A DNA stretch of 32,381 nucleotides. Source: Candidatus Bipolaricaulota bacterium (GTDB lineage: Bacteria > Bipolaricaulota > Bipolaricaulia > M55B111). A model generated the notes under the pieces. That model was not told the origin of the DNA, searched no databases, and saw only the letters and a list, made by a program, of their open reading frames with translations. Where the stretch lies: NCBI GenBank assembly GCA_021735245.1, contig JAIPHJ010000021.1, positions 1 through 32,381 of the forward strand, written 5' to 3'. Shown one piece after another: positions 1-32,381 of this stretch; position 1 is the first letter of the stretch, and every line of letters begins with the position of its first letter. The position numbers were made by a program, and so were the translations under genes.

Positions 1-42
1 GATATCAAACTGGGTGCTGGTTGAAAGCCCTGGAAGAGGGAC
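1..42. repeat. Left copy of 42-bp terminal direct repeat
   Basis: Bases 1-42 are identical to bases 32340-32381 at the other end of the window. The shared segment begins with the right arm of a long inverted repeat (ATATCAAACTGGGTGCTGG). It may mean the molecule is a closed contig with a short overlap, or that both window ends lie in copies of a dispersed repeat. The sequence cannot distinguish these. Confidence 0.9.
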
Positions 43-394
43 TTGATTTAACGCTTTAGATATCACCTAATAGGTGAAGATAACTAAGTTTCTCAAATAG
101 GGATTATTTTTTCCTGTAGACTGAATTATAAGTTGGTCTCAGGAGAGAGAATCGCATGATTTAGGTAACAGGTAGATTGGGATGAAGTCGACGACTTTCA
201 TTGACGGTAATTTTCTTTTAGCTAAATTTTGATCTCCCTCAGACGATGAAATTCTCCTTAAATAAGGTTTCGCAGAGAATATTTCAGTTCACTTAAGGAA
301 GGAACAGGCAAATAGAGTGGACGAAATTAATATAATTTCGGACAATAGTTTGTATTGGTAAATAAATCTATCAGAACAACTAAAACGAAACCTT
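43..394. other. Gene-free leader region before the PAS-GAF gene
   Basis: No convincing gene is seen. A small palindromic hairpin, TCACCTAATAGGTGA, lies at 63-77. By position it corresponds to the hairpin found 50-60 nt from the long stem in the other repeat elements. A possible -10 box TATAAT lies at 331-336, but no good -35 accompanies it, so I do not call a promoter. The start at 395 has no clear Shine-Dalgarno sequence. Confidence 0.5.
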
Positions 395-1570
395 ATGCAA
401 TCAAAAAATATTAAGGCCAGGTTTGACGGTATTGCCGTTCTGGACGCTCGAAGGAGATTCGAATACCTCGACAGGTCTTTTGCCGACCTCTACGGGTACC
501 GGGCACCTTCCGATCTTATCGGTAAACCTCTGGACGAAACCTTCGCGATACCTCAAGTAAAAAGACTGGAGGAAAAACTACTACCGACGCTGGAAAAGGA
601 ACGGAAATGGACCGGGGTTATCTCCGGTATTAAACGAAACGGAGAACAACTTGCACAAAAGGTCTCAGTATTCTATCTGAAAAAGGACAAGTTGGTCTTT
701 CTCGTGAAAAATATTACACCCAAAGGAAGATCCATCTTCAAGCTAGGCAGACCTGAATTCAACTGGCCGGAAGCTATCGAATCCCCTCCCGATATAGTGG
801 CAATAATTTCACCGGACTACGAAATCGAAAAAATCAACTCAACCGGTGCCGAAAAGCTGGGCATGACAGCGGGCGAGGTCGAAGGCCAAAAATGCTACGA
901 GGTAGTCCACAGGCTTACCTCACCAATTCAAGGATGCCCCTGTGAACAGGCATTAAATTCTCGTGAGGCTGGAATAGGCGAAGTCGCAGAAGACGGAACG
1001 AACTACGTAGTTACCGCTTTTCCGCTATTGGACGAGACGGAAGAATTAACGGCCTTCCTTCACACTGTAACCAGGGTAAGCAAAGATTCCCCCAGCGAAC
1101 TGAAGGCGTGCGAATTCTTCATCCGAGAACTCGCTAAAATAAACAGCAAGAGAGGGGTTTTCTCTTTTCTCCTGCACTCAATACGAGAAGTTTTAGGACC
1201 CGTAAAAATTACTCTTTACGAAGAGACCGCTGAAGGACTGGAGTGTTCATTGCAAAGGGGCTATAGAAGGAAACTGGTCGGAGAGAAGCTTTACAGGTCC
1301 GGTACCGGGGCCAGAATCGAAGCGTTGAAGAACGGCAGAAGCATCTATATTCCGAACGTAAAGTCAAGCGAGAATTTCATCAGATACGACCCGGAAGTAA
1401 AGTGCGAGTTCGTCGCGCCGATCTCTTCCTCTAAAAGAAAATTCGGGGTCCTGGACATCAGAAAGCTGGACCCCGAATCCATAACTCCTTCCGAGAGAAA
1501 CCTAATCGAAATTATGGCCTCCGAAGCAGGGAAAACAATGGAGAGCCTCTCCCAGAATAAACCTGATTAA
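395..1570 (+). CDS. PAS-PAS-GAF sensor protein without output domain
   Basis: A 391-residue soluble protein. Residues about 5-105 look like a PAS domain (YLDRSFADLYGY, then a GK...LV tail). Residues about 122-230 look like a second PAS domain (PDIVAIISPDYEIEKIN), carrying a Cys near 166 (KCYEVVH) and a CPC motif near 181-183. Residues about 245-385 look like a GAF domain (GVFSFLLHSIREVLGPVKIT ... EFVAPI). There is no membrane segment, kinase, GGDEF, HTH or methyl-accepting region, so any signal must be passed to a separate partner. The cysteines could bind metal or respond to redox, which would fit the iron and copper genes next door, but this is inference. The gene converges on cysK, with 21 bp between stops. 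The ATG at 395 lacks a good ribosome site, so the start is uncertain. Confidence 0.75.
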   Translation: MQSKNIKARFDGIAVLDARRRFEYLDRSFADLYGYRAPSDLIGKPLDETFAIPQVKRLEEKLLPTLEKERKWTGVISGIKRNGEQLAQKVSVFYLKKDKLVFLVKNITPKGRSIFKLGRPEFNWPEAIESPPDIVAIISPDYEIEKINSTGAEKLGMTAGEVEGQKCYEVVHRLTSPIQGCPCEQALNSREAGIGEVAEDGTNYVVTAFPLLDETEELTAFLHTVTRVSKDSPSELKACEFFIRELAKINSKRGVFSFLLHSIREVLGPVKITLYEETAEGLECSLQRGYRRKLVGEKLYRSGTGARIEALKNGRSIYIPNVKSSENFIRYDPEVKCEFVAPISSSKRKFGVLDIRKLDPESITPSERNLIEIMASEAGKTMESLSQNKPD

Positions 1571-1591
1571 CGCCAAATTCATTAGGTTGAC

Positions 1592-2521
1592 TTATTCGGA
1601 GAAAAGTTCCGTCGATAAGTACCGTTCTCCCGTATCGGGCAGGATTACGACAATTCTCTTTCCCTCGCTTTCCGGTCTCTTTGCTACCCGAACGGCCGCT
1701 TTTGCAGCTGCGCCCGAAGAAATTCCAGCCAGAATCCCCTCTTCCCGGGCCAGACTTCTGGTCATCTCTTTAGCCTCGTCGCTTTCGACCTGGATTACCT
1801 CGTCAATTATCTCCCTGTTTAATATTTCGGGGACGAATCCGGCCCCGATTCCCTGAATCTTATGAGACCCTGCTTCACCGCCGGAAAGCACGGGTGATTC
1901 TTCCGGCTCTACTGCGACCGATTTCAGTCCCGGGTTCTTCTCTTTCAGCCTCTCCGATACGCCAGTTATAGTCCCACCCGTTCCGACACCGGCGACAAAT
2001 ATATCGACCTGACCGTCCGTGTCCTCCCATATTTCTTCGGCGGTGGTTTTTCTGTGTACACCGGGATTAGCTGGATTCCTGAACTGCTGGGGCATGAAAT
2101 AATCGTCTCCTGAATTTACCAGTTCGCTGGCCTCATCTATCGCTCCCTGCATTCCGTCGTCTCCCGGGGTCAATCTGAGTTCTACACCAAACGCCTTTAG
2201 CAGGTCGCGCCGTTCCTGGCTCATCGTGTCGGGCATGGTTAGAATAAGCCTGTAACCCTTCGCCGCGCAGACAAAGGCAAGAGCCACTCCGGTGTTCCCG
2301 CTCGTCGGCTCCACGATAACGGTATCCTCCCCGATCTCGCCGGCTCGTTCCGCCTCTTCTATCATATTGACTCCGACCCTGTCCTTAACGCTGCCGCAGG
2401 GGTTGGCCGATTCCATCTTCGCCACTACTTCTCCCTTTGCCCCATCGGTTACCCTGTTCAACTCGACCAACGGACTACCAATCAGCTCTGTTACGTCGTC
2501 CGCTATAGAACTCACCTGCAT
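1592..2521 (-). CDS. cysK: Cysteine synthase (O-acetylserine sulfhydrylase)
   Basis: A PLP enzyme that makes cysteine from O-acetylserine and sulfide. All family landmarks are present: N-terminal [13 protein letters not shown], the PLP lysine in SVKDR, the substrate loop PTSGNTG, the phosphate-binding GTGGTITG, the SSGAAA segment and C-terminal [11 protein letters not shown]. The length of about 309 residues is normal. It is the last gene of the operon rrf2-feoB-zinc ribbon-dtxR/feoA-cysK, starting 15 bp after the previous stop. Start choice is unclear: AAGGAG lies just before GTG 2524/ATG 2521, while GTG 2515 has better spacing and gives an N-terminus closer to the family. Its presence in an iron operon suggests joint control of iron and sulfur supply for iron-sulfur clusters (inference). 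Confidence 0.93.
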
Positions 2522-2536
2522 CACTCCTTTTATATT

Positions 2537-3292
2537 TTATCCAGTCCTTCTGCTAAATTTCTCCTTTAACTTTCCAAAAAGGGAATCTACCGAGATCCGG
2601 TCCTTCGGTCCCTCCCTTTCCGTGCTTCCATTTCTCACGAAAATACTTTCGGCCACGTCGCTTTCCATTGCGACGCTGGTTTCCTCCAGTCCGACCACGA
2701 ACGCCGGAAATTTCTGCTCTACCGTAACATTTACACCGGGAAGGATTCCCAGAGAAGATAGTCGATTGAGTCTTCCCTCCTCCGACAACGTAAGGTAGGC
2801 TACTTTTACAGTTTCTCCGACTTCGACGTCCATAAGCGAGGTTATGGCCTGCCGAACGGTTCGCTGAGACTTCGAACAGCACCTTCCGGACGGAATAGTT
2901 TTTCCGTGAGGACACTCCCCGGGATGACCAAGCAACGTACATATTTTCTCCTCAACTTCAGCCGAGATGGCGTGTTCGAACTTGCAGGCCGGTCCTTCTA
3001 AACTGGCCGGATCCATCTCCAGTACGTCATTCAGCAGCCTCTCAGCCAGCCTATGACGACGGACAACTTTCCTGGAACGTACTTCTCCCCTATCTGTAAG
3101 ATCTATTCCGCCGTTCCCGTCACTGCCGATCGATCCCCGTTTCTTTAACTGGCGGATTATTTCGTCCACGTCCTCGGCGGATCGATCGAGAATTTCCTTA
3201 ACTCCCTCTCGATCGATCGTTCTTCCTTCTTCTCTGGCCAGCCAGAGAATCTCCAGTATTTCCTCTCCCAGCTCCACTTCCTTATCTCTCAT
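2537..3292 (-). CDS. DtxR/MntR-type metal repressor with C-terminal FeoA domain
   Basis: 251 residues. Residues 1-75 form a winged helix. The dimerisation/metal domain follows with H80 and E84 (RRHRLAER) and C103-x2-E106-H107 (ACKFEHAIS), matching the ancillary site (H79, E83) and primary site (C102, E105, H106) of DtxR. A Cys-rich stretch follows (GECPHG, C127; GRCC, C138/C139). Residues about 152-222 are an FeoA/SH3-like domain (GETVKVAYL ... LGILPGVNVTV). No separate feoA gene is seen, so this domain may serve both as SH3-like regulator domain and as FeoA. It starts 3 bp after the zinc-ribbon stop, implying translational coupling. Its expected metal is Fe(II). A DtxR/IdeR-like box lies upstream of the FTR1 permease at 13385-13403. 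Confidence 0.88.
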   Translation of the reverse strand: MRDKEVELGEEILEILWLAREEGRTIDREGVKEILDRSAEDVDEIIRQLKKRGSIGSDGNGGIDLTDRGEVRSRKVVRRHRLAERLLNDVLEMDPASLEGPACKFEHAISAEVEEKICTLLGHPGECPHGKTIPSGRCCSKSQRTVRQAITSLMDVEVGETVKVAYLTLSEEGRLNRLSSLGILPGVNVTVEQKFPAFVVGLEETSVAMESDVAESIFVRNGSTEREGPKDRISVDSLFGKLKEKFSRRTG

Positions 3293-3295
3293 ACT

Positions 3296-3478
3296 CTATT
3301 TACTCTCCTCCGATAGTTCTAACAAATTCAAATCCGGCACGAATTCCGTCCCACAATATGGACATTTCTTCCTGCCACAGCAGTTCGCGAGCGGACAACC
3401 GTCGCACGCAGCCAGCGAAAGTTCGACCTCAAACTGGCTTCCACAGGTCGGACACTGGACCTGGTCTCGATTGGACAT
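3296..3478 (-). CDS. Small cysteine-rich zinc-ribbon protein in feo operon
   Basis: About 60 residues with nine cysteines: CPTCG near the start, then ACDGCPLANCCGRKK and CPYCG. The two CPxCG knuckles are typical of a zinc ribbon, and the middle CxxCxxxxCC block could bind metal or a cluster. It overlaps the feoB stop: GGAGG inside the last feoB codons precedes GTG 3481 and ATG 3478, so translation is coupled to feoB. Its position between feoB and the DtxR::FeoA gene suggests a role in ferrous iron uptake, possibly comparable in position to FeoC-like accessory proteins, but no sequence similarity to FeoC is claimed. Function unknown. Confidence 0.8.
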   Translation of the reverse strand: MSNRDQVQCPTCGSQFEVELSLAACDGCPLANCCGRKKCPYCGTEFVPDLNLLELSEESK

Positions 3479-3480
3479 CA

Positions 3481-5424
3481 CTACATAACCTCCAGACTTC
3501 GCAGGATAAAATTAAGCAACGCCCCAACGGATATAGAGTAGGGGATTATAAAGCCTACAATAGCGAGTGCTGTCCTTATACCGCGTTCTTTGATTATCAT
3601 CAGATAGTTCGCTATACAGGGAACGAACAGCGTAATTACCACGGAACTTACCGTTATCTGTAACGGGCTCAACCTCGCCTGGCGCGCCATTTCGAACAGG
3701 CCGGCCGTCCCGTAGTCCCTTCTTACGAACCCGAGGATAAATGCGACTGCTGCGTCTCCGGGCAGATCCAGTAGGCCCGAAACGAGCGGTTTTAACCCCC
3801 TTATCATGAAACCCAGAACGCCCGTCTTATCAGCAAGAAATACGACAAACGTGCCGACCAGAAAGAAAGGTAGTACCTCCTTAAGGAACCACTTAACCCT
3901 TGTATACGTCTTTCTGGCGACGTTTACCGGGCGCGGCAGTCGGATCGGCGGTATCTCCATTATAAATTCGGAGGACCGACCAGAGAACAACTTCGAACTC
4001 AACCAACCAACTAATACAAGCTGAAGTGCGACGACGCCGCCCCAGATAAGCAGGCCGAGCTGAGAAGCGTAGGCAAACAGACCCAGGATAACCCCCAGCT
4101 GGGCAGAACAGGGAACTCCAAGGGCCAGCAATAAAGTGGCTATCCTTCTTTCCTTTTTCGTCTCTAGCGTCCTTGTAGTAACAGTTGCCATCGTGTCGCA
4201 GCCCAGACCCAGCACCATCGGTAGTACAGCTTTTCCATTCAACCCTATTTTACGGAACAGACGATCCACCATAACCGATAGTCGCGGAATATAGCCTGAA
4301 TCCTCCAGGATCGAGAAAGCCAGAAAGAACGTAAGGACGACCGGCAGAACCAGAGCCAGCGCCCAGGCAAGACCCATCGTAATCAGCCCGTAAGGGCCAA
4401 CTAGCATATCTTCCAGAAAAGCCACGTCTATGACGGAGACGGTAAAGGCCCTGACAGCCGGGTTGATTACCTTCTGAAATACTTCCACCTCAAGGAAATC
4501 GACGATTACCTGGGCTCCCAGCACGCCGACAAATTGGTAAACTCCGTAGAGGACGATCAGAAATATCGGGAGACCTGTTAGGGGCCGCATCGTCAACCTG
4601 GAAAGCGTTTCCGAAAGTATCCTTCCCTCTCCGGATTCGGATTTTACCTCTTGAGCTATTCCCTGAACTATCTTTTTCCGCTTTCGTGTAACTTGAAAAG
4701 AGACGGGTTCAGCGGATTTTTCTCTGAGCTCTTCCCTGCAACCGATCAACTCGTCAAGCTGATCCGGCTTTAACCGTTCCTTTAACAGCTTCATAAGCGA
4801 ATCATCGCCGGACAGAATCATTAACCCCGAAGCCTTCTCGGGTAGGTTCAGATCTTTAAGAGAAGATGAAATATCTTTCAGCGATCCGGTAACCGGTTCG
4901 CCGTAGTCGACTTCCAGTCGGGGAACTTCCGCGGAGAAAACTAACCCTTCGAGTTCCTCGAACCCTTCACCTGTTGGAGCTACAGTACTTACCACGGGAG
5001 TCCCAAGTTGTTTCGCCAGCTTCTTCTCGTCAAGTTCTATTCCCTTCCGGTCTGCCTCGTCCGCCATATTCAGAGCGACGATCGTAGGGAGATTCGCCTC
5101 CGCCAGCTGGGCAGTCAGCATCAGCGATCTCTGAAGGTTTTTGGCGTCCGCGACCTGTATTACCAGATCCGGCTTCTCCAGGAACAGAAGATCACGAGTT
5201 ATCCGTTCGTCCTCCGAAACCGGAATAAGACTATTTACCCCCGGAGTGTCTATTAATTCAACGGTTCTCCCGTCTATCTCTGCCTCGCCCCGTGAGACCT
5301 CCACGGTCGTACCTGGATAATTGGACACGTCCGTATAGGTATCCGTAAGTCGACCAAAAAAGACACTCTTCCCCACGTTCGTGTTCCCCACAAGTGCTAC
5401 CTTCAATGAGCTATTTTCTTTCAC
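3481..5424 (-). CDS. feoB: Ferrous iron transporter FeoB
   Basis: A membrane Fe(II) permease with an N-terminal G-protein domain. G1 is GNTNVGKS (residues about 13-20), the switch has YPGTT, G3 is DTPG and G4 is NMAD. A linker (RKRKKIVQGIAQEV) leads to about eight membrane segments with two gate motifs: LGLGCDTMATVTTRTLET ... GVPCSAQLGV and ILGFVRRDYGTAGL. About 647 residues is short for the family but complete. I chose GTG 5424, preceded by GGGGG at 5429-5433, because the reading frame further upstream begins only with a weak ATT codon. It follows rrf2 by 56 bp and overlaps the zinc-ribbon gene. Rrf2 and DtxR family regulators flank it, so dual control by iron-sulfur status and Fe(II) is likely (inference). 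Confidence 0.95.
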   Translation of the reverse strand: MKENSSLKVALVGNTNVGKSVFFGRLTDTYTDVSNYPGTTVEVSRGEAEIDGRTVELIDTPGVNSLIPVSEDERITRDLLFLEKPDLVIQVADAKNLQRSLMLTAQLAEANLPTIVALNMADEADRKGIELDEKKLAKQLGTPVVSTVAPTGEGFEELEGLVFSAEVPRLEVDYGEPVTGSLKDISSSLKDLNLPEKASGLMILSGDDSLMKLLKERLKPDQLDELIGCREELREKSAEPVSFQVTRKRKKIVQGIAQEVKSESGEGRILSETLSRLTMRPLTGLPIFLIVLYGVYQFVGVLGAQVIVDFLEVEVFQKVINPAVRAFTVSVIDVAFLEDMLVGPYGLITMGLAWALALVLPVVLTFFLAFSILEDSGYIPRLSVMVDRLFRKIGLNGKAVLPMVLGLGCDTMATVTTRTLETKKERRIATLLLALGVPCSAQLGVILGLFAYASQLGLLIWGGVVALQLVLVGWLSSKLFSGRSSEFIMEIPPIRLPRPVNVARKTYTRVKWFLKEVLPFFLVGTFVVFLADKTGVLGFMIRGLKPLVSGLLDLPGDAAVAFILGFVRRDYGTAGLFEMARQARLSPLQITVSSVVITLFVPCIANYLMIIKERGIRTALAIVGFIIPYSISVGALLNFILRSLEVM

Positions 5425-5480
5425 CTGTCCCCCGCGCAATAATAGTTTCTAAAATTTGATGGTTTTCTAAGGAAGTTAAA

Positions 5481-5897
5481 TCAGCGAACCTTCTCCTGCT
5501 TCCTTGCAAGCTGGTCCAGCGTCCGTGAGCCCAAAAACTCTTTTAATGATTCCTGCATTCCAACCCAGAGATCCCGGGTCGGACATATATCTTTTCTATC
5601 GCAAATTTTTGGCGAATCCACACAGTCCACCAGCGCCAGCGGGCCTTCCAGCGTCCTAAGAATCTGGAGGACCACTATCTCCTCTGGAGCCTTCGTTAAT
5701 TCGTAGCCTCCACCCGCACCTCGTACGCTCCTGAGCAAGCCCTCTGTTTTTAGGTGTGGGACAATTTGCTCCAGGTATTTCTTTGATATTCCCTGATTTT
5801 CGGCTATCTCGTGTAGTGAAACGGGACCCTCGCCGTAGTTGATGGCAAGTTCGACCATAGCTCGCAACCCGTATCTGCTCTTCGTGGATATCTGCAT
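5481..5897 (-). CDS. Rrf2-family regulator, predicted iron-sulfur sensor
   Basis: 138 residues. The N-terminal winged helix is classic Rrf2 (MQISTKSRYGLRAMVELA ... ISKKYLEQIVPHLK ... SVRGAGGGYELTK). Three cysteines, C92, C99 and C105 (DCVDSPKIC, DICPTRDLW), sit where IscR-type proteins hold a [2Fe-2S] cluster (C92, C98, C104 in E. coli IscR), so a cluster-sensing role is likely. It heads the feoB-cysK operon, so it may be an IscR- or CymR-like switch balancing iron and cysteine. An inverted repeat in its own promoter (5911-5927) suggests autoregulation. The exact ligand and regulon cannot be told from sequence. Confidence 0.9.
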   Translation of the reverse strand: MQISTKSRYGLRAMVELAINYGEGPVSLHEIAENQGISKKYLEQIVPHLKTEGLLRSVRGAGGGYELTKAPEEIVVLQILRTLEGPLALVDCVDSPKICDRKDICPTRDLWVGMQESLKEFLGSRTLDQLARKQEKVR

Positions 5898-5908
5898 AAT
5901 GTCTATTA

Positions 5909-5937
5909 ATCCTATAAAAATACTAGGCTTTATTCAA
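5909..5937 (-). promoter_or_regulatory. Promoter of rrf2-feoB operon with candidate operator
   Basis: On the minus strand TTGAAT (5932-5937), 17 bp, then TAGGAT (5909-5914) form a reasonable sigma-A promoter. The imperfect inverted repeat CCTATAAAAATACTAGG at 5911-5927 overlaps the -10, where a repressor would block it. Rrf2 proteins often bind AT-rich inverted repeats of about this size. Assignment to the rrf2 product is inference. Confidence 0.45.
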
Positions 5938-6031
5938 CTGATTCCTTTTGCCCTCTGCTGCAGTTAAACTAAGGTTTTGAGTTTGGTTTGGCGCCGACCC
6001 GGCTATGGAGTTTTAAGCTGGAATATTCTCG

Positions 6032-7231
6032 TCACCCGAACTCTTCTACGTCCGCGCTAGCAACCGCTTCCTCTATTAAGTCATCAATTTCTAAAGATCG
6101 CTCTACTTGCCTTACCTCGTCCAGGGAAGCTTTGGTCTCCGGGTGTTTGGGTCTCATGTAGACGCAACAATCCCGGGACGATCTTGCAGATATCTGGTAG
6201 GTTTCAATCTCTCTTGCCAGTGACTCTATTTCTCGCTTGTCCATACCGATGTTCGGCCGATAGACTGGCATCGAAGAAGATACCGCTTCGTTCGCGGCCC
6301 GGAGGTTTTCCAGAGTCTGCGAGGAGACCTGGGCAAGGCTATCCCCGGACACCAACCCAAGAGCGTTCTCACCCTGTGCAACCCTCTCTGCGGCTTTGAG
6401 CATCGCTCTCCTGTAGAAGATGATTCGCAACCGTTTCGGGGCGTCGGTTATTATCTTCCTCTGAATCGTCCTTATATTTATCAGGTATAGCTTGGCGCTC
6501 CCCTGCCAGGACGAAAGTACTTCGACCACTTCCTCCACGTTTTCCTGAGAAGCCTTATCGGTCCGGGGAAAGGAGTGAAAATGAGTAAAGACAACCTCGG
6601 AGCCCCGTTTCATCATCTGCCAGGCAGCTACGGGAGAATCTATTCCGGCAGAAACCAAACCGATTACCTTACCCGCCGTCCCAACCGGCATTCCCCCGGC
6701 CCCTTCTATCTTTTTCTTATAGAGAAATATTTCACTGGAAGTCACCTCTATGAAAAGAGTGAAGTCCGGTTCTTCCAGATCCACCTCTCTCGGGCTTCCT
6801 TCCTCCTCGTACCGCTGTTGCAGGTGGGCTCCGATCCGTTCGTTTAACTCTACAGAATTGAGACCGTAGTTCTTGTCTGCCCTTCTAGACGCAACTTTGA
6901 ACGACCTGAAATCCTCCGACCTGACGAGGTTCCAGGCTACCTGCTTGATCGAATCTAGATCACGGGAACAACTCCGAACGAAAGCGTAATTGGCGATTCC
7001 AAAGACTCTGTCCAATCGGTCCTCGTATTTGGAGAGTTCAAATTTGGCCGTCCCGCCCAGCTCGACGAGAATACGACCGTACATCCGGTTGATCCTTTCG
7101 AAACTTAATCCGTCCAGGGCAGCTCGGAGGTTTTCAACAAGCTTTTCTTCAAAGTAGTCCCGATTCTCACCCTTGAGTGCGATCTCGCCGTAGTGTACGA
7201 GTATACCGTCTACGTTATTTTTTTTCCTCAT
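6032..7231 (-). CDS. thiI: tRNA 4-thiouridine synthetase ThiI
   Basis: Uses persulfide sulfur to make 4-thiouridine in tRNA and, in some organisms, the thiazole of thiamine. The N-terminus (ILVHYGEIALKGENRDYF) is the ferredoxin-like region, a THUMP domain follows, and the ATP-binding PP-loop is VSAGIDSPVAAW. No rhodanese domain follows, as in many bacterial ThiI. About 399 residues is normal for this short form. ATG 7231 was chosen because the family begins at this point; TTG 7246 is an alternative. It follows csoR by 19 bp on the same strand, so it may be read through from the copper operon, an unusual place for it. Confidence 0.93.
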   Translation of the reverse strand: MRKKNNVDGILVHYGEIALKGENRDYFEEKLVENLRAALDGLSFERINRMYGRILVELGGTAKFELSKYEDRLDRVFGIANYAFVRSCSRDLDSIKQVAWNLVRSEDFRSFKVASRRADKNYGLNSVELNERIGAHLQQRYEEEGSPREVDLEEPDFTLFIEVTSSEIFLYKKKIEGAGGMPVGTAGKVIGLVSAGIDSPVAAWQMMKRGSEVVFTHFHSFPRTDKASQENVEEVVEVLSSWQGSAKLYLINIRTIQRKIITDAPKRLRIIFYRRAMLKAAERVAQGENALGLVSGDSLAQVSSQTLENLRAANEAVSSSMPVYRPNIGMDKREIESLAREIETYQISARSSRDCCVYMRPKHPETKASLDEVRQVERSLEIDDLIEEAVASADVEEFG

Positions 7232-7250
7232 CTCAGATTGTCCCAATGCG

Positions 7251-7589
7251 TTAACTTCCCCGGAGATACTTGAGAACTTCTACCAGCTCCTCTATCTTAT
7301 CCTCTCCCTCTCCTTCCCTAACTGCCTCCGCAACACATACTCTCATATGATCTTTGGTCAGCAGGTTTGCAAGTTTGGATAGCGAGGATTGAACCGCTGC
7401 TATCTGCTTGAGGATATCTATACAGTACCGCTCTTCTTCGATCATCGTCTCTATTCCGCGCGAATGACCGATAACGGTCCTTATTCGATTTAGGGCTTCC
7501 CGCTTTTCCGTCGGTAATCTCTCCAGGCTCCCCTTTTCTCCGTCCGTCTTTTCCTCGACTTCCAGTTCACTATAGTCTGCACAGGCCAT
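7251..7589 (-). CDS. csoR: Copper-sensing repressor CsoR
   Basis: 112 residues of the CsoR/RcnR (DUF156) family, all-helical DNA-binding Cu(I) sensors. The Cu(I) ligands C56, H81 and C85 have exactly the C-x24-H-x3-C spacing of M. tuberculosis CsoR (C36, H61, C65), in YCIDILKQIAAVQSSL and DHMRVCV. A 25-residue acidic extension precedes the core. RBS AGGTGAG precedes ATG 7589. It is encoded downstream of copA, and a candidate operator lies at the copA promoter (10973-10991), so it should repress its own operon until Cu(I) binds. Confidence 0.93.
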   Translation of the reverse strand: MACADYSELEVEEKTDGEKGSLERLPTEKREALNRIRTVIGHSRGIETMIEEERYCIDILKQIAAVQSSLSKLANLLTKDHMRVCVAEAVREGEGEDKIEELVEVLKYLRGS

Positions 7590-7599
7590 GATGTCTCAC

Positions 7600-7821
7600 C
7601 TACGAATCCTGTAAAGTCTTCAACAAAGTAACCGTCAGCAATACTACCAACAGACCTCCGACTATCCAGAAAAGGATCATCGGTCCCCAGCCCCAGTGAG
7701 CGCCGGCCATGTGATGACCCCATTCTTCTCCTTCCGAATGAGCAAATACCGAGTTAAAAGAAACAACGACAGTGATAAACGACAATACGAGGTAACTTAT
7801 CAATCTATTAAACTTTTTCAT
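7600..7821 (-). CDS. Small His-rich membrane protein of copper operon
   Basis: About 73 residues starting at ATG 7821, which follows GGGGGGAAA closely. An N-terminal signal-like helix (LISYLVLSFITVVVSFNSVFA) is followed by a short external segment rich in His and Trp (HSEGEEWGHHMAGAHWGWG) and one membrane helix (PMILFWIVGGLLVVLLTVTL). The His/Met cluster outside the membrane could bind copper, which fits its position between the thioredoxin-like gene (14-bp overlap) and csoR (10-bp gap). I do not recognise a named family and cannot assign a mechanism. Confidence 0.7.
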   Translation of the reverse strand: MKKFNRLISYLVLSFITVVVSFNSVFAHSEGEEWGHHMAGAHWGWGPMILFWIVGGLLVVLLTVTLLKTLQDS

Positions 7822-8161
7822 TTTCCCCCCTAATTTTTTCCAGGAAATCAAGAATCATCTTCTCTGGAGGGTGCTCGTATACCTCACCCTCATAAAAGTA
7901 AAGCCTGCAGCCTTCGACATTATAATTGGTTATATCCCCGGCGTCTGGATCCACGTCCCGGCCATTGATTTTTACCTGCGGAGAACCGGAAAACCCTTTC
8001 CTTTTTGCTTCCTCTTTCGTCTCAACTAGATCTTCGTGAACTTCGTACTGTACTCCTTCTTCGTCCAGTGCATCACTCGTAATTTTTAAAGCCTCTCTCC
8101 AAACGTGACAATCCTCATTGTGGAGCACTTCGACCGTAACGTGAGAATCACTGTTGGGCAT
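7808..8161 (-). CDS. Thioredoxin-fold protein of metal-resistance type
   Basis: 117 residues. The pattern VEVLHNEDCHVWREALK ... FSGSPQVKINGRDVD ... GCRLYFYEG resembles small thioredoxin-like proteins with an N-terminal C-x-x-W in place of CxxC and a conserved cis-proline loop (GSPQVKING), often found beside mercury or copper genes. One Cys (residue 18) sits in the active-site position and one near the C-terminal strand (GC). It likely handles thiols or metal in the cytoplasm, since no signal peptide is present. RBS AAGGAG precedes ATG 8161. It lies 56 bp after the YHS gene and overlaps the next gene by 14 bp. Confidence 0.72.
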   Translation of the reverse strand: MPNSDSHVTVEVLHNEDCHVWREALKITSDALDEEGVQYEVHEDLVETKEEAKRKGFSGSPQVKINGRDVDPDAGDITNYNVEGCRLYFYEGEVYEHPPEKMILDFLEKIRGENEKV

Positions 8162-8217
8162 TTCGGGCTCTCCTTAATTCACTAAATTAATTGTTCACCA
8201 ATATCTCGCCTTCACTA

Positions 8218-8370
8218 CTACTCGACGTACTCTTCCGGGTTCTCCTCGAACTGCTTCTTACAGCCCGGCGCACAGAAGTAATAAGTCTTTCCTTCGTACT
8301 CGTAGGTTGCCGGGGGGTCCTCTACGTCAACTTCCATCCCGCAAACCGGATCAGTTGCCTTTTTACTCAC
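8218..8370 (-). CDS. YHS-domain peptide (50 aa)
   Basis: A very short gene starting at GTG 8370 and preceded by a near-perfect AGGAGGTGA. The product begins MSKKATDPVCGMEVDVEDPP and continues ATYEYEGKTYYFCAPGCKKQ before an acidic end. This is a full YHS metal-binding domain: DPVCGM, then YYFC and GCKKQF. YHS domains accompany copper ATPases as fusions or, as here, stand-alone peptides, and probably bind copper through the three cysteines. It starts 31 bp after the copA stop, so it belongs to the copper operon. Short-gene filters would likely miss it. Confidence 0.9.
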   Translation of the reverse strand: MSKKATDPVCGMEVDVEDPPATYEYEGKTYYFCAPGCKKQFEENPEEYVE

Positions 8371-8401
8371 GTTTGTCACCTCCTATTATATTATACTGGT
8401 T

Positions 8402-10954
8402 CTATGATTGGTAACTCGGACTGATATCTACACCCTTTAATCTGTTTGAATTGGTTACCACGTTTACGGAAGAAAAGGCCATGGCCATTTCTGCAATTGC
8501 CGGATGGAGAAGTCCCATTACGGCAATCGGAATGGCGACTGTATTGTAAAAGAAAGCCCAGAACAGGTTCTGTTTGATTTTGGCAAATGTTGCCTCGGAC
8601 AACTTTACTGCCTTGACCACGGCGGAGAGGTCGCCCTTAACCAGCGTTATGTCGGCGGCTTCGATTGCGATATCGGTTCCTGATCCTATGGCTATGCCGA
8701 CGTTCGCCTGTTTGAGCGCAGGGGCGTCGTTTATTCCGTCCCCAACCATCGCGACGTTCTCTCCATTGTCCTGAAGCTTCATTACCTCGTCCCTCTTCTG
8801 GTCGGGCATGACTTCGGCAATTACTCTGTCTATCCCTACCTCGGATGCAATCGCCCTGGCCGTCCGTTCGTTGTCCCCTGTTATCATTACCGGCTCCAGC
8901 CCGAACTCCTTCAGTTCGGCTATGGCATCCGCCGAGTCTTCCTTGATTTGATCGGCAACGCCGATAACGCCCAGGATTTCCCGGTCCTTAGCTACCAGCA
9001 TGGCGGTCTTTGCTTCTTTTTCAAGTTCCTTTACCTTCTCTTTGACCGACCCGTAGTCGACGTCGTTGGACTCCATCAGGTCACGATTTCCGACCAGCAG
9101 CCTGTTTCCGTTAAGCTTCGCCTCTATACCCTGGCCGACCAGCGCCGAGAAGTCCGATACTTCTTCCAGTTCCAGTTCCTTTTCCTCGGCGGCCTCAACG
9201 ATAGCTTCCCCGAGAGGATGTTCGGAGCCTTTTTCCGCCGACGCTGCCAGCCCGAGCAGTTCATCCTCGGAGCCGTTTGTCGAAATCAGGTCGGTAACTC
9301 CCGGCTTTCCCTCGGTGATGGTCCCCGTCTTGTCGAGGACTATCGTGTCTATATCCTTCATAGTCTGAATTGCTTCGCCCTTTCTTATCAGTACTCCGTT
9401 CTCGGCTCCCTTGCCGGATCCTACCATCAGTGCGGTGGGAGTAGCCAATCCAAGTGCACACGGACAGGCAATTACGAGCACGGATATCCCTGCAAACAGC
9501 GACAGCGAGATTATCCCTAGAGTGGGATCAACCCACGGGATGAACGAGGACGCCCAGACGGCCACTCCCTGGAACGTCCCGGAAAATCCGAGCCACAACG
9601 CAATAGTAATAAGAGCAATACTGATTACAGTCGGTACAAAGAAGGTAGTTACCCTGTCTGCGAAGTTTTGAATCGGGACCTTCGTCCCCTGGGCCTCTTC
9701 CACCAGCTTGACTACCTGAGAAAGGAAAGTGTCTTCCCCGACACCGGTCGCTTCTACTTTGAGCACGCCCTGCTTGTTGACGGTGGCGCCGATTACTTCG
9801 TCGCCTTCTTTCTTCTCGACCGGCATCGATTCTCCAGTCGCGATAGACTCGTCAACCGAGGACTTCCCGTCTTTTACGACTCCGTCGGTCGGTATCTTCT
9901 CGCCGGGGCGGACTATCATCAGGTCGCCAACTTCGACTTCGTCGACCGGAACTTCTATTTCTTCTCCGCCCCGCTGTACCCTGGCGGTCTTTGCCTCGAG
10001 GGTCATCAACTTCTGAATTGCCTCCGAAGCTCGTCCCTTTGCCTTGGTCTCTATGTACCGGCCGGTCAGGTGAAACCCGATGATCATCGCTCCGACACCC
10101 GAATAGTTAAGCAGGTGGGGGGCCAGATCGAACTGGCTCAGCACGGTGACGTAACCGGTAAAGTAAGCCGTCGCCGAACCCATCATTATCAGTGTATCCA
10201 TGTTGGGTGACAGGTGCCGGGCTGACTTGAACCCGCTTCTCAGCGTTTCTCGACCCATCCAGAGAAGCGCCGGGGTTGCCAGGAGGATCATCCCCGCATC
10301 ATAGACCAGCGGGGAGGGCCACTTAACTCCGGTGATCATCTCAGGAACCATCCAGGCGATTATTGGAGCTACAAACGCCCAGGTCCACCACATCTTGCTC
10401 TTTGCCTTCTCAACTTTCCGCTGGCTTTCTTCGAGCCTGCTCCTTTCCTTTTCGGCTCCACCCGAAGCGGAACCCTCTTTGATTCCGTAACCGGCGTTCT
10501 CTACAGCTTGTTTGAATTCGTCGTAGCTAACCTCGTTCGGATTGAAGCTCAGAGTCGCCTTTTCGGTCGTCAGGTTCACGTTGGCTTCATCGACTCCCTC
10601 CAGGTCAGCCAGTGCACCTTCCACTGCCTGAGAGCAGGAAGCACAGGTCATACCCTCTACATCGAGTTCGGCTTTCCCTTCTTCTTCCTCGGCCACGCGG
10701 TAGCCGGTTTTCTCTACCGCCTCGGCCAAATCCTCTTTGCTGACTTTATCCGGATCGTAAGCCAGTGAAGCCTTGTCTGTAGCACTGAGGACGTTAACGT
10801 CCTCAGTGCCTTCCAGGTCAGCCAGTGCACCTTCCACTGCCCGTGAACACGAGGCGCAGGTCATTCCTTCAATATCCAGATCGGCCTTTTCTTTATTATT
10901 CAGTTCATTCTCCAGCTTGCCTTTATCTTTTGGTTTGTCTGCCTCTTTGCTCAT
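8402..10954 (-). CDS. copA: Cu(I)-exporting P1B-type ATPase
   Basis: 850 residues. Two N-terminal HMA domains carry GMTCASC at C33/C36 and C104/C107. Eight membrane helices are expected, with the Cu(I) path CPC at 497-499 ([11 protein letters not shown]). The phosphorylated Asp is about residue 541 in DKTGTIT, followed by HPLGEA, TGDN and [12 protein letters not shown]. The last helix ends [17 protein letters not shown], typical of copper pumps. The two HMA repeats are nearly identical in their core ([19 protein letters not shown]), suggesting recent duplication or conversion. It is the first gene of the copper operon; the operator at 10973-10991 lies between promoter and start. Confidence 0.97.
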
Positions 10955-10972
10955 TTTTCACTCTCACCTCCG

Positions 10973-10991
10973 ACCCCACCCCTGGTGGGGT
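10973..10991. promoter_or_regulatory. CsoR-type operator in front of copA
   Basis: ACCCCACCCCTGGTGGGGT is a perfect inverted repeat: 8-bp arms ACCCCACC/GGTGGGGT around CCT. It resembles the G/C-rich CsoR operators known from other bacteria, such as the C-run/G-run palindrome of M. tuberculosis csoR. It begins 6 bp downstream of the copA -10, over the expected transcription start. csoR is encoded in the same operon. Confidence 0.8.
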
Positions 10992-10997
10992 AACTAT

Positions 10998-11026
10998 AGA
11001 ATAAGATATTCGCTTCAGCCTATCAA
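10998..11026 (-). promoter_or_regulatory. Promoter of copper operon
   Basis: On the minus strand TTGATA (11021-11026), a 17-bp spacer and TATTCT (10998-11003) form a sigma-A promoter. The CsoR-type palindrome follows at once, giving a simple repression layout. The ribosome site GGAGGTGAG lies further downstream, before ATG 10954. Confidence 0.7.
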
Positions 11027-11116
11027 GTAAAATGATATTCCACACATTTTTCCTGTTCATCTTGATTTATGCGAGAAGAGCTGCTAAATTTTAGATCGTT
11101 ATAATAATAAATTAAA

Positions 11117-11139
11117 GGGGCAGTCCCCCTGGGGTGGGT
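11117..11139. promoter_or_regulatory. G/C-rich palindromic site before DUF1573 gene, possible second CsoR site
   Basis: GGGGCAGTCCCC (11117-11128) overlaps CCCCCTGGGG (11125-11134) followed by TGGG. The C-run/G-run pattern resembles the copA operator, and it sits about 12 bp downstream of a TATAAT at 11100-11105 and next to the GTG start at 11148. It could be a second CsoR target or a hairpin masking the ribosome site. The match is weaker than at copA. Confidence 0.35.
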
Positions 11140-11147
11140 TTGATTCT

Positions 11148-11576
11148 GTGAAACCTATAGGTGATAAACGGTTTATTTACTTTTTTGTTCTCCTGGGCGT
11201 AATGGCGCTCGGTACTTACGGTTACTTTCAGGCAGGCCGTCCTCAGTCCCCCAAACTTGAGGTTACCCCTGAAAATTACGACTTCGGAGAAATTCAGCCC
11301 GAACCGATAGACAGGGAATTCCAGCTGAAAAATACCGGAGGAGCTCCTCTGCAGATAAAGCGGGTGACTACCTCCTGCAGCTGTACTTCTGGAGAGATAA
11401 AAGACCGAACGATTGAACCGGGGAAATCCAGCAGTCTCGTGGTTACGTTCGACCCAACTGCAATGGACCCCCCCATCCGGGGTGAAGTACTTCGAATGGT
11501 CTACATTCAAACCAACGATCCTGATCGGGAAGAGGTCAGGATAAAGATAACGGCAAACGTTTCAGGTGGTGAATGA
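11148..11576 (+). CDS. Membrane-anchored DUF1573 protein (first copy)
   Basis: 142 residues. A single N-terminal membrane helix (FIYFFVLLGVMALGTYGYF) anchors an Ig-like domain outside the membrane. DUF1573 features are clear: YDFGEIQPEPIDREFQLKN, the SCSCTSGE cysteine motif, IEPGKSSSLVVTFDP and VYIQTNDPDREE. Function of the family is not established; the cysteine pair in a secreted beta-sandwich could bind copper or exchange disulfides. GTG 11148 follows GGGGTGGG. Its end overlaps the start region of the next gene, a CcdA/DsbD-like protein, which supports a thiol or metal role in the envelope. Confidence 0.82.
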   Translation: MKPIGDKRFIYFFVLLGVMALGTYGYFQAGRPQSPKLEVTPENYDFGEIQPEPIDREFQLKNTGGAPLQIKRVTTSCSCTSGEIKDRTIEPGKSSSLVVTFDPTAMDPPIRGEVLRMVYIQTNDPDREEVRIKITANVSGGE

Positions 11577-11577
11577 T

Positions 11578-12801
11578 TTGAACCGAAAAGTTACGGTCCT
11601 GCTACTAATCATACTTTCAGTATCGACGTCCCTTATTTCAGTTTCCGCGGCTGATCTGGCCGAAGACGAAGCAATCGCATTTTACAATAAAGCCTGTGGT
11701 GCCTGCGCGAAGTACATCGAAAACGAACTGGATCCCGCGCTTACCGAAAAGGGGATAAATCTGACCAAAAATGACTACATCAACACTCCAGCGGCGAGAC
11801 AAGAGATGAATGCCTTTAACGATAACTGGGGCGTTCCACCCGAGTTTCAATCACACCTGGCAACGTTCATCGGCGAGAAACTTTCGCTGCAGGGCCACGC
11901 GCCGCCCACAATGCTGGAGACCCTGCTCCAGGAAGACGCTCTAGAAGGAATCGATAGATTACTTATCTATCAGGACGAGATGGACAACCCTACATCGTAC
12001 AGGGCCTGGGGTTTCAAGGGGGATCCGAGAAAGTACTCTATCGAAACTCCGATAACGAAGTACCTGAACTGGTTTCAAGAGAATAAGGGTACGTTGGAGC
12101 CTGCCGTTTCTTCCCGACGCTCAAGCCCGAAGAAGTTACTTCCGCTGATCCTTACCACCGGGCTTTTGGACGGAATCAATCCCTGTGCCATCGCCGTCCT
12201 GTTGTTTTTCATCGCGTTCTTGTTTTCCATGAACAGGGCGAAAGCCGAGCTGGCAAAGGTGGGACTGCTATATATCGGAGTAATATATCTCACCTACCTG
12301 GGTATAGGACTCGGCATCCTCAGAGCTTTCGTCTTCACCGGAGCCGAACACTTGATGGCGAAGATCGGCGCGGGACTCCTTCTGGTACTTGGACTGGTAA
12401 ACATCAAGGACTACTTCTGGTACGGAAAGTGGTTCAATTTGAGCCCGGGAGGAATTTTCCATCAAAAAGGCAAGGACTGGCTAAAGAAGGCCACTTTACC
12501 TTCGACTGTGGTCGGTGCTTTTTTCGTGGGACTCTGTACGTTTCCCTGCAGCGGCGGTATTTACGTGGCCATCCTTGGATTGCTATCCACTCAGACGACT
12601 TACTGGAGCGGCCTGGGTTACATGTTGCTCTATAACTTAGCCTTCGTGGTTCCGCTGATAGTGATATTGCTCGGGGTAGCAAATAAGAGAACGGCCGGCC
12701 GATTGAGCAGGTGGCAGGCCGGGAACAAACGCGAGATCAAATTGGTCACGGGACTGATAATGATTGGTTTAAGTATAGGAATTCTAATTTGGCTATTTTA
12801 G
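11578..12801 (+). CDS. Thioredoxin-like domain fused to CcdA/DsbD-type membrane electron carrier
   Basis: About 407 residues. I chose TTG 11578 because GGTGGTGA lies just upstream and it gives a proper signal peptide (MNRKVTVLLLIILSVSTSLI). Residues about 25-170 are an exported domain with a CGAC motif (NKACGACAKY). The C-terminal half is a six-helix CcdA/DsbD-like unit with its two redox cysteines in INPCAIAVLLFF and CTFPCSGGIY. Such proteins carry electrons from cytoplasmic thioredoxin to outside thiols. Together with the two DUF1573 neighbours it may form an envelope thiol or copper-handling module (inference). The CGAC site is separated from the membrane part by about 150 residues lacking a plain thioredoxin pattern, so the exact fold of the N-terminal domain is unsure. 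Confidence 0.8.
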   Translation: MNRKVTVLLLIILSVSTSLISVSAADLAEDEAIAFYNKACGACAKYIENELDPALTEKGINLTKNDYINTPAARQEMNAFNDNWGVPPEFQSHLATFIGEKLSLQGHAPPTMLETLLQEDALEGIDRLLIYQDEMDNPTSYRAWGFKGDPRKYSIETPITKYLNWFQENKGTLEPAVSSRRSSPKKLLPLILTTGLLDGINPCAIAVLLFFIAFLFSMNRAKAELAKVGLLYIGVIYLTYLGIGLGILRAFVFTGAEHLMAKIGAGLLLVLGLVNIKDYFWYGKWFNLSPGGIFHQKGKDWLKKATLPSTVVGAFFVGLCTFPCSGGIYVAILGLLSTQTTYWSGLGYMLLYNLAFVVPLIVILLGVANKRTAGRLSRWQAGNKREIKLVTGLIMIGLSIGILIWLF

Positions 12802-12849
12802 TCCACTGGAAGAGATTTCTTAATTTACAGGAAGGGAGGAAAAAATCGG

Positions 12850-13335
12850 ATGAAAATATCTAAAAAAACGATTTACGTAGCAAGTACAGTAATCATAGCC
12901 GGGGCAATACTGGCCTTTTTTTTAATCTCCGGCACGGGGAATAAAGGCACGTTCGCCGGTGAAATAGTTGTCAGGCCGATGGAATACGACCTGGGTAACG
13001 TACCGTACGGTGGAGGAATAGTCCTGCGGGAATCCACCCTGGAGAACAGAGGAGAGGAGGAGCTCAAGATAAATTCGATCAAAACCTCATGTGGCTGTAC
13101 GGAAGCGCAGTTAATTTACAAAGGAAACAAGAGCAAATTCGGAATGCACCCCAATACGTTAACGTGGTCCGAAACCATACCTCCGGGCGCGAAAGCAACT
13201 TTGAGAATCCTCTACGATCCGGCCGCCCACGGTCCCCAGGGAACCGGTCCTTTCCGCAGGGCTATCTGGATAAAATCGAGTGATTCGGACCAGGAAAAGG
13301 TCGAAGTTACAATTCAGGGAAGTGTAATTCGGTAG
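12850..13335 (+). CDS. Membrane-anchored DUF1573 protein (second copy)
   Basis: 161 residues with an N-terminal membrane anchor (TIYVASTVIIAGAILAFFLI), then a DUF1573 domain: YDLGNVPYGG, SCGCTEA cysteine motif, IPPGAKATLRILYDP and IWIKSSDSDQEKVEV. An insertion of about 20 residues after the cysteine motif (KGNKSKFGMHPNTLTW) sets it apart from the first copy. RBS GGGAGG precedes ATG 12850. It lies 48 bp after the CcdA-like gene and before the iron permease. Function unknown; paralogue of the protein at 11148. Confidence 0.82.
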   Translation: MKISKKTIYVASTVIIAGAILAFFLISGTGNKGTFAGEIVVRPMEYDLGNVPYGGGIVLRESTLENRGEEELKINSIKTSCGCTEAQLIYKGNKSKFGMHPNTLTWSETIPPGAKATLRILYDPAAHGPQGTGPFRRAIWIKSSDSDQEKVEVTIQGSVIR

Positions 13336-13358
13336 GTTGGCCCCTTAACCGATAAGGC

Positions 13359-13386
13359 TTGATCGAATTATAACTATTGTTATAAT
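13359..13386 (+). promoter_or_regulatory. Promoter of FTR1 iron permease
   Basis: TTGATC (13359-13364), 16-bp spacer and a consensus TATAAT (13381-13386). The iron box at 13385-13403 begins inside the -10, so a bound repressor would prevent initiation. RBS AGGAGG follows at 13411. Confidence 0.75.
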
Positions 13387-13403
13387 AGTTTAGGCTAACC
13401 TAA
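13385..13403. promoter_or_regulatory. DtxR/IdeR-type iron box
   Basis: ATAGTTTAGGCTAACCTAA matches the classic DtxR/IdeR consensus TTAGGTTAGGCTAACCTAA at 17 of 19 positions. A slightly wider repeat, 8-bp arms AGTTTAGG/CCTAAACT around CTAA, spans 13387-13406. It overlaps the promoter of an iron permease, and a DtxR-family protein with intact metal ligands is encoded at 2537-3292. Confidence 0.85.
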
Positions 13404-13421
13404 ACTTATCAGGAGGAAATA

Positions 13422-14249
13422 ATGTTATCTAGCTTTTTAATTACATTCAGAGAAGGTCTAGAAGCTGCATTGCTTATTGGAATTATGGTGGCTTATCTCT
13501 CCAGGATAGAGAAGGGAGAGTTCAATAAATATATTTACTTTGGCACTTTTGCGGCGGTAGTCGCCAGCGGGTTGCTCGGTTGGCTGTTTTTTTCGGCCGC
13601 TACCTCGCTGGGAGAAACCCAGCAGGAGATCTTCGAAGGAGTGGCCTCACTCTCAGCCGCCTTTGTCCTTTCCTACGTTATCGTCTGGATGGCCCGCACT
13701 TCCCACGCCATCAAGGATAGGATAGAGCAGAGGATCGATACGTCTCTGTCACGAGGAAAGCTTCTAGGGCTGGTGTCCGTAGCTTTCCTCGCCGTTTTCA
13801 GGGAAGGCGTAGAGACCGTACTTCTGGTGGGAACGCTTGCAGTCCGGGCTCCCAGCAGGACCGTAATCGGTTTCGGTGGCGGTTTGATAGTGGTGCTGAT
13901 ACTTGCCGTCCTGGCTTTTCGGGGGGTCTACCTGCTCGACCTGGAAAGCTTCTTCAAAACCACGAGCGTCATTCTGGTCGTCTTCGCAGCGGGACTTGTT
14001 GCGTACGGAGTGCACGAACTGAACGAAGTGGGACTGATACCCCCCGTCATTGAACACCTCTGGAATACCAATTTCATAATAAACGAGGACGGGATCCTTG
14101 GATCCATTCTGACCGCTCTAATTGGCTACAACGCAAACCCGTCGCTAACGGAAGTGCTCTCGTACGCTTTTTATTGGTTAAGCGCAGGGGCTTACCTGGC
14201 GACCACGATCTTTGTGCCGTCGGGCAAAGCAAGTACCTCGGAAGCTTAA
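13422..14249 (+). CDS. FTR1/EfeU-family high-affinity iron permease
   Basis: 275 residues, about seven membrane helices. The two iron-binding REGxE motifs are present: FREGLEA at 9-15 and FREGVET at 126-132. FTR1/EfeU proteins carry ferric or freshly oxidised iron across the cytoplasmic membrane, usually with a partner oxidase or EfeO-like protein. None is found here, although the DUF1573/CcdA genes directly upstream are membrane-anchored candidates. ATG 13422 follows AGGAGG. It has its own promoter covered by a DtxR-type box. The 86-bp gap and separate promoter argue for expression independent of the upstream genes. Confidence 0.92.
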   Translation: MLSSFLITFREGLEAALLIGIMVAYLSRIEKGEFNKYIYFGTFAAVVASGLLGWLFFSAATSLGETQQEIFEGVASLSAAFVLSYVIVWMARTSHAIKDRIEQRIDTSLSRGKLLGLVSVAFLAVFREGVETVLLVGTLAVRAPSRTVIGFGGGLIVVLILAVLAFRGVYLLDLESFFKTTSVILVVFAAGLVAYGVHELNEVGLIPPVIEHLWNTNFIINEDGILGSILTALIGYNANPSLTEVLSYAFYWLSAGAYLATTIFVPSGKASTSEA

Positions 14250-14273
14250 CCTACTGTTCTCAATAAAAGTTAA

Positions 14274-14480
14274 TAACCCTCGACCCAACCAAAGGCACGC
14301 GGTTATTGACTCAACCTTTCACCACTGTGTGGAAGCGAGACGTAGTTAATGGCTATCGAGTAATTTCATTTTATCTCATATACCCTCAGCCGTTTACCTG
14401 GCAATTGATTTAACCTTAAAGTGTTCAACCCGGGTAAATCCCGACAGCCAGGTAAGCGGTAGAGGTATAGAAGAGTTAGC
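14274..14480 (-). repeat. Dispersed repeat element 1 with long hairpin
   Basis: Fills the gap between the convergent FTR1 and larE genes. On the minus strand GGTTGAGTCAATAACCGCG resembles the ends of the elements at 20236 and 19146. A 22-bp segment (14395-14416) is an exact inverted match to 21787-21808, and similarity extends over about 110 bp (for example TTCACCACTGTGTGG at 14318-14332 against the reverse complement of 21868-21885). A long imperfect hairpin pairs 14381-14402 with 14447-14467. Confidence 0.7.
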
Positions 14481-14524
14481 CCATTAAATACTGCCGGGGC
14501 GAAAACACTGAAATTTACCCAACC

Positions 14525-15376
14525 CTATTCTACTTGCTGCCGTGACAAAGGTTCATTCATGCTGCCCGTACGGTAACCCTCCAGGTCGAGTGTTACGTAA
14601 TCGTATCCCAGTTCTTTTAGTCGGGAGACTACTTTCTCTCCGGAATCCAGCAATCTATCGAAATCCGATCGCCGAACCTCAATCCTGGCAATATCCCCGT
14701 GATGACGAACGCGGAACTGTTCTATCCCCAGCTCCAGCAGGAACTCTTCCGCTCTCCCCACCCGATCAAGCTTCTCTTCAGTAATCTCTTTTCCGTACGG
14801 AAATCGTGAGGCCAGACAGGCAAAAGAGGGCTTATTCCAGGTTTCGAGTCCGACCTGCTTGCTGAACTCTCTTATTTCTTCCTTATTCAGCCCGGCCTGC
14901 TGCAACGGGCTGGCTACTCCTAGTTCTTCTGCCGCCCTCGTACCGGGTCTGTGACCCTCCGAATCGTCCTGAATCGTGCCGTCCACCACTTTATTTAGCC
15001 CCTTCCGGTCCGCCAGTTCCTTCAAATCTTCGAAGAGTTCCTTTTTACAGAAATAGCACCTATTGGTGGGATTCTCCCTGAAATTGGGATTGGTCGTCTC
15101 GGAGGACTGAATGGTCCTCCACTCTACCTCCAGCTTTTCGGCCAGCTCTCTGGCCTCTTTTCTCTCGTGATTGGGATAGGCCTCGGAGCTGGCGGTAACC
15201 GCCAGGACTTTGTCCGGCCCCAGGAAGTCGACCGCCGCCTTCAAGAGAAAACTGCTATCGACTCCGCCGGAAAAAGCCACCAGGACGGACCCGTGACTCT
15301 CCAGGTTAGACTTCAATCGGCTTATTCTTGCTGATTCCAGCAAACTCGTTAAAGACTTCATTCCTTCGCAAAACAC
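14525..15376 (-). CDS. larE: LarE-type sulfur transferase, three-cysteine form
   Basis: About 283 residues (278 if ATG 15361 is the start; the upstream GTG and the ATG both have weak ribosome sites). PP-loop AFSGGVDSSFLLKA activates a substrate as in LarE, which makes the pincer nickel cofactor of lactate racemase. The C-terminal Cys of PSFACLASRFPYG is the sulfur-donating residue of L. plantarum LarE. Two more cysteines (NRCYFCKKELF) give the three-Cys set of the [4Fe-4S] LarE forms, such as that of Thermotoga maritima, so sulfur transfer is probably cluster-based rather than sacrificial. larA, larB and larC are absent from the window; a related sulfur-transfer role cannot be excluded. Confidence 0.87.
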   Translation of the reverse strand: MFCEGMKSLTSLLESARISRLKSNLESHGSVLVAFSGGVDSSFLLKAAVDFLGPDKVLAVTASSEAYPNHERKEARELAEKLEVEWRTIQSSETTNPNFRENPTNRCYFCKKELFEDLKELADRKGLNKVVDGTIQDDSEGHRPGTRAAEELGVASPLQQAGLNKEEIREFSKQVGLETWNKPSFACLASRFPYGKEITEEKLDRVGRAEEFLLELGIEQFRVRHHGDIARIEVRRSDFDRLLDSGEKVVSRLKELGYDYVTLDLEGYRTGSMNEPLSRQQVE

Positions 15377-15712
15377 CTTCCAGTGAGCAAAATATTTCTG
15401 TCAATTTCAATTCTCCAAAATCCACTCTTAATTTGAGCTCTCCTGGATTAATGATGATACGTGGAACGCGTCCTTTCAATATAGGTCCAACCTAGAGTAG
15501 ACTATGGAAGTTTCCATACCATGACGAAATCTAATCTTACCCGGGCCTCAAACTCGAGTTCGACGGTCTTAGCTGGCCGGTGAGCAATAGAAGGTCGGGG
15601 CCTAACCAGCGGATAAGACGCAATTGATATCATATAACAATTTTTATAACATGGTGTCGTCGTGCCTATATCTGTCACGATGACGCTTTCAAATTCTTAT
15701 CGGGAGGATTAT
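15377..15712. other. Intergenic region between larE and DUF1638 gene
   Basis: Divergent promoter region without a recognisable gene. A candidate promoter for the rightward genes has TTGATA at 15624-15629 and TATAAC at 15645-15650, with a short 15-bp spacer. A small palindrome ATGGAAGTTTCCAT lies near 15506. Nothing else is recognised. Confidence 0.4.
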
Positions 15713-16534
15713 ATGAAACAAAGGGCAATCATCTCCTGTGGTGCGCTATACGGGGAGGTAAATGAACTGGTACTACCCAGAAGCGACTGGGACATCGAGT
15801 TCCTTCCTCAGGGGTTACATGACAAACCGGATAGCTCTATTATGAGGCGACGAATACAGGATAAAATTGACGAACTCGAGAGCAAGACTGACTACGAACG
15901 GATCGTTCTGGGCTACGGGCTCTGCGGGGGAGGTATAGAGGGTCTTTCCACCTCCGGCGCGAATCTAATCGTCCCCAAAGTCCACGACTGCATCCCTCTA
16001 CTTGCAGGAGACAAAAACCTAAAGGGAAACATGGCCGAGCCGGGAACCTATTACCTGAGCAGGGGCTGGATAGATTGTAGCAGCGACGCCTATAAGGAGC
16101 ATTTATTTTTCTCAAACAAGCTGAAGTCCTGGAGAAACAGGTTTCTGGATTACAAGAACGAGGCTAAGGAATCTGCTCCGGTCAATAACATAGGTTGGTG
16201 GTTTAACAAGGACAGGCTTGATCCCGAAAAACGGAAACGGGAAAGGTTCGATAGGGAGACGAGCAGGAAAATAACCCTTCAGTGCGTCGGGAATTACAGG
16301 AACCTGGCGCTGATTGAGAACGATCTGCTGGAAACGATCCACACGGACTACGCCGACAAAATGTACGAATTCTTGTCCGAGCTTTTAACCGAAGCGAGAA
16401 GAGGAGATCTCGAGTTCAAACGACTGGACGCTTCTCTGGACTCCCTGAGAGAGGTTCTTTTTCAGCCGGAAACTTCCGGATTAACCCATATACAATCCTC
16501 CAACGAGCCGTTAGAATTGGAAAGCAAAATCTAA
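15713..16534 (+). CDS. DUF1638 family protein
   Basis: 273 residues from ATG 15713, which has GGGAGG five bases upstream; the frame is open further upstream but has no ribosome site there. DUF1638 signature: AIISCGALYGEV at the N-terminus and VLGYGLCGGGIEGL ... PKVHDCIPLLAGD in the middle, then a SRGWIDC strand. The conserved Cys and His residues suggest metal or corrinoid binding. The family is common in anaerobes near corrinoid methyl-transfer genes, but its reaction is not known. The ferredoxin-like gene follows 119 bp downstream on the same strand, so the two may act together. Confidence 0.8.
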   Translation: MKQRAIISCGALYGEVNELVLPRSDWDIEFLPQGLHDKPDSSIMRRRIQDKIDELESKTDYERIVLGYGLCGGGIEGLSTSGANLIVPKVHDCIPLLAGDKNLKGNMAEPGTYYLSRGWIDCSSDAYKEHLFFSNKLKSWRNRFLDYKNEAKESAPVNNIGWWFNKDRLDPEKRKRERFDRETSRKITLQCVGNYRNLALIENDLLETIHTDYADKMYEFLSELLTEARRGDLEFKRLDASLDSLREVLFQPETSGLTHIQSSNEPLELESKI

Positions 16535-16653
16535 CCGAGTTGAAGATTTAGCGATTGACGAAATAATCTACTTCTTATCGATAATTAGGGATGAGTGGTG
16601 TAGTCATGCAACTGTTCCTAAAATTTCGAAGATGATACCTCAGGGAGGATAAA

Positions 16654-17490
16654 ATGGTCCGGCGAGAAATCATCAATATCGACGAGGGAAAATGCACCGG
16701 TTGCGGTGATTGCATACCCTCCTGTCCCGAAGGGGCCCTTCAATTGATCAACGGGAAAGCCCGACTCGTAAACGAGACTTTCTGTGACGGGCTCAGGGCC
16801 TGTCTCAATGACTGCCCGGAAGGTGCTATAACTATAGAAGAACGGGAGGCCCAACCGTACAATGAAGAAGCTGTCGCCAAGAAAATGCTCCAGAAAGGGG
16901 ATGACGTGCTGGAGGCCCACCTCGAGCACCTGAAAGAACACGGACAAAGCGAACTTCTGATCGAAGCACTTGATTACCTCGGGGATCGGGAAACTAACCT
17001 ATCTCTTCGTAAATTCGAAAACGAATCTCCAGAAGGAAGGGATGGGGGGAAGGTTTGTCCTGGTGTGAACTCCAAAGAGTTAGAAACCGAAAAAGGGGGC
17101 GAGACTCCCGACTCAGGGCCTTTCTCTCGTCTCGAACAATGGCCCGTCCAGCTAACGCTTTTACCCCCGGAAGCCTCTTACCTTGAGGGAGCGGAACTCC
17201 TCTTCGTTGCCGATTGCGTTCCATTCGCCTACGGAAACTTTCATAACGACTTTCTCGAGGGAAATAAAGTTGCCGTTGGTTGCCCCAAGCTCGACGATGC
17301 GAATTTTTACACCGAAAAGCTAACTGATATCCTGAAAAATAACGAGGTAAGTAAAATTAAGACCGTCCACATGGAAGTTCCCTGCTGCTTCGGCATGAAT
17401 AAGATAGTGGAAGAAGCTACGAAGAGGGCCGGCAAGGAGATCCCAACCGAAGAGACGACCGTTACCGTCGAAGGTGAGATTAAGACCTGA
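16654..17490 (+). CDS. Ferredoxin-domain protein with C-terminal cysteine domain
   Basis: 278 residues. The N-terminus has one complete [4Fe-4S] motif (CTGCGDCIPSCPEGA) and a second degenerate one, FCDGLRACLNDCPEGA, in which C-x5-C replaces CxxCxxC so one ligand is lacking. A spacer follows, then a C-terminal domain from about residue 170 (EQWPVQLTLLPPEASYL ... ADCVPFAYGNF ... VAVGCPKLDD ... MEVPCCFGM) with several conserved cysteines. This architecture is seen in anaerobes and usually annotated only as 4Fe-4S binding. It probably passes electrons or serves a cluster-dependent reaction with the DUF1638 neighbour (inference). RBS GGGAGG precedes ATG 16654. Confidence 0.82.
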   Translation: MVRREIINIDEGKCTGCGDCIPSCPEGALQLINGKARLVNETFCDGLRACLNDCPEGAITIEEREAQPYNEEAVAKKMLQKGDDVLEAHLEHLKEHGQSELLIEALDYLGDRETNLSLRKFENESPEGRDGGKVCPGVNSKELETEKGGETPDSGPFSRLEQWPVQLTLLPPEASYLEGAELLFVADCVPFAYGNFHNDFLEGNKVAVGCPKLDDANFYTEKLTDILKNNEVSKIKTVHMEVPCCFGMNKIVEEATKRAGKEIPTEETTVTVEGEIKT

Positions 17491-17612
17491 ATCGAGCGAA
17501 TTTAACTTGTAATCCCGAAAAGATGTAGAGAGAGTCGCCCGGCTCAGGTAAGAATGCGAAAAAGGCCGGAGTTTCCAAAACTTAAAAGGACTCACTAACG
17601 GGGTGAACTACG

Positions 17613-18083
17613 ATGAATAAACGGTGTCCCGGTCAGAGCTCGAGGCGGATGACTCCCGACCAGGCGGTCGACGAGCTGGAGTGCCCTGAGTGCGGGTACA
17701 AAGTGGAATTTTTTCCGACGGACAGCTCTCGGGACTGTCCGGAATGTGGAACAAGGATCAAGAAATCGAGGGACCGGCTCAGGGACGACCTGGCGTGTGC
17801 GGACTGGTGTCCCGCAGCAGAAGAGTGTTTGGGGCCTGACTTCTCGAGGGTCAAAGAAGCACTTGAACGAAAGAAGAACGAAACTCTTCAGGAATTGCTT
17901 GACTCCATCCCCGAGGAAGAAAAAGAGGTTAGAAGCTTTTTCAGAAAGGCGTACCGAGAGAGTAAGGACGAGGAAGGTCTTATGGATCCGGAGAAGACGG
18001 TAAAGCCCTTAAAAGACAGCAACCCCGAGCTACACGAAAAGGTCGTGAAATATTATTCCGAATTTACTAACGGCTCCACCTAA
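17613..18083 (+). CDS. Zinc-ribbon protein of unknown function
   Basis: 156 residues. An N-terminal CPGQ segment is followed by a zinc ribbon (ECPECGYKVEFF ... DCPECGTRI) and a third cysteine cluster (ACADWCPAAEECLG). The last 80 residues are charged and helical. I have seen similar CPGQ/CPxCG/CxxWC proteins beside iron-sulfur genes in anaerobes, but no function is established. RBS GGGGTGA precedes ATG 17613. It is 122 bp after the ferredoxin-like gene, same strand. Confidence 0.75.
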   Translation: MNKRCPGQSSRRMTPDQAVDELECPECGYKVEFFPTDSSRDCPECGTRIKKSRDRLRDDLACADWCPAAEECLGPDFSRVKEALERKKNETLQELLDSIPEEEKEVRSFFRKAYRESKDEEGLMDPEKTVKPLKDSNPELHEKVVKYYSEFTNGST

Positions 18084-18122
18084 AATACTTCCGGTCGGGA
18101 CCACTCACCTCTGGGCTAAAAA

Positions 18123-19139
18123 TCAGTTTCCGATGTATTTCGAATAGAGACTCCTGGCTACTTGTTCCTCCTCCGTCCCCTCAATTATAGCTCTTCCGTC
18201 TTTGAAAACAGTTATCCTGTAATTCTCCACTTCAAAGCGAATTAAGACATCCCGGGCTTCTACACTGCCCAATCCTTCGAGTTTTTCAGCGAGTTCATCT
18301 AGATTAATTTCCTCTTCCATGTGAGGATTTATCTGGACTGCCTCCCGGCCACAAACCGAATGAGAGGTTTGACCGACCTCACTATCTAAAAATTGGTACT
18401 TCTCTTCACCACAGCACACACATTCATCGTCCTTTTCAACACGAACGGTGGACAGATCGCGCGCCCAGATATCAAAGGTCAGCAGGTCACCGGTATTGAC
18501 CTTCTTTCCGGTCAAATATTTTATCGCTTCAGTTGATTGAAGCGCGGAAATGACCTGAGGGATAGTGTTAATAACTCCGGCCGTATCACAGGTCGGTAGG
18601 GTTCCCGACGGAGGGCGTTCCGGAAATAAACAGCGAAAACAGGGTCCCTCTTCAGGATTTACGTTCATCGTCATCCCCATAGTCTCGATTACGGCCGCGT
18701 ATATCCAGGGGGTCCCAAATTTAACGGAAAAATCGTTCAGCAAATACCTGGTCAACAGGTTATCCGTACAATCGAGAATCAAGTCGTGACCCTTTAGAAC
18801 CCTCTCGGCGTTTAAGGGGTCAAGATCGGTGGGCAAGGCCTCGGTCCTCACGTCGGAGTTGATTTCCTCAATTCTCTCCTGAACGACGGACGCCTTGGAT
18901 CGACCGACGTCTGCTTCGTTAAAAAGGGCCGTTCGATGAAGGTTGCTTAGTTCTACAAAATCCCGGTCAACTATAGTTAGCTCTCCCACTCCCGCCCTCG
19001 CCAGAGTAGCCGAGGTATTTGTTCCCAGAGCACCGCATCCGACGATTATAACCCTGGAGTTCCTCAGGTCCTCTTGAGTTCCCTCGTCCCACTGAGACAG
19101 AATGCTCTGACGGTCGTACCGCTTCTCTTCTTCAGGCAT
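18123..19139 (-). CDS. ThiF/MoeB/HesA-type E1-like adenylyltransferase
   Basis: 338 residues. Adenylates the C-terminal glycine of a ubiquitin-like sulfur carrier (ThiS, MoaD or similar). Nucleotide loop VIIVGCGALG (30-39), VDRDFVELSNLHRTALF with the catalytic Arg, and DCTDNLLTRYLLND are typical. The zinc site is CFRC (C167, C170) plus CVCC (C240-C243). C184 (TCDTAGV) is the thioester/persulfide Cys position. A C-terminal part (SVCGREAVQINP, then about 60 residues) replaces a rhodanese domain. No sulfur-carrier gene is nearby, so thiamine versus molybdopterin use cannot be settled. Its 5' leader is formed by repeat element 2, and its ribosome site GGTGA is the last part of that element. Confidence 0.87.
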   Translation of the reverse strand: MPEEEKRYDRQSILSQWDEGTQEDLRNSRVIIVGCGALGTNTSATLARAGVGELTIVDRDFVELSNLHRTALFNEADVGRSKASVVQERIEEINSDVRTEALPTDLDPLNAERVLKGHDLILDCTDNLLTRYLLNDFSVKFGTPWIYAAVIETMGMTMNVNPEEGPCFRCLFPERPPSGTLPTCDTAGVINTIPQVISALQSTEAIKYLTGKKVNTGDLLTFDIWARDLSTVRVEKDDECVCCGEEKYQFLDSEVGQTSHSVCGREAVQINPHMEEEINLDELAEKLEGLGSVEARDVLIRFEVENYRITVFKDGRAIIEGTEEEQVARSLYSKYIGN

Positions 19140-19145
19140 TTTTTA

Positions 19146-19415
19146 TCACCAAAACTTGCCGAGGAAGCCCCACAGCTCGCTGTGGAGAGGAATCGGCTGT
19201 TTTTTGTCCTCCAGCACTCAAACGGGAACTGGTTTTCTTTGAGAGGTTCGATTGCTTGTTTTTAGTTAATCATTACCTTTAGACTAATCAAGATACCCGG
19301 GTCCGTTTGAGTGCTGGACGATTGACTGCTGGGTCTTCTTTTGTAAAAGAACAAAGTCCGTAGTTAAACCGTTTTTTCTACAAGCCCCGTCCCTTGGGGC
19401 GTGGTTCTTGACTTT
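19146..19415 (-). ncRNA. Dispersed structured element 2 (candidate orphan omega/HEARO-like RNA)
   Basis: Read on the minus strand it starts near 19411 with GTCAAGAACCACGCCCC and a GCCCC...GGGGC hairpin. It continues to a perfect 15-bp stem CCAGCACTCAAACGG (19211-19225) pairing with 19303-19317, and ends with a GCCGA...TCGGC hairpin (19158-19197) and GGTGA. The last 26 nt (19146-19171) are identical to 22109-22134 in element 4. Both copies keep the long stem at nearly the same span (107 and 109 bp). Orientation is inferred. It directly precedes the ATG of the ThiF-like gene. IS200/IS605-associated RNAs are the closest match I can think of; no iscB or tnpB is in the window. Confidence 0.5.
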
Positions 19416-19508
19416 CCTCAATTGAGGTCAGGTACTAAATTCGCCGTGAAAGAATTCTTCCGAGATCGTTATTAGAATATAATTATACAGGCCTCACGAG
19501 CTATTTTT
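19416..19508. other. Short gap between element 2 and ParB-like gene
   Basis: Contains a small palindrome CCTCAATTGAGG just beyond the end of element 2, at about 19416-19427. If the element is an omega-type RNA, this is where a guide would lie. Nothing else is recognised. Confidence 0.3.
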
Positions 19509-20186
19509 TTAGACCCTGGAATAATCCTCCACCAGGGTAGATAGCAGATCGCCCATGTTTTCCTGTTCCCTTTCTTCCAACTGGCGCTCCGGCGGGTTGG
19601 TCCAGCTTATCACATAATCCCGCCAGTCTGAACCCCGAAGCTTTTTAGCATGATCACCAAAGAAGGCGTGAACTTCCTCGTCCCCCAACCCCTCACCGTA
19701 CTCGTCGGTAACCAGCAGGTGCGGAACCTCCTCTAAATACTCCTTCCCTGCCATCATGTAAGCCAGCAGGGAATGATGACCGTCGAAACAGACCAGTTCA
19801 CCACCACTGGTTTTCGCAATTTTGACGTTTGGCAATCCGTCGGACATCAACACGTGACTCCCGGATTCGATCTTTTCCTTCATTTCCCTAAAACTTGTGG
19901 AACGCGCCTTGATTTCAGATGCATTATGAAGGGTAATAATCCGGCGCAGTAAATTCTTTTCCCGGATCGGCTCTTTTACCATGTCCTTGTCGGTTATTTC
20001 GGGAAAAATATCTTCCCGGAACTTTTCCACGAACGAATAGGCGTCTTTGTCTCCATTATGGACGATCGTGGAGATGAAACTATTAACGGTCAGGGTATCC
20101 TTATCCCCTCTCGGCCCTTCCGGCTTGATCAATTTAACCTTTCTCTTTTTCACGGTAATTAATCTTCGGCCAAATTGATCGTTCAA
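19509..20186 (-). CDS. ParB/Srx-fold-like protein
   Basis: 225 residues, beginning at TTG 20186 with no good ribosome site; GTG at residue 12 (KKRKVKLIKP) is an alternative start. The centre (LPNVKIAKTSGGELVCFDGHHSLLAYMMAGKEYLEEVPHLLV in order) has the ParB/sulfiredoxin-like pattern of a DGHHxLLAY loop followed by a helix and strand. No HTH or plasmid-partition partner is present, so a chromosome- or plasmid-segregation role is unlikely from this evidence. Family and substrate are unknown. It is bracketed by repeat elements 2 and 3, whose ends flank it in the same orientation, so it may have been moved or trapped between them. Confidence 0.55.
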   Translation of the reverse strand: MNDQFGRRLITVKKRKVKLIKPEGPRGDKDTLTVNSFISTIVHNGDKDAYSFVEKFREDIFPEITDKDMVKEPIREKNLLRRIITLHNASEIKARSTSFREMKEKIESGSHVLMSDGLPNVKIAKTSGGELVCFDGHHSLLAYMMAGKEYLEEVPHLLVTDEYGEGLGDEEVHAFFGDHAKKLRGSDWRDYVISWTNPPERQLEEREQENMGDLLSTLVEDYSRV

Positions 20187-20235
20187 TCAACGACCCGGTC
20201 AAATCTCGCATAAACGCATGGTCGCTTCGTAATGA

Positions 20236-20297
20236 CCTGATAACTAAACCGGTTTTTGCTACAGGCCCCGCACACGGTGCGGAATTATTGACTCAAC
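20236..20297 (-). repeat. Dispersed repeat element 3 (partial)
   Basis: The segment TAAACCGGTTTTTGCTACAG with the hairpin CCCCGCACACGGTGCGG and ATTATTGACTCAAC matches the end of element 2 (TAAACCGTTTTTTCTACAAG, hairpin, CTTGAC). The hairpin sequence differs but pairs in both copies. Only the hairpin end of the element is present. Confidence 0.6.
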
Positions 20298-20488
20298 AGA
20301 GATTCAAACTTCTTCAAATCTCTGTACATGTTATAGTTATTCCAGAGAAGATAAATACGGTTCGAATCAATTTCCTCAATTAAATCCCGCAACTTTTTCA
20401 AATATTCCTCCCCGGTTAACTTTCCCGCTTCTTCCAGAAACGAATTGGGCTTAAAGTAACCCCAGCCACAGCAGCCCTGAATTAACAT
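20285..20488 (-). pseudogene. Internally deleted DUF72 (YecE-like) remnant
   Basis: 67 codons from ATG 20488, well placed after GGAGG. The first 14 residues (MLIQGCCGWGYFKP) look like the start of a DUF72 protein (GTSGWxY type). The rest (GEEYLKKLRDLIEEIDSN, RIYLLWNNYNMYRDLKKFES) looks like the C-terminal end of the same family, where a YxxFNN-like strand is followed by a helix. DUF72 proteins are normally about 240-290 residues, so roughly the middle two thirds seem to be deleted in frame. It keeps a strong ribosome site and an open frame, so a short product could still be made. The deletion claim rests on family memory. Confidence 0.5.
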
Positions 20489-20682
20489 TTCCACCACCTC
20501 CGTAATCGAGATTCACGTAAATATTTTCAACCAATAAAATCTTTAGCACGTTAGAGCCACTGTAGAATTTCGTTTGGTTGACCCTTCACAGATAAGCGGC
20601 GGAGAGCAGTTATTCGACCCAGATAGCTAATTCCACCGTTAGAGTAGAACTAAGGCTCATAAAAACCTGTGGGGCCTCCGCT

Positions 20683-21579
20683 CTAAAGCCCTCTATCGAG
20701 GCCCAGCTCCCTGGCCAGATCTACGGCTCGCCGAAACTCCGGTCCAGTTATCGGCCTGTCAAGTTTTTCGTATTCGGAAGCATTCCAGCACGGTCTGTAC
20801 TGGTCCATAACGTTTACGTAAGAATTACAAGGTACTTCTTCTCCAATGAAACGGAGAACTTTTTCCGTGCCGGCTACCCCCTCCGGTAAAACGAGGTGTC
20901 GGATAAGCAATCCCTGCCGGGCTACTCCCGAATCGTCGACCTTCAGATCCCCGACCTGGCGATACATCTCTTTTACAGCTCTTTTGTTGACCTCCCAGTA
21001 ATCGGGAACACCGGAGTACTCCTGGCCGAATTCGTTACTCGCGTACTTCATGTCCGGCATGTAGATATCCACTATACCGTCCAGAAGCTTTAGAGTCTCG
21101 AGGCTATCGTAACCTCCTGAATTATACACTACTGGGATCTCAAGCCCTCCGTCTATTGCTTTAAACAACGCCGCAACCAACTGGGGTACAAAGTGGGTGG
21201 GAGACACCCAGTTTACGTTGTGACAGCCCCTGAACTGTAACTCCAGCATACCCTCCGAAACCTCTCCAGCGGTCATCTCCCGCCCCCTTCCCAGTTGGGA
21301 CAGCTCGTAATTCTGACAGTAGACGCAGCCCAGGTTACAGTTCGACAGGAATACTGTCCCCGAACCATATCCGCCCACCAGCGGTCTTTCTTCTCCGTGG
21401 TGAGGAGCGACGGAGCTAACGAGTAGTTCTTCGCTCGAATTACATCTCCCCTTCTCACCGCTCAACCTGTTGACTCCACATTTCAGCGGACAGAGATCAC
21501 AATCTCTAAGTTTTGCTCTCAACTCCTCGACCCGACCTTCGAGCTCGGCCCGAGATAGTGACAGATAAGCCGGTTCCAT
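20683..21579 (-). CDS. PflX-like radical SAM protein (COG1313 type)
   Basis: 298 residues. The radical SAM motif is SNCNLGCVYCQNYE with C81, C85 and C88. An N-terminal cluster of four cysteines (C27, C30, C34, C46: CDLCPLKCGVNR, GRC) precedes it, as in PflX-type homologues of pyruvate formate-lyase activators. VNWVSPTHFVPQL, YNSGGYDSLETL and DIYMPDMKY are typical of the group. The substrate is unknown. There is no pyruvate formate-lyase or other glycyl radical enzyme in the window. It is monocistronic, with gaps on both sides. Confidence 0.87.
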   Translation of the reverse strand: MEPAYLSLSRAELEGRVEELRAKLRDCDLCPLKCGVNRLSGEKGRCNSSEELLVSSVAPHHGEERPLVGGYGSGTVFLSNCNLGCVYCQNYELSQLGRGREMTAGEVSEGMLELQFRGCHNVNWVSPTHFVPQLVAALFKAIDGGLEIPVVYNSGGYDSLETLKLLDGIVDIYMPDMKYASNEFGQEYSGVPDYWEVNKRAVKEMYRQVGDLKVDDSGVARQGLLIRHLVLPEGVAGTEKVLRFIGEEVPCNSYVNVMDQYRPCWNASEYEKLDRPITGPEFRRAVDLARELGLDRGL

Positions 21580-21782
21580 TCTAACACTCCCGAATTGGTC
21601 TCATTGCTGGCAATTATCCTGATTCGAATTCCGGAATTATTTTAGTTAATATCACCTAAATACCAAAACCCGACTTTCCCCGGCGAGGGAGTTGAGCACT
21701 GGTCTCCTGCCACGTTCTAACTAAATTTTCCAGTCCTTATCCTCCACTACCGGGTTGTCGGGATCCAGTCTCTGTCCAGGCT
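21580..21782. other. Intergenic region upstream of radical SAM gene
   Basis: No gene is seen. It separates the leftward radical SAM gene from repeat element 4. I find no convincing promoter match. Confidence 0.3.
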
Positions 21783-22134
21783 TATTAGGTTAAATCAATT
21801 GCCAGGTAAGCTGAAAGGCGTAGCACATTGTGTAAAATGAACTTCTTGCTCACGAATTTCCTCTCTCCTTCAACACAATGGTGAAGAACGTCCCGGGGGA
21901 TCTCGCCTGTAAGCGATCTCTTTCTAGTAGTTTTTTCGGTCTTTTACAAACCAGGACCCGGCAATCAATCCTTCAGCGCTCAAACGGGCCCAGATATCTT
22001 GATTGGCCCCGAAGGTTACGATTGACTGTAAAACTACCGATTAAACCGCTCAAAGAAGACCGGTCCCCGTTCGAGTGCTGGAGATCAACGACAAGCCGAT
22101 TCCTCCCCGGGGCTTCCTCGGCAAGTTTTGGTGA
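21783..22134 (+). ncRNA. Dispersed structured element 4 (candidate orphan omega/HEARO-like RNA)
   Basis: The longest copy. Its left third (21783-21888) matches the reverse complement of element 1, including a 22-bp exact block at 21787-21808. The rest matches element 2 in opposite orientation: hairpin region near 21881, long stem TCAGCGCTCAAACGGG (21973-21988) with CCCGTTCGAGTGCTGG (22066-22081), and the terminal hairpin GCCGATTCCTCCCCGGGG ... CGGC. The 26-nt end at 22109-22134 is identical to 19146-19171. Changes between the copies mostly retain pairing. It ends 33 bp before the hsp20 promoter. Confidence 0.5.
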
Positions 22135-22166
22135 AGGACCGAGCGAACCAACTAGAAAGACACCCC

Positions 22167-22194
22167 TTGAAATAGGAAATCCGTCAAATATGAT
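22167..22194 (+). promoter_or_regulatory. Promoter of first hsp20
   Basis: TTGAAA (22167-22172), 16-bp spacer and TATGAT (22189-22194). The CIRCE-like repeat begins 4 bp after the -10. The same arrangement recurs before the second hsp20. Confidence 0.75.
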
Positions 22195-22198
22195 TGAA

Positions 22199-22225
22199 TT
22201 AGCAGAGTGATGGTTACTCTGCTAA
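22199..22225. promoter_or_regulatory. CIRCE-like operator, variant arms
   Basis: TTAGCAGAG, nine bases, CTCTGCTAA: exact 9-9-9 geometry of the HrcA operator CIRCE (TTAGCACTC-N9-GAGTGCTAA). The inner CTC/GAG is swapped to GAG/CTC. Pairing extends to AATTAGCAGAGT/ACTCTGCTAATT (22197-22227). An identical pair of arms precedes the second hsp20 at 22892. Confidence 0.85.
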
Positions 22226-22261
22226 TTATTTAAATCTTTCATCAATAGGGAGATGAAAACT

Positions 22262-22705
22262 ATGAGAAGAAGAGTAACAAGGTCACGTAATCGACCCAAT
22301 AGTCCGTTTTTAGTCAACAACTTGCTCAAGGATATATCCAGGAACTTAAGGAAAAGCAAGCGAACCCGCAAACGATCCCAGCTCGGTAATACGGATATTT
22401 ACGAACAAGACGGAACCCTGCACTACGAAATAGAATTACCGGGATTCGACAAGGAAGAGATCACGGTAAAAACCAGGGAAAATAAACTACTGGTCATGGG
22501 AGAGTCCGGAGAGGGAAGCGAGACTGAAGACCGCAATTACCTGGCACGGGGAAGAAGCCAGGGTACAGTCAAAGGAAGTTACCCGCTACCAGAAGGAATT
22601 GACAGTGCTGAAACTCTGACGGCAAAATACGAAAATGGAGTTCTGAACATTGCAATACCGCTACCAAAAGCAGAGGAACAAACCATCGAAGTAGAAATTA
22701 ACTAA
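22262..22705 (+). CDS. Hsp20 small heat-shock protein (first copy)
   Basis: 147 residues from ATG 22262; ATG 22253 touches the GGGAG ribosome site and is less likely. A basic N-terminus (MRRRVTRSRNRPNSPF ... KSKRTRKRSQ) precedes an alpha-crystallin domain (NTDIYEQDGTLHYEIELPG, then KEEITVKT, NKLLVMGE, and KYENGVLNIAIPLPK). Small heat-shock proteins are ATP-independent holdases that keep unfolding proteins soluble. Its strongly Arg/Lys-rich N-terminus is unusual. A CIRCE-like operator over the start of transcription implies HrcA control. A paralogue follows at 22945, separated by repeat element 5. Confidence 0.93.
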   Translation: MRRRVTRSRNRPNSPFLVNNLLKDISRNLRKSKRTRKRSQLGNTDIYEQDGTLHYEIELPGFDKEEITVKTRENKLLVMGESGEGSETEDRNYLARGRSQGTVKGSYPLPEGIDSAETLTAKYENGVLNIAIPLPKAEEQTIEVEIN

Positions 22706-22714
22706 TCTAGACTG

Positions 22715-22866
22715 CAGAGACGGCTTATACCAGCACTTATCCTTCGCAACCGGTTTGCAAGATCTTATTACCGCAACTATACCGAAGGGTAAGTGCTGGG
22801 TGCCTTAAAGCACAATACCTTGTTTAGAAAAGAGTTATAGCTAGATCACCTTTCGGGTGTTGACAA
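22715..22866 (-). repeat. Dispersed repeat element 5 (divergent, between the hsp20 genes)
   Basis: A 17-bp stem pairs CCAGCACTTATCCTTCG (22730-22746) with CGAAGGGTAAGTGCTGG (22783-22799) with one G-T wobble. The outer CCAGCAC/GTGCTGG is shared with elements 2, 4 and 6, while the inner stem is entirely different on both arms. A small hairpin CACCTTTCGGGTG (22847-22859) ending in TTGAC follows about 50 nt away, as in the other copies, and runs straight into the -35 of the second hsp20 promoter. It could also act as a transcription stop for the first hsp20. Confidence 0.6.
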
Positions 22867-22887
22867 ACTCTTAAACCCTCTTATAAT
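22860..22887 (+). promoter_or_regulatory. Consensus promoter of second hsp20
   Basis: TTGACA (22860-22865), 16 bp, TATAAT (22882-22887): full consensus at both boxes. The CIRCE-like operator starts 4 bp later. The -35 overlaps the last bases of repeat element 5, so the element may have supplied it. Confidence 0.88.
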
Positions 22888-22891
22888 AAAA

Positions 22892-22918
22892 TTAGCAGAG
22901 TGTAAGATACTCTGCTAA
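22892..22918. promoter_or_regulatory. CIRCE-like operator, variant arms (second copy)
   Basis: TTAGCAGAG-N9-CTCTGCTAA with the same arms as at 22199-22225 and a different spacer (TGTAAGATA). Conserved arms with a changed spacer indicate selection on the arms. Confidence 0.87.
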
Positions 22919-22944
22919 ATAAAACAAATTCGGAGGTGGATCTT

Positions 22945-23403
22945 ATGGTTCTTCCTTCTGACAGAAATAGAAAAAGAGACCGGGTACCATCTCCTTTCGG
23001 AAAAGGTGGATTTCTCGACGATTTATTCCAGGATCTGGAGGATAGCTTTTTCCAAACCAACAGTCTGGGTCGGTTTGGTAACACGGACATTTACGAAAAG
23101 GACGGGAAATTACATTACAGGATCGAACTTCCGGGATTAACCAAAGACCAGATCAGTATTCAGGCAAAGAACAACCAACTTATCGTTTCTGGCGAAGTCG
23201 AGCGAGACGAGGACAAGGAAGACGTAAATTACATAAGTAGAGGACGCCGATACGGCAGGTTCAAGCAATCGTTCGGTCTGCCAGAAGAAGTAGAAGATCC
23301 AGACCGGCTTAAAGCCAGGTTCGAGAACGGAGTACTGCACATTCAGGCAGAATTGAGCGAGTCCTTAACCGAAGAAAAAGCTGTTGACATAGAAATAGAA
23401 TAA
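22945..23403 (+). CDS. Hsp20 small heat-shock protein (second copy)
   Basis: 152 residues from ATG 22945, seven bases after GGAGGT. The alpha-crystallin domain is complete: NTDIYEKDGKLHYRIELPG, KDQISIQAKNNQLIVSGE and RFENGVLHIQAELSES. The N-terminus (FGKGGFLDDLFQDLEDSFF) is the usual hydrophobic oligomerisation arm, unlike the basic arm of the first copy, so the two may form mixed or specialised oligomers. Expression is from a consensus promoter with a CIRCE-like operator. A strong hairpin at 23408-23444 ends the unit. Confidence 0.94.
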   Translation: MVLPSDRNRKRDRVPSPFGKGGFLDDLFQDLEDSFFQTNSLGRFGNTDIYEKDGKLHYRIELPGLTKDQISIQAKNNQLIVSGEVERDEDKEDVNYISRGRRYGRFKQSFGLPEEVEDPDRLKARFENGVLHIQAELSESLTEEKAVDIEIE

Positions 23404-23407
23404 CCAG

Positions 23408-23444
23408 AGGCAAGAACCGGGTCGGGGAACGGCCCGGTTTGCCT
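23408..23444 (+). terminator. Hairpin terminator after second hsp20
   Basis: AGGCAA...TTGCCT closes an inner ACCGGG/CCCGGT stem with a two-base bulge, five bases after the hsp20 stop. The T tract that follows is weak, so it may act partly as a stabilising 3' hairpin. Confidence 0.65.
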
Positions 23445-23517
23445 ATCGTTCTCCCTTTCTCGCCTTACAATCTCCTCCTCCAAAACACTCATTTAAATCA
23501 GGAAATTTATTCCCTAA

Positions 23518-23540
23518 CTGGAACTTTCGAAAGGTTCCAG
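23518..23540. promoter_or_regulatory. Palindrome upstream of isoaspartyl dipeptidase gene
   Basis: CTGGAAC...GTTCCAG encloses TTTCGAAAG, giving a nearly perfect 23-bp palindrome about 40 bp upstream of a TATAAT at 23581-23586. It may be an operator for the dipeptidase gene; no regulator is known. Confidence 0.4.
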
Positions 23541-23628
23541 CTCCTCGACCAAATAGTCTATAATTTATGATTCATTTTGGTATAATCAGGTGATAAATTT
23601 ACCTTTCAATAATTCCGGAGGGGAAAAT

Positions 23629-24804
23629 TTGACCAACCAATCGAGTTTTATTCTGATTAAGAACGGAAGGCTATACGATCCCGGGGAAAGAGGGAAAAGG
23701 GACGTCCTGATCGGAGGCGACAGGATCGTTAAGATCGCGGAAACTATCGAAGCGCCTGAGAATTTTGACGTGCACGTAGTCAATGGTTCCGGCAAACTGA
23801 TTGTGCCCGGCTTAATCGACCTTCACCTTCATCTCACAGGAGGCGGAGGGGAGGCAGGTCCGAGTTCTCGAGTTCCGGAGCTTCCTGTATCAGAAATCGC
23901 GGAAGCAGGCACCACCACGGTTGTAGGAACTCTCGGGACGGACGACGTGACCAGGAGCGTTGAATCCCTGCTGGCCACAGCTAAAGGGTTAAACCAGCAC
24001 ATTACTTCCTACATTTACACCGGTTCGTACCATCTACCTTCTAAAACGATTACCGGCAGCGTCAAAAAGGACATCGCTCTGATCGAGGAGGTAATCGGTG
24101 TCAAAGTAGCTATTTCCGATCATCGATCTTCCCAGCCCAGTTTAGACGAACTAAAAAAGTTAGCCTCTGAAGCCCGGGTCGGTGGAATGATCGGGAGTAA
24201 ACCGGGAATCGTCCATCTCCACGTCGGGGGTGGCGAAGCTGGTCTTAAACCCATCCGGGAGGCAGTAACGGGGTCGGAAATTCCGCTGGTTCAGTTCCTT
24301 CCCACCCACGTAGGGAGGTCACAAGAATTGCTGCGGGAAGGAGTTGAACTCGTCGGGAAAGGCGGCTTTATCGACGTTACCTGTCCCGGCAACCCCTCGG
24401 ACAGAAAAGAAACTATAGAATCGATCACCAGAATCTTTAAAGAAAAAGACGCACCCCTCGAAAGGCTAACTTTCAGTTCCGACGGCAACGGAAGCATGCC
24501 AAAATTTGACGAGGGCGGAAACCTGGTCGGTCTTGGGAAAGGTAAAGTAAATACGCTTCACAAAACCCTGGTTGATTTCGTGCGGAACCAGGCTCTCGAC
24601 CTCCCGGAAGCTCTAACACTTTTTACCACTAATCCCGCCAGGCGGTTGGGGGTAAGCGACCGAAAGGGTAGCCTGGAAGAAGGCAAGGACGCGGACGTTC
24701 TGGTGCTATCGGAAGACCTGGAGATAGAAAAAGGTTTTGCGAAAGGAAAGCAAATTGTTGAAGACGGCCAGGGAATTATAGAAGGTCCCTATGAGGCAAA
24801 CTAA
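23629..24804 (+). CDS. iadA: Isoaspartyl (beta-aspartyl) dipeptidase
   Basis: 391 residues from TTG 23629, chosen because GGAGGGG lies eight bases before it and nothing supports the upstream codons. Cleaves isoaspartyl dipeptides left from damaged proteins. The amidohydrolase metal site is intact: H66 and H68 (DLHLHLTGG), bridging K159 (VKVAISDH), H196/H198 (IVHLHVGGG), H227 (LPTHVGR) and D285 (FSSDGNGSM), which match E. coli IadA residues H68, H70, K162, H201, H230 and D285. The DNA for residues after about 295 is repeated at 31799-32084 with 12 mismatches. It stands alone, before the sugar island. Confidence 0.93.
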   Translation: MTNQSSFILIKNGRLYDPGERGKRDVLIGGDRIVKIAETIEAPENFDVHVVNGSGKLIVPGLIDLHLHLTGGGGEAGPSSRVPELPVSEIAEAGTTTVVGTLGTDDVTRSVESLLATAKGLNQHITSYIYTGSYHLPSKTITGSVKKDIALIEEVIGVKVAISDHRSSQPSLDELKKLASEARVGGMIGSKPGIVHLHVGGGEAGLKPIREAVTGSEIPLVQFLPTHVGRSQELLREGVELVGKGGFIDVTCPGNPSDRKETIESITRIFKEKDAPLERLTFSSDGNGSMPKFDEGGNLVGLGKGKVNTLHKTLVDFVRNQALDLPEALTLFTTNPARRLGVSDRKGSLEEGKDADVLVLSEDLEIEKGFAKGKQIVEDGQGIIEGPYEAN

Positions 24805-24928
24805 TCTTAACCACCGGGACAACCTTTGAAATTCGAAACCCTTCGCCTGAGAACCAAACTTGTTAACTAAGATTCAGTAACACTTTCTAATTGGTAGAAT
24901 CAACTATCAACCTAGCTTAATCAAATAT

Positions 24929-24956
24929 TTGACAAAGGGGTAAGTCCGATTATAAT
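24929..24956 (+). promoter_or_regulatory. Consensus promoter of ROK regulator gene
   Basis: TTGACA (24929-24934), 16-bp spacer, TATAAT (24951-24956). The shared 13-mer AATGATTATTAAC starts 10 bp downstream at 24967, a good place for a repressor. Confidence 0.82.
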
Positions 24957-24966
24957 AAAAGTAAGT

Positions 24967-24979
24967 AATGATTATTAAC
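24967..24979. promoter_or_regulatory. Candidate ROK operator half of a repeated site
   Basis: AATGATTATTAAC occurs here and again at 26449-26461, in front of the sugar-binding protein gene. Both lie close to the likely promoters of the regulator and its presumed target operon, so it is a candidate binding site for the ROK protein. Confidence 0.5.
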
Positions 24980-25140
24980 AAAAGTATTAAAGAAATTCAG
25001 GGTTTTAATTTTCCAATTGTAGGGGAGGCAATCGGGACCAACTTATTTCCCTAAACTATGACTATCAACTTTAATCACTAAGGGCAATCTCAGGGTGTTA
25101 TCGGGGAAAGTTCATCTATAATGGGAGGAAATTAGATTTG

Positions 25141-26343
25141 ATGTGGAAAGGAAAAGAAGTCGGGACAGGTTTTAACCATCGGGACATAAAAGTTAACAAC
25201 GAACAGCTAATATTACGTGCTATAAATGAATTTGAGCCTATTTCCAGAGCCGATCTTTCACGTAAAACCGATCTTAGCAAGCCCGCTGTCTCCTCTGCTG
25301 TGGAAACTTTATTGGCTAAGGAATTTATCAATGAGCAACATCATGAGGAGTACGATAAGGTCGGCCGGAAACCTCAGCTATTGTCGATCAACGAGGAAGG
25401 AATCTATTTTTTGTCCGCAGATGTAGGAGGAACCAATACAAGAATTGGTATAACTAATCTTCGGAAAGAAATAGTTAAACAGGATTCGTTAAAAACACCT
25501 GATAACTGGCAAGCGCTCATTAGTACGTTAACTAAGTATGCCCAAGTTGATACCTGGAGCGATATTGAGACGAGCAAAGTCAAGTCCTTCGCAGTAGCGA
25601 TTCCGGGTGTAGTGTCTCCTACGGGTGAAGTGAGCGTGACCCCGAACATTGGTGGTCCCGATAGTATTTCCCTCAAGGAGGAACTGGAAAAAAGAGTCCC
25701 AATCGATTGTATTATAGAAAACGATGCAAATTCCGCAGCCCTTGGTGAGTTTGGGAAAGTCCAGAGTTCGTATTCTTCTTTGGTTTATGTATCCATTGGA
25801 ACTGGGGTAGGATCGGGTTTAATTTTGGATAACAGTTTATATCGAGGACATAGTTTCAGAGCCGGAGAAGTTGGTTGGTTTTTACCGAATGAGGAGTGTT
25901 TAAAAGACAAACACTCTGATAAAACAGGCAGTTTAGAGAACAGGATATCCGGACCGGGAGTCTATCGACTTACCTTAAACGGTATCAAGAGCAATAATAT
26001 AGAGACCATGATTTCCGCGGATATGCTTGAAGAAAAAGGGCCGAAGGTAGTCTTTGATTTTTATAATAAGGATAAATTAGCTAAAGATATTGTTACAGGT
26101 TGGTTGAAAGACGTATCTGCTATGATCGTCAATATCTCTTCTTTGGTTGATCCGGGAGCAGTTGTTTTGGGTGGGGGAGTGATGAAGTCCGCACATGTAC
26201 ATATTAAAGATATTGAGGAAAAAGTAGATATGAATACTCAGAAAGCCCCTGAAATTTTGATTTCTAGTCTTGGAGATGAGGCTGCTCTCTATGGGGGTAT
26301 AGAGTTATGCTGGAATAAACTGGGCGATTTACTATGGGAGTAA
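25141..26343 (+). CDS. ROK-family sugar-responsive repressor
   Basis: About 400 residues (TTG 25138 is an alternative start, with better spacing from GGGAGG). Residues about 18-75 are a winged helix (ISRADLSRKTDLSKPAVSSA). The ROK fold follows: ADVGGTNTRIGI, ENDANSAALGEFG and IGTGVGSGLI. The usual zinc site is lost: the GExGH His is Trp (AGEVGWFLPNEE) and the CxCGxxGC block is absent, replaced by ECLKDKHSDKTGSLE. It probably senses a sugar and represses the adjacent ABC/GH4 genes. Composition is AT-richer than the genes to its left, in line with horizontal gain. Confidence 0.88.
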   Translation: MWKGKEVGTGFNHRDIKVNNEQLILRAINEFEPISRADLSRKTDLSKPAVSSAVETLLAKEFINEQHHEEYDKVGRKPQLLSINEEGIYFLSADVGGTNTRIGITNLRKEIVKQDSLKTPDNWQALISTLTKYAQVDTWSDIETSKVKSFAVAIPGVVSPTGEVSVTPNIGGPDSISLKEELEKRVPIDCIIENDANSAALGEFGKVQSSYSSLVYVSIGTGVGSGLILDNSLYRGHSFRAGEVGWFLPNEECLKDKHSDKTGSLENRISGPGVYRLTLNGIKSNNIETMISADMLEEKGPKVVFDFYNKDKLAKDIVTGWLKDVSAMIVNISSLVDPGAVVLGGGVMKSAHVHIKDIEEKVDMNTQKAPEILISSLGDEAALYGGIELCWNKLGDLLWE

Positions 26344-26368
26344 CCTGTTACTTTCTCTGAATAAGTCT

Positions 26369-26401
26369 TTATCAGTTAGCGCTGAGTAACTGATAATTTT
26401 T
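26369..26401 (+). terminator. Rho-independent terminator after ROK gene
   Basis: A perfect 10-bp stem TTATCAGTTA/TAACTGATAA with an 8-base loop followed by five T. It separates the regulator from the transport operon. Confidence 0.85.
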
Positions 26402-26448
26402 CAGAGACTGAATTGATAAGGGAATTAATTTAGTGTTAATTTGTTAGA

Positions 26449-26461
26449 AATGATTATTAAC
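26449..26461. promoter_or_regulatory. Second copy of candidate ROK operator
   Basis: AATGATTATTAAC, identical to 24967-24979, lies in the 228-bp gap before the sugar-binding protein gene. TTGTTA just upstream and CATAAT just downstream could be a promoter with a short spacer, so the site would sit between its boxes. Confidence 0.5.
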
Positions 26462-26571
26462 CATAATCTCGCGAGGTGATTATATTACAGAAGTCTGAGA
26501 CTACTATTAGTAGAGTACTATTAAGAAGAGGTTCTCAACCATAGCTTAACTTAATTTAAGGAGGTTTAGTT

Positions 26572-27909
26572 ATGAAAAAGACTTCATTGGTATCTGTTTC
26601 ATTAATTGTAATGTTCTTATTGATGAGCTTTACTCTCGTTCCATCTGTCTCTGCTCAGAACGAGCAGGTGACATTAAACTTATGGGACATCTACAACAGA
26701 CCAACCCAACAACCCATAGTTAAAAAAGCTATCAAAGAATTCGAATCCAGACATCCCAACGTAGAAATCAAGCGATCGGTAGCTCCGTTAGAGGACATGA
26801 AAGTGCGGATAATGTCCGCATTAAAATCTAAGAAAGGCCCGGACCTTTTCATCGTAAATAACGGCGAAAATATGATGGGGCCAGTTGTCAGAGGCGGACA
26901 TCTTTTGAGTCTGGATAAGTACGCCCAGAAATATAACTGGGAAGAAAAATTGATGTCGCTGGATACCGCGAGGTATACGGAAGACGGTACGACCTTTGGA
27001 AAAGGAAATCTGTATGGAGTACCGTTCCAGGCTGAGTATGTAGGGGTATATTACAACAAGTCAATATTTGAGAAATACAATCTTTCCGAACCTGAAAGTC
27101 TTCAGGAAATGGAAGAAGTTTGTCAAAATCTGAAGGAAGAAGGGGTTACCCCTATTGCTGTAGGGTTATTAGATGACTGGCAGTTCTTCCACCTCTTTGG
27201 GGAAATTCAGAACAGTGTTCTAGCTCACTACATGGGTGCGGACCTCGCCAATGACTATTTAAATGACCTCATACTTTCCTCAGCAGAGGACAGAACCTGG
27301 GATAACGGAGCTCAAGTTCGCGCGGCTAAAATTGCACAGGAGTGGGCAGAGAAAGGATACCTCATTGATGGATTTAGTGGATTGAAAGGTGACGACGCCA
27401 TGTCGGTCTTTGCTGCTGGTAAGGCAGCCATGTTCGTTCAGGGAATTTGGTATGCTGGGAGTATCAGCGAGAAAATTGATGCTGGGTTCTTTCTGTTCCC
27501 TTCTTACGAGAAGGGCGAAGGTATACCCCCTCAGGTAGGAGGAGTAGGTGTACCTCTGGGGATAAGTAATTATTCGGATCATCCCGATTTGGCCGCAGAA
27601 TTTATTGACATTCTCGCTACGAGCAAATTTACCGCCGACATCAGCCTTGAAAAGGGTGCTCTTCCCGCAAAGGCTCCAATCGAACAAAGGTACGAAGAAG
27701 GAACACTCAACTACGACATCGTCCAGGGGTGGAACAAAGTAAACAAAGTCGACAGATTGGTCCCTTATTTAGATTGGGCTACACCTACTATGTGGGATAC
27801 CATGGCTCCTGCTGGTCGGAAGCTTATGAAGGGAGAAATCGAACCGGAAAAGTTTGTGGAAAAGATCGAAGAAGATTATCAAAAATGGCTAGAGAAAAAA
27901 CCACAATAG
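26572..27909 (+). CDS. ABC sugar transporter, solute-binding protein (family 1)
   Basis: 445 residues with a signal peptide ending VSAQN and no lipobox cysteine. The mature part is a family 1 sugar-binding protein: VTLNLWDIYN, EFESRHPNVEIK, GPDLFIVNN, YGVPFQAEYVGVYYNKSIFEKY, and a C-terminal WDTMAPAGRKLMKGEIEPE. Family 1 proteins bind oligosaccharides or glycerol-phosphate type ligands. Its two permeases follow after a hairpin. A free periplasmic binding protein implies an outer membrane. AAGGAGG precedes ATG 26572. Confidence 0.92.
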   Translation: MKKTSLVSVSLIVMFLLMSFTLVPSVSAQNEQVTLNLWDIYNRPTQQPIVKKAIKEFESRHPNVEIKRSVAPLEDMKVRIMSALKSKKGPDLFIVNNGENMMGPVVRGGHLLSLDKYAQKYNWEEKLMSLDTARYTEDGTTFGKGNLYGVPFQAEYVGVYYNKSIFEKYNLSEPESLQEMEEVCQNLKEEGVTPIAVGLLDDWQFFHLFGEIQNSVLAHYMGADLANDYLNDLILSSAEDRTWDNGAQVRAAKIAQEWAEKGYLIDGFSGLKGDDAMSVFAAGKAAMFVQGIWYAGSISEKIDAGFFLFPSYEKGEGIPPQVGGVGVPLGISNYSDHPDLAAEFIDILATSKFTADISLEKGALPAKAPIEQRYEEGTLNYDIVQGWNKVNKVDRLVPYLDWATPTMWDTMAPAGRKLMKGEIEPEKFVEKIEEDYQKWLEKKPQ

Positions 27910-27952
27910 CTTAAGCCTATAGTCGACCTTCATTTAACAGTTTAGAAGTTTG

Positions 27953-27993
27953 AAGGAAGGGGGAATCGGATTAGAGCGGGTTCCTCCTTCCTT
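27953..27993 (+). terminator. Attenuating hairpin between binding protein and permeases
   Basis: AAGGAAGGGGGAA (27953-27965) pairs with TTCCTCCTTCCTT (27981-27993) with one G-U wobble. Such hairpins after binding-protein genes commonly raise the level of that mRNA relative to the permeases by partial termination or protection. Confidence 0.65.
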
Positions 27994-28016
27994 TTCTTCC
28001 TAGGAGGAAGCTTATT

Positions 28017-28916
28017 ATGAATGAGGGAAAATATAGTTCTCCTTTAAATGACATAGCCGGACGATTTACCCCTTATCTTTATCTTGCTCCGACGTTTATC
28101 GTAGTTTCTATGTTTTTATTATATCCATTGTTTAATACATTTATATTTAGCTTTACTAAGTGGTCCGGCTTGAATGAAATGAAGTTTGTAGGGCTTCAAA
28201 ACTATTTTCGTCTCGCCGAGGATCCAAAATTTTGGTCTGCACTTACTACTAACCTTATATATATTCTTCTTTTCAGCGTTGTACCGACTGTGCTCGGTCT
28301 CGTTGTGGCCTCCATAATCGGACGGGCAGAAATCAAGGGTGCTAGGTATTTTCGTACTATCTTTTTGACCCCCCAAGTTGTGGCTTCGGTGGCCATAGGT
28401 ACTATATTTGGGTGGATATATGCTCCCAGTTTTGGCGTGCTCAACAGGTTTCTTGAAAGCATTGGGTTAAGTTTTCTTACACGAACCTGGTTAGGGTCTT
28501 CATCAACAGCACCTTACGCTGTAGGACTTATCGGGACCTGGATCTGGACCGGATTTTGTATAATAATATTTCTTTCCGGTATCCAAAAGATAAATGAAGA
28601 TGTTTACGATGCAGCAAAGATAGATGGTGCTTCGGCCTGGCAGACCTTTTTTTATGTCACTTTACCGCAATTAAGACATGAGCTAGTGGTGGTTTTTATC
28701 CTAACACTGATTCGGGCCTTGAGCACCAATGTGTTCGGCGTTGTTTCCGCTATTACCGGAGGAGCATACAATACGAGGCCTATCTCTCTATATGCCTATC
28801 AACTGTCATTTGTCCAATACGAGGTGGGATATGCCTCCTCGGTAGTGGTTATCCTCGCCTTGGTGATCTTTACTTTCTCAAGCATTACCTTTCTACTGGA
28901 AGAAAGAGGGGGTTAG
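28017..28916 (+). CDS. ABC sugar transporter permease, MalF-like
   Basis: 299 residues with six membrane helices. The N-terminal region PYLYLAPTFIVVSMFLLYPL is typical, and the ATPase-coupling EAA loop is EDVYDAAKIDGASAWQTFFY followed by VTLPQLRHEL. It forms the membrane channel with the next gene product. AGGAGG precedes ATG 28017. Confidence 0.93.
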   Translation: MNEGKYSSPLNDIAGRFTPYLYLAPTFIVVSMFLLYPLFNTFIFSFTKWSGLNEMKFVGLQNYFRLAEDPKFWSALTTNLIYILLFSVVPTVLGLVVASIIGRAEIKGARYFRTIFLTPQVVASVAIGTIFGWIYAPSFGVLNRFLESIGLSFLTRTWLGSSSTAPYAVGLIGTWIWTGFCIIIFLSGIQKINEDVYDAAKIDGASAWQTFFYVTLPQLRHELVVVFILTLIRALSTNVFGVVSAITGGAYNTRPISLYAYQLSFVQYEVGYASSVVVILALVIFTFSSITFLLEERGG

Positions 28917-28917
28917 G

Positions 28918-29751
28918 TTGCGAAATAGAAGTTTCGTCAGTAAGTTTATCGCTTACACCCTGTTAATTGCCTTGGCCGTAGTCACTTTGGTTCCCTTCTT
29001 TGTTACAATCATGGGAGCTTTCAGAGAGCACACAGATATTATCATCAGGGGGCCTCTAGCTTTACCTAATGAGTGGAACTTCCAGAGCTTTACAAAGGCC
29101 ATTTTTGAGTATAATTTCGATCGCTATCTGGTTAACACGATCATAATAACGGTCCCAACAGTCTTCTTTTCTCTGGTTTTTGGCATAATGTCCTCCTATG
29201 CATTAGCTTTTATGGAGTTTCCTCTGAAGCGTGTATTTACCCTTGCCACCACCGTACTAGGTATCATGATAGCTGCGGTCTTTATCATGATACCGTTATA
29301 TCAACTCATGGATACCTTGAATCTAATCGATACTTATTTGGCGGCAATATTGCCCCAGGTCGCTATGAGTTCTGCCTTTTCAACGCTTGTCATCAGATCC
29401 TTCTTTTTGGGTCTGCCTAAAGAACTCCTCGATTCGGCTCTGGTTGATGGAGCGTCAAGTTGGCAGATACTCTGGCGAATATTAATCCCTTTAAGTAAAC
29501 CGGCGATCGTTACTGCCGGAACTTTGACGACAATCTGGACCTGGAACAGTTACGTAATACCGCTTGTACTATTGCCAAATGCGGATAAGGCTCCACTCCC
29601 ACTCGGTCTCGTATTGTTCCAGGGAACATATCGTACTAATATCCCCCTCACCATGGCAGGAGCCACAATTACAGCGTTACCAATGATTGTATTTTATCTC
29701 CTATCCCAAAGACATATTGTGAAGGGGTTAAGTCAGGGGGCTGTCGACTAA
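28918..29751 (+). CDS. ABC sugar transporter permease, MalG-like
   Basis: 277 residues starting at TTG 28918, two bases after the previous stop, with GGGGG inside the previous gene's end. Six helices. EAA loop: KELLDSALVDGASSWQILWR followed by ILIPLSKPAIV. No ATPase gene occurs in the cluster, so the transporter must borrow a shared MalK/MsmX-like ATPase encoded elsewhere. Confidence 0.92.
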   Translation: MRNRSFVSKFIAYTLLIALAVVTLVPFFVTIMGAFREHTDIIIRGPLALPNEWNFQSFTKAIFEYNFDRYLVNTIIITVPTVFFSLVFGIMSSYALAFMEFPLKRVFTLATTVLGIMIAAVFIMIPLYQLMDTLNLIDTYLAAILPQVAMSSAFSTLVIRSFFLGLPKELLDSALVDGASSWQILWRILIPLSKPAIVTAGTLTTIWTWNSYVIPLVLLPNADKAPLPLGLVLFQGTYRTNIPLTMAGATITALPMIVFYLLSQRHIVKGLSQGAVD

Positions 29752-29951
29752 TGGTTTAATTTTTATCTCGAGCGGCTTCAAAATCCGGTTTACCGAGTAT
29801 TTGAGAAATATATCCTGAATAACGGTCCTAGCAGGAACAGAAAACATCATCTTAGAAAAAAGGTATTCTATAGAAAGGTAGCTTCTCGATCATTTTTTCT
29901 CCTAAGTAGCTACATCTTATCGGCTTTATCTCTTGGAGGTGAAGTAGTTTA

Positions 29952-31262
29952 ATGAGCAAGGAATCCAGGAAATTGAAAGTTGTCGTAATAGGGGCTGGCA
30001 GTAGTGTGTTTGGCCCTCCGAATTTGTTCGATCTTATCAATAATGTACCTACCGGAGAATTGCAACTCACTCTGGTAGATACCGATGAGAAAAATCTCCA
30101 GATGTCGACGAAAACCGGGAAGAAAATCGCCAAGACTCTTGATAAAAATGTCGAGGTGGAAGGATATAAAGATAGAAAAAACGCACTTCCAGATTCCGAT
30201 TTCGTCCTAATTGCTGCAGAGGAAGATAGGATAGAGCGGTGGAAGCTGGACTGGCAGATACCCCGGGAATTTGAAATCGACCAGACCTTGGGGGAGAACA
30301 GAGGTCCAGCAGGACTATCTCACACATTACGGACCGTACCCCTGGTCCTAGATATGTGTAAAGACGTTGAGGAACTCTCACCTGATGCTTTTGTCCTGGT
30401 TCTTACTAACCCGGAAGACAGGGTAGCATACGCGATTAACAAATACACCGATCTGGACGTTGCAGGGTATTGTGATGGTTTGTGGGATTTCAAGGATAGG
30501 TACGTCGGGGAATTGATGGATGTTCCCGCAGTGGACCTCTATATAGAGGCTGCGGGAATAAATCACGCCGTTTGGATTAAAGATATTAAAAACAAAAGGA
30601 CCGGGAAGGATCTTTACCCAGAGCTGGTAGAAAGGGCTCGAGAGAAGGATTGGCAACCGCTTGGATTACATTTATACGAAACTTATGGTTTTTGGCCTCA
30701 CGAAAATGATGAGCACTATGGGGAGTATATAAGTTATGCTTGTAATTATATAAAATGTGACGGTTACGATTTCGAAGGCCACCAGATGAGGAGTCAGAAG
30801 TGGAGAAAAAGGCAAACAGAATTCATCAAGGGAAATTATGAAAAAGAGGAGTTTATTAAGGACGTCAAGGAATTTTCGTGGCATATCTACGGCGAATCTC
30901 CTCCGAGTGATATCGTGAAAGGCCTATTTTTCCGGACCCCGCAATATTTGCCTAATGCAAACATACCTAACAAGAGGAGTATACCTAACCTACCGGAAGA
31001 TATGATAGTAGAGATTCCGGCAACGGCCACTCCAGGCGGGATTAAAGGTACAAAAGTAGCTAAGTTCCCTGATGCACTGACGACTTTTTTGCAGAAGGAG
31101 GGAACCATACAGAAAATAAGTGCGGAAGCGGCAGCCGAAGGGTCTTACGACAAAGCGAAAAAGGCACTTATATTAGATGACAGCGTTGATTCACCTAAGC
31201 AAGCCGAGAAGCTTTTAGAGCGTTTTCTGGAGGTCCATCAGGATTATTTACCCCGCTTCTAG
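29952..31262 (+). CDS. Glycoside hydrolase family 4 enzyme
   Basis: 436 residues. NAD+- and Mn(II)-dependent glycosidase. The Rossmann loop is VVVIGAGSSVFGP (9-22). GH4 landmarks: NPED with N153, the metal-binding Cys C174 (AGYCDGLWDF) and His H205 (EAAGINHAVWI), equivalent to C174 and H203 of Thermotoga maritima AglA. The usual CH pair after Gly is CD here. Substrate is not certain: alpha-galactosidase, alpha-glucosidase and alpha-glucuronidase types exist. The neighbouring nagB suggests amino-sugar-containing glycosides (inference). GGAGGTGA precedes ATG 29952. A 200-bp gap separates it from the permeases. Confidence 0.9.
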   Translation: MSKESRKLKVVVIGAGSSVFGPPNLFDLINNVPTGELQLTLVDTDEKNLQMSTKTGKKIAKTLDKNVEVEGYKDRKNALPDSDFVLIAAEEDRIERWKLDWQIPREFEIDQTLGENRGPAGLSHTLRTVPLVLDMCKDVEELSPDAFVLVLTNPEDRVAYAINKYTDLDVAGYCDGLWDFKDRYVGELMDVPAVDLYIEAAGINHAVWIKDIKNKRTGKDLYPELVERAREKDWQPLGLHLYETYGFWPHENDEHYGEYISYACNYIKCDGYDFEGHQMRSQKWRKRQTEFIKGNYEKEEFIKDVKEFSWHIYGESPPSDIVKGLFFRTPQYLPNANIPNKRSIPNLPEDMIVEIPATATPGGIKGTKVAKFPDALTTFLQKEGTIQKISAEAAAEGSYDKAKKALILDDSVDSPKQAEKLLERFLEVHQDYLPRF

Positions 31263-31357
31263 GCTGCTGGTTTGTTACTTTTGACTGTTTGCCTGTCCGG
31301 TGCTCAGTTTTCCAGTTCAGCAAAAATATGAGATGAAATTCTGAAAGGTGGGTGATT

Positions 31358-31797
31358 ATGAAATTAAGTATTTCTGACAGTTATGCCCAAATGAGCATTG
31401 AAGCAGCAAAATCTACTGCAAGACAACTAATTAAGGAACCCTATACCGTTCTAGGACTTCCTACGGGCAACACACCAAAAAAGTTTTACAAACAGATGGT
31501 AGCATACTACGAGGCAGACTTAGTTGATTTCTCAGAAGTAACTACCATTAATCTCGACGAGTTTTATCTAATTGAGCCCAATCACCCTCAGAGTTATAGA
31601 AAGTACATGGAAGATAGGTTTTACTCTAAGGTCAATTTAAAGGAAAGAAACTACCATATACCCGATGGCACCACTGAGAAGCTTCAGAAGGAATGTAAGA
31701 ATTATGATAGGTTGATATCAGATTCAGTGGGAATCGATTTACAGATCTTGGGGATCGGTAAAATGGCCACCTAGGTTTTAATGATCCAGGTTCTTCG
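31358..31797 (+). pseudogene. nagB: Broken glucosamine-6-phosphate deaminase
   Basis: 138 residues from ATG 31358 (RBS AAGGTGGG), about half the normal 240-270. It holds the N-terminal half of NagB: VLGLPTGNTPKKFYK, TTINLDEFYLI, SYRKYMEDRF and IDLQILGIG. At 31759-31768 one A seems lost: with an extra A the frame would read GIGKNGHLGFNDPGSS, the family's active-site segment. Instead it hits TAG at 31772-31774. The homology stops at 31798, where the sequence changes into an isoaspartyl dipeptidase fragment, so the C-terminal 100 or so residues are missing even without the frameshift. In the intact pathway this would convert glucosamine-6-P to fructose-6-P. Confidence 0.85.
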
Positions 31798-31798
31798 T

Positions 31799-32084
31799 GG
31801 GCGGAAACCTTGTCGGCCTGGGGAAGGGTAAAGCAAATACGCTTCACAAAACCCTGGTTGATTTCGTGCGGAACCAGGCTCTCGACCTCCCGGAAGCTCT
31901 AACACTTTTTACCACTAATCCCGCCAGGCGGTTGGGCGTAAGCGATCGAAAGGGTAGCCTGGAAGAAGGCAAGGACGCGGACGTTCTGGTGCTATCGGAA
32001 GACCTGGAGATAGAAAAAGGTTTTGCGAAAGGAAAGTAAATTGTTGAAGACGGCCAGGGAGTTATAGAAGGTCCTTACGAATGA
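31799..32084 (+). pseudogene. iadA: Divergent 3' fragment of isoaspartyl dipeptidase gene
   Basis: Aligns without gaps to 24513-24798 of the intact gene, with 12 mismatches in about 283 aligned bases (roughly 96% identity). All but two are synonymous: one gives Ile to Val, the other CAA to TAA at 32037-32039, a premature stop. The end differs too (in-frame TGA at 32082-32084 where the intact gene continues three codons). It encodes only the C-terminal part beyond the active-site Asp, has no start and cannot be functional. It reads as a remnant of a related strain's or paralogous copy. Confidence 0.9.
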
Positions 32085-32250
32085 TTGGTGGAATAACTAA
32101 AAAAGGACCTAAACTTCCACGCCCAGTTGTTTTAGAGAACTCGAACGGGAAGAACTGAGGGTTTTCTAAAACCAAAATTGTGCGGTTTTGATTTGTTAAA
32201 TTAACAGGGAAGAGTTAACCGAAGGACTTATTTGATAAACTGGAGTTGGT
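32085..32250. other. Non-coding tail before element 6
   Basis: No gene. A weak hairpin GGTTTTCTAAAACC occurs around 32161. Apart from AT-richness nothing is recognised. Confidence 0.3.
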
Positions 32251-32381
32251 CCAGCACCCAGTTTAATATGGACTTCAAAAATGAAACCAGTTTACAGACG
32301 AGGTTTTTTGGTGAAAGTATTTTTCACCGTCCGGTAATCGATATCAAACTGGGTGCTGGTTGAAAGCCCTGGAAGAGGGAC
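32251..32381 (-). repeat. Dispersed repeat element 6, continuing across the window ends
   Basis: CCAGCACCCAGTTTAATAT (32251-32269) pairs with ATATCAAACTGGGTGCTGG (32341-32359) with a single mismatch over 19 bp; the span of 109 bp equals that of element 4. The loop contains a smaller hairpin GGTGAAA/TTTTCACC near 32310-32328. From 32340 on, the sequence repeats bases 1-42, and the expected small hairpin then appears at 63-77 of the window start. This fits a closed circle or a repeated element at both ends. Confidence 0.65.
32340..32381. repeat. Right copy of 42-bp terminal direct repeat
   Basis: Identical to bases 1-42 (see that entry). It lies in the 3' arm and flank of element 6. Confidence 0.9.

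Follow-up and report, generated by a model that had tools for sequence, protein, structure and literature searches.

What are the two structured intergenic elements that share an end in a contig of Candidatus Bipolaricaulota, one of them next to a ThiF-like gene? The window, i.e., the whole stretch of 32,381 nucleotides that was analysed, is contig C74 of a metagenome-assembled genome (MAG) of 83 contigs and 1.95 Mb. A preliminary description, made from the letters alone, proposed that they are omega/HEARO-like RNAs that were spread by an IS200/IS605-type system and now stand alone as guides. IscB, the nuclease partner of such RNAs, is a transposon-living relative of Cas9. We therefore asked whether the elements are guide RNAs or mobile DNA, and where their ends come from.

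Two copies of the element in the window

Both copies are real, with corrected limits (Table 1). Copy A ends at 19412 rather than at 19415 as first described, and copy B starts at approximately 21881, not at 21783, as shown by the alignment of its 5′ end (GTGAAGAACG vs GTCAAGAACC). In a search of the genome with copy B, query positions 5 to 106 (approximately 21787 to 21888) matched other places independently. Positions 21783 to 21880 (AATCAATTGCCAGGTAAGC...) are thus probably another dispersed repeat, with matches at C74:14394 and on contigs C30, C29, C25, and C52. A repeat search recovered the 26-nt identical end (19146 to 19171 vs 22109 to 22134, 100%), two long flanking blocks shared by A and B (79 nt at 78% and 70 nt at 81%), and the central stem-loops of 107 nt and 109 nt, whose arms are 19 nt long. 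The GCCGA...TCGGC hairpin is as first reported, its inner stem being full in A and shrunk to just CCCCGGGG in B. The 5′ hairpin of B has decayed. We describe the elements in the orientation of HEARO RNA; for copy A this is the minus strand, and the top strand for the transposase is the plus strand.

Table 1. Features of the element family in the window, with strands in HEARO orientation.
Feature	Position	Strand	Remarks
Element A	19146..19412	-	267 bp including GTGA; limits from 73 left and 79 right ends aligned
Insertion motif GTGA of A	19146..19149	-	adjoins the 3′ end
3′ terminal hairpin of A	19158..19197	-	outer GCCGA/TCGGC, inner CCACAGC/GCTGTGG; covariation
Palindromic core of A	19211..19317	-	CCAGCACTCAAACGG...CCGTTTGAGTGCTGG, 107 bp
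5′ end of A	19385..19412	-	GTCAAGAA and hairpin CCACGCCCCAAGGGACGGGG
End-only remnant, 5′ end	20259..20292	-	GTCAATAATTCCGCACCGTGTGCGGGGCCTGTAG; L005:2614-2647; absent from the preliminary description
Element B	21881..22134	+	254 bp
Palindromic core of B	21973..22081	+	109 bp
3′ terminal hairpin of B, reduced	22095..22122	+	GCCGA...CCCCGGGG...TCGGC
Insertion motif GTGA of B	22131..22134	+	
Free-standing CCAGCA...TGCTGG palindrome	22729..22799	.	no element ends; between two hsp20 genes

Copy A lies directly before the start codon of the ThiF gene (GGTGATAAAAAATG), as had been noted, and the product of this gene matches PF00899 (E = 1.6e-76). The GGTGA at the 3′ edge of the copy is located 6 nt ahead of the ATG and could serve the gene as a Shine-Dalgarno sequence. 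In a relative devoid of the element, the region upstream of the gene reads GGGGTGAAAATG; the corresponding part of the window consists of the element and then GGTGATAAAAAATG. This comparison is consistent with the element having inserted in front of a GTGA, which may be a ribosome-binding site.

Cores of the same kind also stand alone in the window, at 22729 to 22799 and at 32251 to 32359. The two adjacent hsp20 genes (22189 to 22921) have leaders with a common 40-nt hairpin (AGCAGAGT...ACTCTGCT). The contig ends (1 to 42 and 32340 to 32381) overlap directly by 42 bp inside a free CCAGCACCCAGTTT palindrome. Either the assembly broke at a repeat or, possibly, the contig is circular.

A dispersed family with sharp ends and a constant insertion motif

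The genome-wide search for further copies that had been suggested gave 46 matches with copy B as the query and 77 (E up to 10) with a clean copy, which merge to 51 places in the host genome, far above chance. The family is also present in four genomes of the same genus and one of the same family; elsewhere among the 40 genomes searched, just two more genomes gave matches, which were weak and to one end hairpin. An exact 19-mer of the end was found in MAGs of Candidatus Bipolaricaulota with isolate names starting with GSL, which probably stands for Great Salt Lake, and Tobar. Locus L045 had the look of an independent ortholog, but with 99.9% identity to the window it adds no information. Complete copies measure 50 to 375 bp, most of them 236 to 267 bp, and no long, gene-carrying copy was present among the fetched loci. 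A number of near-identical copies are located at the ends of contigs, which is what recent amplification would produce.

Alignment of 73 left and 79 right ends showed that conservation drops sharply outside both limits. The 5′ end consists of GTCAA[GA/TT]AC, a hairpin CCCCG...CGGGG, and CTTG, following the plan GTCAANNAC-CCC-hairpin-GGGGCTTG. The 3′ end is a two-layer hairpin followed, after approximately 8 nt, by GTRA (GTGA or GTAA). The outer stem of this hairpin is GCCGA/TCGGC or GCTGA/TCAGC, and the inner one is ACAGC, AGGGC, TGCAGC, or other versions. The insertion motif is close to invariant, with frequencies of 1.00 for G, 0.99 for T, 0.68 for G or 0.29 for A, and 0.94 for A.

Paired changes, which the preliminary description had proposed to look for in the genome copies, are present in both terminal stems. 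In the left-end stem 95.4% of the cells are paired, with 61 double-change cells vs 22.4 in shuffles, and in the right-end stem 91.5%, with 13 vs 4.5; for both stems, none of 500 shuffles reached the observed pairing or covariation score. As a strand test, counts of G-T vs A-C leaned toward the transposase strand at the right end (80 to 14, mostly in one column) and were neutral at the left end (23 to 21).

The copies are located at unrelated loci, mainly intergenic: 10 of 37 break a long reading frame, compared with 39 of 48 control points. This distribution, together with the position of copy A in a gene leader, would suit immobile, domesticated hairpins, namely terminators or leader structures that recombination has multiplied. 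However, near-identical copies with sharp ends at unrelated loci, the constant insertion motif, and one empty site make that explanation highly implausible. The empty site comes from a single filled/empty pair, in which a relative carries a 263-bp insertion and the host locus is empty; no target duplication is visible, the empty locus being diverged and its junction therefore not base-exact. Beyond the element ends, the flanks of the copies are uninformative as to target duplication.

Palindromic cores in place of an RNA core and a gene

Where an omega-RNA core and iscB would be, the interior of the element is non-coding palindromic DNA. The core palindrome is variable and evolves fast. Past the CCAGCA sequence its arms pair within copies at 216 of 270 positions, compared with a mean of 191 and a maximum of 209 in shuffled controls. 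In some copies (L044, L046, and L047), such cores are nested in the terminal hairpins.

According to the guide-RNA hypothesis, the copies are transcribed omega-RNAs that guide an IscB made elsewhere; the 5′ flank would be the guide, and GTRA would be the adjacent motif. Copy A has a strong predicted RNA fold when compared with shuffles (z = -4.43), and this, like the paired changes in the stems, speaks for the hypothesis. As DNA, the same copy deviates from chance to a similar extent (z = -3.87), so that folding cannot separate RNA from single-stranded DNA, and the predicted fold of copy B is no better than that of shuffles (z = -1.18).

Resemblance to HEARO RNAs and IscB elements

An Rfam search of the window at the gathering threshold gave no match, and a permissive search of the 18.9- to 22.9-kb region gave one chance match and nothing else. 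A first weak full-length match to HEARO (24.9 bits, E = 0.0027, in a 401-base stretch) begins exactly at the element boundary. Among 100 Bipolaricaulota genomes, the HEARO model (RF02033) yielded 12 matches of 17 to 32 bits in four genomes, all of the host's family. We checked 10 of the 12, and all ten begin at the 5′ end of an element. None of the copies scanned reached the gathering score of the covariance model (best 31.6 vs 83 bits). Separately, L117:53-214 gave a sub-threshold match to the c-di-GMP-I-GGC riboswitch (47 bits; gathering score, 59).

The 5′ domain of HEARO, GUCA-CCCC-hairpin-GGGGCUUG, is present at the element boundary and is the same in real IscB elements. We also sought the P1 helix of HEARO (GUCAa..uUGACcAG): its 3′ strand, TTGACC(C)AG, occurs in 9 of 77 copies, and P1 pairing overall is weak, slightly above that of shuffles. 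The core signature CACC..GGATGC..CCAGTCC was found in 587 kb of loci only in a copy of the sister genus (L174 of genome G005). This 204-bp element (L174:1530-1761) carries the HEARO core CACCATGGGATGCCTCCCCAGTCC between the two ends of the family and is located directly upstream of what we take, from a 240-aa reading frame, to be a tatC-like gene.

HEARO/IscB elements insert just before ATGA or GTGA, and the family likewise sits just before an ATGA/GTGA-like motif. IscB elements of Oceanisphaera (L191) and Acidithiobacillus (L194) plasmid loci carry, just ahead of ATGA/ATGG, a 3′ hairpin of the TTCC type, and those of Oceanisphaera and Shewanella (L193) start with GTCAATTAC. An ORF-less HEARO on a Planktothrix agardhii plasmid (NZ_LR882951.1) has both IscB-type ends and is followed by ATGA. 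The family and HEARO have in common the 5′ end GTCA..CCC-hairpin-GGG(G)CTTG, the plan of the 3′ terminal hairpin (TTCCTCCC..GG.ATCC), and the insertion motif, and a minority of copies has the 3′ strand of P1 as well. In contrast, no iscB was found with the family, the core signature is lacking from its copies examined apart from the sister-genus element, and scores are 17 to 32 bits vs 83. Because threshold, core signature, and iscB all gave negative outcomes, we did not file the family as HEARO RNA, but its kinship with HEARO is supported.

The matches at the exact 5′ boundary, and an insertion motif and flank geometry that agree with those of IscB elements, could also be claimed for orphan guides. 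Nevertheless, the confinement of the core signature to one sister-genus copy, the gap between best and gathering scores, and the negative search for an IscB domain in six genomes (see below) render that hypothesis improbable. The stand-alone guide function put forward initially is thus not upheld, while the view of mobile elements of the IS200/IS605 type with HEARO-like features is strengthened by the boundary matches, by the occurrence of both ends in IscB elements, and by the paired changes in the stems.

Comparison with IS200 and with PATEs

On the opposite strand, intact IS200 TnpA loci of the phylum have ends built to the same plan, and this assigns the family to the IS200/IS605 superfamily. 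These tnpA-only elements (L136 to L144) share with it the two-layer left-end hairpin and a right-end hairpin followed by a TTCTT-type end; they differ by the presence of tnpA, a terminal motif that is mostly TTTAC, and the lack of a HEARO match. The family might accordingly have taken its ends from tnpA-only IS200, its HEARO likeness being the common hairpin of the superfamily. The similarity of the left-end hairpin and of the hairpin plus TTCTTTAC at the right end, as well as the absence of the HEARO P1 from most copies, agrees with such an origin. On the other hand, the intact-IS200 genomes among the 100 searched gave no HEARO match, the 5′ end of the family is GTCA plus GGGGCTTG as in HEARO whereas IS200 mostly has GTAAA plus GGGGCATT, and the L174 element joins a HEARO core to the family's ends. 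We thus consider a plain IS200 origin unlikely, albeit the most serious competitor; the HEARO matches and the ends of real IscB elements are the reasons why we reclassified the family.

In Haloquadratum, palindrome-associated transposable elements (PATEs) are present in high copy numbers and include core-deleted versions (PMC3119063). Like them, the family lacks terminal inverted repeats and the length needed to code for a transposase, shows no visible target duplication, has near-terminal palindromes related to IS605-type ends, and occurs in many copies, some core-deleted (PMC3119063). It differs by its bacterial host, by its IscB/HEARO-type ends, and by the CCAGCA palindrome that most copies carry at one fixed place. 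The CCAGCA...TGCTGG cores, with inverted ends and found alone or nested in terminal hairpins, are reminiscent of the small mobile repeats SMR-A, for which PATEs serve as targets in Haloquadratum (PMC3119063). Unlike SMR-A, they occupy one position in most elements, and their mobility is putative.

Search for a nuclease and a transposase

The preliminary description had seen neither iscB nor tnpB in the window, and this extends to six genomes, including that of the host (G000 to G005). The N-terminal RRXRR domain of IscB was not detected in any of them by a profile search in which the run's own controls gave no signal, although the same model gave 219.8 bits on the Oceanisphaera IscB. For tnpB, PF01385 was absent from the host genome and PF07282 from all six, with positive controls. 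We found no active transposase with the end type of the family, in MAGs that are 70 to 86% complete, such that the partner could be missing. BLAST searches of the element ends in plasmids and phages returned no meaningful match.

The sole Y1 protein of the host MAG is a RAYT (NF047646, 106 bits), which raises the idea of REP/BIME-like palindromes spread by this enzyme. Its gene (L031, G000:C76:12170-12433) is surrounded by a dense array of palindromes that are GC-rich and REP-like. The repeats around it differ from the family, and elements of 230 to 270 bp whose two ends differ do not qualify as REPs; we rejected this RAYT as the driver, and the REP/BIME scenario has very little chance of being correct. 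The only IS200 of the genus (G003) was also discarded as the driver, as it has an internal stop and different ends.

A proposed gene-less passenger with IscB-type ends

Altogether, we propose, with a probability of about 0.78, that the family consists of non-autonomous elements of the IS200/IS605 superfamily with ends of the IscB/HEARO type, similar to PATEs and probably mobilized by a Y1 transposase that acts in trans. In our judgment it works like a PATE, as a gene-less passenger of such an enzyme. A Y1 HUH transposase, most likely supplied in trans, would recognize the two hairpins on one strand and excise the element in single-stranded form, and the latter would be pasted beside the short target 5′-TYAC on the transposase strand (GTRA in our orientation), without target duplication. 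The ends point toward an ancestor of the IscB/HEARO type, as does the P1 strand in the minority of copies that have it. The family may have descended from such an ancestor by loss of the core, as suggested by the one copy with a HEARO core and by the similarity of the ends. That sister-genus copy is a candidate intermediate.

In a more elaborate scenario, which we regard as rather unlikely, an IscB-type lineage in hypersaline Bipolaricaulota shed its nuclease and omega-RNA core, kept its ends, and gained fast-evolving palindromes, and an IscB/TnpA pair of the same cells, acting in trans, would still spread the elements and perhaps protect their excision sites. If so, the elements would be true IscB-dependent satellites.

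The passenger model describes a large, apparently recently active family with IscB-type ends but neither nuclease nor guide core. It accounts for many contig breaks in these MAGs from salt lakes. The family would show which features transposition needs, namely GTRA and the hairpins of the ends, and how IscB elements can give rise to satellites without genes.
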